Below, in pieces: positions 1 through 64,000 of a DNA stretch of 64,000 nt (positions are counted from its first letter, which is position 1; each line of letters opens with the position of its first letter). Below the pieces are notes generated by a model. That model did no database searches. It was given only the letters and a program-made list of their open reading frames with translations, and was not told where the DNA came from. Source of the DNA: Veillonella criceti (GTDB lineage Bacteria > Bacillota > Negativicutes > Veillonellales > Veillonellaceae); the NCBI RefSeq assembly GCF_900460315.1, contig NZ_UHIO01000001.1, positions 706,001-770,000 of the forward strand. The letters run 5' to 3'. The translations under genes were made by a program, and so were the position numbers.

Positions 1-143
1 ATCTCGTTCTTTAATCTGGATATTCGCTCCTCCTTAGAGCCTGTTCCGAATGACATATTTCTGCTAAAATATCGTACCGCACTGAGTCCCTTCTTAATGC
101 TCTCCTGATAGCCGTTCGGCCTTTCTTTATATAAGTGCTTCAT
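1..143 (-). CDS. N-terminal part of an unidentified protein, possibly a macrodomain-linked sirtuin (partial)
   Basis: An open frame starts at ATG 143, overlaps the end of the macrodomain gene by 17 nt in another frame, and runs uninterrupted off the left edge (47 codons visible, beginning MKHLYKERPN and ending KEERISRLKNE). An AAGGAA ribosome binding site precedes the ATG. The overlap suggests translational coupling with the macrodomain gene. The visible residues carry no diagnostic motif. The identification as a Sir2-family (SirTM-like) protein is inference from the known pairing of zinc macrodomains with class M sirtuins and from a charged N-terminal region such proteins can carry before the Rossmann motif. 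It could be something else. Confidence 0.45.
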   Translation of the reverse strand, partial: MKHLYKERPNGYQESIKKGLSAVRYFSRNMSFGTGSKEERISRLKNE

Positions 144-930
144 AGTATTCCTTGTCTTCATCTTTAAAAACATTAAAGATCACCCTTTCCATAGCGCTCG
201 GATGCTGTGAGAGCCATCTATCTACTGTGCTGACGGCAATCTGAGCTGCCCTCTTGTTCGGAAAATGAAATACGCCTGTAGAAATACAACAAAATGCCAC
301 GCTTTTCAGATTATTTTCCAGACACATATCCAAGGTATTTCGATAGCAGTCCGCCAGATTCTTCTCAAGTTCCGGCGTCAACTTATATTGCACGATGGGA
401 CCTACGATATGAATGACCTTCTTTGCAGGAAGATTATAGGCATCCGTCAGCATAGGAATAGCCGTCGGCTGCTCATAATCCTTGCCATGTCTAATCCGTA
501 ACTGATTCATCTGCCTGTTGCACTCTACTCTAAGCTGCACACCGGCAAAGGTATGGATGCAGTTGTCAATACAAGTATGCATTGGAACAAAGCAACCTAG
601 CATCTGCGAATTGGCTGCATTGACGATGGCATCTACGGCAAGTCTTGTGATATCACCTTGCCAAATAGATAGTTCATCGCGGATTACCGGAATGTCATAA
701 AGACGCACGATACCTTTTTCTTCGGCTCTGCCTACCAGATATTCATCCTGAACCGAAAGCACATCATTTGAAAGTACTTTCGGCATACGGATGTTCATAA
801 GCGAACGAAGGATGCGCCGCTTTCCTTCGGTGTCTTTCGGCGTTTCCAAATCTTTATATTGAACAGAATCCGCTTTGAATTCCTCAACGAGATAATCCAG
901 TCGCTGATGCTGTGCTCTTTTTTCACCCAT
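127..930 (-). CDS. Zinc-type macrodomain protein-ADP-ribose hydrolase
   Basis: 267-residue protein with an N-terminal helical region of about 85 residues and a macrodomain. Seen: GDIT at about 92-95 and NAAN at 104-107 (ADP-ribose binding), the insert GCFVPMHTCIDNCIH at about 112-126 with the Cys/His set that binds zinc in sirtuin-linked macrodomains, and ISTGVF at about 216-221 (phosphate loop). The family removes ADP-ribose from protein side chains in the cytoplasm. The start is ATG 930, because AGAAGG lies 7 nt before it; an upstream start at 957 would overlap the preceding gene and lacks this site. It follows the FMN/ferredoxin gene after 4 nt and overlaps the next gene, so the three form an operon. 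Confidence 0.88.
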   Translation of the reverse strand: MGEKRAQHQRLDYLVEEFKADSVQYKDLETPKDTEGKRRILRSLMNIRMPKVLSNDVLSVQDEYLVGRAEEKGIVRLYDIPVIRDELSIWQGDITRLAVDAIVNAANSQMLGCFVPMHTCIDNCIHTFAGVQLRVECNRQMNQLRIRHGKDYEQPTAIPMLTDAYNLPAKKVIHIVGPIVQYKLTPELEKNLADCYRNTLDMCLENNLKSVAFCCISTGVFHFPNKRAAQIAVSTVDRWLSQHPSAMERVIFNVFKDEDKEYYEALI

Positions 931-934
931 AGTA

Positions 935-1555
935 TTACCTTCTTTCCACCGCGCCAACCAGACATGCCTTCATGCAGTTACCGCAATGCAGGCAGTGCTC
1001 CTGCTGAACCACATATGAAACTCCGTCCTGAATGATACAATCCTGCGGACAAACCGCCGTACATCTTCCGCAACCGATACATGCATCTGTGATGAAATAT
1101 CCCTCTGCCTTCATCTTCACTCCGCCAAAGGTAAAAGACGCACGCTCTATCGGTTTCTTTGAAAGATCAAACCACTCACCACTGCCCTCATAAATCTGAA
1201 ACACCGTCAGAGCCCGCATAGACTCCTCTGTAGGATATATCTTGCGCATGTACAGATTTTTCTCGAACAATTCCGGAATCTTATCATATCCAAGCTCCCG
1301 AACTTTACCACGGATAGATACAGCCACACTGCTCATAGTATCCTCACCTTTCATCGCAGTCAGGGCAAGAAACTCTCTTTTCTTCAGCCTGTCATAAAAG
1401 CCTTTACCTTTTGCTGTGAGGAAATACAATCCATTTGAATCACAGTCCATCATATCGATTGCTGCCGTCACGGGAAGACCGTCGTCATCGACGGTAGCTA
1501 CAATCGTTCTATGTATCTCATTCACAATATAGTCAAGATAGTCTTTTGCTGTCAC
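935..1555 (-). CDS. FMN-binding split-barrel protein fused to a 2x[4Fe-4S] ferredoxin domain
   Basis: 206 residues starting at GTG 1555 with a strong AAGGAGGTG site. Residues 1-145 resemble the pyridoxamine 5'-phosphate oxidase-like flavin-binding barrel. Residues 159-198 hold two complete CxxCxxCxxxC clusters (Cys 159/162/165/169 and 188/191/194/198), each able to bind a [4Fe-4S] cluster. The protein is probably a cytoplasmic flavin reductase or electron carrier; its substrate cannot be read from the sequence. It is the first full gene of an operon with the macrodomain hydrolase, which is not a standard partner. Base composition is visibly richer in G+C than genes to the right, suggesting transfer. 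Confidence 0.8.
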   Translation of the reverse strand: MTAKDYLDYIVNEIHRTIVATVDDDGLPVTAAIDMMDCDSNGLYFLTAKGKGFYDRLKKREFLALTAMKGEDTMSSVAVSIRGKVRELGYDKIPELFEKNLYMRKIYPTEESMRALTVFQIYEGSGEWFDLSKKPIERASFTFGGVKMKAEGYFITDACIGCGRCTAVCPQDCIIQDGVSYVVQQEHCLHCGNCMKACLVGAVERR

Positions 1556-1611
1556 GTTAACACCTCCTTAGAAAAGGACTCCGAAGCTGTCTGCCCCAGA
1601 GGCTCATTTTG

Positions 1612-1677
1612 TCAGGCTTCTTTTGCCAGAATAACCTGCATTCCCATTCTCAAATCCGTTATTGTATACTTTTTCAT
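1612..1677 (-). CDS. 21-codon ORF with a strong ribosome binding site, leader peptide or gene remnant
   Basis: ATG 1677 is preceded by GGAGGACGAG and opens a frame reading MKKYTITDLRMGMQVILAKEA before TGA. The product resembles the beginning of longer proteins with a 'DLxxGMQV' start, so it may be the stump of a decayed gene; it could also be a leader peptide of the operon beginning at 1555. There is no obvious hairpin with a T-run between it and 1555. Confidence 0.35.
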   Translation of the reverse strand: MKKYTITDLRMGMQVILAKEA

Positions 1678-1750
1678 CTCGTCCTCCATAACGGTTTGAA
1701 TATCTTTTAGCGTCTCATCAAAAAGGCCTGGATGTTTTTACCTACAGGAC

Positions 1751-1810
1751 ACTATAGACTCGGATTTTCATGGAACCGGAATAAGTCTCCGCCCTCCATA
1801 GGTCTATAGT
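1751..1810 (-). ncRNA. Nested hairpin in the 5' leader of the macrodomain operon
   Basis: Three nested stems are visible: ACTATAGAC 1751-1759 with GTCTATAGT 1802-1810 (9 bp), TGGA 1771-1774 with TCCA 1795-1798, and CGGA 1777-1780 with TCCG 1788-1791. It lies about 100 nt downstream of a promoter-like site on the minus strand and before the 21-codon ORF. I do not recognise a known riboswitch class. It could be a cis-regulatory leader. Confidence 0.35.
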
Positions 1811-1912
1811 CTGATATACATCATAGAAGGATATCTCTGACAGTTCTCTTATTAGCGAGATTCCATCGGTCCTTGTAAAGTTGTAATAATCATCATTTCA
1901 TCTCGTGTGTAT

Positions 1913-1941
1913 AATGTAGCACGTCATAGATGTAGTGTCAA
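1913..1941 (-). promoter_or_regulatory. Promoter of the FMN/macrodomain operon
   Basis: On the minus strand TTGACA (1941-1936) is followed after 17 nt by TACATT (1918-1913). This is a near-consensus housekeeping promoter directing transcription left, about 350 nt before the GTG at 1555. The remaining space holds the nested hairpin and the 21-codon ORF. Confidence 0.55.
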
Positions 1942-1970
1942 TAGTTACATCAAAATTTTTCAAAAAAATT

Positions 1971-1997
1971 TTCCGGACGCTTTTTGTGCATCCGGAA
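1971..1997 (-). terminator. Rho-independent terminator left of mcrC
   Basis: TTCCGGACGC (1971-1980) pairs with GCATCCGGAA (1988-1997), a 10-bp stem with one G-T pair and a 7-nt loop. On the minus strand it is followed by a run of T. It probably ends the mcrBC transcript, although it lies about 190 nt past mcrC. Confidence 0.65.
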
Positions 1998-2107
1998 TTT
2001 ATAAATCTTTTAACATCTATCTCACAGCCACAACTCCCCGACATATAACTCGGCAACTCAACATAGTGTCAACAAGCATACCGCCTCATAATGCGTGGTA
2101 GTGATAC

Positions 2108-2163
2108 AGCTTATATCAGTAATAATATCGCTGTCGTTAGTTGAATTATTACTGTTATAAGCT
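2108..2163. repeat. Long inverted repeat just downstream of mcrC
   Basis: The 19-nt arms 2108-2126 and 2145-2163 are complementary with one mismatch and an 18-nt loop. On the plus strand a T-rich stretch follows. It lies between the mcrC stop and the terminator at 1971. It may be an extra terminator or the trace of a small mobile element. The rest of 1998-2189 shows nothing I can assign. Confidence 0.5.
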
Positions 2164-2189
2164 CTATTTTATTTTTCATTGGTTTAAGA

Positions 2190-3260
2190 TTAGCTCACCT
2201 TTATCACATCACCAAAATGAGATTTCACAATACTATCCAGTTGATTTGAAAGTTCCTTAAAGGGAAGATTCAAATCTAATGTGTTAACGCTTATTTGGTT
2301 GCCATGCATCTGGTAAACATTATTTGGCTGTATTTTATCTTCTGTCTTTGCGTATAACAACATGCCAGAAACCTTATGTTCTTCCCCGCCAAATTCATAA
2401 TCTCGATTTTTAACATAAGTAAAAATCTGGTACAAATTATTCGAATTCAAAGTATGCTTATCATACCTAGATTGCGTCGTATGGCTATAATACTTAGCAT
2501 CAATAATTAAAACAACATTTTCCTTCTGCAAATGAATATCGCTCTGCATAACGGGAAGCATAGTCCTAATCCCATCATCCACCGCCCAAGAAATTTGTGA
2601 AGCACTTACATTCACTTCTGGATAATGTCTCTTATAATATTCCAAAATAAACTTCTCATACAAACGACACATACTTTGTTCATCAACAAATTTTGCAAGT
2701 CTATAATCACCTGAATCCGTTGTAATAAGCATTCCTTCAATTATTAACTGACAAATACTAATTAACATTCTATATGTTTGATTATTTCGCTGAAAATATA
2801 TGGTTGACCAATTTATTGATTTTGGATCTAACACATCTATATTTGAGAAAAATAACATTTTCTTTTTAAGATCCTCTTTATACTCAGATTTAATTTTATT
2901 ATTTTTTAACAACAATATAACTGTCGTTTTAATAATCTTATTAAATAAATTATTTTCTGATAGTTCATCAAAGTTACACATCAATAAATGCTCATGTGCC
3001 AAACGATTCTTTACAGTTCCTAAAATATTAATCTTTCCACGCATCACAGGAAGATTCTCTTCTAAATTCATATATGTCCTATATAGTCCCTGTTTTAACT
3101 GGATGCCAATTCCTTTTGCAAGAATAGCCGCTAAAAGATCATACATCTCTTCAAATGATTCAATGGCTACATTCTCATAATTTTCCTGATTTAATGTCTG
3201 AAAAGCATAAGACAACATATGATATATATTATGGATTAATATACTTTTATGTTTCGTCAT
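2190..3260 (-). CDS. mcrC: McrC-family nuclease subunit of a type IV restriction system
   Basis: 356 residues. The family supplies the nuclease of the McrBC complex, which cleaves modified DNA with energy from McrB. Seen: a PD-(D/E)xK-like core with Asp about 241 (SDIHL) and DAK about 254-256 (LIIDAKYY), and an N-terminal McrC-like region with NIYHMLSYAF. The start is ATG 3260, which overlaps the mcrB stop as ATGA and implies coupled translation; the frame could open further at TTG 3290 but would overlap mcrB more. Very AT-rich codon use sets it apart from genes right of 5333. Which modification it recognises cannot be told. Confidence 0.85.
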   Translation of the reverse strand: MTKHKSILIHNIYHMLSYAFQTLNQENYENVAIESFEEMYDLLAAILAKGIGIQLKQGLYRTYMNLEENLPVMRGKINILGTVKNRLAHEHLLMCNFDELSENNLFNKIIKTTVILLLKNNKIKSEYKEDLKKKMLFFSNIDVLDPKSINWSTIYFQRNNQTYRMLISICQLIIEGMLITTDSGDYRLAKFVDEQSMCRLYEKFILEYYKRHYPEVNVSASQISWAVDDGIRTMLPVMQSDIHLQKENVVLIIDAKYYSHTTQSRYDKHTLNSNNLYQIFTYVKNRDYEFGGEEHKVSGMLLYAKTEDKIQPNNVYQMHGNQISVNTLDLNLPFKELSNQLDSIVKSHFGDVIKVS

Positions 3261-5230
3261 TTTAAGATACCATATAAAATATTTTCCCAACGTTTCAACT
3301 TAGCCGGTTCATCAAACCAATACTCATTTAACATAGGCAAAATATCAAAATCAATAACATCTTTCATCCATTGTATTGAACACTTACTTTCGTTGCAAAA
3401 ATAACTATGACCAATACAAAAACCACTACCAAGAGATCTATCTTCTGCTATCTCTTGATTAAGAACTTTAATGCTCTCAATTAAACTATCAAATGTAGTA
3501 TTTGACAATCGTTTTTGATAATTAGTAAATCCCTCTGAATCAAAACCAGGTTCCATAGTAAAAAAGCTAAAACGTCGCCTTAGCGCATAATCAATCATAG
3601 CTAAACTTCTATCAGCCGTATTCATCATACCAATAATATGTAATCTCTTAGGAATAGAGAAACTCATACCATTATAAGCCAGCGTAACTGCCTTTCCACG
3701 ATAATCAGCTTCAATCAACATCAAAAGTTCACCAAAAATCTTACTCATATTACCACGATTAATTTCATCAATGATAAAGAAATAGTCTTTATCCGGCTGA
3801 TTTGCCGCCTTTTGACAAAATCTATAAAAAATACCGTATTTAAGTTCAAAACCATTTTCAACTGGCCTATAGCCCATCATGAAGTCCTCATATGAATAAT
3901 TTTGATGAAATTGTATAAATTCTATACGCTCATCATCAATCTCACCCATAATTGAATACGCCAGTCTATTAGCTGTAAAAGTTTTACCTACACCTGGTGC
4001 CCCTTGAAGAATAATATTCTTTTTTCGCTTTAGTACCGCTACTAGACGATCGTACTTTGCTTCTGTCATATAGACATCATTCAAAAAATTTTGTTTACTA
4101 TATGTCTCTTTAGTAATACATGACACGTTATTAGCATATAAGTCCACATCTTTAAAATCTATTCTTTTTAATGCTTCAGCAAGTTCATCCCTTAATTTCC
4201 ATACAAATGAACCTTCCTCATCTTTTTTTGCCTCTTTTCCAATATAAAGTATAGGCCACCACTTACTACTACCATCCTCACGAAGTAGTACATGACATCC
4301 AGTCTTTTGTGCTATTCGTTTAGCTAGAGAAGACGATCCTGTATTATAAAAATTCGTACTCTCTCCATATTTTTTTGATAACTGTTTACATGTAGCTTTA
4401 CCACCATAATCAAGCATTCGCTTCATTATTTCAAGGCTACTTGTTGTAAAAATTCCCTCATCGTTTAACAGCTCTTCCCAATCATCAACACTTAAAGCCG
4501 GCGTATAATCACTTGGTTCCCAGTTATCCTTAAAAGGGGCATCTTTCTCATGATGCAAGTATCTGCTAATAAAAAAGCCTACATCAATTGTTAATGTTTT
4601 TAATTCAAAGTCTGGATAACATGTCTTAGTAATTTGAGAGGCAAGCATAGATTTAAGTTCTTCATCCTTTTTCAATTCTTCACAAATTTCATTATATAGT
4701 GAGAAGAAATTACGGATATTATCCTCATATGCACCTCTTTTAAAAATGTAATCACTTTTAAGCTTCTCTGAAACAGCCTTAACTTCGCCAAATTTATAGA
4801 TGTAATATTTATCTGGATAACGAAGCCAAAGGTAAGTGCTAATTGCATTCTCGTGCTGATAATGTTGCACTGCATCAGCTTTGTATTTTTTGAGCAATAT
4901 ATTTGATTTTTGCTTAAAACTATTAATGCGTGTGTATATATCTTCGCTTTCATCAAATAATTCTACAAACAGGGTACGCACTTCTTCTGGAGAAGCTTCT
5001 GCAAACTCAATAATCATATTCCCAGGAAAATTATTCCCCGATGTTAATAAATTACCAGTTTTCGAAAGTGAGTTTGTAAGCATTTTAACAAAATTTTTGG
5101 CATTAATATCCCAATTTTCTTGAAAATACTTTACAGCTTCCCATTTATATTTTTCTTTCATCCAATGAGACTGTGCAAACTGCTTTTTGTATTCAATAAT
5201 AACCGACTTTAAACAAGACTTATCAAACAT
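3257..5230 (-). CDS. mcrB: McrB-family AAA+ GTPase subunit of a type IV restriction system
   Basis: 657 residues. Residues 1-about 340 form a specificity region of the kind found in many McrB-like proteins (FPGNMIIEFA about 68-77). The C-terminal AAA+ motor has Walker A GAPGVGKT 410-417, Walker B FFIIDEINR 484-492, the McrB hallmark MNTADRS 536-542 and an arginine-rich RRRF 551-554. This protein oligomerises with nucleotide, moves DNA and drives McrC. The N-terminal region is not the classical E. coli methylcytosine-binding domain, so the DNA modification sensed is open. It lies between rlmD and mcrC, is AT-rich and is likely acquired as a defence cassette. Confidence 0.88.
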   Translation of the reverse strand: MFDKSCLKSVIIEYKKQFAQSHWMKEKYKWEAVKYFQENWDINAKNFVKMLTNSLSKTGNLLTSGNNFPGNMIIEFAEASPEEVRTLFVELFDESEDIYTRINSFKQKSNILLKKYKADAVQHYQHENAISTYLWLRYPDKYYIYKFGEVKAVSEKLKSDYIFKRGAYEDNIRNFFSLYNEICEELKKDEELKSMLASQITKTCYPDFELKTLTIDVGFFISRYLHHEKDAPFKDNWEPSDYTPALSVDDWEELLNDEGIFTTSSLEIMKRMLDYGGKATCKQLSKKYGESTNFYNTGSSSLAKRIAQKTGCHVLLREDGSSKWWPILYIGKEAKKDEEGSFVWKLRDELAEALKRIDFKDVDLYANNVSCITKETYSKQNFLNDVYMTEAKYDRLVAVLKRKKNIILQGAPGVGKTFTANRLAYSIMGEIDDERIEFIQFHQNYSYEDFMMGYRPVENGFELKYGIFYRFCQKAANQPDKDYFFIIDEINRGNMSKIFGELLMLIEADYRGKAVTLAYNGMSFSIPKRLHIIGMMNTADRSLAMIDYALRRRFSFFTMEPGFDSEGFTNYQKRLSNTTFDSLIESIKVLNQEIAEDRSLGSGFCIGHSYFCNESKCSIQWMKDVIDFDILPMLNEYWFDEPAKLKRWENILYGILK

Positions 5231-5332
5231 TAAATTTCACCATCTTTATTTTTTCACAAAAACTTTATGCTTCTTTGTAGTCATTACTTCTTCTATCGCT
5301 TTTATCATATCATCTTACTTATCACAATTTAC

Positions 5333-6706
5333 TTACTTGGTGAAACTCTTTCTTAACAAAGCCACAGCCTCACAATGACTCGTCATCGGAAACATATCCA
5401 CTGGCTGCACGATTTCTACTTCATAGCCAAGTTCTCTTAGGACTACAATATCTCTTGCCATAGAAGCAGGGTTACAAGAAACATAAACCATACGCTCTGG
5501 CTCCATCGTTGCGGCCGCTTTTAGAACTTCTTCCTTACAGCCTGCACGGATTGGATCAAACACAACTACATCCGCCTTCACACCTCGTTTTACGAGAGCT
5601 GGCATTTCTTTAGCCGCATCTGCTGCAATAAATTCAGCATTCGTAATCCCATTCCGTTTAGCATTAGCCTTAGCATCCACAATGGCAGGCTCCACAATTT
5701 CAATACCAATAACATGTTTTGCCTGTTTAGCCAAAAATAGTGAAATAGTACCAGTCCCACAATAAGCATCAATAACCGTTTCCTTACCCGTTAATTGAGC
5801 AAATTCTAACGCTTTTTTATACAATACTGTTGTTTGTATTGGATTGACTTGGAAAAAAGAATGTGGTGATAAACGAAATTCTAATTCATCAATCGTATCC
5901 GTTATGGTTTCCTCACCCCAAAGCAAGGTACAATCACGGCCCATAATAACATTCGTTTTCTTAGGATTATGATTGAGAACAATGCTTGTTACTTCTGGCA
6001 AGGCTTTACGAATTTCACTCACCCAGTAATCAGCCTTTAGTAACGTTTTAGAGGTGCTAACAATAATCACCATCCAACCGCTTTTACCAATACGGCCAAT
6101 AATATGACGAATCATACCATCACCAGTCATTTCATTATAGGGTTGCAATTTCGTTTCACGTAACAGACGTTCACAAACAGCAGCAATTTTATTATTCCCA
6201 TCATCTTGAATCGCACAATTAGTACAAGGTACAATGGCATGAGAACCACGGGCATAAAAGCCTAACGCAGCTTGGTCATTTTCAAAGCCCACTGGAATTT
6301 GCATTTTATTACGATATCCCCAAGGACTATTGGGCCCTAAGGCTGGTTGTACTAAAGCAGGATTCGTTTTACCAATACGCTCCATAATATCCCGCACATT
6401 TTGCGTTTTCAAATGAAGTTGTTCTTCATAGGATACATGCTGTAACTGACAACCACCACAAGTGCCATACACAGGACAAATAGGTTCTACTCTATGAGGA
6501 GATGGTTTCAAAATATCTACCACTTCTCCAATAGCATAATTCTTTTTTACAAGAGTAATTTTTGCTTTTACTTGCTCTTCTGGTAAAACAAAGGGAATAA
6601 ATACAGTAAACCCTTCATAGCGACCTACCCCTTCACCACTGGTTCCTAGTCCTTGGATAGTAATCTCATAAATTTGGCCCTTTGCGACAGGCACAGTCTG
6701 TTTCAT
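5333..6706 (-). CDS. rlmD: 23S rRNA (uracil-C5)-methyltransferase, RlmD/RumA type
   Basis: 457 residues: an N-terminal TRAM domain (about 1-65), a [4Fe-4S] cluster set (Cys 77, 83, 86 and 164), and a C-terminal AdoMet domain with DAYCGTGT at about 315 and the catalytic Cys in VSCNP near 413. Such enzymes make 5-methyluridine in 23S rRNA; the exact uridine (1939 or 747) cannot be fixed from sequence because Firmicute members of this family vary. The start ATG 6706 has AGAAAGGA upstream. The gene has housekeeping composition and marks the right border of the AT-rich restriction cassette. Confidence 0.88.
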   Translation of the reverse strand: MKQTVPVAKGQIYEITIQGLGTSGEGVGRYEGFTVFIPFVLPEEQVKAKITLVKKNYAIGEVVDILKPSPHRVEPICPVYGTCGGCQLQHVSYEEQLHLKTQNVRDIMERIGKTNPALVQPALGPNSPWGYRNKMQIPVGFENDQAALGFYARGSHAIVPCTNCAIQDDGNNKIAAVCERLLRETKLQPYNEMTGDGMIRHIIGRIGKSGWMVIIVSTSKTLLKADYWVSEIRKALPEVTSIVLNHNPKKTNVIMGRDCTLLWGEETITDTIDELEFRLSPHSFFQVNPIQTTVLYKKALEFAQLTGKETVIDAYCGTGTISLFLAKQAKHVIGIEIVEPAIVDAKANAKRNGITNAEFIAADAAKEMPALVKRGVKADVVVFDPIRAGCKEEVLKAAATMEPERMVYVSCNPASMARDIVVLRELGYEVEIVQPVDMFPMTSHCEAVALLRKSFTK

Positions 6707-6929
6707 TGCACTTCGTCCTTTCTATCAGTACCTACTGTTAACATCATAACTAAATTATTATTACCATTACATAAGTTCCTACAACAATCACTTGTTGTAA
6801 GCAACTAGTTTCTTATCTTTTATTATACCTTGAAATTCCAAAATCAGTAAAACCCTTTCCCTATTAACTCCTTTTCCTATATATACCAACCTATTCTCAG
6901 CTTATTTTAAATACTCTCTATAAACTGAA

Positions 6930-6971
6930 AAAGCTGTAACCACAACGAAAAAGACATTGAGTTACAGCTTT
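6930..6971 (-). terminator. Terminator after the multicopper oxidase gene
   Basis: AAAGCTGTAAC (6930-6940) pairs with GTTACAGCTTT (6961-6971). T-rich tracts lie on both sides, so it may act both ways. The same 10-bp stem recurs at 13117-13142. The remainder of 6707-6929 shows no gene and must hold the rlmD promoter. Confidence 0.75.
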
Positions 6972-6984
6972 ATTTTTTATTTAC

Positions 6985-8613
6985 TTATTTCACCAACAAT
7001 TGTATCATCATACCATTTTCTTCATGTTCTAAAATATGACAATGCACCATAAATACACCCGGTTGTGTGAAATGTACTTTGATGCGCACCGTTTCACCAG
7101 GCTCTACTTGAATGGTATCTTTGAAACCTTGTTCATTAGGTGCTACTGGCTTCCCATTTCGTGATACAACTTCAAATTGCACACCGTGAATATGGAACGG
7201 ATGCATCATACCCATCATGGCCGAATCAGCATTGATAATATCCCATATTTCAGTACTACCTAATTTACTAGTTAAGTCAATGCGATCCATGGAAAATTTT
7301 TGCCCATTAATGGTAACAGCTTCAGCCATGCCCGCCATAACTACCGTTTTATCCGCCTTGGCCATCATAGACTCTTGCAAAGTATTCGGATTAACAGTTA
7401 AATTTTTATGACGTTGCCACTGTGGTATATTAGTGCCGCGATCACTCATAGTACCTCGCTCAAAAGCTAATACAACCGTGCCATCGGCTGTCACTAAAGC
7501 AGGCAATTGACCTTCATATTTTGAAAAATCCATGACTACTTCAGCTCGCTCACCAGGTGCTAAGGTAAGCGTTGACATCGTAACAGGCGTTTCTAATAAA
7601 CCACCATCACTCGCTATTTGTCTAAAACTAGCGCCATCACTTAACTGCAATGTATAATTACGTGCATTCGACCCATTTAAAAGACGTAAGCGCATAATTT
7701 TCGCATTAACTTTAAAATATGGATTGATAGTGCCATTAACTAATAACGTATCACCATATACCCCATCAGCCTCATACGAGGTTTTATAATCCCATTGATT
7801 ATTGACTGTAAAGTTGCGATCTTGTAAAATTACTGGAATATCATCAACGCCATAGGTATTTGGCAAACCTAATTTAGTTTGCTCCTCATCTTCAATCCGA
7901 ATAAGCCCTGCTAAGCCCTTATATACTTGACTGGCTGTTGTCCCCATAGCATGAGGATGAAACCAAGCTGTACTCGCTTCTTGGTTAACTGTAAAATCAA
8001 TCTGCCCAGTTCCTCCATTAGCCGCAATTGGATGATGAGGGCCGCCATCTACATCCGAAGGCACTACTAAGCCATGCCAATGAAACGTAGTCTCTTCTGG
8101 CAATGTATTTTTTAAATGAATTGATACCTTATCGCCTTGTTTCATCGATAATACAGGGCCTAATACATTACCATTATAACCATATGTCTTTGTTGCATCC
8201 CCATCTTTCAATTGGTTCTCACCTGCTTGAGCCACAATATTGAACACTGTACGCCCTTGCTCATTCAAAGTGCCTTCTAAAAGCGGTGGAATTGCGAGTG
8301 GCCTTGCTGCTTGTTGTATAGTCTGAAATTTCACAACATCATCAACGCCGTGACGCATGCCATGATGAGGCATTCCCGGTTGCATTATTTCATGCATAAT
8401 TGGCATCATGCCTTGATGCATATTCTGCTGACTGTGAGGCATCCCCTTATGGTGCATAGACCCTGCCATCATCATTTGAGAGCCGTCTTCCTGACTTTCA
8501 CAACAATAGCTAGTGGCCTCATGATTAGTATGTGCATATGCCGTAAATACACTACCTGTTACTAGTGAAGCTACCAGCATGGACTTTAATAACTGTTTAT
8601 ATGAACGTTTCAT
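6985..8613 (-). CDS. Exported multicopper oxidase with a His/Met-rich N-terminus
   Basis: 542 residues, beginning with a Sec signal peptide (MKRSYKQLLKSMLVASLVTG, cleavage probably after TAYA near 27). Residues about 28-90 are rich in His and Met, a likely copper-binding tail. All four copper motifs are visible: HWHG about 178-181, WFHPHA about 214, HPFHIHG about 475 and HCHILEHEENGMM near the C-terminus, including the type 1 Met ligand. Family members oxidise Cu(I), other metals or phenolics outside the cytoplasm. ATG 8613 was chosen because the signal peptide starts there; the frame extends to GTG 8643. Copper tolerance is the simplest role but is inferred. Confidence 0.88.
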   Translation of the reverse strand: MKRSYKQLLKSMLVASLVTGSVFTAYAHTNHEATSYCCESQEDGSQMMMAGSMHHKGMPHSQQNMHQGMMPIMHEIMQPGMPHHGMRHGVDDVVKFQTIQQAARPLAIPPLLEGTLNEQGRTVFNIVAQAGENQLKDGDATKTYGYNGNVLGPVLSMKQGDKVSIHLKNTLPEETTFHWHGLVVPSDVDGGPHHPIAANGGTGQIDFTVNQEASTAWFHPHAMGTTASQVYKGLAGLIRIEDEEQTKLGLPNTYGVDDIPVILQDRNFTVNNQWDYKTSYEADGVYGDTLLVNGTINPYFKVNAKIMRLRLLNGSNARNYTLQLSDGASFRQIASDGGLLETPVTMSTLTLAPGERAEVVMDFSKYEGQLPALVTADGTVVLAFERGTMSDRGTNIPQWQRHKNLTVNPNTLQESMMAKADKTVVMAGMAEAVTINGQKFSMDRIDLTSKLGSTEIWDIINADSAMMGMMHPFHIHGVQFEVVSRNGKPVAPNEQGFKDTIQVEPGETVRIKVHFTQPGVFMVHCHILEHEENGMMIQLLVK

Positions 8614-8709
8614 ACGAATATACCCTGTCCTTTCATTAACCACAATATACGACTAATTGTACTTTTATGGTAACATAGGACATTACCAGATACTAGAGGG
8701 GGGTATATG

Positions 8710-9474
8710 TTATTTGTTTACTTCGTAATTGATAGCGCCCTTATGCATCAATAACTTAGCTTCCATAGAGGTAATCGATTTATCGGTTAGCATATCCTTA
8801 GTTTCAGAAATATACCATTTAAATGCCCACGTATTTCTATGTTTTTCATACGCTTCCTTATTCGCATAAATTTCATAAAAATACCAAGTATTTTTATCAC
8901 CTTTCACCTGACCAGCATACATAGCCAATACCCCTGGTTCATCTGCAATGGATTGCTTCATCTCATCGACAACCACCCGTGAAAAGTCTTCGTTATAGCC
9001 TGGCTTTACTTTTACCATAGCCAAGTTAACTAGTACCTGAGTATCATTTACTAATGCCAACGAGTCTTCTTTAGTTAACAAAGCTACCGGCTCTAAAGCG
9101 TAAAAGGTACGACTATTCAAATGTCGACCAACTGCATCAATAAACGCGTTATACTGTGGTGATTTTTTGTGAATTTCATACGCTTTATTATTTTCATAAA
9201 TTTCAGCTACATACACTAGATTACTATTTGTCTTATCAGTACTCGCATTCATCGCCCAGGTTCCTGATTCATTAGCCAGTGACTTTGTGAAATTTTGATA
9301 ACCATTGTCATAAAATGCAGGTTGTACAGCCTGATCAACTTCAAAAGTAAATAAGTTATATACTGGTATATTATCAGGCACTTCTGGTTCCACTGTAGTA
9401 GATTTAGCACTTCCAGTAGCCATCATTAAACATAGCAAAGATGTAGTAGCTAACATTTTCCAATATTTTTTCAT
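8710..9474 (-). CDS. Exported protein with two ABM (quinol-monooxygenase-like) domains
   Basis: 254 residues starting at ATG 9474. An N-terminal signal peptide (KKYWKMLATTSLLCLMM) is followed by two similar halves of about 95 residues, each ending in a 'Y..E.Y.n..AYE.H' element (VAEIYENNKAYEIH and FYEIYANKEAYEKH). This is the ferredoxin-like dimeric fold of antibiotic biosynthesis monooxygenases, here in tandem. Small members act on quinols or phenolics without cofactors; activity here is inferred. Its start lies 14 nt after the stop of the quinone reductase gene, so they share an operon. It also lies next to the multicopper oxidase. Confidence 0.75.
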   Translation of the reverse strand: MKKYWKMLATTSLLCLMMATGSAKSTTVEPEVPDNIPVYNLFTFEVDQAVQPAFYDNGYQNFTKSLANESGTWAMNASTDKTNSNLVYVAEIYENNKAYEIHKKSPQYNAFIDAVGRHLNSRTFYALEPVALLTKEDSLALVNDTQVLVNLAMVKVKPGYNEDFSRVVVDEMKQSIADEPGVLAMYAGQVKGDKNTWYFYEIYANKEAYEKHRNTWAFKWYISETKDMLTDKSITSMEAKLLMHKGAINYEVNK

Positions 9475-9488
9475 ACAATACCCCCTAC

Positions 9489-10001
9489 TTATTTTAAAGT
9501 AGCCATATACGCTTTCGTTTGCGCTTCTAATGTAGCGGTTTCCATACCTAACGTACCATAAGTCACAAATGGTTTCAACCAAGTAGTACCAATTAGTTGA
9601 CTAGTAGCTTTAAATGGCAATACTAATTCATCAATAGTTACATCAAAACGACTTCCTTTTGTATAGTCCTCTGCTTTTGCCCCTGTAGAAAGTGCTAACA
9701 TCAATTCTTTACCATGTAAAGCTGTGCCTGTTGAACCATAAGCCCAGCCATGTTCAAATACTTCATCTTCCCACTGTTTCAATAAAGGTGGGCAAGAATA
9801 CCAATAGAATGGAAATTGCAGTACAATTCTATCCGTTGCTTCTAATATTTTTTGTTCTGCTTTTACGTCAATTTTACCATCTGGGTATATTTCATACATA
9901 TAACGAACATCAACTTGTGCGCCTTCAGCGGCTTTTGCTAAGGCCTTATTTACTACAGAATCACTCATATGTGGATGGAATACAAATACTGTTGTTTTCA
10001 T
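9489..10001 (-). CDS. Flavodoxin-fold NAD(P)H:quinone oxidoreductase (MdaB/KefF-like)
   Basis: 170 residues from ATG 10001, with AAGGAG upstream; the frame extends further to 10070 without support. Seen: the N-terminal flavodoxin strand TTVFVFHPH, LQFPFYWYSCPPLLKQWEDEV at about residues 65-85 (typical of FMN-dependent quinone reductases and modulators of drug activity), and ALSTGA. These enzymes reduce quinones by two electrons and avoid radical formation. It is first in an operon with the ABM-domain protein and is preceded by three direct repeats that may control it. Confidence 0.8.
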   Translation of the reverse strand: MKTTVFVFHPHMSDSVVNKALAKAAEGAQVDVRYMYEIYPDGKIDVKAEQKILEATDRIVLQFPFYWYSCPPLLKQWEDEVFEHGWAYGSTGTALHGKELMLALSTGAKAEDYTKGSRFDVTIDELVLPFKATSQLIGTTWLKPFVTYGTLGMETATLEAQTKAYMATLK

Positions 10002-10040
10002 AATAATCTCCTTTATTGTATCTCTACTTCTAACGTATCT

Positions 10041-10100
10041 AAAATTTACTACATTATTTTTATATTTCACTATATCATTTTTAATATTTTACTAGATTAT
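10041..10100. promoter_or_regulatory. Three direct repeats upstream of the quinone reductase gene
   Basis: ACTA cores at 10048, 10069 and 10091, each in a 'TTT(t/c)ACTAnATnAT' context, are spaced 21 and 22 nt, about two turns of the helix. They lie 40-100 nt before ATG 10001. The arrangement suggests operator sites on one face of the DNA, or UP-like A/T tracts. The regulator is unknown; the TetR protein at 10415 is a neighbour but its own palindrome differs. Confidence 0.35.
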
Positions 10101-10112
10101 GTTCTTAAATTA

Positions 10113-10367
10113 TTATTTACCTCGAAACGAGGTTACATTATCAGCTATCAAATTAGCCTGAAACTCACGAATTGTATAAACCGCCTTATCTGGATAATAG
10201 CTATCTTTAGCAATCAGTGCCTCTATAGCCTCTCGAGATTCCGCTTGCGCCATAACAATACCAGCTGCTTCTTGATCTCTATATGGCCCTACCACTAAAA
10301 AATGTCCAGACTCAAACTGCTCTTTAAACCAAGCACGATGTCCTTCCAGTAGCTTTTCAGCCTGTTC
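10113..10367 (-). pseudogene. YciI-like protein lacking its N-terminus
   Basis: The frame EQAEKLLEGHRAWFKEQFES.. continues through GHFLVVGPYRD to ..NVTSFRGK and matches the YCII-domain layout, but the first 12-15 residues, including the usual start, are missing: a TAA at 10368-10370 sits directly before the conserved frame and no ATG precedes VGPYRD. A GTG at 10295 could only start a 60-residue fragment. This is best read as a decayed gene. YciI-like proteins are small ferredoxin-fold proteins near redox enzymes, so it fits this quinone cluster. Confidence 0.6.
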
Positions 10368-10414
10368 TTAATTTGCTATTAACAATGCAATAGTTATAAA
10401 AATATTAACTTAAC

Positions 10415-11047
10415 CTACGTTTTAAGAAGTCCTACTAGTAACGGATATATACTAGCATAAATAATTTGCTCTACTGAAATTGTCCTATAATGAATGTTAG
10501 CCGTGTCCATAGCTAGTTTTTGTTTAGTTGATGGATTTACATAGGGGTATACTCCATATATAAAAGGGAAAAATGCATATCCAAAATCAGCACGCTTTTC
10601 ATCTGTTAGTTCCGGAAAAAATTTTGCTAACCCAGCATCGATGCAAATCATTGCTTCTTTAAACACGTCTTTAAATGCCACTAAAAACTCTAATCGACTA
10701 TGTTCTTCTATTTCATACAAATTAGTACATTGAATCCGTAATAATAACTCATGATTAGATAACGATTTAGCTAATTTTTTTACATATGTATCGGCTAATA
10801 ATGACGGTTGCTCATTAATTTCTCGCAATTCTACTACCCATACTTTATATTCCCGCGTAAGTAAACTTAAAAATATTTCTTCCTTGGTTTTAAAATAATT
10901 ATAGATAGAAGACCGTGAAATACTTGTTATTTCACCTATGTCTTTTAAATTAACTTCATTAAAACTCTTAGTTCTATACAATATTTCACAAGCATCCATA
11001 ATTTCCTCAGGACGCTGCGATACTATTTTATTAGATGATCGCGCCAT
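10415..11047 (-). CDS. TetR-family transcriptional regulator
   Basis: 210 residues from ATG 11047, with GAGGTGATGAT before it. The N-terminal helix-turn-helix is clear: EIMDACEILYRTKSFNEVNLKDIG..ISRSSIYNYFKTKEEIF at about residues 10-55. The rest is a helical ligand-binding domain with no family I can name. It is preceded by a near-consensus promoter and a 35-bp palindrome at its -35 region, so autorepression is likely. Nearby candidates for control are the acetyltransferase upstream and the quinone-reductase operon downstream. Confidence 0.85.
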   Translation of the reverse strand: MARSSNKIVSQRPEEIMDACEILYRTKSFNEVNLKDIGEITSISRSSIYNYFKTKEEIFLSLLTREYKVWVVELREINEQPSLLADTYVKKLAKSLSNHELLLRIQCTNLYEIEEHSRLEFLVAFKDVFKEAMICIDAGLAKFFPELTDEKRADFGYAFFPFIYGVYPYVNPSTKQKLAMDTANIHYRTISVEQIIYASIYPLLVGLLKT

Positions 11048-11148
11048 ATCATCACCTCTTTTTATGCACACTTAGGAATAAACATTGTTTTAATTAGGGT
11101 AAAATTATCCTTTAATGTATTCCTTCATTTATATCAGCTGATGATTAT

Positions 11149-11177
11149 ATTATATCTTTTTACTGACACATCGTCAA
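11149..11177 (-). promoter_or_regulatory. Promoter of the tetR-like gene
   Basis: TTGACG (11177-11172) and TATAAT (11154-11149) are separated by 17 nt on the minus strand, about 100 nt before ATG 11047. The -35 overlaps the edge of the palindrome at 11175-11209, and the spacer holds a further TGTCAG. Confidence 0.75.
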
Positions 11178-11209
11178 TATAATTCTGACATAATGTCAGA
11201 ATTATATTG
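11175..11209. promoter_or_regulatory. 35-bp perfect palindrome, probable operator of the TetR-like regulator
   Basis: Two 17-nt arms (11175-11191 and 11193-11209) are exactly complementary around one central base, with the core TCTGACATAATGTCAGA. No T-run follows, so it is not a usual terminator. Its position against the -35 of tetR suggests a repressor site. Binding by this TetR is inference. Confidence 0.6.
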
Positions 11210-11261
11210 AATCAATAACAATCGTACCTTCTAACTGGTTAATTTCGTCCACAACTATATT

Positions 11262-11843
11262 TTATTTTGTTAAAGACCGAATAATTCTCGCTGGATTACC
11301 AGCAACAATTACATTAGCAGGCACATTCTGAATAACAACAGAGCCAGCACCCACGATAGAATTATCACCAATCGTAATGCCTGGCAACACTGTTACATTA
11401 CCACCAAGCCATACCCTTTTCCCTATATGAATAGGTCTAGACTGAGTGCTTTCTCTACTAAAGGGATTTTCAATATGATTTGTTGTTAATAAATGGACTC
11501 CTGGACCAATTAATGCATAATCGTCTAAAAAAATGCCACCACGATCCATAAATACACAATTAAAATTTATAAATACAGACTTACCGATGTGTATATTGTG
11601 ACCATAGTCTGTATAAAATGGTGGATTCATTCTAAAGGATTCATCAATCTCACTATTAGTTATTTCAGAGAATATATGACGTATCTCATCCATCTCATGA
11701 TACCCTGTATTCAATTTAGCCGTTAATGTCTGTGCCTTTCTAATAATCTTATGAATCGCTAAATATTCTTCATCCTTTGTAGAAATAACCTGACCCGCTA
11801 ATTCCCGTTCAAAAATAGACTGTCTTAATGGTTCTTCAGACAT
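11262..11843 (-). CDS. Sugar O-acetyltransferase, left-handed beta-helix (Maa/LacA/NodL type)
   Basis: 193 residues from ATG 11843, with AAGGAG upstream. An N-terminal helical 'maltose acetyltransferase' segment (about 1-60) precedes hexapeptide repeats, with FYTDYGHNIHIG, the catalytic His in LLTTNHIENP at about 117, and GGNVTVLPGITIGDNSIVGAGSVV. The enzyme would acetylate a sugar or related acceptor from acetyl-CoA; the acceptor is unknown. It lies upstream of tetR on the same strand with the palindrome in between. Confidence 0.85.
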   Translation of the reverse strand: MSEEPLRQSIFERELAGQVISTKDEEYLAIHKIIRKAQTLTAKLNTGYHEMDEIRHIFSEITNSEIDESFRMNPPFYTDYGHNIHIGKSVFINFNCVFMDRGGIFLDDYALIGPGVHLLTTNHIENPFSRESTQSRPIHIGKRVWLGGNVTVLPGITIGDNSIVGAGSVVIQNVPANVIVAGNPARIIRSLTK

Positions 11844-11912
11844 CTGACTCCTTCTTTCCGCATACTCCCACAACACTGATAAAATTATCTTTATAGATTC
11901 TACTAAAAAAAT

Positions 11913-11946
11913 AAGACCGATTACACTTTCTACTGTAATCGGTCTT
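11913..11946 (-). terminator. Strong terminator hairpin upstream of the acetyltransferase gene
   Basis: AAGACCGATTACA (11913-11925) pairs perfectly with TGTAATCGGTCTT (11934-11946); the minus strand continues with ATTTTTTT. No intact minus-strand gene lies just upstream, so it probably served the gene whose 3' remnant is at 12016-12063. Confidence 0.7.
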
Positions 11947-12015
11947 TAACTACTCGTCTAATACTTATTCTTTTTAAACAAAAATGCCTTTTAAGCATTT
12001 TTATTGTAAATCTTC

Positions 12016-12063
12016 TTATTTTAATCCTTTAGATACTAACCATTGTTCAGCTAACGCACCAAC
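12016..12063 (-). pseudogene. 3' remnant of a lost gene
   Basis: On the minus strand the 15 codons VGALAEQWLVSKGLK run into TAA and look like the end of a protein, followed by a small hairpin (11989-12003 region) and the terminator at 11913. An in-frame stop lies just upstream, so nothing more of the gene remains. The family cannot be named. Confidence 0.3.
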
Positions 12064-12083
12064 TTATCAAGATTAATCCAGCA

Positions 12084-12161
12084 AAAAACTTCTATATAGA
12101 TGTTATTGACAGTGTCATCTCCTTATGATAAGCTTTATATAGATTCTATATAGAAGTTTTT
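12084..12161. promoter_or_regulatory. Paired inverted operators upstream of the marR-like gene
   Basis: The 17-nt arms 12084-12100 and 12145-12161 are exactly complementary. Each contains the palindrome TCTATATAGA, so this is both a long inverted repeat and two copies of one palindrome. Between them lie TTGACA (12106-12111) and the smaller palindrome TGACAGTGTCA (12107-12117). This is typical of MarR autoregulation; the binding protein is inferred to be the next gene product. Confidence 0.6.
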
Positions 12162-12189
12162 ATTCATGTGATTAATATGGAGGTGGCTT

Positions 12190-12612
12190 TTGGATCGGGA
12201 AATAGGTTATTTAATAGGTCGGATCCATTTGTTGAGTAACCGATTACTAAACCGTTTATTGCAAGAACATAATATTACCAGCTTTAACTCTGAGCAAGGC
12301 AAAATTTTATATCAACTTTGGAAAAACGACGGCATTACTATGTCTGAATTAGCCACTAATACAGGGCTTGCTTTAAATACGCTATCTAAAATGCTACAAA
12401 CTATGGAACAACAGCATTTAGTTGAACGTCGAGTCAAAGATGGCGATAAACGTAGTAAACGCATATTTTTAACACCTTTAAGTAAACAAGCTAAGGCAGA
12501 TTCAGCTATCATCAGCCAAATGATGACAAGCAAAGCATATAATGGTTTTTCAGAATCTGAAATTTTACATTTTGAGGCACAATTAAGAAAAATATTAAGT
12601 AATTTAGAATGA
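12190..12612 (+). CDS. MarR-family transcriptional regulator
   Basis: 140 residues starting at TTG 12190, placed by the GGAGGTGG site just upstream; the ATG at 12177 is out of frame. The winged helix is clear: GITMSELATNTGLALNTLSKMLQTMEQQHLVERR at about residues 52-85, with the wing DGDKRSKRIFLTPLS. MarR proteins are dimeric repressors often released by phenolics or oxidants. No reactive Cys is visible, which argues against an OhrR-type thiol switch. It is followed after 90 nt by the small Cys-rich protein gene. Confidence 0.85.
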   Translation: MDREIGYLIGRIHLLSNRLLNRLLQEHNITSFNSEQGKILYQLWKNDGITMSELATNTGLALNTLSKMLQTMEQQHLVERRVKDGDKRSKRIFLTPLSKQAKADSAIISQMMTSKAYNGFSESEILHFEAQLRKILSNLE

Positions 12613-12702
12613 TATTTGTAAACCTACATTAATATTGGATAATTTATAAGAATATTAAGTATTTTATAGTAATATTTTAAAAAGCAAAAGGAGATATTTA
12701 TT

Positions 12703-13035
12703 ATGACCAGCAAAGAACTAAAACCTATCGTTACATCGATTATAGAAGCACCATCTTGTTGCCCAGAATTAAAAGAAGTAGCACAAGCGTGGTTAAACTC
12801 ACTTGGCACTGAACAAGAAGCTGCTGCAACTGAAAAATTAATGGCCGAAGCAAAAGCTGATATTACTACTGTTGATAATTTAATTGCTTTAACAGGTTCC
12901 GAATTAGGCGTTCAAATTTTTGGCGAAAAATTGGCTCAAGACTTACATGCTCATGGACTAGACATTAAAAGTAAAGGTGCTATGTATTGTGATTGTCCAG
13001 CTTGCGCCGGTTGCCTAGCTATTATAGAAGGATAA
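12703..13035 (+). CDS. Small conserved protein with CC and CxCxxCxxC motifs, function unknown
   Basis: 110 residues with a good AAAGGAG site. Seen: an N-terminal PSCCPEL (about 19-25), a helical middle segment (EAAATEKLMAEAKADITTVDN), and a C-terminal YCDCPACAGCLAI (about 94-106). The four clustered Cys plus the CC pair could bind a metal or Fe-S cluster or act in thiol chemistry. I recall similar short proteins in anaerobic Firmicutes carrying an unhelpful 'Hsp90-like' label; no Hsp90 feature is visible here. It probably forms an operon with the MarR regulator and is the likely target. Confidence 0.7.
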   Translation: MTSKELKPIVTSIIEAPSCCPELKEVAQAWLNSLGTEQEAAATEKLMAEAKADITTVDNLIALTGSELGVQIFGEKLAQDLHAHGLDIKSKGAMYCDCPACAGCLAIIEG

Positions 13036-13116
13036 ATTGTTTATATTCTTATTTTAATTAGCGTAAAATCTTAGAATGAATTATCATATATAATTATTAT
13101 ATAAAAAAGCTGTAAC

Positions 13117-13142
13117 CGAGGATTCATCCTTAGTTACAGCTT
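13117..13142. terminator. Bidirectional terminator between the Cys-rich protein and nitroreductase genes
   Basis: AAGCTGTAAC (13117-13126) pairs with GTTACAGCTT (13133-13142), with an A-rich left flank and a T-rich right flank. The stem is identical to the one at 6930-6971. The rest of 13036-13278 shows no gene. Confidence 0.7.
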
Positions 13143-13278
13143 CTTTAATTTAAAATGTAAAATGTTTTATATCTTTACATGGGTAAGTTTACCAATGTTT
13201 TTACTTACTCTCTATACATACATTTCGCTTATTTATATTCACGCAATTATATTCACTTAATTATATCTATCTAAGCAA

Positions 13279-13851
13279 TTATTTTTTAATCACTACACGT
13301 TGACTAATATCTTCTTTTTCTTTCGCATCTGGTTCTGCCACAATACCACCAAATGGCATTTGAGCATCTAACACCCAATTGCTAGGCAAATCAAATAATT
13401 TCTGTACCGCTTCATTAATCACTGGATTATAATGCTGTAAAGAAGCACCAACCCCTAATTCACGTAATCCTTCCCAAATGGTAATCTGAAGCATACCAGC
13501 TGACTGAGCCGCCCAATGAGGAAAACGTTCAGCATACATTGGGAACTGATCTTGCAAACTTTCTACAGTGGGTTGATCTACAAAATATAAAATAGTCCCA
13601 TAGCCAGCTTTAAAGCTATCAATTTTTTCACGAGCTACCTTGCCTTCAAATACATCATAAATAGTATCCCATAGGGCATCATGTTGCGCACCAAGTGCAA
13701 CCACTACGCGAGAACTTTTCATATTAAAAGAATCAGGTGTTAGTTCAGTGGCTTTTTCCACCAAATCCACAACTTCTTCTGCTTTCACCGGTAACTCTTT
13801 GTTAATATTGTAATAGGTACGACGTTTTTCTGCTACTTCTAATGTTTTCAT
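13279..13851 (-). CDS. Nitroreductase-family oxidoreductase
   Basis: 190 residues from ATG 13851 with a GAGGAGG site. It has the N-terminal RRTYYNINKELPV (FMN-binding arginines of the nitroreductase fold), 'MKSSRVVVALGAQHDALWDTI', WAAQSAGMLQITIWEGLRELG at about 112-132 and a C-terminal QMPFGG. The small NfsB/HBN1-like branch reduces nitro compounds or quinones with NAD(P)H. It stands alone on the minus strand. Confidence 0.85.
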   Translation of the reverse strand: MKTLEVAEKRRTYYNINKELPVKAEEVVDLVEKATELTPDSFNMKSSRVVVALGAQHDALWDTIYDVFEGKVAREKIDSFKAGYGTILYFVDQPTVESLQDQFPMYAERFPHWAAQSAGMLQITIWEGLRELGVGASLQHYNPVINEAVQKLFDLPSNWVLDAQMPFGGIVAEPDAKEKEDISQRVVIKK

Positions 13852-14022
13852 AATAAACCTCCTCAATTAAGACCTCTGTAATTTTCGTAATCCAATGCTG
13901 TATCAGTGTAATACTACATAAATTATACATAACTGATTTTTTAGTCCTAACTTGTCTTATTCATCTTTACAAGTTAATTATATACCTTATTTCGAAAAAT
14001 ATCAATATATAAATTTCAAAAA

Positions 14023-14044
14023 AAGAGGCTCTATAGAGCCTCTT
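14023..14044 (-). terminator. Terminator of the terC-like gene
   Basis: AAGAGGCTC with GAGCCTCTT, loop TATA, followed on the minus strand by seven T. It sits 11 nt after the stop. Confidence 0.85.
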
Positions 14045-14054
14045 CCTTAATTCA

Positions 14055-14732
14055 TTATTCCTGTGTAGATTTATTAGCCGTCAACTTTCGCTGAATTAAA
14101 GCCGCACCAACAACTAGCACAATACATCCAATTTTAAATGGCAAGGTAATTGGATCAATGTAATCAAATACATACTTATCAGAGTGGATCATTTCGCCAC
14201 CAATCCAACCTAAAATACCACCACCAAAGAATAGAATAGCTGGATATTTGTCAATTAATTTCACAAATAAAGTACTACCCCAAATAATAATTGGCACCGT
14301 AATTAAAATCCCTGCCAATACTAGGCCCATATGACCTTCAGCAGCACCGACAACACCAATTACATTATCAATCCCCATGATACCATCGGCAATGACAATC
14401 GTAATAATAGCATCTCGTAAATTACTTTTAGCTTCAATATTATGGGATGACTCTGAATTAGCCATTAATTTATAACCAATCCAAAGCAATAAAATACCGC
14501 CTACTAAACGTAAACCTGGTATATTATTAATCGCCTCAATAAATAGGAACGCCATAATCAAACGCAATGCAATGGCACCAAAAGTCCCCCAGAAAATCGC
14601 TTGTTTACGATGTTTATCCTGTAAATTTTTGGCTGCCATACCAATAACAATCGCATTATCACCGGCTAATAGAATATCAATAACAATAATCTTTGCAATA
14701 GCCATTAAACCTGCAGCTGTAAACAGTTCCAA
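14055..14732 (-). CDS. TerC/YjbE-family integral membrane protein (probable metal exporter)
   Basis: 225 residues with about seven membrane segments. The conserved Asp motifs are visible: IIVIDILLAGDNAIVIGMAA near the N-terminus and VIADGIMGIDNVIGVVGAAEGH in the middle; these acidic residues bind Mn2+ or Ca2+ in the family. I chose TTG 14732 because GGGGG lies 8 nt before it and the protein then begins at the usual ELFTA position; an ATG at 14777 has no ribosome binding site. TerC homologues export manganese and help metalate secreted proteins; that role here is inferred. Confidence 0.8.
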   Translation of the reverse strand: MELFTAAGLMAIAKIIVIDILLAGDNAIVIGMAAKNLQDKHRKQAIFWGTFGAIALRLIMAFLFIEAINNIPGLRLVGGILLLWIGYKLMANSESSHNIEAKSNLRDAIITIVIADGIMGIDNVIGVVGAAEGHMGLVLAGILITVPIIIWGSTLFVKLIDKYPAILFFGGGILGWIGGEMIHSDKYVFDYIDPITLPFKIGCIVLVVGAALIQRKLTANKSTQE

Positions 14733-14797
14733 ATTCAATACCCCCGTTTTCAATTTTTCAATATATCTTAATCGCATTTCATCAATCTAGCAAAATT

Positions 14798-14826
14798 ATT
14801 ATATCGAAAAAAACTAGTCTTGTCGA
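14798..14826 (-). promoter_or_regulatory. Promoter of the terC-like gene
   Basis: TCGACA (14826-14821), 17 nt, TATAAT (14803-14798) on the minus strand. The resulting leader of about 60 nt is too short for a yybP-ykoY manganese riboswitch, which often precedes terC genes elsewhere. Confidence 0.6.
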
Positions 14827-14915
14827 TAGTTTTAATACAGTAAATCAAAATTTTTATAAATTTCTACTAAATAGGTTCTACTTTTCATTATCTTTCCCCT
14901 ATGTTACAATAAAGT

Positions 14916-14981
14916 TATAATAATTAACTATGTAATTTTCCCTATAAATACAGTTCTCCGATGCTCATTGGAGATTTTTTT
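14916..14981 (+). promoter_or_regulatory. Possible promoter -10 and attenuator hairpin before the MATE gene
   Basis: TATAAT at 14916-14921 has a weak -35. It is followed by a hairpin TCTCCGATG/CATTGGAGA (14955-14974) and seven T (14975-14981), a rho-independent terminator shape about 36 nt before the MATE start. It may attenuate MATE transcription or end a very short RNA. No known riboswitch class fits the 30-nt space. Confidence 0.5.
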
Positions 14982-15016
14982 ATTGTCTATATTCAATACT
15001 TCACTAAGGAGGCGCT

Positions 15017-16372
15017 ATGCACCCAACCTTTAAACTTTTTGAAAAAATGCAATTATTTATTCGATTAGCATTACCAATTATCCTTACCCAATTTTCTCTA
15101 ATTGCAGGTTCTTTCGTATCCATTTTATTAACCGGTCAATATAGTACTGTAGACCTTGCGGGTATCTCAGTAGGCTATAATATTTGGGTTGCCTCTTTCT
15201 TTGGTGTCATGGGCATATTACTTGGCATTTCTCCTATTATTGCTCAATTGTTAGGCGCCAATAAAAAGGAAAATATTCCTACCATTATCGCCCATGGTCT
15301 ATATCTTGCAATAGCGTTAGGGCTATTACTTATAGTACTTGGAATCATTACATTGCAGCCTATTTTATCGTTAATTAATCTAGAACCAGCAACAAGGGCG
15401 ATTACCAACCAGTATATGATTGCGATTGCCTTTGGTATGGTCCCGCTTATGGGAAGTAGTGTTCTGCGCAATACTGTAGATTGTCATGGTTATACCCATT
15501 ACTCTATGTATATTATGATGTCTAGTTTTGTATTAAATGTGATTTTAAACTATGGCTTAATTCTTGGTCATTTTGGTTTTCCTGCACTTGGCGGTCTTGG
15601 TGCTGGTATTGCCACTGCCATTTGCTCTTGGTATAACTTTTTGGCTTACTTTTTCATTTTACTATATAACAAAGCCTTTAAGCCTTATCGTATTTTTCGT
15701 TGGTGGCCAAAATTCCAATTTCCCTATATTATTGAACAGCTAAAATTAGGGATTCCCATTGGTATTGCCATATTCTGTGAAATGAGTTTATTTAGTGTCG
15801 TAGGCTTAATCATGGCCTATTATGGCACACAAATTATAGCTGCTCACCAAGCAGCTATTAGTTTTACCAATTTATTTTATTGTTTCCCACTTAGTCTAAG
15901 CATTGCCTCTACCATTGCTGTTGGTTACGAAGTCGGCGCTAAACGCTATAAAGATGCAAAGCAATATGCTTATATCGCCCGTGGTCTAGCCCTCATTATT
16001 GCTGGACTTATTTGTATGTATAGCTTTACTCACTTACTAGAAATTGCCAGTTTTTATACCAATGATCCACATATGATTCAATTAATCAGTAGCTTCTTGT
16101 CCTATGCAGTCTTCTTCACCGTAATTGATGCTTTTGGCACACCACTACAAGGTGTTCTACGGGGCTATAAGGATGTACGTATTATTTCTCTAATTGCCCT
16201 GATTTGCTATTGGGGCCTTAGCTTGCCAATTGCTGCGTTCTTCACCCTTGTCATGGACTACGGACCTTATGGCATTTGGATGGGCCTCTTAGGTGGTGTG
16301 GCTTGTTCAGCAGTAGCGTATACAGTGCGTGTCTGGTTTATTCAATACAAAAGATATGATAAAATAATGTAA
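15017..16372 (+). CDS. MATE-family multidrug/cation antiporter
   Basis: 451 residues with 12 predicted membrane segments in two similar halves; typical MatE patterns include PIILTQFSLIAGSFVSILLTGQ near residue 20 and GTPLQGVLRGYKDVRI near 375, and a second-half start KLGIPIGIAIFCEMSLF. ATG 15017 has AAGGAGG 4 nt upstream. It is a Na+ or H+ driven exporter of cationic compounds in the inner membrane; the substrate cannot be read. The gene is divergent from terC and preceded by an attenuator-like hairpin. Confidence 0.88.
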   Translation: MHPTFKLFEKMQLFIRLALPIILTQFSLIAGSFVSILLTGQYSTVDLAGISVGYNIWVASFFGVMGILLGISPIIAQLLGANKKENIPTIIAHGLYLAIALGLLLIVLGIITLQPILSLINLEPATRAITNQYMIAIAFGMVPLMGSSVLRNTVDCHGYTHYSMYIMMSSFVLNVILNYGLILGHFGFPALGGLGAGIATAICSWYNFLAYFFILLYNKAFKPYRIFRWWPKFQFPYIIEQLKLGIPIGIAIFCEMSLFSVVGLIMAYYGTQIIAAHQAAISFTNLFYCFPLSLSIASTIAVGYEVGAKRYKDAKQYAYIARGLALIIAGLICMYSFTHLLEIASFYTNDPHMIQLISSFLSYAVFFTVIDAFGTPLQGVLRGYKDVRIISLIALICYWGLSLPIAAFFTLVMDYGPYGIWMGLLGGVACSAVAYTVRVWFIQYKRYDKIM

Positions 16373-16401
16373 GAGTCCATTTATAAAAAAGGAGTGTTAG
16401 T

Positions 16402-16437
16402 ATGAAAAAAGTTTTTACTATGTGCTGCTGCTTTTAA
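16402..16437 (+). CDS. 11-residue ORF MKKVFTMCCCF, gene stump or microprotein
   Basis: ATG 16402 has an excellent AAAAGGAG site 5-6 nt upstream and encodes eleven residues with three successive Cys before TAA. In another frame the bases downstream read CAAAFKHVYNIDF, so a single-base indel could have broken a signal-peptide or lipoprotein gene. A strong terminator follows at 16480. Confidence 0.25.
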   Translation: MKKVFTMCCCF

Positions 16438-16479
16438 ACATGTCTATAATATAGATTTTTAAACTAAATAAATCACAAA

Positions 16480-16518
16480 AGCCGAAGCTAAATTGATAAC
16501 AATCAACATGCTTCGGCT
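16480..16518 (+). terminator. Terminator after the MATE gene
   Basis: AGCCGAAGC (16480-16488) pairs with GCTTCGGCT (16510-16518), followed by CTTTTT. It would end the MATE/micro-ORF transcript. Confidence 0.85.
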
Positions 16519-16558
16519 CTTTTTATCTATTATATGTTATGCTTTTACTAAAAAACAA

Positions 16559-16642
16559 TGGTGCGGTTGGCGGGACTTGAACCCGCACGCTCGAAAGCAC
16601 TGCCACCTGAAGACAGCGTGTCTGCCATTCCACCACAACCGC
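16559..16642 (-). tRNA. tRNA-Leu, anticodon CAG
   Basis: 84-nt type II tRNA read on the minus strand: acceptor GCGGTTG with CAACCGC, encoded CCA at 16561-16559, long variable arm GCTTTCGAGC, T arm GCGGGTTCAAGTCCCGC. The anticodon loop TTCAGGT (16611-16605) gives CAG (16609-16607), reading CUG. It stands alone between the MATE and YjbR-like genes. Confidence 0.95.
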
Positions 16643-16794
16643 AGAATATGCCCTAATTGTATTCCTTTTAATTAAAAGTGTCAAATAAAACCATGCTACA
16701 ATTTACAATGTTATATGTCAAACTTCCCCAAGCTAAAGCATACTTCGCAAGGCTCTTTTTCCTTATTAAATATCCCAAAAAGCATACTATAACA

Positions 16795-17448
16795 CTATTT
16801 CTCGACTAAATGATAACTATTTTGTAATAGCGTTTTAACTAATTCAATATTAACGGTTTGATCAAGAACAATGGTAATCCAATGTTTTTTATTCATGTGA
16901 TACGCAGGAAATATATGCACATAATCAACTAAATCGGCAACAGTTTCAGGAAGTACTTTAACATTTAACACATCAATATAACCATCTCTATCCTTCACTA
17001 AATATTTATAAGGAATATTCATAAATAAACCATACCATTTCTTAGTGTGATTTGTTTTGAGGGTGCAATAAGAAGCAAATTTATCCCATGGTTCTTCGGG
17101 AATCGTCTGATATTGCTCATACACATATGTTAATAATTCTTTACGTCGATTAAACGAATCAAAGCTATGAGCTATAACCTCTTTGATTAGTTTATCAACA
17201 TCAGCCCTTAATTTACCAATAAAAGCGCCTTCACTACTTGGCACATTAAATAATTCATATTCTATATGCTCTGGCTCCTCATAAATAGTCACTTTAAAAC
17301 TTTTATTAGTTATCTCAAATTCAGCCTCTAGCGTGTCATGGCCTAACTCTTTAGTTAATCGATAACTTGTTCCAACTTTTTTAAATCCATATTCTAACGC
17401 TTTTGAAGTATTAAAAATATGTGTATTAAAGATTTCATTATAATACAT
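16795..17448 (-). CDS. MmcQ/YjbR-family protein
   Basis: 217 residues from ATG 17448 (AAGAAGG upstream). The C-terminal half has the YjbR signature order: EPWDKFASYCTLKTNHTKKWYGLFMNIP about 117-144, DVLNVKVLPE, and HIFPAYHMNKKHWITIVLD about 176-194, a double-wing fold that may bind DNA. The N-terminal 90 residues are an extra domain found in some members. Function is unknown. It follows surE by 23 nt. Confidence 0.75.
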   Translation of the reverse strand: MYYNEIFNTHIFNTSKALEYGFKKVGTSYRLTKELGHDTLEAEFEITNKSFKVTIYEEPEHIEYELFNVPSSEGAFIGKLRADVDKLIKEVIAHSFDSFNRRKELLTYVYEQYQTIPEEPWDKFASYCTLKTNHTKKWYGLFMNIPYKYLVKDRDGYIDVLNVKVLPETVADLVDYVHIFPAYHMNKKHWITIVLDQTVNIELVKTLLQNSYHLVEK

Positions 17449-17471
17449 ATTAGCTAGCCTTCTTTACGCTT

Positions 17472-18242
17472 TTATTTACTTTTAACTTCACCAAGAATAT
17501 CTCGCATTTGTGCCGTTCCAGCATTATCTTGTTGTTTCCACGTCAAGGCAACTACCGTAATTTTACCATTTTTTACAGATGCTACATCTGTTGGCGTTGC
17601 TTCTGGTTCAAACCCCAATTTACCACCAATCCAATAATATTTACGCCCTTTTCTATCTTCACGAGGATCAATAATATCATAGTATTGTTGTAACCCTTGG
17701 TCTAAAATTTCGCAATTGGACCAACCTACGGGCCCCTCTTTAGCAAAATTCATATTTAACAAACCACGATATTGTTGTTTTGCAAATACGGTTTCAACAA
17801 ACTCACGAATAAATGGCATAATTTCAGCACTACGAGCCGGACTATATCGTTCTACCGATACAGCTAAGGCTGGTACATTATAGAACAGAGCTTCCATAGC
17901 AGCACTCACAGTACCAGAATATAAAGCATCAGAGCCTAAATTAAAGCCATTATTAACACCAGAAATTACTAAATCAGGCATATCATTCTTCAAAAAATGA
18001 GACAAAGCAAATTTCATACAATCAGTCGGTGTCCCTGTTACTGCAAAGCGTCTAGGATTGTCACTATCTTCTGAAAAACGTCGTAAACGTACAGGCATCT
18101 GAATCGTAATTGCATGCGATTTAGCACTTTGCTCAACTTCAGGTGCAATCACTGTTACTCGATGATGTTTAGCCAGTTCTGCACCCAAATCTAATATTCC
18201 CTTAGCCCATACACCGTCATCATTTGTTAATAAAATATGCAT
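17472..18242 (-). CDS. surE: 5'/3'-nucleotidase SurE
   Basis: 256 residues with the metal-binding LLTNDDG (4-10), SAKSHAIT, TGTPTDC and SGVNNGFNLGSDALYSGTVSAAMEA at about 94-118. SurE is a metal-dependent acid phosphatase acting on nucleoside monophosphates and short polyphosphates. Length and motif order are normal. It is first of a two-gene run with the YjbR-like gene. The AT-rich gap 18243-18402 upstream holds no gene. Confidence 0.93.
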   Translation of the reverse strand: MHILLTNDDGVWAKGILDLGAELAKHHRVTVIAPEVEQSAKSHAITIQMPVRLRRFSEDSDNPRRFAVTGTPTDCMKFALSHFLKNDMPDLVISGVNNGFNLGSDALYSGTVSAAMEALFYNVPALAVSVERYSPARSAEIMPFIREFVETVFAKQQYRGLLNMNFAKEGPVGWSNCEILDQGLQQYYDIIDPREDRKGRKYYWIGGKLGFEPEATPTDVASVKNGKITVVALTWKQQDNAGTAQMRDILGEVKSK

Positions 18243-18402
18243 AGTCGTTTATAGATCCTTTCTTCTCACCATAAAACAGGCTATTCATTCTGTTTAGCTA
18301 ATAGCCAGCCTATATTTTCATTACCAATCATCAAATAGATTAGTTAATATCGCTATATATCACACTATATATCATACATCACTACATATTATTATATATT
18401 AA

Positions 18403-18429
18403 AAAAGTGCCTATTTACTAGACACTTTT
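18403..18429 (-). terminator. Terminator of the guaB to GT2 gene run
   Basis: AAAAGTGCCTA (18403-18413) pairs with TAGACACTTTT (18419-18429), with one G-T pair; T-run on the minus strand. Confidence 0.7.
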
Positions 18430-18460
18430 CTTATTATCACTTACTACCGTAATTGACAAT

Positions 18461-19726
18461 TTATTTTTTTATTTTTTTATCCGCGTTCCCCATGCGGGTC
18501 AATTTAACTTCGCCTAAAGCAACCCCACGAGTATGTTCAGTATGCGCCCATACTTTATCGTGACGATTTAAATAGCCTAAAAAAGTAACCGGCACCCAAC
18601 TATACATAAATAATGGATATACCAAATAATATAACCAAACTTTTGGTGGCACTTTAATGCTGGCCAATACAATTAAGGGGAATAAATACTGACCTATCCC
18701 TATAATTGTCCATACAGTAACTGGTAATATTTGATAAATAATATTCGTATATATCGGCACATATGCATTAATATAGGTCATAATCAAATAAAATGTAGAT
18801 ACTAATAAAAAGTATGGCTGACTAATTTGAATAATCCCATCTAAAATACGGAAGTTACCTTGCTTAATGCCTTCTACGAAAAGTTTAGGAATATAGCGTT
18901 CACCACAATCAAAATGACCTTGAGCCCAACGTTTTCGCTGACGCCACGATTGCATAAAACCTAGCGGTTTTTCATCATATACAATAGCATCGTGAGCCCA
19001 GGTTGTTTTAATACCATGGATTAGTAACTTCATGGAAAATTCCATATCTTCCGTTAAACAATTACAATCCCAACCGTAATTTTTAATAATATCTGTGCGG
19101 ATACACATACCAGTACCACCTAGCGCGGTTGATAATCCTAGATTATATTTCGCTAAATGCCACATATGATTGACCTGCCAAAAAGCAATAGCAAATGTAC
19201 CAGCTACCCATGTATCTGTTGGATTTTTAGCATTTAAATATCCTTGAATTACAGGTTCGCCTAACTCTAAGTGATGATTCATTTCCAACAAGAAATTAGG
19301 ATGTACTAAATTATCGGCATCAAAAATTACAAAGGCATCATACTTGCGTTCCATTTCATAAATGCGATTAAACATCCATCCCATGGCATAGCCTTTACCC
19401 ACTTCTTCAAGGTTCTCACGCTCATGAACCATAGCACCAGCTTCACGAGCAATCCGTGCTGTTTGATCTGTACAATTATCAGCTACTACAAAAATATCAT
19501 ATAGCTCATTAGGATAATCTAAAATTTTTAAATTCTCCACTAGCTGGCCTACAACGGCTTCTTCATTGTGAGCACATATAATAATGGCAAATGAGTTCTT
19601 AGGCGTATAATTCTTTTTTTCTTTCCTTCGCCACATTCCCGAAACTGCTAAAATAAAGTAATAAATCGTGTAAAACACAATAATTACCTGTAAGGGAATC
19701 ATGATAAGGTCAAGAATATAATCCAT
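18461..19726 (-). CDS. Membrane glycosyltransferase, family 2 (BcsA/NodC-like)
   Basis: 421 residues: one N-terminal membrane segment (about 5-30), a GT2 catalytic domain, and four or so C-terminal membrane segments from about 285. Catalytic motifs seen: VVADNCTDQT, FDADN (DxD) about 138-142, TEDMEFS and QRKRWAQGH (QxxRW) about 263-271. It transfers a sugar from a nucleotide donor onto a membrane or extruded acceptor; product unknown. It ends the run guaB-tagA-psd-pssA with a 16-nt gap, which suggests envelope polysaccharide or glycolipid work. Confidence 0.85.
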   Translation of the reverse strand: MDYILDLIMIPLQVIIVFYTIYYFILAVSGMWRRKEKKNYTPKNSFAIIICAHNEEAVVGQLVENLKILDYPNELYDIFVVADNCTDQTARIAREAGAMVHERENLEEVGKGYAMGWMFNRIYEMERKYDAFVIFDADNLVHPNFLLEMNHHLELGEPVIQGYLNAKNPTDTWVAGTFAIAFWQVNHMWHLAKYNLGLSTALGGTGMCIRTDIIKNYGWDCNCLTEDMEFSMKLLIHGIKTTWAHDAIVYDEKPLGFMQSWRQRKRWAQGHFDCGERYIPKLFVEGIKQGNFRILDGIIQISQPYFLLVSTFYLIMTYINAYVPIYTNIIYQILPVTVWTIIGIGQYLFPLIVLASIKVPPKVWLYYLVYPLFMYSWVPVTFLGYLNRHDKVWAHTEHTRGVALGEVKLTRMGNADKKIKK

Positions 19727-19742
19727 TTACGTCCTTCACCTC

Positions 19743-20414
19743 TCACCGTTTTACAAGATTAATAATCGTATTACAAATACCAAATACAGCATATAAAGCA
19801 AAGATAAGCACAGGCCAACTATGCCAATCAAGAACTAGCGCAATAATCCCTAATAGAGCTACAATAGCCAAAGCTAACGTATTCACTGGATCCGCACCTT
19901 TACCTTTAAAATCTGGATGATGCACGCGGCTTACCATCAAATAGCCTACAATCACCATTAGGATCATCAACAACCACTCTGGTACACGAATACCAGACAA
20001 TACATAAGTAGCCGCCATGCAACCCGCTGCTGGTATTGGTAATCCTAAGAAATATCCATGCACTTCATCAGTCATGATATTGAAACGAGCTAATCGGAAG
20101 GCACCTAATACAGAAAAAGCTAATAAAGGTACATAACCTAACCAACCCGTATGGCTCAATTGATACATATAGAGCATATAAGCTGGTGCTACACCAAAGC
20201 CGACTACATCAGCTAAGGAGTCTAATTCACGTCCCATTGGCCCTGATACGCCAAGCGCACGGGCTACACGACCATCACAACCATCAGCTAATAACGATAA
20301 CAACACACAAATAGCTGCTAATGTAAATTCACCGTTAGCTGCCATAGTAATGCCTACGACGCCAAAGGATAAATTAGCAGCCGTAAACATATTTGGAAAA
20401 ATTGATTTATCCAT
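19743..20414 (-). CDS. pssA: CDP-diacylglycerol-serine O-phosphatidyltransferase
   Basis: 223 residues, polytopic. The CDP-alcohol transferase signature DGCDGRVARALGVSG..GRELDSLAD lies at about residues 43-68 with all the conserved Asp. It makes phosphatidylserine from CDP-DAG and serine. ATG 20414 overlaps the psd stop by 8 nt and has GGGAGG upstream. With Psd it forms the route to phosphatidylethanolamine. Confidence 0.92.
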   Translation of the reverse strand: MDKSIFPNMFTAANLSFGVVGITMAANGEFTLAAICVLLSLLADGCDGRVARALGVSGPMGRELDSLADVVGFGVAPAYMLYMYQLSHTGWLGYVPLLAFSVLGAFRLARFNIMTDEVHGYFLGLPIPAAGCMAATYVLSGIRVPEWLLMILMVIVGYLMVSRVHHPDFKGKGADPVNTLALAIVALLGIIALVLDWHSWPVLIFALYAVFGICNTIINLVKR

Positions 20415-21051
20415 TATTTGGCAGCCTCCCAATAATTGATTCCCCACCACGTACATAATCGCCTTTTTTAACACAAATATCGACTGACTTAGGCACAAAA
20501 ATTTCAGTACAAGACCCAAATTTTATCATCCCATATAGTTGACCTTTTGCCAACGTATGTCCTAAATCAGTCCACGATACAATACGACGGGCTAATAATC
20601 CTGCAATTTGTGTAACTAAAATTTCAATGCGTCCATTGTCAATACCAATGGAATGGCGTTCATTTTCATAGCCTACGGTCTTCTTGTAAGCTGGTAAAAA
20701 TCCGCCACATGTATATTGTCGGAACGTAATTTTCCCTTCCATAGGTGCTCGATTTACATGCACGTCAAAAACAGATAAGAAAATCGTTACCTTTTTACAT
20801 TCAGTATTTAAGAATAAATCTTCATATACTTCACTTACTTCCATAACTTTTCCATCCGCTGGTGATACCAATACATCAGGATCTGTCGGAATTTCACGTT
20901 TGGGATTTCTAAAAAAGAACGTAAAAAAGCAAGCGAGTATAAAGGGTATAATCGCCACATACGGAGATAAAAAATATCCCACTAAAATAGCTATCAGAAA
21001 GGTTACCCCAATGAAAGGATACCCATCTTTAACAATAAACCCTGTGGGCAT
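20407..21051 (-). CDS. psd: Phosphatidylserine decarboxylase, short form
   Basis: 214 residues, matching the short Psd type. Two N-terminal membrane segments (FIGVTFLIAILVGYF.. and IIPFILACFFTFFF) precede the domain. VFDVHVNRAPMEG and the self-cleavage region MIKFGSCTEIFVP are visible; cleavage at Gly-Ser would create the pyruvoyl group. It converts phosphatidylserine to phosphatidylethanolamine. ATG 21051 has AGAGGTGG upstream and lies 14 nt after tagA. Confidence 0.93.
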   Translation of the reverse strand: MPTGFIVKDGYPFIGVTFLIAILVGYFLSPYVAIIPFILACFFTFFFRNPKREIPTDPDVLVSPADGKVMEVSEVYEDLFLNTECKKVTIFLSVFDVHVNRAPMEGKITFRQYTCGGFLPAYKKTVGYENERHSIGIDNGRIEILVTQIAGLLARRIVSWTDLGHTLAKGQLYGMIKFGSCTEIFVPKSVDICVKKGDYVRGGESIIGRLPNNG

Positions 21052-21065
21052 CTCGCACCACCTCT

Positions 21066-21791
21066 CTATTTTTTTGCTTGTTTCACTGCCCACATAAATT
21101 TAGGCAATGCCATCATACGACCAAGACGCTGTGGCTGATTCAACAATCGATATAACCATTCCAATCGATTCCGTTGCATCCACTCAGGAGCCCGTTTTAC
21201 CGTCCCTGCCATAACGTCAAAAGAACCACCTACACCAATGGCTACAACACCATCTAAATGAGATAGTTTTTCAGTAATCCACTTTTCTTGTTTAGGTACG
21301 CCTAAAGCAACTAATACAAGTTTAGTTTGACCAGCTTCAATCGCCTGAATAATATTTTTTTCCTCTTGGTCATCAAAAAAGCCGGAATGGATACCGACTA
21401 CTTCTAATGGACCTACCTTAGCCTCCATATTTTTTACGGCTTGCTCAGCTACACCTGGCCCAGCCCCTAAAAAATACACAGGCGTTTTATGTTGTGCCGC
21501 TTTTTGTAATAAAGCAACCGCTAAATCACAACCAGCTACACGTTCCGGAATGTGCTGCCCTAATTGCTCGGCAGCCCATAATACCCCCGCTCCATCTGGA
21601 ACGGCTAAATCTGCTTGTTTTAAAATGTCGTGCAACTCTTTATCATGTCGGGCTCGCATAACCATTTCAGCGTTAACCGTGACTACAGTATGTAGCCCCG
21701 GCTCAGAATATAAATCCTGTACACGCTGAATTGCTTCATTCATGGTTATAACATCAACCGGCACATTAAGAATGCTCAATTGATTACGCAA
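21066..21791 (-). CDS. WecG/TagA/CpsF-family glycosyltransferase
   Basis: 241 residues starting at TTG 21791 (GAGGTG upstream). The family pattern is visible: NAEMVMRARHD, VPDGAGVLWAAEQLG, ERVAGCDL, GVPKQEKWI and GVGGSFDVMAGTVKRAPEWMQRNRLEWLYRL. TagA-type enzymes add N-acetylmannosamine to an undecaprenyl-linked sugar. In a diderm the acceptor is probably a surface glycan, not teichoic acid; that is inference. It follows guaB by 19 nt. Confidence 0.9.
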   Translation of the reverse strand: MRNQLSILNVPVDVITMNEAIQRVQDLYSEPGLHTVVTVNAEMVMRARHDKELHDILKQADLAVPDGAGVLWAAEQLGQHIPERVAGCDLAVALLQKAAQHKTPVYFLGAGPGVAEQAVKNMEAKVGPLEVVGIHSGFFDDQEEKNIIQAIEAGQTKLVLVALGVPKQEKWITEKLSHLDGVVAIGVGGSFDVMAGTVKRAPEWMQRNRLEWLYRLLNQPQRLGRMMALPKFMWAVKQAKK

Positions 21792-21810
21792 AACAAATAC
21801 ACCTCAATAA

Positions 21811-23343
<1,533 letters not shown>

Positions 23344-23369
23344 TCACTACGCCAAAACTAGTAATGGGC

Positions 23370-23555
23370 TTATTTCTCAGAGCGCATTACGCCGGCTTCC
23401 ATAAAATTATCTTTTTTCATATCTGTAAAAATAACTTTTACCGCTTCTTTAGGTACTTTAATAATGTCTACTGTTGCTTTAGTGATTACTTCGCCTAATT
23501 CTTTTTTCTGTTCAAAGGTACGACCTTCAACTAGCTCCACATGAATAATTGGCAT
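23370..23555 (-). CDS. 4-oxalocrotonate tautomerase-family protein
   Basis: 61 residues beginning M-PIIHVELVEG; removal of Met exposes the catalytic Pro1, so ATG 23555 is the right start (GGAGG upstream). FEQKKELGEVITKATVDI and VPKEAVKVIFTDM are typical. The family makes hexamers that tautomerise small keto/enol compounds; the real substrate is unknown. It may be the first gene of the guaB transcript. Confidence 0.88.
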   Translation of the reverse strand: MPIIHVELVEGRTFEQKKELGEVITKATVDIIKVPKEAVKVIFTDMKKDNFMEAGVMRSEK

Positions 23556-23742
23556 TCTCTTCAACCTCCATCATCGAAATACGTGTATGTCTATAATAGA
23601 TATAATACTTTATCTATTTAGACTTCTCTATCATATTATTTTACTACATAAGGCCTATTCTGTATATGCTAAAATAGAGTATTTTCTCAAATTATAAAAA
23701 CTAAATGGTAATCATTTTTTACGCCCAAACTAGGCAGTTTCT

Positions 23743-25839
23743 TTAACTATAAATAATGCGTTGAAAACTCTCACCAAAACGACGCTTCAACTCTGGTTTC
23801 ATTTGAGAAATCCCCTTATCAAAACCAACTTGGCCCAACCAACGCTTAGCGTCTTGGCGAGCAGCTACTAATAAGTCTATATCTTTTAAAATATTAGCAA
23901 GCCGTAAATCTGGTAAGCCGGATTGCGCTAAACCAAACAATTGCCCTGACCCACGGAGTAATAAATCTTGTTCTGCCACTATAAATCCATCCTGCGTTTC
24001 TGTCATAACCTGCAATCGTTGCCGGCTATCCTCACTGCGACTATCACTCACTAAAATACAATAAGACTGTGTATTGCCACGACCGACTCGACCACGCAAC
24101 TGATGCAGTTGAGATAATCCAAACCGTTCCGCCCCTTCCACGCACATAATAGTCGCATTAGGCACATTGACACCAACTTCAATAACGGTTGTTGAAACCA
24201 ATAACTTAGTTCGTCCTTTATAAAAATCTTCCATAACCGCTTCTTTATCGCTAGCACTCATACGTCCATGCACAAGCCCTACACCAAATTTGCGATTATA
24301 TTTCTCAGCTAACTCTTCATATAATTGTTCCGCTGCTACTAAATCCAATTTTTCTGATTCTTCAACTAATGGACACACCACATACACCTGATGTCCAGCG
24401 GCCATTTCTTTTTCAAAAAATACATACAACCGTTCTTTATAGGTAGAATTTACAGCATACGTCAATACCGGTTTACGTCCTGGTGGCATTTCTTTAATTA
24501 AACTCACTTCCAAATCACCATAAATAGATAAAGTCATGGTTCGCGGAATCGGTGTTGCTGTCATAACTAACATATGCGAATTTGTGCCTTTACGCTGTAG
24601 TGTAGCACGCTGTTCAACACCAAAACGATGCTGTTCATCAACGATAACCAATGCTAACTTTTTAAATTGTACCGCTTCTTGTATAAGCGCATGCGTACCA
24701 ATCACAATATCAATCGCGCCAGTGGCTAAGCCTTCATAAATTGCTTGCCGTTCAGCGGTCTTCGTAGAGCCCGTTAATAAAGCCATCTTCAAAGCCGGTA
24801 TGGTACTAGTTTCTTCTTTTCCTATTGCCTCTGCAGCTACAGCTTGTAACCAGGGCTTCATAAGTTCCTGTAAGCTTTCATAATGCTGTTGCGCCAAAAT
24901 TTCAGTAGGCGCCATAAGAGCCCCTTGGTAGCCATTTTCCACAACTTTAATTAACGCTAACGCTCCTACCACTGTTTTCCCTGACCCTACGTCCCCTTGC
25001 AAAAGCCGTCGCATCGGTCGCTCCGACTCCATATCAGTGGCAATTTCTTGAAAAGCTTTACTTTGATCACCAGTCAACTGAAAGGGTAACTGCTCTAAAA
25101 AATCGTGAACTAAATTACCAGAAGGCTGCATTTTAACACCTTCTTCGTCTTGCTCACGCGCTCTTAATAATAATAACCCCGCTTGCATAATAAATAATTC
25201 TTCATAAGCTAACTGTTTTCGCGCCATTTCATAACGCTCTACCGTCAAAGGACTATGCATTTCTTTAAACGCTTCATACCGTGACATAAAATTCTGTTCT
25301 TGACTCACGTGAGCCGGTAATAATTCTGGTAATGAATCATGCGACGCAAACCAATTAGTAATCGCCTGTCGGACCACAAATTGACTGACGCCTTCCACTA
25401 AAGGGTATACAGGCACAATGCCAGCTTCTGCCATCTGACCTTCACGAAGCATTTCTATATGAGGTGAATTCATCTGTAAGGAACCATAAGCAAATTCCAC
25501 TTTTCCATATACATGAAGGCGTTGCCCTACTTTATAAAAATTCTTCTTATACCCTTGATTAAATAAAACTACCTTTAACCGTCCCGTAGTATCGCCAATG
25601 GTAATTTCTAAAATAGAAAGACCTCGCCTAGGTTTCTTCTCTTGTATATGTAAAACAGTACCTTCCGTAGCCCCAACAGCCCCTTGTTTCAAGGCCCCTA
25701 TACAATAAGTGGCACTACGATCTTCATAGGTTCTTGGAAAATACGTCAACAGTGAGGATATATCGGTAATCCCTAATTTATTTAGTTGTTTAACGCGGCT
25801 AGGTCCTACACCCTTTATAGTTAATAACGATTCTTCCAT
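23743..25839 (-). CDS. recG: ATP-dependent DNA helicase RecG
   Basis: 698 residues: N-terminal wedge/OB domain, Walker A GDVGSGKT about 281-288, DEQH box in VIVDEQHRFG, TATPIPRTM, and motif VI LHQLRGRVGRG. RecG remodels stalled forks and branched DNA. Length is normal. It is divergent from rpmB, a common Firmicute arrangement. Confidence 0.96.
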   Translation of the reverse strand: MEESLLTIKGVGPSRVKQLNKLGITDISSLLTYFPRTYEDRSATYCIGALKQGAVGATEGTVLHIQEKKPRRGLSILEITIGDTTGRLKVVLFNQGYKKNFYKVGQRLHVYGKVEFAYGSLQMNSPHIEMLREGQMAEAGIVPVYPLVEGVSQFVVRQAITNWFASHDSLPELLPAHVSQEQNFMSRYEAFKEMHSPLTVERYEMARKQLAYEELFIMQAGLLLLRAREQDEEGVKMQPSGNLVHDFLEQLPFQLTGDQSKAFQEIATDMESERPMRRLLQGDVGSGKTVVGALALIKVVENGYQGALMAPTEILAQQHYESLQELMKPWLQAVAAEAIGKEETSTIPALKMALLTGSTKTAERQAIYEGLATGAIDIVIGTHALIQEAVQFKKLALVIVDEQHRFGVEQRATLQRKGTNSHMLVMTATPIPRTMTLSIYGDLEVSLIKEMPPGRKPVLTYAVNSTYKERLYVFFEKEMAAGHQVYVVCPLVEESEKLDLVAAEQLYEELAEKYNRKFGVGLVHGRMSASDKEAVMEDFYKGRTKLLVSTTVIEVGVNVPNATIMCVEGAERFGLSQLHQLRGRVGRGNTQSYCILVSDSRSEDSRQRLQVMTETQDGFIVAEQDLLLRGSGQLFGLAQSGLPDLRLANILKDIDLLVAARQDAKRWLGQVGFDKGISQMKPELKRRFGESFQRIIYS

Positions 25840-26004
25840 GAACGTTTCAATACCTCCTAACTACAGCCTGTAAAAACACACCAATAGGTCTCAGCTAGCG
25901 CTTTGTAAAAGTGATTTCTAATCTTCAAATCTATGATATAATAATACTGTTAAGAAAGATAGTACGGCAATTTATAAGATTCGTCAACGAATTTAATTAT
26001 GTAC

Positions 26005-26034
26005 TTGCTTTATTCTGTCCCCTTGTGATAGAAT
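26005..26034 (+). promoter_or_regulatory. Promoter of rpmB
   Basis: TTGCTT (26005-26010), 18-nt spacer, TAGAAT (26029-26034), 41 nt before ATG 26075. The rest of 25840-26004 shows no gene. Confidence 0.55.
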
Positions 26035-26074
26035 ACATATGTTATGTTGTAAATTATGCTTGGAGGTGGAAATT

Positions 26075-26263
26075 ATGGCAAACCTTTGCGAAGTATGTGG
26101 CAAAACCACCGCTAGCGGTATGAACGTGAGTCACTCTCACATCCGCACGAAAAGGACCTGGAAGCCAAACATCCAGAGAGTACGAGCAATTGTAGACGGC
26201 GAAACCAAAAAGGTAAATGTATGCACTCGCTGCCTTCGTTCCGATAAAATTACACGCGCGTAA
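26075..26263 (+). CDS. rpmB: Ribosomal protein bL28
   Basis: 62 residues: ANLCEVCGK with NVSHSHIRTKRTWKPNIQ and VCTRCLRS. Two CxxC pairs mark the zinc-binding (C+) form. ATG 26075 has GGAGGTGG 6 nt before it. A terminator follows at 26292. Confidence 0.97.
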   Translation: MANLCEVCGKTTASGMNVSHSHIRTKRTWKPNIQRVRAIVDGETKKVNVCTRCLRSDKITRA

Positions 26264-26291
26264 AAAATAAGAAGGTACATGTACTCTAAAG

Positions 26292-26325
26292 AAACTGCTA
26301 TGACAAATGTCATGGCAGTTTTTTT
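26292..26325 (+). terminator. Terminator of rpmB
   Basis: AAACTGCTATGACA (26292-26305) pairs with TGTCATGGCAGTTT (26308-26321), one G-T pair, then a T-run. Confidence 0.85.
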
Positions 26326-26336
26326 ATTACCCTATT

Positions 26337-27341
26337 TTAATTGGCTGGGTCCCAAATTCTCGGAATATATATTTCTTTAAATAGTTTTATAGCATACTGA
26401 TCCGTTAAACCAGCTACATAATCTACAATATCTGTAAGTGAAATAATTCTATCCTCACCTCCCTGACGAACCACTTCATGGCGTAACAATTCAGGGTTTT
26501 CTAAATAATGTAAAAATAAATATTTCACTACATGGGCTGCCCGATTACGGTCAGGAATCAAAGTCGGTGCTTTATACACTTCCGTAAACATAAAGCGTCT
26601 AAACTCGTTCATTACATCGGTCACTTCAGCCGACATAAAAATCTCCGTTTTATCCATAGACTCACGCACCATATCCATGACCATAGTAGTTATCATCTGT
26701 GATGGCGTAGTCCCCAATACTTCGCGCACAGAACGGGGCAAATCCCCAATAGATAACATGCCCGCTCGTTGTGCATCATCAAAATCATGGCACAAATACG
26801 CAATACGATCCGCTAATCGAATAATCTGACCTTCCATAGTGACCGGTTTATGAGCCCCTGTATGCCCAAGAATGCCATCCCGCACTTCTTTCGTTAAATT
26901 AAGTCCTTGTCCATCCTTTTCAAGTACTTCCAACGTACGCAAACTTTGCTCATTGTGGTTAAAATGCCCCACCAAATCACGCAAGGCATATTCTCCTACA
27001 TGACCAAAAGGGGTATGCCCCACATCATGGCCCATAGCAATCGCTTCTACTAAATCTTCATTAAGTCGTAATGCACGCGCCACCGTACGACCAATTTGAC
27101 CTACTTCTAGCGTATGAGTCATGCGTGTTCGATAGTGATCTCCTGGCGCAATATATACCTGTGTTTTATGCTTTAAACGACGAAAACATTTGCTGTGTAT
27201 AATGCGATCTCGATCGCGTTGAAACGCTGTCCGTAAAGGATCAGGTGCTTCCTCACGATCTCGTCGAGCCGTACGACTCTTAGTCGCCTGTGGCGATAAT
27301 ATCAAATCTTCTCTAGCTTCAATTTCTTCTCGTATCGTCAT
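26337..27341 (-). CDS. dgt: HD-domain deoxyguanosinetriphosphate triphosphohydrolase-like protein
   Basis: 334 residues. HD metal ligands are visible in TRMTHTLEVGQIGRTVARAL and AIAMGHDVGHTPFGHVGE at about residues 68-115. It hydrolyses dNTPs to nucleoside and triphosphate and so trims dNTP pools; the preferred base is not clear. ATG 27341 has AGGAGG upstream. It follows ppsR by 9 nt and may be cotranscribed. Confidence 0.88.
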   Translation of the reverse strand: MTIREEIEAREDLILSPQATKSRTARRDREEAPDPLRTAFQRDRDRIIHSKCFRRLKHKTQVYIAPGDHYRTRMTHTLEVGQIGRTVARALRLNEDLVEAIAMGHDVGHTPFGHVGEYALRDLVGHFNHNEQSLRTLEVLEKDGQGLNLTKEVRDGILGHTGAHKPVTMEGQIIRLADRIAYLCHDFDDAQRAGMLSIGDLPRSVREVLGTTPSQMITTMVMDMVRESMDKTEIFMSAEVTDVMNEFRRFMFTEVYKAPTLIPDRNRAAHVVKYLFLHYLENPELLRHEVVRQGGEDRIISLTDIVDYVAGLTDQYAIKLFKEIYIPRIWDPAN

Positions 27342-27350
27342 ATAAGCCTC

Positions 27351-28178
27351 CTAGCGGCCTTGTTCTTGTTGTTTATTCCGTTCAATAATCTGCATTACAA
27401 AAGAAGCCGTTTCTTCAATTGACTTATTGGATACATCAAGTACTGGGCAATGAACGCGACGCATAACCGCTTTTGCATACGCCAATTCTTCTTCAATACG
27501 TGCCACCGTTGCATAATTAGCTTCGCCATCTAGCCCCATTGTACGTAAACGTTCGCTACGAATATTATTTAATTTATAAGGATCAATAATAAGACCTACG
27601 ACCTTTTTAGGCGGAATCTTAAATAACTCTTCTGGTAATGGCACTTCAGGAACTAAAGGCAAATTAGCCGCCTTTATTTTTTTATAGGCTAAAAACATAG
27701 ATAATGGCGTTTTACTCGTTCGTGAAACACCAATAATAACAATATCTGCTTTTTCAAAGCCTGACGGATTTTTACCATCATCATATTTAACAGCAAATTC
27801 AATGGCTTCTACTTTTTTAAAGTACTCCTGGTCTAACTTGTGAATCATACCTGCCGTTAAACGAGGCCGTGTATCGGCTACGCTCCCTACCGCATCTAGT
27901 ACAGGTCCCATAATATCTACAGCCTTAACATTTTGTTTTTGTGCTTCATTATGTAAATAACGTCGTAAGGTAGGCGATACAATGGTATGACAAATAATAT
28001 GCTTCCCACGAGCCGCTTCCTTCACGACATCATCAATCTGTGTTTCTTGACTAATATAGGGAATGCGAATAATATCTATATTCTCTTTATCAAACTGACT
28101 CGCTGTTGCCCTTGCTACCGATTCTGCTGTTTCACCTAACGAATCTGAAATTGCAAAAATAATTTTATTTTCTTCCAT
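27351..28178 (-). CDS. ppsR: PEP synthase/PPDK regulatory protein (DUF299)
   Basis: 275 residues with FAISDSLGETAESVARA at the N-terminus and the P-loop GVSRTSKTPLSMFLA at about 153-167. The family has both ADP-dependent kinase and Pi-dependent phosphorylase activity on a Thr next to the catalytic His of PEP synthase or PPDK, switching it off and on. Since the neighbour at 28999 is a PEP synthase, that is the likely target. ATG 28178 has GAGGTG upstream. Confidence 0.92.
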   Translation of the reverse strand: MEENKIIFAISDSLGETAESVARATASQFDKENIDIIRIPYISQETQIDDVVKEAARGKHIICHTIVSPTLRRYLHNEAQKQNVKAVDIMGPVLDAVGSVADTRPRLTAGMIHKLDQEYFKKVEAIEFAVKYDDGKNPSGFEKADIVIIGVSRTSKTPLSMFLAYKKIKAANLPLVPEVPLPEELFKIPPKKVVGLIIDPYKLNNIRSERLRTMGLDGEANYATVARIEEELAYAKAVMRRVHCPVLDVSNKSIEETASFVMQIIERNKQQEQGR

Positions 28179-28263
28179 GCCACACCTCAATTATGACAAT
28201 TTACCCAATATACATTTATTATACAATGCTTGCTCACTACTATGCACGTAAAAATTAAGTAAT

Positions 28264-28893
28264 CTATTTCACACCACAATCTAAAAATAATTTAGTCACT
28301 GTAGTTTTGGATATACGACCTAATACTTTATAGCGACGACGAGTCCCCTCTGTCTGTAACTCTACTACAGGCAGACAATCCACCTCATAATCAATCATCC
28401 GCTGTGCCGCTTCGACTACACTATCTTCTACATGACACGAAATCATTTTACTCACTGGTGTCATAATCATAGAAATAGGCATTGTTTTCGGATCATTCTG
28501 GCCAATAGCCGCCCGCAATAAATCTTTTCGTGAAACCAGCCCTAATAAAAAACCATCATCACAAACTAACACAGTCCCTACGTCTTCAGTAAACATAGTA
28601 ACAATAGTATCGTATAAATTAGTGTCTGCCGTTACTGCCACAGCCTGCGCCATCACTTGGCCAACTGTAAATTGGCGAATTTCATTCGCTACAGGGCTGA
28701 CACCTTGTTGGCCAATATAATAATATCCTACTTTAGGACGTGCATCCAAAAGTCCCATCATAGTAAGCACCGTTAAATCAGAGCGCAAAGCCGACCGCGT
28801 TAACGATAATTTAGCAGCAATCGCTTTACCTGTAATAGGGCCTTCATCCTTTACAATATTAACAATTGTATCTTGCCGTTCTGTTAATTGCAA
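28264..28893 (-). CDS. ccpN: CcpN-like regulator: HTH plus two CBS domains
   Basis: 209 residues from TTG 28893, placed by AAGGAGGG 8 nt upstream. An N-terminal winged helix (TERQDTIVNIVKDEGPITGKA..SLTRSALRSDLTVLTMMGLLDARPKVGYYY) precedes two CBS domains (about 75-130 and 138-200) that bind adenine nucleotides. In Bacillus, CcpN represses gluconeogenic genes and sits next to the DUF299 gene yqfL, as here. It lies between ppsA and ppsR. Boxes resembling the CcpN operator occur at the ppsA promoter. Confidence 0.85.
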   Translation of the reverse strand: MQLTERQDTIVNIVKDEGPITGKAIAAKLSLTRSALRSDLTVLTMMGLLDARPKVGYYYIGQQGVSPVANEIRQFTVGQVMAQAVAVTADTNLYDTIVTMFTEDVGTVLVCDDGFLLGLVSRKDLLRAAIGQNDPKTMPISMIMTPVSKMISCHVEDSVVEAAQRMIDYEVDCLPVVELQTEGTRRRYKVLGRISKTTVTKLFLDCGVK

Positions 28894-28957
28894 AGTGTAC
28901 CCTCCTTTCCAAATTGATGTTGAATGCAATGATAGGTCAAATTATGTTCTCTATAAA

Positions 28958-28984
28958 AAACAGGAGGCTAAGTAGCCTCCTGTT
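28958..28984 (-). terminator. Terminator between ppsA and ccpN-like gene
   Basis: AAACAGGAGGCT (28958-28969) pairs with AGCCTCCTGTTT (28973-28984); the minus strand continues with several T. It ends the ppsA transcript, so ccpN-ppsR need their own promoter in 28894-28957. Confidence 0.85.
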
Positions 28985-28998
28985 TCTTTAACATAGTA

Positions 28999-31377
28999 TT
29001 ACCACTCTAATTCATTGCCAAGAGTGCGACCGCGACCAGTCACAGCGTCAAGCATAATACGTTGTTCTAACTGAGCCACCATTTTCTTCGTAGCTTTTAC
29101 AGCATCTGGATTAACAGAGATAGAATCAATACCACTGCGTACTAAGAATTCACAGAAATCTGGATATACGCTCGGTGCTTGACCACAAATGGATACCGTT
29201 TTACCATCGCGATGTGCTACTTCAATTAAATGATGAATAGCACGACGAATAGCTAAATTACGTTCATCATAAATATGTTGTACCGTTTCATTATCACGGT
29301 CACAACCAAGAATTAACATCGTCAAGTCATTGGATCCGATGGAATAACCATCAACATATTGATTAAATTGATCTGCCAAAATAATATTAGCAGGAATTTC
29401 AGCCATAAGCCAAATCTTGAAGTCAGCACTACGAGCCAAGCCATTTTCAGCCATAATGCGCGTCACTTCTGCCGCTTCTTTTACTGTACGACAGAACGGA
29501 ATCATAACTTGTAAATTTTTGAAACCATATTCTTCACGCACTTTACGAATAGCTGCTAATTCTAATTGGAAAGCCGGTGCGTATTTAGGGTCATAGTAAC
29601 GAGATGCCCCACGCCAGCCAAGTAACGCACTAGATTCATGTGGTTCGTGTTTGTCACCACCATTTAAATCACGATATTCGCTAGATTTAAAATCACTTAA
29701 ACGAAGTACAACTTGACGAGGTGCCAACGCCTGACATACTTTACGCATGCCTTCTGCTAATGTATCAATAGCAAATTGGCTACGACCCGTTTCAATTAAA
29801 TGCAATGGATGTTCATGAATGAACGTGGTCCAAATAAATTCTTCACGCATTAAGCCAATACCATCACATGGTAATACACCATATTTTTCAGCCAAATCAG
29901 GATCGCCAAGGTTCATATACACTTTAGTGCCGGTAACTGGAATATATTCACTGACTACTTGACTAGTTGCTTCTTCTTTAGGTTTTACTGCATCTTCTAA
30001 AATGCCGTCATATACAATACCATTAGTCGCATCAACTGTAATCATCTGCCCATCAGCAATACGGTTTGTAGCTTCTTCACTACGACTCTTAGTCCCTACA
30101 ATACAAGGAATCCCTAATTCACGACTAACGATAGAAGCATGGCAAGTCATACCACCTGCATCAGTAACGATAGCTTTTGCTTTTTTCATAGCTGGCACCC
30201 AGTCTGGTGCAGTCATTGTCGTAACAAGAATTTCCCCTTCTTTGAAACTATCAATATCAGCTGGATCTAAAATGACATGTGCTTTGCCAGCTGCTTTACC
30301 AGGACTCGCTGGTAACCCTTTGACTACAATATCACGAGATGTAGTTGTCTGTACCGCTTCAGTAGCCGGTTTTTCTTCTTTATTTTTACGAGACCAAACC
30401 GTTTCAGGGCGTGCTTGAAGAATCCAAATCTTATTATCTCGTTCGTCAACGCCCCATTCCATATCCATATAGCAACCATAATGCTTTTCAATGGCTTTAG
30501 CATAAGTGGCTAATTCAAGGACTTGTTCATCCGTAATAACTTGTGTTTTGGCTTTTTCTTCTGGAATTACAATTTCTGCACAATCGCCATCAGGATTACG
30601 AACAAGGGCAATATTTTTATCGTTAATCATACGATTTTCGATTTTCATCTCTTTTTTATTAACGGTGAAGTTATCTGGTGTAACCGTCCCTTGTACTACA
30701 TATTCACCAAGACCCCAAGAGCCTTCAATTAAAATGCTTTCATCATTACCAGTCACAAGGTCAACCGTAAACATAACGCCAGCTGCTTTAGAGAATACCA
30801 TCATCTGAATAGCCGCACTCAAAGCTACAGTCATGTGATCAAAGCCTTGTTTTACACGATAATATGTGGCACGATCTGTAAAAGTAGAGGCATAACATTC
30901 TTTAACTTTTTGGATGATGACATCGGCTCCACGAACATTTAAATATGTATCTTGCTGACCGGCAAAACTTGCATCAGGTAAATCTTCAGCAGTAGCACTA
31001 GAACGAACAGCTACAAATGGATTTTCTTCTTTAACTTTTTCACCTAATTCAGCATACGCTTTTTCAATGGCTTCTGCTAATTCCTGTGGCATTTCTGCAT
31101 CGCAAATCAATTTACGAATATTAGCACAGATTTCACGAAGTAAGGCTGAATTTTCTACATCGTCCAATTTATCAAGTTCTGCTTTAATTTTGTCTTCTAA
31201 CCCAGTGCGTTCCATAAAGAACCGATAACCATGAGCAGTTGTAGCAAAACCGTATGGTACAGGTACATTTGTGGAGGAAGTCATTTCCCCTAACGAAGAA
31301 GATTTACCGCCTACTAAGGCTACATCTTCACGCTTTAATTCATCAAACCAAAGTACATATGCATTTTCACGATTCAT
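28999..31377 (-). CDS. ppsA: Phosphoenolpyruvate synthase
   Basis: 792 residues, the classic length. The N-terminal nucleotide domain carries ALVGGKSSSLGEM and RSSATAEDLPDASFAGQQDT; the phosphohistidine domain has GGMTCHASIVSRELGIPCIVG (catalytic His about 419 with the regulatory Thr two residues before); the C-terminal TIM barrel has SIGSNDLT and SICGQAPS. It converts pyruvate + ATP to PEP + AMP + Pi, the entry to gluconeogenesis from lactate. ATG 31377 has AGGAGG. Its regulator genes follow immediately downstream. Confidence 0.96.
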   Translation of the reverse strand: MNRENAYVLWFDELKREDVALVGGKSSSLGEMTSSTNVPVPYGFATTAHGYRFFMERTGLEDKIKAELDKLDDVENSALLREICANIRKLICDAEMPQELAEAIEKAYAELGEKVKEENPFVAVRSSATAEDLPDASFAGQQDTYLNVRGADVIIQKVKECYASTFTDRATYYRVKQGFDHMTVALSAAIQMMVFSKAAGVMFTVDLVTGNDESILIEGSWGLGEYVVQGTVTPDNFTVNKKEMKIENRMINDKNIALVRNPDGDCAEIVIPEEKAKTQVITDEQVLELATYAKAIEKHYGCYMDMEWGVDERDNKIWILQARPETVWSRKNKEEKPATEAVQTTTSRDIVVKGLPASPGKAAGKAHVILDPADIDSFKEGEILVTTMTAPDWVPAMKKAKAIVTDAGGMTCHASIVSRELGIPCIVGTKSRSEEATNRIADGQMITVDATNGIVYDGILEDAVKPKEEATSQVVSEYIPVTGTKVYMNLGDPDLAEKYGVLPCDGIGLMREEFIWTTFIHEHPLHLIETGRSQFAIDTLAEGMRKVCQALAPRQVVLRLSDFKSSEYRDLNGGDKHEPHESSALLGWRGASRYYDPKYAPAFQLELAAIRKVREEYGFKNLQVMIPFCRTVKEAAEVTRIMAENGLARSADFKIWLMAEIPANIILADQFNQYVDGYSIGSNDLTMLILGCDRDNETVQHIYDERNLAIRRAIHHLIEVAHRDGKTVSICGQAPSVYPDFCEFLVRSGIDSISVNPDAVKATKKMVAQLEQRIMLDAVTGRGRTLGNELEW

Positions 31378-31421
31378 TATATGAAACCTCCTGAAGAAAA
31401 GAAATACATCAATATAGGTAA

Positions 31422-31450
31422 ATAGTACAACACATTTAATAGAATGTCAA
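31422..31450 (-). promoter_or_regulatory. Promoter of ppsA
   Basis: TTGACA (31450-31445), exactly 17 nt, TACTAT (31427-31422), about 45 nt before ATG 31377. A 20-nt repeat covers the -10 and part of the spacer, a place suited to repression. Confidence 0.8.
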
Positions 31451-31494
31451 TCAATTTTTGCATCTCATAGACGATTAATACTCTAATTATATGA

Positions 31495-31528
31495 AAAAGA
31501 AGAGTTGATAGCTATCAACTCTTCTTTT
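31495..31528 (-). terminator. Terminator of tyrS
   Basis: A 34-nt perfect palindrome (17-nt arms) with core GTTGATAGCTATCAAC, followed by T on the minus strand, about 95 nt after the tyrS stop. Confidence 0.75.
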
Positions 31529-31623
31529 GTTTTCTATATAGTGCAGCATATTTAAACTATTAAATAGTGCAACACATTTAATTACAATAAAACTACAATA
31601 TAATTATAATTCTATCCTACTTG

Positions 31624-32832
31624 TTAGTTAAACTTAATTTTAATAAATTTACGTTTACCAACTTGAAGTACCATATCTTCAGCGAGTTCAATATTTTCAT
31701 CACTACATTTTTCGCCATTAATCTTAAAGGCACCCGCTTTAATCGAACGGCGAGCTTCACTATTACTAGCTGTTAACCCTGCATCCGTTAATAATTGTGG
31801 TACATATACCGATTCTGCTGGCTTAGCAATAGCATATTCAGGAATATCAGAAGGCAAATCATGTTTCTGGAACACACGAATGAACTGTTCTTGTGCTTCA
31901 TCAGCTGCCGCTTCCCCATGGTACAAACGAACAATAGTATGAGCCAACTTCATCTTTGTATCTCGTGGATGAGCTGTGCCAGCTTCTAAGGCTTTCCCTA
32001 ATTCTTCTTGTTCTTCAATAGACATATCCGTAACAAGCATGAAATAACGCATCATAAGCTCATCAGGAATTGACATAGCCTTGCCATACATTTCAGTAGG
32101 GGCTTCACTAATCCCAATATAGTTCCCCAAAGATTTACTCATCTTCTGAACACCATCAAGACCTTCCAAAATTGGCATTGTAATAATCGTCTGTGGCGCT
32201 TGGCCATATTCTTCTTGCAAATGACGTCCCATTAATAAGTTAAAGGTCTGATCAGTACCACCAAATTCAATATCCGCTTCTAACGCTACAGAATCATAAC
32301 CTTGCATCAAAGGATACATAAATTCATGAACCCCAATCGGGCGCCCTTCTGTATAACGTTTCTGAAAATCATCACGTTCTAGCATACGAGCCACTGTATA
32401 TTTAGCCGATAGTTTCAACACATCTTCAAACGATAATTTACTAAGCCATTCGCTGTTATATACAACTTTTGTTTTTGACTCATCAAGCACTTTAAAAATC
32501 TGTTCTTTATACGTTTTAGCATTATGAGCTACTGCTGCTTCATCAAGAGGAGGACGCGTTACACTTTTACCAGTAGGATCGCCAATACGAGCTGTGAAAT
32601 CGCCAATCAAGATAATAATCTGATGTCCTAAATCCTGAAACGTTTTTAATTTACGCAACACCACCGTATGTCCTAAATGAATATCTGGTGCCGTTGGATC
32701 AAGGCCCAATTTAATCTTTAGCGGTTTATTTTCAGCAATTGATTTTGCCAACTTTTTCTTAAAATCTTCTTCTGGAAGTAAATTCTCCACGCCATGTTTA
32801 ATAAGACGTAATTGTTCTTCCAATGTTTTCAT
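31624..32832 (-). CDS. tyrS: Tyrosyl-tRNA synthetase
   Basis: 402 residues: class I signature [11 protein letters not shown] (HxGH) about 42-52, KMSKSLGN about 230, and a C-terminal S4 RNA-binding domain (about 340-402). The HLGH form and length fit the TyrZ-like branch. ATG 32832 has GAGGAGG upstream; the frame extends to 32874 without support. It lies 47 nt after the PBP gene, with no room for a T-box. Confidence 0.95.
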
Positions 32833-32879
32833 CAATCTTCCTCCTCTATAACTGCCAGGTTTAATTATAGCCAAAGTAG

Positions 32880-34994
32880 CTACTCGCCCTTACTTTCTTT
32901 TGATGATTTTTTAGCAGGCGATTTAGCCGGTTCTTCTTTAGCCTCATCATCTCCTGAACTATCCTCACTGATAGCCTCATCCTTACCATCTTTATCGTCT
33001 TTTTTAACTTTGTCTTTATCTTTGTCTTTTGGTTCTTCCTTCTTAGGTGGTGGCGCATAGCCTTGATTAGCTATAGCAGCTGCTCCCGGCGGCACATTAA
33101 AGTCACTAGCCGGAATATCCATAGCCGTTAATGCTTCAGACATAAAATCACGCCAAATAACAGCCGGTACAGTACCACCTGTAATTTCATTCAACGTTTC
33201 CACGCCATAATCATCGCCCATCCAAACTGCGGCCACTAAATCAGGTGTGTAGCCAACAAACCAAGCATCTTTAGATTCATCTGTTGTCCCTGTCTTACCT
33301 GCTGCTGGTCGTCCAATAGAGGCACCGCCACCAGTACCACCCGACATTACAGACTCTAGCATATTAGTAATAACATATGCATCTTTAGCATCAACGACAC
33401 GTTTTTCTTCCGTGCTATTTTCTTCCACTACCTGCCCATTGCGATCAACAATCTTAGTAATAGCCACTGGTTTTACTTTTATACCACCATTAGCCAAAGT
33501 GCCATAGGCAACAGCCATATCAATTGGTTTAACCCCTTGTGTTAAACCACCTAACGCAACGGCTAAGTTGTAGTCATTATTGTCACCATCTTTAACTAAG
33601 GTAGAAATACCCAATTCTGATGCCAAATTGATAACCTTATTCATCCCTACTTTATCAGCTAATTGTACTGCAATTGTATTAACAGAATGTTGTAATGCAT
33701 ACCGCAATGTCATAGTGCCAGAATAAGTGCCTTCATAGTTTTTAGGACTCCAACCATTAAAATCAATCTTTTTATCTTCCATGGTAGATCCTGGTGTCAT
33801 ACCATCTTGAATCGCCGCTAAATAAACAAACGGTTTAAAGGCTGACCCTGGCTGACGCTCTGCTAATACGGCACGATTAAAGGAATCATCACCTCGACCA
33901 CCTACCATAGCCACAATGTAACCATTATGAGGGTTAATAGCCACTAACGCACCCTGAGGTTGTTGTAAACCATTAGAATCCGTATAGAAGTCAGGTAAAT
34001 TATGCATTGCTTTAATAGCAGCTTCCTGTGCCTTCATATCAATAGTAGTATAAACTTTCAACCCATCTTTATAAATAGCATCATCACCATATTTTTCAGC
34101 AATTTCTGAAATAACATAATCAATGAAATAAGATGCACTATTATCACTATGAGCCACATCAGCTTTTTCTCTAAGACCTAAGTCTGCTTCCTTAGACTGA
34201 TCAGCTGTTGCTTGATCTATATACTCATATTTTGCCATCTGATTCAAAACCGTAGCCTGTCGTGCTTTACCCGCTTTTAAATTCGTCAATGGCGAATAGT
34301 AGTTAGGACTTTGTGGCAAACCTGCCAACATAGCACATTGTGCTAAATCTAAATCTTGAACATTTTTACCAAAATATACATGGGCCGCTGCTTGTACACC
34401 ATACGCACCTTGACCAAAGTAAATTTGATTTAAATACATTTCTAAAATTTCTTGTTTAGTATAGTACTGTTCTATGCGCAAAGCTAACATAGCTTCCATA
34501 ATTTTACGTTTAAGGGTACGATCTTGTGTTAAAAAGGCATTACGCGCTAACTGTTGCGTAATCGTACTGCCCCCTTCAGCCACACCATCATGTGCAATAT
34601 TTACCCAAATAGCCCGCAAAATACCAATAGGGTCAATCCCATGGTGGCTATAGAACCGCACATCTTCGGTTGCAATAAATGCGTTTTGTAAGTTCTTTGG
34701 TACCTGCGACAACTTAACTGGCAATCGATTTTCCGTAGCATGTACAGTTGTAATCAAATTACCATGTACGTCATAAATCTGTGAAGACGCCGCTGGCTTT
34801 ACATTAGAAACTTCTGGTAAATCTGACATAGTGGCCCCAATAAAGCCACAACCAGCTCCTGCAATAATTAAAAACAATAAAATGCCCACAATCCATAGGA
34901 AGCGACGGATTGGTGACTTCTTCTTCGGTGTTTTAACCGAGGTTGTTCTACTTTTAACTTGTCGCCCTCTTTGGGACGAGCGTTGTAAACTCAT
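32880..34994 (-). CDS. Class A penicillin-binding protein (PBP1A-like)
   Basis: 704 residues: cytoplasmic basic N-terminus, one membrane anchor (about 30-52), glycosyltransferase 51 domain with [12 protein letters not shown] and the [17 protein letters not shown] block, and transpeptidase domain with the catalytic GSAFKPF (SxxK), SVN and KTGTT. It polymerises and cross-links peptidoglycan. The last 65 residues are a highly charged Lys/Asp/Glu tail ([18 protein letters not shown]) of low complexity. ATG 34994 has AGAGGTG upstream. Confidence 0.93.
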
Positions 34995-35118
34995 ACGACA
35001 CCTCTCATTACGAATAATAAGTCATATAGCTTATTATATCATACCTATGCCACATATGGTATCATCTTACGACATAGAAATAAACCGCCTAAAGTTCATC
35101 TCTTTCCTTTGATTATCT

Positions 35119-37494
35119 TTATTTTAAATATACCAAAGTAGCGCCCGCACCGCCTTCATCATAACCAGCAATTTCATAGCGACTAATATGCGGTAATGTC
35201 TTTAAATACTGATGAATCCCTGCTCGTAAAGCACCGGTTCCTTTACCATGAACAATACGAACTGGCGAAATACCAGCCATCAAGGCCTGATCTATAAAAT
35301 GACCTACATTTTGATTGGCTTCATCTACAGTTTGACCGATAACATTAAGTTCAGTAGTAGCATGCTTTTGTCGCTCTACGGCCGATCCACCCGCCCGTTT
35401 CCGTGACTTAGGTTGTACTGCTTCTTGTTTACGTCGTAAATTATTCATTTCTTCGCGGCTAGCTAACGCTAAATCAGCCACTTTTACATTAGCAGAGAGC
35501 CCATTTACAGAGACTTGAATTCGCTTTCCTTGAATAGCTTCAACAGTGCCTACTGCATTTAGGGAGGTCACAAACACTGTTTGTCCTGTCCGTAATTCGT
35601 TCACATTCACTGGTGTTCGTGTTTCTTGCTCTAATTCAGGCACCTGTACGCCTGAAATATTTTTACGCGCTTGTGTAATCGCCTCTTGTCGCTTTGTTTT
35701 ATTCGTTTCAGAGAACTGTGATTTTAATTCTTTAATAATCTGCTCCCCTTCTACACGAATAGCCTGCTTTAACTGCTGCGCTTCAGCTTGCGCTTTACTT
35801 AGAATCTGCTTACGCCGCTCGTTAAGTTGTTTCTTTTCACGGTCTGCTTGCGTACGCATACGCCGAGCTTCATCTAATTCTTTCTTAAGGGCGCGCTCCT
35901 TCGCTTGATTCTTTCGAAGTTGTTCATTAAGATCACTCAATACTTCTTCCATATCACGATGATCAGAGCCTTCTCGGTGTTGTTTTGCATAGTCAATAAC
36001 CTCACGTGGTACCCCTAATCGAGCGGCAATGCTTAGGGCATGACTACTACCAGCCACACCAATATGAAGACGATAGGTTGGTCGTAAAGTCCGTTCATCA
36101 AATTCTACATGACCATTTTCAATGCCTTCGGTATTATAGGCATATCGTTTCAATTCATTATAATGGGTGCTCACCATCATAAGAGGACCCCGTTTGCGGA
36201 AATATTCGAGTAGAGCAACTGCTAAGGCACTCCCTTCTTCTGGATCCGTGCCTGACCCTAATTCATCAAGAAGCACTAAATCTTTAGCACCTGCTACTTT
36301 TAAAATCCGCACTACTTGTGTCATGTGCGCAGAAAAAGTACTAAGACTCGCCTCAATACTCTGTTCATCACCAATATCTGCGTAAATATTATTGAAAATC
36401 GGTAATACCGAACCTGTATCAGCTGGGATATGAAGACCTGCTTGATGCATCAAACTTAACAAACCTAATGTCTTCATAGCCACTGTTTTACCACCAGTAT
36501 TAGAACCTGTAATGAGTAAAATACGATAGGTAGTACCTAATGTAATCGTTGTTGGCACCACTACATTAGCAGGAATTAAAGGATGGCGTGCATTCATGAG
36601 TTTCACTTCACGAGCACCACTAATAATAGCAGGTGTTGCTTTCATTGCAATCGCAAGAGCTGCTTTACCATACACAAATTCCACATGAGATACTCGCTCG
36701 CACGCATCCATTAAGGTATTGCTATCCTTGCGTACAGCTAACGATAAATCCTTATAAATACGGCGCACTTCTTCTTCTTCCGCTAGCATAGCTTCTTGTA
36801 GATCATTATTTAAGTTAACTAGACGCATTGGTTCAATGTAAAGCGTAGCGCCCGTTGCCGATCTATCATGAATTAAGCCTTCAAAGGCATACCGATATTC
36901 TTGTTTTACAGGGATTACATATCGATTATTACGTTGCGTAACCAAGGCTTCCTGAAAATATTTCTGATTATCCGGATCATGAATAATCGCCTGAATATCA
37001 GATTTAATCCGGTCTTTAGTCCGTACAATTGTAGAACGCAAATGCTGTAACTTAGGGGATGCTGAATCCATAAGATTCCCCTTTTTATCAAATACACGCT
37101 CAAATTTACGTTCCAACCCGTCATGCCGAGGCATATCTTGAATCCACAAAGAAAGCAATGGATACGATGTGTATTTACTGTGAAAGAAACTATACATCCG
37201 TTTATACGCACTTAAGGTCGTATAAATATCCCACAACTCATCATGCGTTAAAATAATTTCTTTACGACTCTTAGAACAAGCCTCACGAATATCTCGCGTG
37301 CCGCCAATAGGTTGTTCAATTTCCATCTGCATAGAATTAACAGCCTCTACCGTTTCATCTAATGCCGTTTTTATAGCAATCGGGTCAGTTAGGGGGGTAA
37401 GCTCACTGGCTAATTCTTTAGCAATGCGTGATGAACACACCTCGGCTAACCGTTCCCGAATTACATCAAAATCTAACAGTTTTTCACTGTTCAT
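35119..37494 (-). CDS. mutS2: MutS2 with C-terminal Smr domain
   Basis: 791 residues: core and clamp helices, Walker A GSNTGGKTVAMKTLGL about 325-340, Walker B LVLLDELGSGTDPEEG, a long coiled coil rich in Lys/Glu/Arg (about 505-610), and a C-terminal Smr nuclease domain (VIGQTVDEAN; HGKGTGALR). MutS2 acts on recombination intermediates or on collided ribosomes. The GGAGGG site upstream is about 12 nt from ATG 37494, a long spacing. Confidence 0.93.
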   Translation of the reverse strand: MNSEKLLDFDVIRERLAEVCSSRIAKELASELTPLTDPIAIKTALDETVEAVNSMQMEIEQPIGGTRDIREACSKSRKEIILTHDELWDIYTTLSAYKRMYSFFHSKYTSYPLLSLWIQDMPRHDGLERKFERVFDKKGNLMDSASPKLQHLRSTIVRTKDRIKSDIQAIIHDPDNQKYFQEALVTQRNNRYVIPVKQEYRYAFEGLIHDRSATGATLYIEPMRLVNLNNDLQEAMLAEEEEVRRIYKDLSLAVRKDSNTLMDACERVSHVEFVYGKAALAIAMKATPAIISGAREVKLMNARHPLIPANVVVPTTITLGTTYRILLITGSNTGGKTVAMKTLGLLSLMHQAGLHIPADTGSVLPIFNNIYADIGDEQSIEASLSTFSAHMTQVVRILKVAGAKDLVLLDELGSGTDPEEGSALAVALLEYFRKRGPLMMVSTHYNELKRYAYNTEGIENGHVEFDERTLRPTYRLHIGVAGSSHALSIAARLGVPREVIDYAKQHREGSDHRDMEEVLSDLNEQLRKNQAKERALKKELDEARRMRTQADREKKQLNERRKQILSKAQAEAQQLKQAIRVEGEQIIKELKSQFSETNKTKRQEAITQARKNISGVQVPELEQETRTPVNVNELRTGQTVFVTSLNAVGTVEAIQGKRIQVSVNGLSANVKVADLALASREEMNNLRRKQEAVQPKSRKRAGGSAVERQKHATTELNVIGQTVDEANQNVGHFIDQALMAGISPVRIVHGKGTGALRAGIHQYLKTLPHISRYEIAGYDEGGAGATLVYLK

Positions 37495-37549
37495 AAATAT
37501 ATCTATCCCTCCTATATTGGATATCACTTAATACAATCTCTAAGCCATA

Positions 37550-39823
37550 CTAAAAAATTCCTTTAAAGTAATGACCTCGTGTCACTGGTATATCTTCATT
37601 TTTTGGTGGAACTGGTGATGTCCCTTGTAAAATACCTACATAAGCCTGTATAGTTTCTTGTAGCCAAGTTTTTGACTGTTGACGACCATCAATACGCAAT
37701 ATAGCAATATTTCGTTTTACTAAATCAGGTATATAGGCACGCATATCAAGCATGCGACTATTCATAATGTGCATGCGACAATACGGATCTGTCCGCAATG
37801 GAAATTGTTCGCCTAAACGATCTTTTAACGCATATGAATCCTTTAAACAAGGTGCTGGACAGCCTTCTTTTTTACCAATTCCAGCAAAACTACTGATTAC
37901 ACAATATTCTGAAATCATTAATTCTGTCAAGCCATGGACTACACATTCAACAGGAACTGTTGTCTGTTTTATAATACGGCTAATCTGTTTCAGCGTCGCC
38001 TCTTGTGAAAGCACTACACTTCGCAAACCAAGCTGAGCCATTTGCTGGACTGCTTCTGTATTAAAAAGTTGTAAACTGCTATCCCCTTCAATAGGCCCCG
38101 TATAGCCCAACTCTTGTAACCATTCTAAAACGCCTAAGAAATGAATGCTAATCGCATCTGGCTTAGCCTCTATCATGGCCTGTAAAGTTGGCATATAACT
38201 AGCTACTTCACTATCACGCACAACACGTGGCGTTACTAATACACACGGTACCTGATGTGCCTTACAAAGAGCCACCACCCGTGCATATACGCCTAAATCA
38301 TACGGAGTCCGTTGTAATCGATCACCACCAAACACAATCTTCTGTGCGCCAGCCTGTAAGGCGGTTTCAATTTGCCATTCTTCATCAAGTTGCACTGCTA
38401 CTAGCGGCTTCACACTCTTAGTGCTCGGTAAATTAGTAGCTACCTCTGCTTGTGTCATAACAGTGTAACTTGGTCGATTGTGAAACTCTTGCTGAATAGC
38501 CGATTCTACACGCTGTAAAGTGGTAGTCATTTCTGTTTCATGCTGTGCTAACAACAATTCTTCTAATTGAGCAATCCCATCACGGCGCATCTGATTTAAC
38601 ACACTACTCGGCCACATAAAAGGTTCCTCTGGTATATACACAGAGGCCAAACTAAATACAGTTGTACCTAAACGCCCCAATTGTTCTGTTACTTTTTCAC
38701 GACTCGTTGGCACTTTTTTTGCTCGTTGCACTACATAATCAGCACTAACTGTTACTGTTTTACCATCCTCTAAGAGAAGTGTCAACTGTGGTGCCTCGCC
38801 TTCCACACCATCTAAGTAAGCATGAACTTCATATTTCCGTCCAAAATCTTGTAAATTTTGCCACACCGTCTTTTTAGGCCCTTCACCACTTGGACCAATG
38901 CGTTTACCACGATTACCTGGCGCTACAGCCGTAATCATCTCACGACTCGATCGATTTTCCAAATACGCTGTTGAAAAACCGCGATTAAAGCCTTCTTTTA
39001 AACGAGCTTGCTCTTTCTTCGTTGATTGCCCCGCTCGATCAATAATCGTTCGATAAGAGCCAATGACTTCTCGCACATAAGACGCCTTTTTCATACGCCC
39101 TTCTACTTTAAAAGAAGCCACACCTGCGGCCATGAGCTCACTCATGTGTTCACTATAATTCAAATCCTTAGGACTCATAATATACGCTTCATCAGCGCCA
39201 TTAACAGCTTGTCCCTTACCATCCAATAACTCGTAAGGCAAACGACATGGTTGAGCGCAAGCGCCCCGATTGCCACTACGCCCACCAATGAAACTACTCA
39301 TCAAACATTGACCAGAATAACACACACACAGCGCGCCATGAACAAAAACTTCTATTTCAGCCTTTGCTTCCTTACAAATATGCTCAATCTCCGCCAAACT
39401 CATTTCACGAGCCAATACAACACGAGTAAAACCCATGCGCTCTAAGAAACGGACTGTTCCCAAATTAGTAGCCGTCAATTGCGTACTAGCATGTAAATGA
39501 AGCTTAGGTGCTACTTTTTTAGCTAATTCAGCTACGGCTAAATCTTGCACAATAATCGCATCCACATGAATCCGTTCTAATTCTTGTAAATAGGTTTTTA
39601 AATCAGATAACTCTGTATCTCCAACTAAAATATTAACGGTTACAAATACAGACACATTTAACAAATGAGCTAATCGTACCGCCTCTTCTAATTCTTCTAT
39701 ATCAAAATTAGCTGCATTAGCTCTAGCATTAAATACTTTGCCACCTAAATAAATAGCATCCGCGCCAGCTTCTAAAGCAGCTAAAAAATTTTCCGACGTA
39801 CCTGCCGGTGCTAATAATTCCAT
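37550..39823 (-). CDS. U32-family peptidase/RlhA-like protein
   Basis: 757 residues. The U32 domain is clear: MELLAPAGTSENFLAALEAG, VHGALCVCYSGQCLMSS, NRGACAQPCRLPY. Cysteines in this block and in EGCPAPCLKD suggest an Fe-S cluster. A DUF3656-like middle and a second U32-like barrel half follow (about 470-750). E. coli relatives (RlhA) are needed for 23S rRNA C2501 hydroxylation; others are called collagenase-like. The RNA-modification role is more likely but unproven. It ends 55 nt before the mutS2 start. Confidence 0.85.
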   Translation of the reverse strand: MELLAPAGTSENFLAALEAGADAIYLGGKVFNARANAANFDIEELEEAVRLAHLLNVSVFVTVNILVGDTELSDLKTYLQELERIHVDAIIVQDLAVAELAKKVAPKLHLHASTQLTATNLGTVRFLERMGFTRVVLAREMSLAEIEHICKEAKAEIEVFVHGALCVCYSGQCLMSSFIGGRSGNRGACAQPCRLPYELLDGKGQAVNGADEAYIMSPKDLNYSEHMSELMAAGVASFKVEGRMKKASYVREVIGSYRTIIDRAGQSTKKEQARLKEGFNRGFSTAYLENRSSREMITAVAPGNRGKRIGPSGEGPKKTVWQNLQDFGRKYEVHAYLDGVEGEAPQLTLLLEDGKTVTVSADYVVQRAKKVPTSREKVTEQLGRLGTTVFSLASVYIPEEPFMWPSSVLNQMRRDGIAQLEELLLAQHETEMTTTLQRVESAIQQEFHNRPSYTVMTQAEVATNLPSTKSVKPLVAVQLDEEWQIETALQAGAQKIVFGGDRLQRTPYDLGVYARVVALCKAHQVPCVLVTPRVVRDSEVASYMPTLQAMIEAKPDAISIHFLGVLEWLQELGYTGPIEGDSSLQLFNTEAVQQMAQLGLRSVVLSQEATLKQISRIIKQTTVPVECVVHGLTELMISEYCVISSFAGIGKKEGCPAPCLKDSYALKDRLGEQFPLRTDPYCRMHIMNSRMLDMRAYIPDLVKRNIAILRIDGRQQSKTWLQETIQAYVGILQGTSPVPPKNEDIPVTRGHYFKGIF

Positions 39824-39894
39824 AAACCCTCCTTAAGGGTAATTACACTATATATACAATAGAATTATATCACATCCAATACTTTCAACAAAAA

Positions 39895-39941
39895 ATAAAC
39901 CTAACGCTAAAGTATTCACATACTTCCTACGTTAGGTTTAT
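39895..39941 (-). terminator. Terminator of pheST
   Basis: ATAAACCTAACG (39895-39906) pairs with CGTTAGGTTTAT (39930-39941), with an inner AAGTAT/ATACTT extension; a T-rich tract follows on the minus strand. Confidence 0.75.
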
Positions 39942-39985
39942 CATTTTACTATCCCTAGCTACATTTTAATATAACTTGTTATAGC

Positions 39986-42430
39986 TTATCGTAATTTACA
40001 ACCAATTTCATCCAATGCTGCAATAATTTCGTCAATATTTGGTTGAATGTCTTCATCCGTCAAGGTTCCTTCATTACTGCGGAAGGATAAATTGTACGCT
40101 AAGCTACGATGTCCCGCTTCAATATGTTCCCCTTCATACACGTCAAAAATGAACGCCCGTTCCAAATGTTCACCACCGTGTTGATAAATAAGGCGAATAA
40201 TGTCTTGAGAGGTAATTTCTTTTGGTGCCACAATAGCAAGGTCACGACTGGTACCAGGGAATTTACTAATTTCTTTATACTGTAACTGCCCCTGTGGTAG
40301 GTTAAGAACAGCGCTTACATCAATATCAAAAATATACGCCTTACCAGGTAAATCATAAGCTTTCATAACTTGTGGATGCAACTCCCCAAAGGTAGCAATC
40401 ACTGTACCACCCACAACATATTGCGCACTTACACCAGGGTGTAAATAAGGTTCTGTAGAACGTTCAATAGTTGCTTCAAAACGGCTATCCGCCAACATCC
40501 GTTCAAGCACCCCTTTTACATCATAGAAATCAGTATCACGTTGTGCCTCTTCCCATTGCACTTCATTAGTTTTACCCATCATGAGGCCCGTTACCCGATA
40601 ATTTTCAGTTGGTAATTCTGTAATTGGCAAGCTCTTAGGTTGATATACAGCGCCACTTTCAAAAATCCAAAGATCATGATTTTTCTGAGCAATATTACGA
40701 GCCGCTACATCCAAAATGCTTGGAATTAATGTGGTACGCATAACAGGAAAATCCTCGGTAATTGGATTCATAATTGGCACAGCTTGATAGCGACTATCCG
40801 TTTCAGGAAGCATTAATTTTTTCAAACTATCAGGATGCATGAAACTAAACGTGATGACTTCACTAAGACCACGATCAACTAGACTATTACGAATGGCTTT
40901 AAATAACAATTTCTTTTCACTCATAGTGCCACTGTTAAGGTTGGCCCAAGGTGTACGATTAGGAATGTTATCATAGCCATAAATACGAGCTACTTCTTCA
41001 GCAATATCAGGCATAACCGTTACATCACCGCGCCAAGATGGCACGCCTGCGGTTACTACACCATTAGCTTCTTCCCAAGTAAAAGACAATGTGGTTAAAA
41101 TTTCTTTCATACGGCTAGCTTCAATGTGAGTACCAAGATATGCATTAATTGCATCAACCGTAAAAGAAACTGTACCTGTAGTTGCCGGTACAGGGTAGAC
41201 ATCCACTACGCCTTTAGCAAGTACTACTTCACTATCTAATTCTTGCAATAATTGAGCTGCACGATCTAATGCAACTGGTGTATATTCTGCATTAATCCCA
41301 CGTTCAAAGCGACCAGACGCTTCGCTACGCATACCAAGAGCACGAGCCGTACGACGAATGGATGCCCCTTTAAATACAGCGGCCTCTAAAATGATAGATG
41401 TGGTTTGATCTGTAACTTCACTATCTAAACCACCCATCACACCAGCTACTCCCACAGGGCCATTAACATCTGCAATCACAAGCATGCCTTCTGTTAATTC
41501 TCTATCAGTGCCATCAAGGGTCGTAATCGTTTCACCAGCCTTAGCAGGTCGAGCTGTCAACTGATGACCTACCACCTTATCATAGTCATACGCATGCATT
41601 GGTTGGCCCAATTCCAACATAACATAATTAGTCACGTCCACCACATTGTTAATTGGTCGAATACCACCATTGCGTAAACGATTCTGTAGCCACAAAGGTG
41701 ATGGGCCCACTTTTACATTAGTCACTAGACGAGCCATGAAACGCTGACAAAGTTCGCTGTCCTCAATTTGAATATCTACACAGCCTTCAATCGTATTGCC
41801 CTTTTCCTCAACGGTTACAGTAGGTTCTGTATTTTGTTGATTAGTGAGTACTGCAAATTCACGGCTAAGCCCTACCATAGAGAAACAATCGGCTCGATTT
41901 GGGGTCAACTCAAACTCATATACCGTATCATTAAGCATTAAAGCATCGCGAATATCCATACCAATAGGCGTGCCTTCCGGTAAAATATAAATACCTTCTG
42001 CTTCACCAGGAATTACCATGTCTTTTGGCACCCCTAATTCAGCTACAGAGCAAAACATCCCTTCCGAAGCTTCCCCACGAAGTTTGCCTTTTTTAATCTC
42101 TGTCCCATCAGCTAAACGGGATTTATGATACGCTACAGGTACGATTTGACCCACAGCTACATTCGTAGCGGCCGTAACGATTTGCTTAGTAATTTCTTCG
42201 CCTGTTTTATCGTCAATACAAGCCACTTGGCACACTTGCAATTTATCAGCATCAGGATGTTTTGTAATTTCTACAATTTTACCTGTATAAATCTTTTTCA
42301 ACCCAGGATCCATATTGATAACATCTTCTACAGGAATCCCTGCTTGCGTTAATACATCGGCTAGTTCCTGAGCCGGTTTCGTTGTGTCTACAGGAACATA
42401 GTCCTTCATCCATGTTAAACTAGCTTTCAT
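39986..42430 (-). CDS. pheT: Phenylalanyl-tRNA synthetase beta subunit
   Basis: 814 residues, full length: N-terminal EMAP/tRNA-binding domain (about 40-155), B3/B4 editing and B5 domains, catalytic-like core, and the C-terminal ferredoxin-fold anticodon-binding domain (YKEISKFPGTSRDLAIV). With PheS it forms the alpha2beta2 enzyme. ATG 42430 has AGGAGG; it follows pheS by 11 nt. Confidence 0.97.
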   Translation of the reverse strand: MKASLTWMKDYVPVDTTKPAQELADVLTQAGIPVEDVINMDPGLKKIYTGKIVEITKHPDADKLQVCQVACIDDKTGEEITKQIVTAATNVAVGQIVPVAYHKSRLADGTEIKKGKLRGEASEGMFCSVAELGVPKDMVIPGEAEGIYILPEGTPIGMDIRDALMLNDTVYEFELTPNRADCFSMVGLSREFAVLTNQQNTEPTVTVEEKGNTIEGCVDIQIEDSELCQRFMARLVTNVKVGPSPLWLQNRLRNGGIRPINNVVDVTNYVMLELGQPMHAYDYDKVVGHQLTARPAKAGETITTLDGTDRELTEGMLVIADVNGPVGVAGVMGGLDSEVTDQTTSIILEAAVFKGASIRRTARALGMRSEASGRFERGINAEYTPVALDRAAQLLQELDSEVVLAKGVVDVYPVPATTGTVSFTVDAINAYLGTHIEASRMKEILTTLSFTWEEANGVVTAGVPSWRGDVTVMPDIAEEVARIYGYDNIPNRTPWANLNSGTMSEKKLLFKAIRNSLVDRGLSEVITFSFMHPDSLKKLMLPETDSRYQAVPIMNPITEDFPVMRTTLIPSILDVAARNIAQKNHDLWIFESGAVYQPKSLPITELPTENYRVTGLMMGKTNEVQWEEAQRDTDFYDVKGVLERMLADSRFEATIERSTEPYLHPGVSAQYVVGGTVIATFGELHPQVMKAYDLPGKAYIFDIDVSAVLNLPQGQLQYKEISKFPGTSRDLAIVAPKEITSQDIIRLIYQHGGEHLERAFIFDVYEGEHIEAGHRSLAYNLSFRSNEGTLTDEDIQPNIDEIIAALDEIGCKLR

Positions 42431-42441
42431 TGTCTTACCTC

Positions 42442-43464
42442 CTAGAACTGCTTCAAGAAACGCATATCATTTTCATAGAATAAACGTAAATCACCAATGC
42501 CGTATAGTAGCATAGCAATACGTTCCACACCCATACCGAAGGCAAAACCTTGCACTTCATTAGGGTCATAGCCATTCATCTCTAATACGCGTGGATGTAC
42601 CATACCACAGCCTAAGATTTCAAGCCAGCCAGTATGCGAGCATACACGGCACCCTTCGCCACCGCACATGCAACAAGAAATATCGACTTCTGCACTTGGT
42701 TCTGTAAATGGGAAGAAGCTTGTGCGGAAACGCACTTTAGTCTCTTCGCCAAACATGTGACGCAAGAAAATTTCTAAAGTACCTTTTAAATCAGCAAACG
42801 TAATCCCCTTATCAACTACAAGCCCTTCTACTTGATGGAACACAGGAGAATGTGTCGCATCATAATCCCAACGATATACTTTACCTGGTGCAATCATACG
42901 CACAGGACTGTTTGGTTCTTGACTTTGTAGCGTACGTGCCTGCACTGGCGATGTGTGCGTACGCAATAATACGGAATTCGTAATATAGAATGAATCTTGC
43001 ATATCACGAGCTGGATGATCAGCTGGTAAATTTAAGCATTCAAAATTAAAGTGATCACTTTCAATTTCAGGTCCTTCAGCTACCGTATACCCCATCTTCA
43101 TAAAGAATTGTTCAATTTGATCATTTACAGCAGTTAATGGATGCACGTGACCTTTACGCGTCACACGACCAGGCAAAGTAATGTCAACTTTTTCAGCTTT
43201 TAATTTAGCGTCCATAACTTTAGCTTCTAAGCTAGCTTGCACATCACTAATCAAGCCTTCTAATTCTCCACGCACTGTATTTACAAGTGCCCCCATACGT
43301 GGGCGTTCTTCTGGAGATAATTTACCGAGCCCTTTTAATAATGCCGTTACTTCCCCTTTTTTACCTAAATACTTAACGCGCGCCTCTTGTAAAGCGTTTA
43401 ACGCATCAGCACTTTTAATACGCGCTTCTGCTTCCGCTTTTAAGGCTTTTAACAATTCTTCCAT
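42442..43464 (-). CDS. pheS: Phenylalanyl-tRNA synthetase alpha subunit
   Basis: 340 residues: N-terminal coiled coil, class II motifs with [20 protein letters not shown], the [12 protein letters not shown] insert and [11 protein letters not shown], and [11 protein letters not shown]. It catalyses Phe activation. ATG 43464 has AGGAGG. Transcription is controlled by the T-box leader upstream. Confidence 0.97.
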
Positions 43465-43484
43465 TTGTTACGACCTCCTACACA

Positions 43485-43720
43485 ATAAAAAAACCTTCAC
43501 CCCCAGCAAGGGGCGAAGGTATATATTCGCGGTACCACCCTAATTAGTACTCTAAAACCTTAACGCGGTCACACGATGAATCTACTGTTAGTTCAATCCA
43601 TGGCTCCAAAAGGAAATGCTCTCCACAAGCTATTTATGAAACTCCCACCAATGCTTCACTCTCTGAAAAATACTCATGTGGCGCCAATTTTGTCATTGCC
43701 ATATTGTCTTAATTAATCTA
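43485..43720 (-). promoter_or_regulatory. T-box riboswitch leader of pheST
   Basis: Read on the minus strand, the leader contains CAGAGAGTG and GGTGGGAG stem I elements, the T-box AGGGTGGTACCGCG (43541-43528) that pairs the uncharged tRNA end, and a terminator ACCTTCGCCCC/GGGGTGAAGGT (43520-43493) with seven T. Phe codons UUC that could be the specifier occur at 43640-43638 and 43615-43613; I cannot decide between them. Low charged tRNA-Phe would favour readthrough into pheST. Confidence 0.93.
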
Positions 43721-43726
43721 AGCCTA

Positions 43727-43755
43727 AGTATACCAAGTCTTACGGCTTCTGTCAA
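43727..43755 (-). promoter_or_regulatory. Promoter of the pheST T-box transcript
   Basis: TTGACA (43755-43750), 17 nt, TATACT (43732-43727) on the minus strand, directly upstream of the T-box leader. Confidence 0.85.
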
Positions 43756-43822
43756 AGGCAATTCTGATACCTGGTACAACCTTTTAACGTTTCTACCTGC
43801 TTCAAATAAAATAGCAAACACC

Positions 43823-44275
43823 TTATAAACGCCAAGGTAAATCAGGTAATTCAAAGCCATCAATCACATAAAATGTACCTGTACTCATATAGACCAACTC
43901 ACCCATATCATTATAAATTCGGCCTGTAGTTACCATCGTATGGTTCCCATTGTGTTCTACATTCGCCACAGCCCGCAAACGTTGACCAGCTTTTACGCCT
44001 TTAACAAAATTGCCCTTCATTTCCAAAGTTACGACACGTTTACCTAAGGTAAAACAAGCTACACCCATAACCGTATCAGCAAAACTCATATACACGCCAC
44101 CATGAATATTACCAATAAAGTTGCCGTGCTTGACAGCATCACTAAAAAAAGTCATTTCTAAATGCCCTGGATCACCACCAGTAACGCGCACATATTGTGA
44201 CCAGTCAAAAGTATGGTCATGACACATATGATCAAAAAAATCAACTAATGTGCGCATTTCCTGTTTCTTACTCAT
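43823..44275 (-). CDS. PaaI-family hotdog-fold thioesterase
   Basis: 150 residues from ATG 44275 (AAAGGA upstream). The hotdog pattern is seen in GNFIGNIHGGVYMSFADTVMGVACF at about 65-89 and VTLEMKGNFVKGVKAGQRLRAVANV. It hydrolyses an acyl-CoA, probably aromatic or medium chain; the substrate is open. It lies alone between the terminator at 44324 and the pheST promoter. Confidence 0.82.
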   Translation of the reverse strand: MSKKQEMRTLVDFFDHMCHDHTFDWSQYVRVTGGDPGHLEMTFFSDAVKHGNFIGNIHGGVYMSFADTVMGVACFTLGKRVVTLEMKGNFVKGVKAGQRLRAVANVEHNGNHTMVTTGRIYNDMGELVYMSTGTFYVIDGFELPDLPWRL

Positions 44276-44323
44276 AGAAATATCCTTTCCTCTATTATGT
44301 ATTAGCCAACTAATCTTCAAAAA

Positions 44324-44356
44324 ATAAGCGTAGCCACAAATTGCAACTACGCTTAT
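44324..44356 (-). terminator. Terminator of the MacAB-like operon
   Basis: ATAAGCGTAG (44324-44333) pairs with CTACGCTTAT (44347-44356), followed by six T on the minus strand. Confidence 0.8.
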
Positions 44357-44427
44357 GCGATTACCTAGTATTAACCAAAACTAAAATTATAAACAATCAC
44401 GTTAGTTAAACTATATAATCATTATAC

Positions 44428-45642
44428 CTATTCATAGTGTAACGCGTCAATTGGATTCAACTTAGCTGCTTTACGTGCTGGATATAACCCAAAGACAAGA
44501 CCAATGGCCATGGAGAAACCAAAGGATAATAAAATAGGCCCCATAGATACAACCGTTTGCATACCAGTTAAGGCACTAATTAACTGCGAGGAACCAATGC
44601 CCACTACAATCCCAATAGCACCACCAACTAAACTAATGACAACGGCTTCAATAAGGAACTGCATAACAATAACGCGGTATGTAGCGCCTAAGGCCTTACG
44701 AACCCCAATTTCACGAGTACGTTCAGTAACAGACACGAGCATGATATTCATAATCCCAATACCACCGACTAATAAAGAAATAGCCGCCACAGAACCTAAG
44801 AATAGAGTCATCGTTGCTGTAGTCTGTTCCACTGTTTCCATAACAGTCGCCATATTCCGTACATTAAAATCATCTAACTCTGGATTTTTAACATTATGGC
44901 GAACTCGTAAAATATTTTCCACATCCGATTGTAATCGATCAAGGTCAGCCCCATCTTTTGCTTTAATATAAATCATCCGCAAATAGTCAACCCCTTGTAA
45001 ACGTTCCATGCCGGTAGTATACGGAATATATATAACATCATCTTGGTCATTACCAAAACTGCCTGAGCCTTTAGAGTCTAAGACACCGATAACTTTATAG
45101 GGGTTATTTTTAATACGAATATCTTTACCAACAGGATCTTCGCTCCCAAATAGATTAGTCGCTACGGTATTACCAATAACTGCCACTCTTTCGCGACGAT
45201 CAACTTGAGATGCGGTAATGAAACGACCCGATTTAACAGTCCAGTTATTAATATACTGAAAATCAGAATTAACACCAGTTACCGAAGTTGTCCAGTTCTT
45301 ATTCGTATAAATCACAATATAAGAAGAACCTGATGATACAGGCGACGCCATATCAATATCACTTAAATGTGAAATGGTAGTAAAATCTTCCATCTTAATT
45401 GTTTTCTGCGAATCTGCTGTAGGTCGCACACCTGGTGTTCGAGGTGCACCGGGATATACCATAAGTAAATTACTACCTAAACTAGAAATAGAATCTTGAA
45501 TTTGGCTGCGCACCCCGTACCCAATTGAAACGAGCGCAATAACTGCCGCTACCCCAATAATAATCCCTAACATCGTTAATAAAGAACGCATCTTATTGGC
45601 GACTAAGGAGGCCCAGGCCATGAGAAACCCTTCTTTATACAT
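44428..45642 (-). CDS. MacB/FtsX-type ABC transporter permease
   Basis: 404 residues: an N-terminal membrane helix with NKMRSLLTMLGIIIGVAAVIA (MacB_PCD start), a large extracytoplasmic domain (about 45-280) and three C-terminal helices with the FtsX signature TERTREIGVRKALGA. Unlike E. coli MacB the ATPase is a separate gene. ATG 45642 overlaps the ATPase stop and is preceded by GGAGG. The complex is a mechanotransmission exporter moving periplasmic substrates outward. Confidence 0.9.
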   Translation of the reverse strand: MYKEGFLMAWASLVANKMRSLLTMLGIIIGVAAVIALVSIGYGVRSQIQDSISSLGSNLLMVYPGAPRTPGVRPTADSQKTIKMEDFTTISHLSDIDMASPVSSGSSYIVIYTNKNWTTSVTGVNSDFQYINNWTVKSGRFITASQVDRRERVAVIGNTVATNLFGSEDPVGKDIRIKNNPYKVIGVLDSKGSGSFGNDQDDVIYIPYTTGMERLQGVDYLRMIYIKAKDGADLDRLQSDVENILRVRHNVKNPELDDFNVRNMATVMETVEQTTATMTLFLGSVAAISLLVGGIGIMNIMLVSVTERTREIGVRKALGATYRVIVMQFLIEAVVISLVGGAIGIVVGIGSSQLISALTGMQTVVSMGPILLSFGFSMAIGLVFGLYPARKAAKLNPIDALHYE

Positions 45643-46366
45643 GGGCAGCACCTCCTTTACGCGTTAAGCCTGCCATATTAGGATTGACTGTATCTTCCAC
45701 AATATTACCATCGCGAAGTACAATATTACGGCTAGCATACGTTGCTATATCAGGTTCATGGGTAACGAGAATAATCGTACGCCCCTCTTTATATAGATTC
45801 GTAAAAATATCCATAACATCTACACTAGACTTAGAATCTAAATTTCCTGTCGGTTCATCCGCCATAATAATTGATGGATCATTAGCTAACGCACGTGCAA
45901 TCGCAACACGCTGTCGTTGCCCCCCAGATAATTCAGCGGGCAAATGATCAAGCCGTTCACCCAAACCAAGCGCTGATAAAAGTTCAGCCGCCCTTGCATT
46001 TCGCTCTTTCTTGGCTACACCAGCATATACCATAGGCAATGCTACATTATCTTGTGCTGTTAATTTGGGTAATAAGTTAAAACTTTGAAATACAAAACCA
46101 ATCCGCTTATTGCGAACAAATGCCAATTCGTCATCGCTCAAAGTAGCAACTTCTTCACCATCGAGTCTATAAGAACCAGACGTCGGTCTATCTAAACAAC
46201 CTAAAATATTCATAAAAGTGGATTTACCAGACCCAGAAGGCCCCATAATCGACGTAAATTCGCCCTCATAAATATTAAGATCGATGCCATGTAATACGGG
46301 AACAACTAGCTTACCATTAACATATGTTTTTGTAATGCCTTCTAATGAAATGACTGCTTCTTTCAT
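45635..46366 (-). CDS. ABC transporter ATPase, MacB/LolD type
   Basis: 243 residues: Walker A GPSGSGKST about 41-49, Q-loop VFQSFNLLPKL, signature LSGGQRQRVAIARAL, Walker B IIMADEPTGNLD, H-loop VTHEPD. It drives the neighbouring permease. ATG 46366 has AGGAGGG and follows the adaptor gene by 11 nt. Confidence 0.95.
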   Translation of the reverse strand: MKEAVISLEGITKTYVNGKLVVPVLHGIDLNIYEGEFTSIMGPSGSGKSTFMNILGCLDRPTSGSYRLDGEEVATLSDDELAFVRNKRIGFVFQSFNLLPKLTAQDNVALPMVYAGVAKKERNARAAELLSALGLGERLDHLPAELSGGQRQRVAIARALANDPSIIMADEPTGNLDSKSSVDVMDIFTNLYKEGRTIILVTHEPDIATYASRNIVLRDGNIVEDTVNPNMAGLTRKGGAAHV

Positions 46367-46377
46367 CTATATCCCTC

Positions 46378-47454
46378 CTAGAACATATGGCCGCCAGTGC
46401 TTGCCTTTTTAGTTGAAGAGGAACCTACATCACCACTAACTACAATTTCATCACCTTCGTCAAGGCCTTTAGTAATTTCAATCGTCGTTTCACCCGTAAT
46501 GCCCGTTGTCACACTCGTACGCTCTGGTTTACCATTACGAATTACATATACATATTCGCCTACTTTATCTGTACGAACAGCTGCCAATGGTACAACTAAT
46601 ACATTGCTTCTTTCATCCCCATAAATCGTAGCACGTGCCGTCATTGTAGGAAAGAAGTTACTAGCATCTGTTTCAGAAATGGCCACTTTAACAGTGTAAT
46701 ACACAACACTACTAGAAGTAGTCCCCATGTTACCTTTAGTCCCTAGTGCTATATCACTCACATACCCTGTAAAGGTTTTACCCGGATGAGCATCCACAGT
46801 AAAGTCTACACGAGCCCCTCTTTTCACACTACCAATATCCGTTTCATCTACTGTCAAATAAATCTCAAGATCACTTAAATCTGCTACTGTAGCAATAATC
46901 ATCTGCGTTGAAATACCAGTGCTGATAGTCTGACCAGCTTTTAACGGTGTACCAATAACTGTACCATCCATAGGAGATGTAATCGTAGTATCTGATAAAT
47001 TAGCGATGGCACGATCATACGCAGCTTGTGCTTTCTGATAATTCATCAACGCCGTATCATACGATTGTTGTGCAATTGCACCTTGATTTACAAGTGTACG
47101 ATATCGTTCTAAATCTGCAGAAGTATTCTCTAAAGTAGCTCTTGCATCATCGGCAGTCGCTTGTAATTGACGAGCATCAATAGTGGCAATCACTTGACCT
47201 TGTGTTACATGGTCATTCTCTTTAACTGAAACACTTTCCAACGTACCAGCAACGTTAGTCGAAATGTCTACATAATTCTTAGGATTGATTGTACCAGTAG
47301 AGGTAATCACTGAAGAAATATTACCTCGCTCTACTTTGCCTGTAGTATAAGAGGTTACTTCACTACTATCTTTTGACTTAAACCAATAAAAACCGCCTAG
47401 AACTATTACAATGACTGCAATAAGTATCCCCCAAAACTTTCGTGTCCGCCACAT
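46378..47454 (-). CDS. MacA-like periplasmic adaptor (HlyD/RND family)
   Basis: 358 residues: N-terminal membrane anchor (FWGILIAVIVIVLGGFYWF), lipoyl half-motifs (GTLESVSVKENDHVTQGQVIATID and TTITSPMDGTVIGTPLKAGQTIS) flanking a short coiled-coil hairpin (about 95-155), and beta-barrel and membrane-proximal domains. It would link the permease to an outer-membrane channel, none of which is encoded here. ATG 47454 has AAGGAG; first gene of the operon. No accompanying TolC suggests it lies elsewhere. Confidence 0.9.
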   Translation of the reverse strand: MWRTRKFWGILIAVIVIVLGGFYWFKSKDSSEVTSYTTGKVERGNISSVITSTGTINPKNYVDISTNVAGTLESVSVKENDHVTQGQVIATIDARQLQATADDARATLENTSADLERYRTLVNQGAIAQQSYDTALMNYQKAQAAYDRAIANLSDTTITSPMDGTVIGTPLKAGQTISTGISTQMIIATVADLSDLEIYLTVDETDIGSVKRGARVDFTVDAHPGKTFTGYVSDIALGTKGNMGTTSSSVVYYTVKVAISETDASNFFPTMTARATIYGDERSNVLVVPLAAVRTDKVGEYVYVIRNGKPERTSVTTGITGETTIEITKGLDEGDEIVVSGDVGSSSTKKASTGGHMF

Positions 47455-47598
47455 CTCATAAACTCCTTCACTTCTAAAAATAAAATTAATTCTCAATATC
47501 TAGCTTAATATATATCACTTAATGCACAATTTTTCGTGTACACAATAAAACCTAGAATAATAAATATATATTAACGGATAATCCTATAAGCTAAGTAA

Positions 47599-47628
47599 AG
47601 CCCTCCTCAAGCTAAAATGAAGAAGGCT
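47599..47628 (-). terminator. Probable terminator of pfkA
   Basis: AGCCCTCCTCA (47599-47609) pairs with TGAAGAAGGCT (47618-47628) with two G-T pairs; a weak T-rich tract follows on the minus strand. The rest of 47455-47754 shows no gene and must hold the macA promoter. Confidence 0.45.
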
Positions 47629-47754
47629 ATACCTCTATGTAGTCCTACAGCAATTATAGGTTTTATCTATGAGGTCTTCATGAATCAATATTGATTATAT
47701 TTTCAAATTAGACAAATAAGTTATGTCTAAAACTAACAAGTTATATCATCTTAC

Positions 47755-48714
47755 TTATCGAGCTAATACAGCAATAAGTTCATATTCTTCATCACTAATT
47801 GGATATCGGCGTTGCAATGCGTCTTCATAAGGAATTGCTTCTATACAAGCACCAGTAAGACCAATTAAACAATTATACGTCCCCGCTTTTAACGCATCAA
47901 TCGCTCGTTCACTCATCAAAGCAGCCATACTCGCATCACGCGCCGTTGGTGAACCCCCTCGCTGCAAATACCCCAACACAGTTACACTTGGTGAAATTTG
48001 TAAGGTTTTATTGATATACGCATACACTTCAAAACTATGATAAGCCCCTTCTGCGACCATAATAATACTATTTGTTTTACCAGCTGCATGAGAATCTCGC
48101 AAATGTTGGCATACTGTATCTAAATCCATCGGCTTTTCAGGAATCAATACCAATTCAGCACCACAAGCAAGCCCCGCACGCACCGCCAAATGGCCTGCAT
48201 GACGCCCCATAACTTCAACAATCGCCACTCGATCATGAGCCGTTGTTGTATCACGAATCTTACTAACCGCATCAACAACCGTATTAAGTGCCGTATCAAA
48301 ACCAATCGTATATTCTGTACCGCACATATCATTATCAATTGTTCCAGGAATGGTAATCGTAGGAATCCCTTGCTTAGACAAGGCCATCGCCCCTGCCATA
48401 GAGCCATCACCACCAATAACCACTAGCGCATCAATTTCATGTGTCCGCAATATTTGGGCCGCTTTTTCTTGTTCTGATACTTCAGCAAATTCTACACATC
48501 GGGCTGTTTTTAACATCGTGCCCCCTTTATTGACGATCCCCCCTACATCACGTCGGTCAAGGCGCTGAAAATCCCCCTTTAACAGACCTTCATACCCACG
48601 ACTAATACCATATACTTCATAGCCTTCATAAATACCTTTACGCACTAACGCACGAACCGCAGCATTCATGCCTGGCGCATCACCGCCGCTCGTCAGTATT
48701 GCTATTTTTTTCAT
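47755..48714 (-). CDS. pfkA: ATP-dependent 6-phosphofructokinase
   Basis: 319 residues, the usual length. Seen: TSGGDAPGMNAAVRALVR at the N-terminus, GGDGSMAGA (ATP), PGTIDND and the catalytic TIGFDTA, and GHLAVRAGLACGAE. It phosphorylates fructose 6-phosphate. Its start overlaps the preceding shikimate-kinase-like gene by 35 nt, with a GGGGG site inside it. In an organism with ppsA, its regulation against gluconeogenesis is of interest. Confidence 0.95.
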   Translation of the reverse strand: MKKIAILTSGGDAPGMNAAVRALVRKGIYEGYEVYGISRGYEGLLKGDFQRLDRRDVGGIVNKGGTMLKTARCVEFAEVSEQEKAAQILRTHEIDALVVIGGDGSMAGAMALSKQGIPTITIPGTIDNDMCGTEYTIGFDTALNTVVDAVSKIRDTTTAHDRVAIVEVMGRHAGHLAVRAGLACGAELVLIPEKPMDLDTVCQHLRDSHAAGKTNSIIMVAEGAYHSFEVYAYINKTLQISPSVTVLGYLQRGGSPTARDASMAALMSERAIDALKAGTYNCLIGLTGACIEAIPYEDALQRRYPISDEEYELIAVLAR

Positions 48715-49270
48715 GTTGCTTTACCCCCGTATAAGGGCGCCGTTTCTTAAACATTACACCCTCCCGTGTCAATATGTCATGAATAATTTCAATTAAATTT
48801 TCTGTACGTCCATACGTTGTATCAATGACACAATCGCACTTCTTATATACAGGCTTCCAACGCTGCATCATAGTCTCCACAAAACCAGCTACATCCGAAT
48901 AATCCATAGTCGGCCGTTTACCAATCCGTCGGTTTACTCGTTTAACAATACGATATTCTGCAGCTCGAATGCCAATAATATACGCATATCGTTGTAAATA
49001 ACGCACCGTACGCACATCTAAAGGGAAATTACCACCTACCGAAATAACTGATTCATGATACATGCACACTTTTTTTAATATTTCTCGCTCCGCATGGCGG
49101 AACATTTTTTCGCCTAATTTCTCATAAATATCAGCAATAGGTAAATTATAACGACGTTCTAATAACCGATCAGTATCCACAAATTGCCAACCCTTCGCTT
49201 CTGCTAGATTGCGTCCTAAGTGACTTTTGCCGCTCCCCATAGTGCCAATTAATATTATATTTCGCTTCAT
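48680..49270 (-). CDS. Shikimate-kinase-like protein
   Basis: 196 residues. P-loop GTMGSGKS (8-15), DTDRLLERR (substrate Asp about 34), FRHAEREIL and KRPTM (Arg of the lid) agree with shikimate kinase. The usual GGG of the shikimate site reads GGN (SVGGN about 79-83), and the C-terminus has a basic tail of about 25 residues beyond the family, reaching into pfkA. It may be AroK or a divergent kinase. ATG 49270 has a weak AGGCGGG site. Confidence 0.65.
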   Translation of the reverse strand: MKRNIILIGTMGSGKSHLGRNLAEAKGWQFVDTDRLLERRYNLPIADIYEKLGEKMFRHAEREILKKVCMYHESVISVGGNFPLDVRTVRYLQRYAYIIGIRAAEYRIVKRVNRRIGKRPTMDYSDVAGFVETMMQRWKPVYKKCDCVIDTTYGRTENLIEIIHDILTREGVMFKKRRPYTGVKQHEKNSNTDERR

Positions 49271-49447
49271 CACGTAATCCCGCCTAATTTTTATTCTCAT
49301 AGTCCCCTATGATATTACTTTGACTCTATTCTACTACATTATTTTTTAAAATACAAAATAAAGTCACTTTGTATCAAGTACAACGAAGTCTTATTTCGGA
49401 GATTTTGGTTACTGAAATTATCAATAGTATTCGATAACTATAAAAAA

Positions 49448-49469
49448 ACCGCCTACATACGTAAGCGGT
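49448..49469 (-). terminator. Terminator of the type IV pilus operon
   Basis: ACCGCCTAC (49448-49456) pairs with GTAAGCGGT (49461-49469) with one mismatch; seven T follow on the minus strand, 12 nt after the last pilus gene. Confidence 0.8.
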
Positions 49470-49480
49470 CATTTTTATTA

Positions 49481-49945
49481 TCAACCCTTAATAGAGAATA
49501 AAATATGTAATTGACCATTGTCTTTTTTCAGCTGCTGTGGCTCAATCACAAACTTTGGATAGGCTTCAGATAATTCTTCTGTAAAAGTAAAATAATCTTG
49601 TAACGTTCCACTTACTTCTACATTCAACTGTGAACCCTGTTTTGTCTCTTCCTCTTCCATAGCTACAATTGTTAACGCTTTGCCACTAATCATTTGCATA
49701 AGCCGATCTTTTAAATGACTTTCTTTTAAAGTGTTGCTATCCATTGACATAATTAATTCATATGAAGGACTTGCAACTACAACAGACTCTCCTTCATTTT
49801 GCAACTGTTGCTGCGCTTGTTTGGCTAATAATCCATCCTTCTCAGTATGTAACCACAAAGCTACACCAGCACCTAATACAGTAATAATACAATAGCTACT
49901 TATTAATCTTATTATCAGTTTTCTTGGAAGCGTCACTCTTGCCAT
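49481..49945 (-). CDS. pilO: PilO-like type IV pilus assembly protein
   Basis: 154 residues: one membrane helix (LIIRLISSYCIITVLGAGVALWL), a coiled coil, and a ferredoxin-like C-terminal domain (LNVEVSGTLQDYFTFTEELSEAYPKFVIEPQQL). It would pair with PilN in the inner-membrane alignment complex. ATG 49945 lies inside pilN (50-nt overlap). Similarity is by layout and position; sequence conservation of PilO is low. Confidence 0.65.
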   Translation of the reverse strand: MARVTLPRKLIIRLISSYCIITVLGAGVALWLHTEKDGLLAKQAQQQLQNEGESVVVASPSYELIMSMDSNTLKESHLKDRLMQMISGKALTIVAMEEEETKQGSQLNVEVSGTLQDYFTFTEELSEAYPKFVIEPQQLKKDNGQLHILFSIKG

Positions 49946-50432
49946 AGCGTCCCGAAAGCTGAAATGTATGTACTTTACGAGTTGCATCAATTCCCTGCTT
50001 TTCATTAATTGTAACTCCCTTTAACACACTCTTTAACTTTTGACTATACGCCAATGCAACTTCTGGTGTTGTACTCATCCCAGTAATTGTAAATCCTGTT
50101 TCAGTAAAGATAATCGTATCTAACACCAAATGCGAATTAGCGCAATCTACCATATGTACTAACATACTATTGACCACGGTATGACTTGTATCCTTAGTCA
50201 TTAAAATTTTAAGCTGGTCTGTATAACGTGCTACTGCTTCATGATTAGACTGTCCAACTTCAACTAATTCTTGGATAGTTCGTTCCATTTCATAATTATC
50301 TACATACCAATACGCTGCTAACCCCCAACAAGTAATTGGCACTAATAGTAATACCAACATCCCACTGATTACCCAACATGTATGTAATTTACATACATAT
50401 TCTAAGCGCATGGACCAAGTCATAAAATTCAT
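49896..50432 (-). CDS. pilN: PilN-like type IV pilus assembly protein
   Basis: 178 residues: a short cytoplasmic N-terminus that could bind PilM, one membrane helix (WVISGMLVLLLVPITCWGLAA), then a coiled coil and a PilN-like domain (DTIIFTETGFTITGMSTTPEVALAYSQKLK). The start is uncertain: ATG 50432 and ATG 50423 are possible. Order pilM-pilN-pilO is the standard one in diderms. Confidence 0.7.
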   Translation of the reverse strand: MNFMTWSMRLEYVCKLHTCWVISGMLVLLLVPITCWGLAAYWYVDNYEMERTIQELVEVGQSNHEAVARYTDQLKILMTKDTSHTVVNSMLVHMVDCANSHLVLDTIIFTETGFTITGMSTTPEVALAYSQKLKSVLKGVTINEKQGIDATRKVHTFQLSGRYGKSDASKKTDNKINK

Positions 50433-50512
50433 TATAATTGTTAACACCTTTCCTATTACATCAAGATTTCCATACAATTCTCGCACTCCACCATAATCAG
50501 AATAATGTATTA

Positions 50513-51385
50513 TTACTTATTTCTCATAACACCACGATAAGCAAGACCTAAAGCCATATCCCAAAGCAAAGAATTTGAAGTATCTTTAATCTGTTCTTTA
50601 CCACAAGTATTATGATCCGTGTTTTCCTCAAAAGGAATCGGTGTTAATCGACCATATCGGCCATATATACTCTCCCACTGTAAATTGTTAGCTATACATG
50701 AAACATCGTCATATATATAAACTCCTGCAATACCTAATAGACCATAACTAAATAATTCAGTTTCTATGTCTTCTAAAGTAGCCATAATAACTGATAAATC
50801 GTTAGGTACTTTATGATTAGTCAAGCAAAGTCCATTATACCAACCAGTAAATTCAACGCTTTCTTGATAGACAATACCAATAACAGCGCCATTTTTTTCC
50901 ACAAAACGGTATGTTAATGGAGCTGGTGCACAGTCTATAATCTTTAAATTACCGCCACCTTTTAAAACCCCCGTTGCTAACTCAGTGATATGCTCTTTTT
51001 TAAGAGCCACCACATATAATAATTCTTGATTTTCTGTATCTATCGCGTCTGACGGCATATCAGCCAATACAAAATCATAATAATACGAATCTTCAGGCCA
51101 AGTAACAAATTCTGGCACGGTCCAACGCAACATTTCAGCCACTTCAATACGCGATAAGCGCGGCAAAATCATTATTTTATCCTGTTTCTCCCCCAATGCT
51201 GTAATCCCCATAGTTTTTCCTTCTAACGAATACGTTTGAATTAAATGTTTGCAATCTTCAAACAAAGAATTTTGTCGCTCAACTATAATACTATCAGTAA
51301 CGCTAACGCCTGCTTTCGTTTTTTCCATTTGTATAGCTACTATTTGTGTCGGTCCTATAGCAATACCCATAAATTCTGATTTCAT
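50513..51385 (-). CDS. pilM: PilM-like actin-fold pilus protein
   Basis: 290 residues with the N-terminal GIAIGPTQIVAIQME, RWTVPEFVTWPEDSYYYDF (PilM-like AVRWEAEKYIPFP position) and the C-terminal LALGLAYRGVMRNK typical of PilM. PilM is a cytoplasmic ring component that binds PilN. Nucleotide motifs are weak, so this is a divergent member. It precedes pilN by 80 nt. Confidence 0.7.
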   Translation of the reverse strand: MKSEFMGIAIGPTQIVAIQMEKTKAGVSVTDSIIVERQNSLFEDCKHLIQTYSLEGKTMGITALGEKQDKIMILPRLSRIEVAEMLRWTVPEFVTWPEDSYYYDFVLADMPSDAIDTENQELLYVVALKKEHITELATGVLKGGGNLKIIDCAPAPLTYRFVEKNGAVIGIVYQESVEFTGWYNGLCLTNHKVPNDLSVIMATLEDIETELFSYGLLGIAGVYIYDDVSCIANNLQWESIYGRYGRLTPIPFEENTDHNTCGKEQIKDTSNSLLWDMALGLAYRGVMRNK

Positions 51386-51410
51386 AACTCTATATATACC
51401 CCTTCTATAT

Positions 51411-51902
51411 CTACTGAATCCGAGAAACTCGTTCTACAGTTATCTTTTTTCTACCTACGCTCGACTTACTTCCATTCGTATCTTGCCAAAAGTCACTTAA
51501 CCTTGCCTCATCTGACTCTTTGAATACCACATAATAACGCACTTGTTGCCCGGTGATCCTATTACGATATGTCACCCTAAAATCCCCTTTTTCATTAAAT
51601 GCAGTCGGTCGTGTCAAAATATATGTCACTATTCCCTGCTCTGTCTGTTCATAAGTGACTTCACGTCCTGTCGGCATAAAATCCCCTTTTTCACTATACG
51701 TTCGCAATAAACAACCAATAATGCCTTCTGCATAATAGTTCATAGTCGTTAAGGCCACTTCATCATGCGTCATCCCTACTATCGTATGCATCGTTTCACC
51801 AATAGCACTCCAAAATAACAATAAAATAGTTCCTAAAATTAACGCTATATATGTAAAAAAACCTCGTTCATACATATGTAAATCATTGCGTAGCCATTTC
51901 AT
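51411..51902 (-). CDS. Minor pilin-like protein lacking Glu+5
   Basis: 163 residues from ATG 51902 (AAAGGG 8 nt before). The N-terminus MYERGFFTYIALILGTILLLFW has a Gly followed by a Phe and a hydrophobic helix, like a class III signal, but the residue five after the Gly is not Glu. This recalls the GspK/PilX position of minor pilins that cap the fibre tip. The C-terminal region is soluble and not recognisable. Confidence 0.55.
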   Translation of the reverse strand: MKWLRNDLHMYERGFFTYIALILGTILLLFWSAIGETMHTIVGMTHDEVALTTMNYYAEGIIGCLLRTYSEKGDFMPTGREVTYEQTEQGIVTYILTRPTAFNEKGDFRVTYRNRITGQQVRYYVVFKESDEARLSDFWQDTNGSKSSVGRKKITVERVSRIQ

Positions 51903-51932
51903 ACCGTTAACCCTTTTCACTTGTATTCATTT

Positions 51933-52517
51933 TTATATATTCTTTCCATCCTTTGAATACCCAAAGTATAAAGTATTTGGATAAATTGTCACATCAGTCA
52001 ATTGCTCATAAGTGCTACCATTAATTGTATTAGCTCGTCCATCTACATAAGTGCGCCACTGCATATGAATCGGCCCTGTTGCCCCCAACTGTGAAAACGG
52101 TGTTGTGCCTCGAATAGGAGCTACAATAAGATCACCCCATCGTGGACTCAATGAAGTAGCTGAAATTGCTTGCGCCTGACCATCACTTAAAATTCGACTA
52201 GCTTCACCACCGGTAATACCATATTGCCGAAACCCATCTTGTAAAAGATAGGTCCCTGTTTGCCCTACAGTCATTTTCTTGGGGCTTTGTTTTGTATAAT
52301 TAGCAATTGTTAAACGAGTCGTCGTAGCCTCTAAATACACTTCATTACTAATTTGCCATTGTTGCCACCACTTTACTGACGTCCCTATAAGACTCAATAA
52401 CGCAAGCAACACAATACAAATAATGGTAGAACTTATGAGTAACTCAGCTAACAAAAACCCATTGGCCTGCTTATTATTTAGAAATATCGACCTGATTCGG
52501 TATTCCTTCCCACACAT
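51933..52517 (-). CDS. Type IV pilin-like protein (GspJ/ComGF-like position)
   Basis: 194 residues if ATG 52517 is used. The class III signal ANG/FLLAELLISSTIICIVLLALLSLIG (cleavage after Gly, Glu at +5) is followed by a soluble domain. The start overlaps the preceding gene by 44 nt and no good ribosome binding site is visible, so the leader length is uncertain. One of four minor pilins. Confidence 0.65.
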   Translation of the reverse strand: MCGKEYRIRSIFLNNKQANGFLLAELLISSTIICIVLLALLSLIGTSVKWWQQWQISNEVYLEATTTRLTIANYTKQSPKKMTVGQTGTYLLQDGFRQYGITGGEASRILSDGQAQAISATSLSPRWGDLIVAPIRGTTPFSQLGATGPIHMQWRTYVDGRANTINGSTYEQLTDVTIYPNTLYFGYSKDGKNI

Positions 52518-52890
52518 ACGTCTTGAAGCGAAGTATTTCTTGTTGTTCATAATAACCAATGACCTCTAATTCCTTTACTGCCATATCATGAGCTATTGTA
52601 GCATGGATTGTTTGTACCAACTTATAAGGTTCTTTTACCATGGGCACTTCACCTAACTGTCCTGTATGTTGATATTTATATTTGCCTTCCTCCATAGCTG
52701 TAATCGCAACTTGAATCAATTCTTGCTGTATTCTAGCTTTACGCCATTGCAACACCAATGAACCGATTAAAGCAGTAATAGTCAAGATGAATAAAACTGT
52801 AATTAACGTCCCGCCCAAAGCTTCTACATACAGATATCCTTGGCTATGATAACATTTACCTTTACCTAAGATATACTGTTTTATTACCAT
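52474..52890 (-). CDS. Type IV pilin-like protein (GspI/ComGE-like position)
   Basis: 138 residues from ATG 52890 (AAGGGAG 10 nt upstream). Signal SQG/YLYVEALGGTLITVLFILTITALIG with Glu at +5, then a basic coiled region and a small C-terminal domain. Minor pilin of the same locus. Confidence 0.65.
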   Translation of the reverse strand: MVIKQYILGKGKCYHSQGYLYVEALGGTLITVLFILTITALIGSLVLQWRKARIQQELIQVAITAMEEGKYKYQHTGQLGEVPMVKEPYKLVQTIHATIAHDMAVKELEVIGYYEQQEILRFKTYVWEGIPNQVDISK

Positions 52891-52893
52891 CGG

Positions 52894-53406
52894 CTAAAAA
52901 CTCCCTTCTACCCAGCGAATCCGTGGTGTTTGTTGTGAAAAAATAAATTTGCGATATATGCGTAATGGATAATCATAAATTTCATAACTAAATACACCAT
53001 TTTGTCCATCATAACTACCTAAATACACCTCTTGCTGTGCTCTAGAATTATTAACAAGCTTCATAGTACTGGGTAATCGTATATATTGCGTCCCCCATAA
53101 TTCACCATATAAATTATTACTATACCCGTCGGGCGTAACATACATTGTGTTAATAGGACTTACAATAGGGCCTGTACTACCATTAAAAGAAATAAACTGA
53201 GTCCGCTTCAGCGTATAGTAAAATTGTCGACTCACTTCATCAAATCGTCTAGTTTCACTCAAATTTGCTGATATAGCCATATGAGCCATACTAACTAACA
53301 ATCCAAATAATGTTATATAAATTAAAGCCTCAGCTAATAAAAAACCTTTTTGATTTATTTGTACCTCATGCAATTCTTTTAGCCACCATCTATCCCTTTT
53401 ATTCAA
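52894..53406 (-). CDS. Type IV pilin-like protein (first minor pilin)
   Basis: 170 residues if started at TTG 53406, which overlaps the prepilin peptidase stop as TTGA. Signal QKG/FLLAEALIYITLFGLLVSMA with Glu at +5. The C-terminal half (YDGQNGVFSYEIYDYPLRIYRKFIFSQQ) is beta-rich. The ATG further upstream at 53463 would give a leader of about 40 residues and has no ribosome binding site. Confidence 0.6.
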   Translation of the reverse strand: MNKRDRWWLKELHEVQINQKGFLLAEALIYITLFGLLVSMAHMAISANLSETRRFDEVSRQFYYTLKRTQFISFNGSTGPIVSPINTMYVTPDGYSNNLYGELWGTQYIRLPSTMKLVNNSRAQQEVYLGSYDGQNGVFSYEIYDYPLRIYRKFIFSQQTPRIRWVEGSF

Positions 53407-54026
53407 ATTGATATTAAGCCACCTCCTTGTTCCCACAAATACATAATCCAAGCAGCGATGCATAAGAAAGGACCAAAGGGTAGTATATGTAAAGTTCGTT
53501 TAGTCACCAGCCAATATAGAAGAAGCCAGCAGGTACCACCAACAAAAGCTAGCACAATAGTATACCAAAGTGCTTCTAGCGATAACCAACAGGCAAAAAC
53601 ACTACACCATTTTATATCACCAAGACCCAGTCCACCATTTGTCACTTTCTGTAGAAAAGAACCTCCCAACCAGACCAAGCTGACACCCATCAGTACAAAT
53701 TGCCATGAAATATTTAATAACCATATTCGACTTAACCCACTTATAAGCAATAAAATAGCACCCTCATCAGGAAGAATCAGATACTGCTTATCGATGGTAG
53801 CGCCTATAAAAAGAGTACTCCCGAAGATAATGGTTAAAAATAACATACTTAGCGATTTCATAAGATAAGCACCACTTAATCCCACTAATAAGCCCATACC
53901 TACACAAAGCATATAAAACTTATCAAAACGCCGTTCTCGTTCTATAACAAGTTCATCTAAGAGATAAAAGCTACCAAGACCTGCTAACAAACCACCGATA
54001 CTACCAAGACTATACTGTAACCACAT
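53403..54026 (-). CDS. Prepilin peptidase, A24 family, without N-terminal methylase domain
   Basis: 207 residues with about six membrane segments. The aspartyl protease motifs are GATIDKQYLILPD (first Asp about 80) and GLGLGDIKW (second Asp about 137). The usual cytoplasmic Cys-rich N-methyltransferase domain of PilD is missing, so it may cleave without methylating, or be a single-function form. It lies directly between the prepilin and minor pilins. Confidence 0.85.
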   Translation of the reverse strand: MWLQYSLGSIGGLLAGLGSFYLLDELVIERERRFDKFYMLCVGMGLLVGLSGAYLMKSLSMLFLTIIFGSTLFIGATIDKQYLILPDEGAILLLISGLSRIWLLNISWQFVLMGVSLVWLGGSFLQKVTNGGLGLGDIKWCSVFACWLSLEALWYTIVLAFVGGTCWLLLYWLVTKRTLHILPFGPFLCIAAWIMYLWEQGGGLISI

Positions 54027-54106
54027 ATACTAACCACAACGTTCCTTCTAGCCAATTAATTACATAACAAACTTACATCAACTTCACACTTCACTTACGA
54101 AACAGC

Positions 54107-54538
54107 TTAATTAGTTTCACTAGGACTATCTGAAGCGGTTACTACAATATGACTGCCTGCACCGCCCCCATTACTTTCAGAGGTTACTGTGTATTCACCA
54201 CCTTTAGGTGTTTTTACAGATTCAGATAAATAGCCTGCTTTATATAAATCATCTACTGATGGAACTTGATCGGTTGCTTTATCCACCATATAAAGCTGCG
54301 CTGCATTGGCAATCGTTTGCGTATCTGCCTTGATTTTAGCATCTCGCGCTTTATCACCAGCGGATAAAAATTGTGGCATTGCAACGGCTGCTAAAATAGC
54401 AATAATGGCTACCACAACCATTAATTCCACCAATGTAAAACCGCCTTGCTTTTTATGCTTTGCCTGCATGGCTTTACGATATGTCATCAACCATTGTTTC
54501 ACACGTTCTGTAATAGAATTCATAGATATCATTCCCAT
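54107..54538 (-). CDS. Major type IV prepilin with an unusually long leader
   Basis: 143 residues from ATG 54538 (AAGGATTG upstream). Signal KKQGG/FTLVELMVVVAIIAILAAVAMPQFL is classic (Glu +5), but the basic leader before the cleavage site is 33 residues, far longer than type IVa leaders. The mature protein is about 110 residues, helical then a small C-terminal domain ending in a Ser/Gly-rich SNGGGAGSHIVVTASDSPS. No disulphide loop is visible. Later in-frame starts (for example MQAKHKKQGG) lack ribosome binding sites. Confidence 0.9.
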   Translation of the reverse strand: MGMISMNSITERVKQWLMTYRKAMQAKHKKQGGFTLVELMVVVAIIAILAAVAMPQFLSAGDKARDAKIKADTQTIANAAQLYMVDKATDQVPSVDDLYKAGYLSESVKTPKGGEYTVTSESNGGGAGSHIVVTASDSPSETN

Positions 54539-54570
54539 AACTAACAATCCTTTCTTAACTCAATATTTAT

Positions 54571-55755
54571 TTACACATTCTGAATCGCCGTTACTGCATT
54601 AAACATTGGTAACATAACAGCGATTACTAAAACAGCTACCCCTATCCCCATAAGAGATACCATAATAGGCTCTAACAATTGTTGTAGCTTACGCATATAA
54701 CGATTCGTCAATTGTTCATAATATACAGCTCCATGATTTAACATAGCTACCATATCCCCAGTTTCTTCACCAATCGTGACTAATTCCCATAAAAACTCGC
54801 TTCCTAACTTTACTTCTTGTAAAGCCTCACCAAAGGTACGACCACGTGCCAATTCTTCACTCACTTTACTTTGCAACTGTTCCGCATACGGGTTACTCCA
54901 AAGAGACCCTGTTAAAGCCAACATGTCTGTAATTGTTAAACCACTATCGAGTAAAATAGCCCACACTTTAGTAATTCGTGCTAAGTAAAAACAATCAAAC
55001 CATTCATGACCACGTCCCACTTGCCAAAGCTTTCGCAACATAGTAAAACGAAAATTAGGTTGGTGCCATAGCCACCAGAAACCGCCCCCCACACTGACTA
55101 GTAAACCAACACAAAGACCTATATGAAGTGTGATAAAATCGCCAAAACGAAATAACAGTTTAGTTAACCAAGGTAATGGTACTTGCATAGATATAAAGAC
55201 TTTTTTAAAAGCTGGTAAAATAAAGCCTACCGCTACGGCCATAAATAAAAGCATCAAAATGAGCAAAAACAAAGGATAGGCCGCTGCTCCACTAAGTTGT
55301 CGTTGCCAAGCCATTTGTTTCTCGTAATAACCTTTAATTTGTATAAAACTATTGCCTAAAGTACCTGCTGCCTCACCAGCTTGTAATAAAGCACAACCAA
55401 TAGCAGGAAACCCCAATTGTTCTAATACGGTTGACAATACATGCCCACGTTGCACCGCTTCATTAATTGCTATATATGGAATTCGTTTTGTTGGTTTATT
55501 GCTTAGAAATTGCATTACTCGGCGTATTGAAATACCAGCTTCTAGCAATAATGCCATACGATAAGAAAATTCTACAATATCCTTATAAGCCCATTTTTTT
55601 CCACCTTGTTTTACCGCTTTAGCAATACGCAATGACAATACTTGAAGTCCTTTATGCTGTAATTTTTGAACCACTTCTTCACTAGCTTCTGCCCACATGG
55701 TATCTTCTTGTATCACCCCCTTTGCATCGAAGGCGCGATAACTATAACATTTCAT
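54571..55755 (-). CDS. pilC: PilC/GspF-family inner-membrane platform protein
   Basis: 394 residues: two GspF domains (about 60-185 and 265-385) with three membrane helices; ISIRRVMQFLSN, LLQAGEAAGTLGNSF and LVTIGEETGDMVAML are typical. It anchors the pilus motors. The start ATG 55755 overlaps the pilT stop by 14 nt, with AAGGAGG somewhat distant. Confidence 0.93.
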   Translation of the reverse strand: MKCYSYRAFDAKGVIQEDTMWAEASEEVVQKLQHKGLQVLSLRIAKAVKQGGKKWAYKDIVEFSYRMALLLEAGISIRRVMQFLSNKPTKRIPYIAINEAVQRGHVLSTVLEQLGFPAIGCALLQAGEAAGTLGNSFIQIKGYYEKQMAWQRQLSGAAAYPLFLLILMLLFMAVAVGFILPAFKKVFISMQVPLPWLTKLLFRFGDFITLHIGLCVGLLVSVGGGFWWLWHQPNFRFTMLRKLWQVGRGHEWFDCFYLARITKVWAILLDSGLTITDMLALTGSLWSNPYAEQLQSKVSEELARGRTFGEALQEVKLGSEFLWELVTIGEETGDMVAMLNHGAVYYEQLTNRYMRKLQQLLEPIMVSLMGIGVAVLVIAVMLPMFNAVTAIQNV

Positions 55756-56914
55756 AACTTTGCTCTAATACCTCCTTCAATTCCGCCCGTGGCCCCCATT
55801 CTTTTTCAAGCATTGCCACAGCCATCTCCATTGTCTGCATAGGTGGCTGTGTTTCCTGTATAGAAACAATTTGAGGTTCTTTCCGTTGCCTAATTAAATT
55901 GGCTACGGCAGGCGTATTTAATAAAATATCTCGTACTACAATAAATTTCGTCTCTATACGAACTAATCGCTGACATAAAACAGCTCTCAAAACCTGAGAT
56001 AATTGGGCCCTCACTTCTTCTTGTTGTTCGGCTGGAAACACAGATATCATACGATTAATCGCCATAACAGCACGTTGTGTATGAAGCGTAGCAAACACCA
56101 AATGACCCGTTTCAGCCGCATGTAAGGCGGCTTCTAACGTTTCACGATCACGCAATTCCCCAATCATAATCACATCTGGATCTTCGCGAAGTGCATCACG
56201 CACCCCCGCTGCCATGGAATCCATATCTTGACCTAACTGCCGTTGATGAATTAAACTCCCCTTATTTTGAAACGTAAATTCAATGGGATCCTCAAGTGTA
56301 ATAATATGCTTATGCGCTTCTTTATTAATACATTCTAAACAAGAGGCGAGTGTAAAACTTTTTCCAGAGCCTGTAGGCCCACTAACTAATACCAATCCTT
56401 CTTGTAATTTCACAATATGATGTAATAATTTACCAGCTTCACCCGTTGGCATTGCCAATGATTGATTATATAAAATGCGCAATGTACCACACATACTCTG
56501 TTGCGCTTTATACAAATGCACCCGAACACGTACATTTTGAAACGTAAAAGCACTATCTTTAGATTTTGGTTGATATACTCCTCTTGTATCCGCCACTTTA
56601 TTTAAAGTCAATCCATTTCTATGTAAGCTATGCGTTTGCTCTATCATTTGCTCTATTGTTAGCTGTTTATCTGATATATCGTTGTCTGTTAACTGGATGA
56701 TCTTGTTATCACTGCGACTTGAAATTTCCTCAGCCTTTAACTCTCCCCACTCACAAGCTAACTGAATTTCATCAAATACATTCTCTGTCATAGTCATATC
56801 AGAACCTATTTGCAAATCATGACCTAGTCTAAAATAAGGTTGTTTGCCTGCTTCTAAATGAACATCCGTTGCCCCTTGCACTATAGCCTGTTGTAACAAT
56901 TCACTTAACTTCAT
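55742..56914 (-). CDS. pilT: PilT-family pilus retraction ATPase
   Basis: 390 residues: N-terminal GATDVHLEAGKQPYFRLG, Walker A GPTGSGKS about 181-188, Asp box ITLEDPIEF, Walker B DPDVIMIGELRD, His box AAETGHLVFATLHT. It would pull pili back for twitching. A low-conservation stretch (about 45-105) lengthens the N-terminal domain against typical PilT. ATG 56914 has GAAGGG. It is placed in the same operon as the assembly ATPase. Confidence 0.92.
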   Translation of the reverse strand: MKLSELLQQAIVQGATDVHLEAGKQPYFRLGHDLQIGSDMTMTENVFDEIQLACEWGELKAEEISSRSDNKIIQLTDNDISDKQLTIEQMIEQTHSLHRNGLTLNKVADTRGVYQPKSKDSAFTFQNVRVRVHLYKAQQSMCGTLRILYNQSLAMPTGEAGKLLHHIVKLQEGLVLVSGPTGSGKSFTLASCLECINKEAHKHIITLEDPIEFTFQNKGSLIHQRQLGQDMDSMAAGVRDALREDPDVIMIGELRDRETLEAALHAAETGHLVFATLHTQRAVMAINRMISVFPAEQQEEVRAQLSQVLRAVLCQRLVRIETKFIVVRDILLNTPAVANLIRQRKEPQIVSIQETQPPMQTMEMAVAMLEKEWGPRAELKEVLEQSYEML

Positions 56915-56953
56915 TAACTTGTCCCTTCATTCAAAATAATATTTAATAACTAT

Positions 56954-58078
56954 CTAGGTAGTGTCTAGACAAATACCACTTTGAAGAATCGCCTGCTTAG
57001 TCGTTAAACCTTGTTGTACGGCCATAGCAGCCGATGTTTGTAAAGTAGGATTTACATAACTTGCTAACTCTACACTATCCCAATGACTCACCTTAGCCGG
57101 TATAGCCCATAATTCATATAAAGCCAATCGACCATGAGCCCCTGTCGAGGTTACTCGTCTAACCAAACGTTGCGCTAGGGCACCAAGTAACGTCGCTTTT
57201 AGTAAATAGTCTTCAATCCCCATATCTAACAAGCGTTCCCGCACCCCAAGGGCTGTATTCGTATGAATAGTAGCCAATACGCGATGCCCCGTTAAGGCTG
57301 CCTGTACCGCTAATTCTGCTGTTTCCCTATCTCGAATCTCTCCAACCATGATAGTATCTGGATCTTGTCTTAACACAGCCCGCAAAGCACGCGGAAAAGT
57401 CAAGCCAGCCTTTGGATTAATTTGCACTTGAATGGCCCCAGGAATATCTGCTTCCACTGGGTTTTCTAGAGAAATAACATTTTCAGCCTTTGTATTCAAT
57501 AATCTAAGTAACGCATATAAAGTGCTTGTTTTGCCCGAACCTGTTGGACCAGAGATCAAAAACAGACCATAAGGCCGTCGTAAAATCGCTTCAACCGATT
57601 GACGTACCTCTTCCGTCATACCTAATTCAGTTAAACTTTTGTAGCAATTCTCATTTCCTACAATACGACATACAATAGTTTCCCCATAAATGGCAGGTAA
57701 TGAAGACACCCTAAGCAGCACTTCCTTAACTTTTGATGACTCAGAATGAGTAATCATATCTCCAAAATTTTCCAAAGTCTCATTCAACTGTTTACTAAAG
57801 TGATTATCAGAAGGCGCGTTTTCTGATACATCTTGCCAACACCAGCGGCCATCTTGAGGTAATCGTTTTTCACTAATATCAAGGCCACTTAAAATTTTAA
57901 TACGATTCATAATCTGCTCGGCTTCACGACCAACCATAGTCCGATAAAGTTCCAATACCCCATCAATACGAAAACGAATTAAAATACCGCCTTTCACCGC
58001 ATCAAAATGAATATCACTAGCTTTAGATTCCATAGCCTCACGAATGATCTCATCCAATTCAAACTCTACCTGAAACAT
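56954..58078 (-). CDS. pilB: Short PilB/GspE-type pilus assembly ATPase
   Basis: 374 residues: SKASDIHFDAVKGGILIRFRIDG, Walker A GPTGSGKTST about 166-175, Walker B DPDTIMVGEIRDRETAELAVQAALTGH. The N-terminal MshEN/T2SSE domain is absent, and the Cys4 zinc segment normally after QRLVR is deleted (QRLVRRVTSTGAHGRLALYEL). This is a minimal form similar in size to ComGA. It drives pilus extension. ATG 58078 follows GAGGGG; first gene of the operon. Confidence 0.9.
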   Translation of the reverse strand: MFQVEFELDEIIREAMESKASDIHFDAVKGGILIRFRIDGVLELYRTMVGREAEQIMNRIKILSGLDISEKRLPQDGRWCWQDVSENAPSDNHFSKQLNETLENFGDMITHSESSKVKEVLLRVSSLPAIYGETIVCRIVGNENCYKSLTELGMTEEVRQSVEAILRRPYGLFLISGPTGSGKTSTLYALLRLLNTKAENVISLENPVEADIPGAIQVQINPKAGLTFPRALRAVLRQDPDTIMVGEIRDRETAELAVQAALTGHRVLATIHTNTALGVRERLLDMGIEDYLLKATLLGALAQRLVRRVTSTGAHGRLALYELWAIPAKVSHWDSVELASYVNPTLQTSAAMAVQQGLTTKQAILQSGICLDTT

Positions 58079-58305
58079 TAAAAACAATCCCCTCTCCCTA
58101 CTATCTTTTAAAGTAATTCACACTCTCATTTGATTGTCTAACTCTTATAAAATTACAAATTGGTCTACTAAAACCACTGCTAACGAAGATTTCTCGAAAA
58201 AAATAGTAACTCCTGCTAAATAACACCAATGATGTAAACTCACACCGTCAGTATGAGTAAAGCCCATCATTTAAATTTAAAATCAAATTAATTTTAAGAA
58301 AATAA
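58079..58305 (-). other. Upstream region of the pilus operon
   Basis: Together with the hutI terminator this makes a 290-nt gap. It must hold the pilus promoter; TATAAG-like boxes are present but no good -35. A 41-codon open frame (58270-58145, MMGFTHTDGV..VILstop) has no ribosome binding site. I recognise no c-di-GMP riboswitch. Confidence 0.4.
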
Positions 58306-58338
58306 ATAGTGCCAAAAGCAAATCGCCTTTGGCACTAT
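58306..58338 (-). terminator. Terminator of hutI
   Basis: ATAGTGCCAAA (58306-58316) pairs with TTTGGCACTAT (58328-58338), followed by a T-rich tract on the minus strand. Confidence 0.8.
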
Positions 58339-58368
58339 AACAATATCTATTCAGTTTTTACATCAGCC

Positions 58369-59613
58369 CTACGCTTGATGCACTACTTTCCCTTTTTTAA
58401 TTACCGTTTCCACAATATTTACGCCCGTATGGTACGGTAAGAATTTATACGATGGATATTGAAGAATCACAATATCCGCTTGTTTACCTTCTTCAATAGA
58501 ACCAATTTGATCAGCTCGACCTACAGCGGCAGCGCCATTGAGAGTCAATGCTGTAATCGCTTCTTCGGCCGTCATGCCCATATAAATAACCCCAAGGGCA
58601 ATCATAAGTGGTACAGAATTAGTAAAACCACTACCTGGATTAAAGTCAGTGGCTAATGCTACAGCACAACCAGCATCAATCATCTTACGAGCTGGTGCAA
58701 ATGGCTCTTTCAAGCAAAAAGCTGTTGTTGGCAACAAGGTGGCTACTGTATTGCTATTGGCTAACGCCTTAATCCCCTCATCAGAAGCATGTAACAAATG
58801 GTCGGCCGAATGACAACCAAGTTCAGCACCTAATTCAGCACCACCTAAGGTTACAATTTCATCAGCATGAATTTTTAAATCAAAGCCCATATCTTTAGCT
58901 TGTTGCAAGAATTTACGGCTTTCTTCAATAGAGAATACACCTTTTTCACAGAAAATATCACAGAATTGTGCTAACTCTTGCTGTTTTACTTCTGGCATAA
59001 CTTCATCAACCAAAAATTGTAAAAACTCTTGATTCCGACCTTTATATTCTGGCGGAATGGAATGGGCCCCTAAGAAAGTGCGTACAATTTCCACAGGCTG
59101 ACGTTTTTCTAGTTCTTTCATCACTTCTAACTGGCGAATTTCTGTATCATGGTCCATACCATAACCGCTTTTACCTTCTACGGTTGTAATCCCGAAAGCC
59201 AGCATCTTATGTAAAATATCTAGGCTATGATCTATTAACTCCTCAGCTGAAGCATTACGCGTAGCTTTCATCGTATTATTAATGCCACCACCACGCTCCA
59301 TGATTTCCATGTACGTCATACCTTCCATACGCCATAAAAATTCATCAGCTCGATAGCCACCAAATACAAAATGAGTATGAGAATCTACAAAACCTGGTAA
59401 CACCGTTTTACCTGTAGCATCTATTTGTTGCTCTACTGGCACCTCAGTTTCCCAGCTCGAATCATTACCAATGGCTTTAATTCGTCCATCTTCAATCAAT
59501 ATCGATGTATTTTCATAAATCCGAACCTCTTTCATAGCCGCGCCTTTAAGAGCTGTCTGCCCGAGTGGCGTTACTACTTGTGCTGCATTTTTTATTAATA
59601 ATTGTTCTGCCAT
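58369..59613 (-). CDS. hutI: Imidazolonepropionase
   Basis: 414 residues, amidohydrolase fold: FVDSHTHFVFGGYRADEF about 76-93 (metal His), HADEIVTLGGAELGAELG, and ALATDFNPGSGF with the metal Asp. It opens 4-imidazolone-5-propionate to N-formimino-glutamate, the third step of histidine breakdown. ATG 59613 has AGGAG. It follows hutU on the same strand after 293 nt. Confidence 0.95.
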   Translation of the reverse strand: MAEQLLIKNAAQVVTPLGQTALKGAAMKEVRIYENTSILIEDGRIKAIGNDSSWETEVPVEQQIDATGKTVLPGFVDSHTHFVFGGYRADEFLWRMEGMTYMEIMERGGGINNTMKATRNASAEELIDHSLDILHKMLAFGITTVEGKSGYGMDHDTEIRQLEVMKELEKRQPVEIVRTFLGAHSIPPEYKGRNQEFLQFLVDEVMPEVKQQELAQFCDIFCEKGVFSIEESRKFLQQAKDMGFDLKIHADEIVTLGGAELGAELGCHSADHLLHASDEGIKALANSNTVATLLPTTAFCLKEPFAPARKMIDAGCAVALATDFNPGSGFTNSVPLMIALGVIYMGMTAEEAITALTLNGAAAVGRADQIGSIEEGKQADIVILQYPSYKFLPYHTGVNIVETVIKKGKVVHQA

Positions 59614-59906
59614 ATATGTCTCCTATTATTTTCTACAAAGGGAACAGTAACCACTGCTAGGTTAATCAGACCCAACAGTGGTTGCCATTATGTGAAACTA
59701 CTTAGTATATAATTTTGCTACCGCGTCTAAATCCTACCGAGCTGTATTTATATATGACTAACGGTATCTACCGAGTATTAATGACTAAGTAGAACGTTAG
59801 CTTTATAGAGCTAACATTTTTAGTGTATCACTTAATTGTTACTTTTGCGAGTTGTTATGACAGTTGCGAGCCAATCATAACAAATTAATCAGTAAACAAT
59901 GTAAGC
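59614..59906. other. Spacer between hutU and hutI with two hairpins
   Basis: No gene is visible. AACCACTG (59649-59656) pairs with CAGTGGTT (59676-59683), and GTTAGCT pairs with AGCTAAC near 59796-59815, the latter with a T-run on the plus strand only. Either may tune hutI transcription. Confidence 0.35.
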
Positions 59907-61955
59907 TTAGTCTTTAATCACTTTAGCGGTAGGATATACTTTAGCTACTGCTGCTTTTACTTTAGCATCATCAGCTACATATGGGATTGTAATATGCCCT
60001 ACGCCAGCACGTGTTTTATTAAATTCTACTGCCGTTTCCATAGCATGTTCATTGCGTGCCCAAGAACGACGAGCTACACCACCAATTACGTCCCAAGACA
60101 TGGCGGAGCGAATAATTTCATCTACACGATAACTCCCATCAAGTACAAGACCAAAACCGCCATTGATGGCTTTACCAATACCAGTACCACCACCATTATG
60201 AAGCGCGATTAAACTCATACCACGAGCGGCATTACCAGCATAGGTTTGAATAGCCATATCAGCCATTACATTCGATCCATCTTTAATATTCGATGTTTCA
60301 CGGAATGGGGAATCTGTGCCTGACACATCATGATGGTCACGGCCAAGCATAACAGGACCAATTTCACCTAACCGAACTAATTCGTTGAAACGAAGGGCAA
60401 TCCGCACACGACCCACTTCATCTTGGTATAAAATACGAGCCTGTGTACCAACAACCATTTTATTTTCTTCTGCATCACGAATCCAATTATAATTGTCCCG
60501 ATCTTGGTAGCGACGATCTACTTCAATACACTCCATAGCTGCTTGGTCTGTTTTATGTAAATCCTCTGGTTTACCACTCAAGCATACCCAACGGAATGGG
60601 CCATAACCATAGTCAAAAAGATGTGGCCCCATAATATCTTCTACATAGCTTGGCCAAATAAAGCCATCTTTATCATCAATACCATTTTTAGAAATTTCTT
60701 TAACACCAGCATCATAAACAGCTTTCATAAAGGAGTTACCATAATCAAAGAAATAAATGCCTTTACCCGTTAATCGTTTTAATGCTGCAAAATGCGCTTT
60801 TAAGGTATCATTTACTAAGCTACGGAATTTAGCTGGATCTTCAGCCAACAAACGAGTCCGTTCTTCAAAGGAAATCCCTTGTGGACAATAACCACCATCA
60901 TATACGTTATGACACGATGTCTGATCAGAAATTAAATCAACATGTACATCATTATTGGCAATATATTCTAACAAATCAACAATATTGCCATGGTACGCAT
61001 AAGCTTTACCTTCTTTAGCGACCATAGACTCTTGTGCCATTTTTATAATTTCAGGTAAGGAATCAGATACACCTGAAATCCAACCCTGATCTAACCGAGT
61101 TTTAATACGTGAGTAATCAACTTCTGCAATAATCGCTACACAGTTCGCAATTTCAGCCGCTTTACCTTGAGCCCCACTCATGCCACCAAGACCAGAGGTT
61201 ACAAATAATTTACCACTTAGATCACCATCAACGGGAATGCCAAGTTTCATGCGCCCTGCATTTAAAATTGTATTGAAGGTACCATGCACAATCCCTTGTG
61301 GACCAATATACATCCAACCACCGGCTGTCATTTGACCATAGTTAGCAACGCCCATTTCTTCGGCGATTTCCCAATCTTTAAGATTATCAAATAAGCCAAC
61401 CATCATGCCATTGGTAATAATTACACGAGGTGCTTCTGGTTTAGAACGGAATAAACCTACAGGATGACCAGATGCTACAACTAAAGTCTGATCTTGTGTA
61501 ACTTCTTCTAAATAGCGTTTAATCAATAAATACTGCATCCAGTCATGGCAAACACTACCCGTTTCACCGTAAGTAACTAGTTCATAAGGATATAAAGCAA
61601 CTTCAAAATCTAAGTTATTATCAATCATAACTTGAAATGCTTTACCTTCTACACAATTACCTTTATATTCATCAATTGGTTTGCCATATAAACGACCTTC
61701 TGGACGGAAACGGTAGCCGTAAATACGCCCACGTGTAGTCAATTCTTCTAAGAACTCAGGAATTAATTCATCATGATATTCTTCAGGAATATAACGAAGC
61801 GCATTCTTTAATGCCACTTCCGTCTGTTCTGGGGTCAAGCGGAAACCACGATCAGGTGCTCGTCTGATTCCTTCTTGGAAGGTTTTCTTTGGCGGTAAGC
61901 CTTTGGAAAAATCTAATTTAATGGTCATAGCGTCTTGTACAATTTTGTTATTCAT
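59907..61955 (-). CDS. hutU: Urocanate hydratase (long form)
   Basis: 682 residues, the longer urocanase type seen in anaerobes. Motifs: GMMVGLFDNL, MTAGGWMYIGPQGIVHGT, SGLGGMSGAQ (NAD site), SDQTSCHNVYDGGYCPQG, and GRDHHDVSGTDSPFRETSNI. It hydrates urocanate with tightly bound NAD. ATG 61955 has AAAGGGGTG upstream; the frame extends to 62132 without support. The hutH and hutC genes are not in the window. Confidence 0.95.
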   Translation of the reverse strand: MNNKIVQDAMTIKLDFSKGLPPKKTFQEGIRRAPDRGFRLTPEQTEVALKNALRYIPEEYHDELIPEFLEELTTRGRIYGYRFRPEGRLYGKPIDEYKGNCVEGKAFQVMIDNNLDFEVALYPYELVTYGETGSVCHDWMQYLLIKRYLEEVTQDQTLVVASGHPVGLFRSKPEAPRVIITNGMMVGLFDNLKDWEIAEEMGVANYGQMTAGGWMYIGPQGIVHGTFNTILNAGRMKLGIPVDGDLSGKLFVTSGLGGMSGAQGKAAEIANCVAIIAEVDYSRIKTRLDQGWISGVSDSLPEIIKMAQESMVAKEGKAYAYHGNIVDLLEYIANNDVHVDLISDQTSCHNVYDGGYCPQGISFEERTRLLAEDPAKFRSLVNDTLKAHFAALKRLTGKGIYFFDYGNSFMKAVYDAGVKEISKNGIDDKDGFIWPSYVEDIMGPHLFDYGYGPFRWVCLSGKPEDLHKTDQAAMECIEVDRRYQDRDNYNWIRDAEENKMVVGTQARILYQDEVGRVRIALRFNELVRLGEIGPVMLGRDHHDVSGTDSPFRETSNIKDGSNVMADMAIQTYAGNAARGMSLIALHNGGGTGIGKAINGGFGLVLDGSYRVDEIIRSAMSWDVIGGVARRSWARNEHAMETAVEFNKTRAGVGHITIPYVADDAKVKAAVAKVYPTAKVIKD

Positions 61956-62026
61956 AGGTCCACCCCTTTTTGAAATGACTACAATATGCACGCATACATT
62001 GTATCGACTATACTGATTAAGCTTAT

Positions 62027-62034
62027 TGTATACA
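62027..62034. promoter_or_regulatory. Possible GntR/HutC-type operator upstream of hutU
   Basis: TGTATACA within TTATTGTATACATAA lies about 75 nt before the hutU start; an imperfect dyad TACAATATGC/GCATACATTGTA lies nearer (about 61980-62003). HutC of the GntR family binds TGTATATACA-like sites in other bacteria. Assignment is tentative. The rest of 61956-62174 shows no gene. Confidence 0.3.
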
Positions 62035-62174
62035 TAACTCATCTGAAAAACGTCTAACACTATTCGATTTATCTTGAATTTTAACATCACTAATTTATAA
62101 GAAATATCGTTACCGATCATACTCTTAGACACAATGAATAAACTATTTACGACAAACTCACTAAATTAACAAAA

Positions 62175-62234
62175 AGAGTTATCAATTCTGAAACCAACAT
62201 TGAACTGAATGTTAGTTTTCAAATCGATAACTCT
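62175..62234 (-). terminator. Terminator of the NfnAB-like gene
   Basis: AGAGTTATC (62175-62183) pairs with GATAACTCT (62226-62234), with an inner hairpin AACATT/AATGTT; TTTTT follows on the minus strand. Confidence 0.75.
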
Positions 62235-62299
62235 CTTTGCTATCATTTTATTAAGCTTTGTACCCCACTTCCAGATACTTACATATAGCTAATGAAAAT

Positions 62300-64000
62300 C
62301 TATTTACTTAAATACTCATCAATTGCCGTAGCCGCCTGCTTACCTGCACCCATAGCTAAAATTACAGTAGCCGCACCTGTTACGGCATCACCACCAGCAA
62401 ATACGCCAGGACGGGACGTAGCCCCCGTATGTTCTTCGGCAATAATACCGCCCCAAGATTGTGTTTCAAGACCTTTTGTAGTGGACCGAATCAATGGATT
62501 TGGATTTGTCCCTAAGGACATAATAACCGTATCACAAGGGATAACAAATTCGGAGCCTGCAATCTCTTGTGGACGACGGCGACCAGAAGCATCTGGTTCC
62601 CCCAATTCCATCTTAATGCATTTCACACCAGTAACCCAACCTTTATCATCATGTAAAATTTCAATTGGATTGGTTAAAAGATTAAACTCAACCCCTTCTT
62701 CTTTAGCATGATGTACTTCCTCTGCTCGAGCTGGAATTTCTTCTTCACTACGACGATATACAATCTTCGATTCAGAACCTAAACGTAACGCTGTACGAGC
62801 AGCATCCATCGCCACGTTACCAGCCCCAACGGTTACACACACTTTGCCAATTGCAATTGGTGTATCGTAACTATCATCATAGGACTTCATAAGATTAGCA
62901 CGAGTCAAAAATTCATTGGCCGATAATACACCATTCGAAGATTCACCTGGAATATGCATAAATTTAGGCAAGCCTGCACCAGAACCAATAAATACAGCTT
63001 TAAAGTTTTCTTTGTCCATCAATTCATCGATCGTCACAGTACGACCAATAATAACATCAGTTTCAAACTTAACACCTAAATTTTTAATATTTTCTACTTC
63101 TTTATTTACAATACGATCTTTTGGTAAACGGAACTCAGGAATACCATAGGCTAATACGCCACCTAATTTATGAAGGGATTCAAAAACAGTAACGTCATAC
63201 CCTTTCTTTGCTAAATCACCAGCACAGCTAAGGCCAGCAGGACCTGAACCAATTACAGCCACTTTAATGCCCTTAGCTGGTTCTTTTTCACCAAATACAA
63301 CCCCATTTTGAAGATTCGTGTCAGCCACAAAACGTTCTAGTTTACCAATGGCTACCGCTTCATTGCGGATTCCCATTACACAAGCTCCTTCACATTGTTC
63401 TTCTTGCGGACATACACGTCCACAAATAGCAGGCAAGGCACTTTGCTGAGCAATAATACGGCCAGCTTCTTCGATATTGCCATGTTTTAAAGCCTGTATA
63501 AACCCAGGAATGTTAATATGTACTGGACAAGCCTGTACGCATCGAGGTACTTTACAATCTAAACAACGCTGTGCTTCTAACATAGCTTCTGTTTTGCTAT
63601 ACCCATAACACACTTCTTCAAAATTGGTCGCCCGTATAGCTGGATCTTGTTCCCGTACAGGGATTCGTTTCGTTTTATCTGTTAATTCTGTAGTTTCAAC
63701 ACTCTCTTCCGCTTTGCAGGTACAATCTGGATTAGGATGAGCTTTATCCATTTCGCGAATTAACTTACGCCCTTCTTCTGTTTTATACATAGTTTGACGT
63801 TGCATTGCATTGTCAAAATCGACTAAGTAGCCATCAAATTCTGGACCATCAACACAAGTAAATTTCACTTCATCGCCAATCGTCACACGACAAGCGCCAC
63901 ACATCCCTGTACCATCAACCATAATGGAATTCAAAGAAACAACAATAGGAATCCCTAATTCTTTAGCTGCCAAGGTAGCAAATTTCATCATAATCATCGG
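62300..64000 (-). CDS. Fused NfnA-NfnB-like flavoprotein / glutamate synthase small subunit (5' part off the window)
   Basis: 566 codons are visible and the frame is open at the right edge. Residues about 1-75 are the C-terminal end of an NfnA-type FAD/NAD subunit (MVDGTGMCGACRVTIGDEVKFTCVDGPEFDG, with its [2Fe-2S] Cys). The rest is an NfnB/GltD-like unit: [4Fe-4S] Cys in RCLDCKVPRCVQACPVHINIP and CGRVCPQEEQCEGACV, FAD GSGPAGLSCAG, and NADPH site VGAGNVAMDAART. The set points to a single-chain NADH-dependent ferredoxin:NADP+ oxidoreductase, or an NADPH-dependent glutamate synthase small subunit; the two cannot be separated from sequence. Confidence 0.88.
   Translation of the reverse strand, partial: PMIMMKFATLAAKELGIPIVVSLNSIMVDGTGMCGACRVTIGDEVKFTCVDGPEFDGYLVDFDNAMQRQTMYKTEEGRKLIREMDKAHPNPDCTCKAEESVETTELTDKTKRIPVREQDPAIRATNFEEVCYGYSKTEAMLEAQRCLDCKVPRCVQACPVHINIPGFIQALKHGNIEEAGRIIAQQSALPAICGRVCPQEEQCEGACVMGIRNEAVAIGKLERFVADTNLQNGVVFGEKEPAKGIKVAVIGSGPAGLSCAGDLAKKGYDVTVFESLHKLGGVLAYGIPEFRLPKDRIVNKEVENIKNLGVKFETDVIIGRTVTIDELMDKENFKAVFIGSGAGLPKFMHIPGESSNGVLSANEFLTRANLMKSYDDSYDTPIAIGKVCVTVGAGNVAMDAARTALRLGSESKIVYRRSEEEIPARAEEVHHAKEEGVEFNLLTNPIEILHDDKGWVTGVKCIKMELGEPDASGRRRPQEIAGSEFVIPCDTVIMSLGTNPNPLIRSTTKGLETQSWGGIIAEEHTGATSRPGVFAGGDAVTGAATVILAMGAGKQAATAIDEYLSK

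Follow-up and report, generated by a model that had tools for sequence, protein, structure and literature searches.

A predicted autorepressor with two putative operators, one at the centre of a 37-bp perfect palindrome, at a tetR promoter of Veillonella criceti

The tetR gene, its promoter and its neighbourhood

The window, the 64,000-nt stretch of Veillonella criceti DNA that was analysed, contains a tetR gene on the minus strand (10415..11047) that starts with an ATG at 11047 and is translated into a regulator of 210 amino acids. The protein features a TetR_N domain (PF00440, 30.6 bits against a cut-off of 24) and a TetR_C_34 domain (PF17929, 36.8 bits against a cut-off of 26.3), and its AlphaFold model (pLDDT 88.9, pTM 0.84) has the all-helical TetR fold. 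Homologs were collected by a scan of genome contigs, and the best 80 of 122 confirmed loci, which encode proteins with 39–48% identity, were used for comparison. The recognition helix residues R45, Y49, Y51, F52, and K55, numbered from MARSS, are conserved in 80 of the 81 aligned proteins and fall in a gap in the remaining one; the 81 rows of this alignment include L099, which is only 38 amino acids long. Cys20, located in helix 1 in the same numbering, is also present in 80 of the 81 proteins, and it is a lead for redox sensing and nothing more.

The promoter scan determined that tetR is preceded by a minus-strand promoter, TTGACG-17-TATAAT (11177-11149), that reads into the gene and matches the consensus at 11 of 12 positions. 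The -35 hexamer TTGACG is located at 11172..11177 and is separated by a 17-nt spacer from the -10 hexamer TATAAT at 11149..11154; the ATG of tetR lies 101 nt past the -10 hexamer.

Downstream of tetR, on the same strand, the window features an open stretch of 84 codons (10113..10367) that follows a stop codon and has no start. It resembles YCII proteins, a name that is our own reading of the sequence, and it is a probable gene remnant. An ABM-domain protein (antibiotic biosynthesis monooxygenase), which matches the domain in two stretches, is encoded further on at 8710..9582 (minus strand) and has weak relatives in the homologous loci L037 and L033. In the L037 locus both have counterparts downstream of tetR, as in the window: the YCII-like protein is 48% identical and the ABM protein, at 24%, only weakly similar. 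Relatives of the ABM protein were found in 2 and relatives of the YCII-like stretch in 1 of the 80 homologous loci, and none of these 80 loci has a relative of the KefF-like or CueO-like neighbours. The genes that surround the homologs include aldo-keto reductase, flavodoxin or flavin reductase, monooxygenase, and decarboxylase-like genes, all named by our own reading. Some of these neighbour clusters are antisense frames, and the cluster counts are lower bounds since 18 of the 80 loci were left out where the ORF caller missed the tetR start.

A search for the TetR protein in 6 congeners and 21 other members of the family found none, and 5 of the order's 33 other genomes have it; this distribution suggests that tetR may have been acquired by transfer. 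When the DNA upstream of tetR was compared with 60 relatives, the matches were short and scattered and came from just 3 other genomes.

The 37-bp palindrome

A perfect inverted repeat of 37 bp, TCAATATAATTCTGACATAATGTCAGAATTATATTGA, is located at 11174..11210 and consists of two 18-nt arms around a 1-nt centre with no mismatches. The original prediction described a 35-bp perfect palindrome at 11175-11209 that overlaps a near-consensus tetR promoter; this segment is real and forms the inner part of the 37-bp repeat, and the overlap is confirmed, as the outermost four bases of the palindrome are the TTGA of the -35 hexamer. Only these last four bases are common to both elements, and the bulk of the palindrome lies upstream of the -35 hexamer. 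Among 40 versions of the window generated with a second-order Markov model, perfect palindromes with a centre of 0–1 nt had arms of 7–10 nt at their longest, and the palindrome is therefore beyond chance.

The genome search for the palindrome arm that was proposed along with the prediction located an exact copy at the tetR locus only, the next best match having 3 mismatches. Long perfect palindromes can belong to mobile or repeated elements. Such an element, however, would be expected in several copies, and it was rejected here since the palindrome is present at one genomic locus and its arm has no copy with fewer than 3 mismatches elsewhere in the genome. The palindrome might also serve a different regulator as its operator, for example the MarR-family protein whose gene starts at 12190, about 1 kb away. 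The motif at the centre of the palindrome follows the TetR subfamily through many taxa, however, and only 1 of the 80 homologous loci carries a gene related to the MarR gene. A mobile element or a foreign operator is thus extremely improbable.

The arms of the palindrome could pair into a hairpin, whether in DNA or in RNA. A second alternative is that the palindrome is the terminator of the upstream acetyltransferase-like gene (11262-11876, minus strand). The palindrome is located between two genes of the same strand, its RNA fold of -29.6 kcal/mol (z -4.95) is far better than those of shuffled sequences, and other long perfect palindromes sampled in the genome look like terminators. However, the interval 10950-11350 contains no terminator-like site on either strand, neither arm is followed by a T-run, and the centre of the palindrome matches the putative TetR operator motif, which occurs exactly only twice in the genome. 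A terminator, which would feature a G+C-rich hairpin followed by a T-run, is very unlikely and was rejected.

In a 400-kb sample of the 2.245-Mb genome there are 6 perfect inverted repeats with arms of at least 15 nt and a spacer of at most 8 nt, one of which has a spacer of at most 1 nt. On visual inspection, each of the 6 is bordered by A/T tracts and resembles a terminator. The length of the palindrome alone is less special in the Veillonella criceti genome; what is unusual is that such a palindrome lies on a promoter and has no T-tract. The window contains a second perfect palindrome at 31495-31528, which has 17-nt arms and no spacer. It sits between the minus-strand frames 28999-31377 and 31624-32874, features A/T tracts at its ends, and looks like a bidirectional terminator.

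The conserved motif and the putative operators

The DNA upstream of homologous tetR genes features a motif, TGACA-N3-TGTCA, that is also found at the centre of the palindrome. Judging from their record titles, the homologous loci come from diverse Clostridia and Selenomonadales as well as from Synergistaceae, Spirochaetales, and Coriobacteriaceae, and many are from metagenome-assembled genomes. An exact motif is present within 250 bp upstream of tetR in 51 of the 80 loci, and allowing one mismatch raises the count to 74. The 20,758 upstream bases contain 90 exact sites, compared with 37 in the 582,234 bases that make up the rest of these loci, and shuffled upstream regions (200 mononucleotide shuffles) contain a mean of 0.01 exact sites. 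The same upstream DNA has no exact site for half-sites spaced by 1, 2, 4, or 5 nt or for three unrelated palindromes. When the proteins were collapsed at 70% identity, 18 of 21 representatives retained a site with at most one mismatch, including 14 with an exact one, and the site is located on the -35 in 16 of the 21.

The position of the motif is conserved as well. It overlaps the -35 hexamer in 72 of the 80 loci with a -10 hexamer (at most 2 mismatches) at 16–19 nt, and the -10 is exactly 17 nt on in 73 of the 76 homologous -35 sites, which is the same distance as in the window. The left half, TGACA, lies within the -35 hexamer TTGACA (one mismatch allowed), and a bound repressor would therefore cover the -35. 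The motif is not on a recognisable -35 in 8 of the 80 loci; in 6 it is missing, with up to one mismatch, from the 250 bp upstream of tetR, although 3 of these loci carry a pair farther upstream. Two or more sites are found in 48 loci, mostly spaced by 36–37 bp (34 of 51 successive spacings), and the second site is located downstream near the expected transcription start. The exact sites outside the upstream regions are also largely paired (32 of 37, 34–40 bp apart). In nine loci a pair of sites precedes a frame of the aldo-keto reductase-like cluster some 1.1 kb upstream of tetR; the name of this enzyme is our own reading of its sequence.

A separate search in the same order identified 5 relatives, of which 3 have an exact site on TTGACA within 250 bp; there are two such sites in L010 and one each in L011 and L013. 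In L013 the 13-mer on the -35 is identical to the one at the palindrome's centre. The remaining two relatives, L012 and L014, lack the motif even when 2 mismatches are allowed.

The motif places two putative operators at the tetR promoter of the window. O1 (11164..11176, minus strand), TGACGATGTGTCA, reads TGACG-ATG-TGTCA with one mismatch and is located inside TTGACG-17-TATAAT at the position that is conserved in the homologs, with its left half inside the -35 hexamer. O2 (11186..11198), TGACATAATGTCA, is an exact TGACA-TAA-TGTCA at the centre of the palindrome that matches the motif kept upstream of homologous tetR genes, and it lies 22 bp upstream of O1, start to start. The conserved promoter-blocking position is thus predicted to be held by the imperfect O1 and not by the palindrome. 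A TGTCAG in the promoter spacer had been proposed as a second half-site; it does belong to the repressor motif, but as the right half of the full site O1, and the comparison points to two full predicted operators rather than one plus a half-site. The geometry of the two sites in the window, 22 bp apart with the second site upstream of the -35, appears atypical in comparison with the homologs. Near the expected transcription start, where homologs with two sites mostly carry the second one, the window lacks any site, even with one mismatch allowed.

The motif occurs exactly twice in the genome, one occurrence being O2. Sites with at most one mismatch number 54 genome-wide versus 57 for a reversed control pattern, and a global regulon was rejected as the motif is no commoner than this control. 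The other two TetR_N genes of the genome have no site with up to one mismatch in their 3.1-kb loci. For these reasons the regulator looks local in scope. The second exact genomic site (1004114-1004126) falls, from its coordinates, within the 450-amino-acid frame of L115, and a copy of the O1 sequence (1750369-1750381) falls likewise within the 435-amino-acid frame of L116. A one-mismatch site at 126784 is covered by no frame of at least 60 amino acids. The window has three further one-mismatch sites, at 37572, 48767, and 60910, and those at 37572 and 60910 are inside long frames.

The outer arms of the palindrome differ from its centre. The original prediction stressed that 17-nt arms go well beyond typical TetR sites; the symmetry is real, however only the central 13 bp of the palindrome match the family motif, and the symmetry beyond them is peculiar to this locus among those compared. 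In 67 of the 90 exact homologous sites perfect symmetry stops at the core, and it runs 1, 2, 3, and 4 bases past the core in 17, 4, 1, and 1 sites, respectively. At 13–18 nt from the centre symmetry exceeds what base composition predicts by at most 0.02, or falls short of it. These counts weigh on a third alternative, in which the whole 37-bp palindrome is one extended operator, bound by two dimers or by a dimer with a longer reach along the arms, and its symmetry has been selected for tight repression. Perfect 18-nt arms do flank an exact core, and homologous sites away from the -35 show excess symmetry at 11–12 nt from the centre (0.55 and 0.43 versus 0.36 and 0.28 expected). The nearest parallel is a similarly extended site in L057, ATTCTGACATATTGTCAGAAT, with symmetry to 10 nt from the centre. 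Since symmetry in most homologous sites is lost at the core, with the longest reaching only 4 bases beyond it, an extended operator is unlikely. Long flanking symmetry does not appear to be a family trait among the loci compared, and because the symmetry of homologous sites ends at or near the core, the outer arms are read as lying outside the site of the protein and are probably incidental. L057 packs three exact copies of TGACA-N3-TGTCA into about 70 bp upstream of its match at 1408, and one of them shows extended symmetry like that in the window.

Proposed autorepression and comparison with known systems

An inverted-repeat motif is located on the regulator's own promoter and is conserved with the regulator, and autorepression of tetR through the two predicted operators is strongly supported by this comparison. 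The original prediction had argued for autorepression from the length of the symmetry and its position at the -35; the support now comes from the conservation of the motif and its placement on the -35 in homologs. It is highly probable that TetR represses its own gene through O1 and O2 and that the outer arms are incidental. A TetR dimer would bind the imperfect O1 (11164-11176), cover most of the -35 hexamer, and keep RNA polymerase off the tetR promoter. A second dimer would bind the exact O2 (11186-11198) at the centre of the palindrome; since the 22 bp that separate the two sites correspond to about two helical turns, this dimer would be on the same face of the DNA and would probably help hold the first one. 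An inducer, plausibly a redox-active or electrophilic small molecule because oxidoreductase-like genes surround the homologs, would release both dimers. The comparison of loci supports the motif, the 3-nt gap between its halves, and its location over the -35, while we infer the binding by TetR, the repression, the cooperativity, and the inducer.

On either side of O2 the mirror symmetry continues for a further 12 bp, and the simplest origin of this extension would be a template switch during replication that copied one flank onto the other. Template-switch events of this kind have been described in the literature, and the arms could plausibly stem from such a switch within the inverted repeat of the operator itself. 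A bolder proposal is that the subfamily reads TGACA-N3-TGTCA, controls a redox-detoxification regulon, senses through Cys20, and in the window uses the 37-bp palindrome either to tighten repression or to extrude a cruciform that competes with the repressor; taken as a whole this is distinctly unlikely.

Autorepression through O1 and O2 resembles the scheme of autoregulated TetR-family repressors, which share the TetR_N domain, the predicted TetR fold, and an inverted repeat over the -35 of the regulator's own promoter. Unlike these, the window features 37 bp of perfect symmetry at a second site, and the spacing of 22 bp is atypical even within its own TetR subfamily. The autoregulatory scheme is common and found in textbooks, whereas the palindrome is unusually long and perfect; the mechanism would be ordinary, the TetR subfamily is apparently uncharacterised, and the local variant is unusual.

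The best solved relative among the matches listed is SCO7815 (PDB 2zcx, from Streptomyces coelicolor by name). The TetR model aligns with it with a TM-score of 0.82/0.84 in Foldseek and with a Z of 20.4 and an rmsd of 2.6 over 202 residues in VIA-align, where the next match has a Z of 15.6, although the identity is only 20–22%. Another relative is PDB 3vok, which we take to be HrtR of Lactococcus lactis. Its similarity to the window TetR is confined to the DNA-binding end (E 0.0052 in phmmer, 6.4e-6 with a profile), and it is not among the best 50 matches listed in either fold comparison, which does not imply exclusion. The 15-bp operator of HrtR is presumably ATGACACAGTGTCAT, which would contain TGACA-N3-TGTCA. 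Of the 7 proteins scanned around tetR (6985-13866, tetR apart), none matches an ABC transporter family, in difference from HrtR-type heme-efflux neighbours.

HrtR of Lactococcus lactis is described as an autoregulated member of the TetR family (PMC7858072). FhtR of Enterococcus faecalis is a TetR-family repressor with two palindromic operators in the -10/-35 region, either of which alone is enough for repression without heme; the authors propose that both operators together tighten control (PMC7858072). FhtR is similar in combining the TetR family with two operators at a promoter, as is proposed for the window. However, its operators, TTATCAATCGATAA and TTATCGATTGATAA, are unrelated to TGACA-N3-TGTCA, and it differs from an autorepressor in that it is expressed constitutively and controls heme efflux (PMC7858072).

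Literature searches found TGACACAGTGTCA in none of the papers covered. The general motif, in four spellings of our own, was not found in them either, which says little on whether the operator has been published, and further searches gave no paper on the TetR_C_34 subfamily among the titles listed. The operator TGACA-N3-TGTCA on the -35 provides a concrete handle for a subfamily that is found, by the same record titles, mostly in gut and rumen anaerobes, and its regulons should be predictable from the motif. The locus also provides a small case in which the flanks of an operator may come to mirror each other while lying outside the binding site.

The MarR-family gene on the plus strand of the window (12190-12612) encodes a protein that is similar to NCBIfam TIGR04472, a radical SAM mobile pair system regulator, with an E-value of 3.9e-36, although the match is below the curated cut-off. 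Upstream of this gene, a possible -35 contains TGACA-G-TGTCA (12107-12117), with a spacer of 1 and not 3, which has a TTCTATATAGA-like palindrome copy on both sides.
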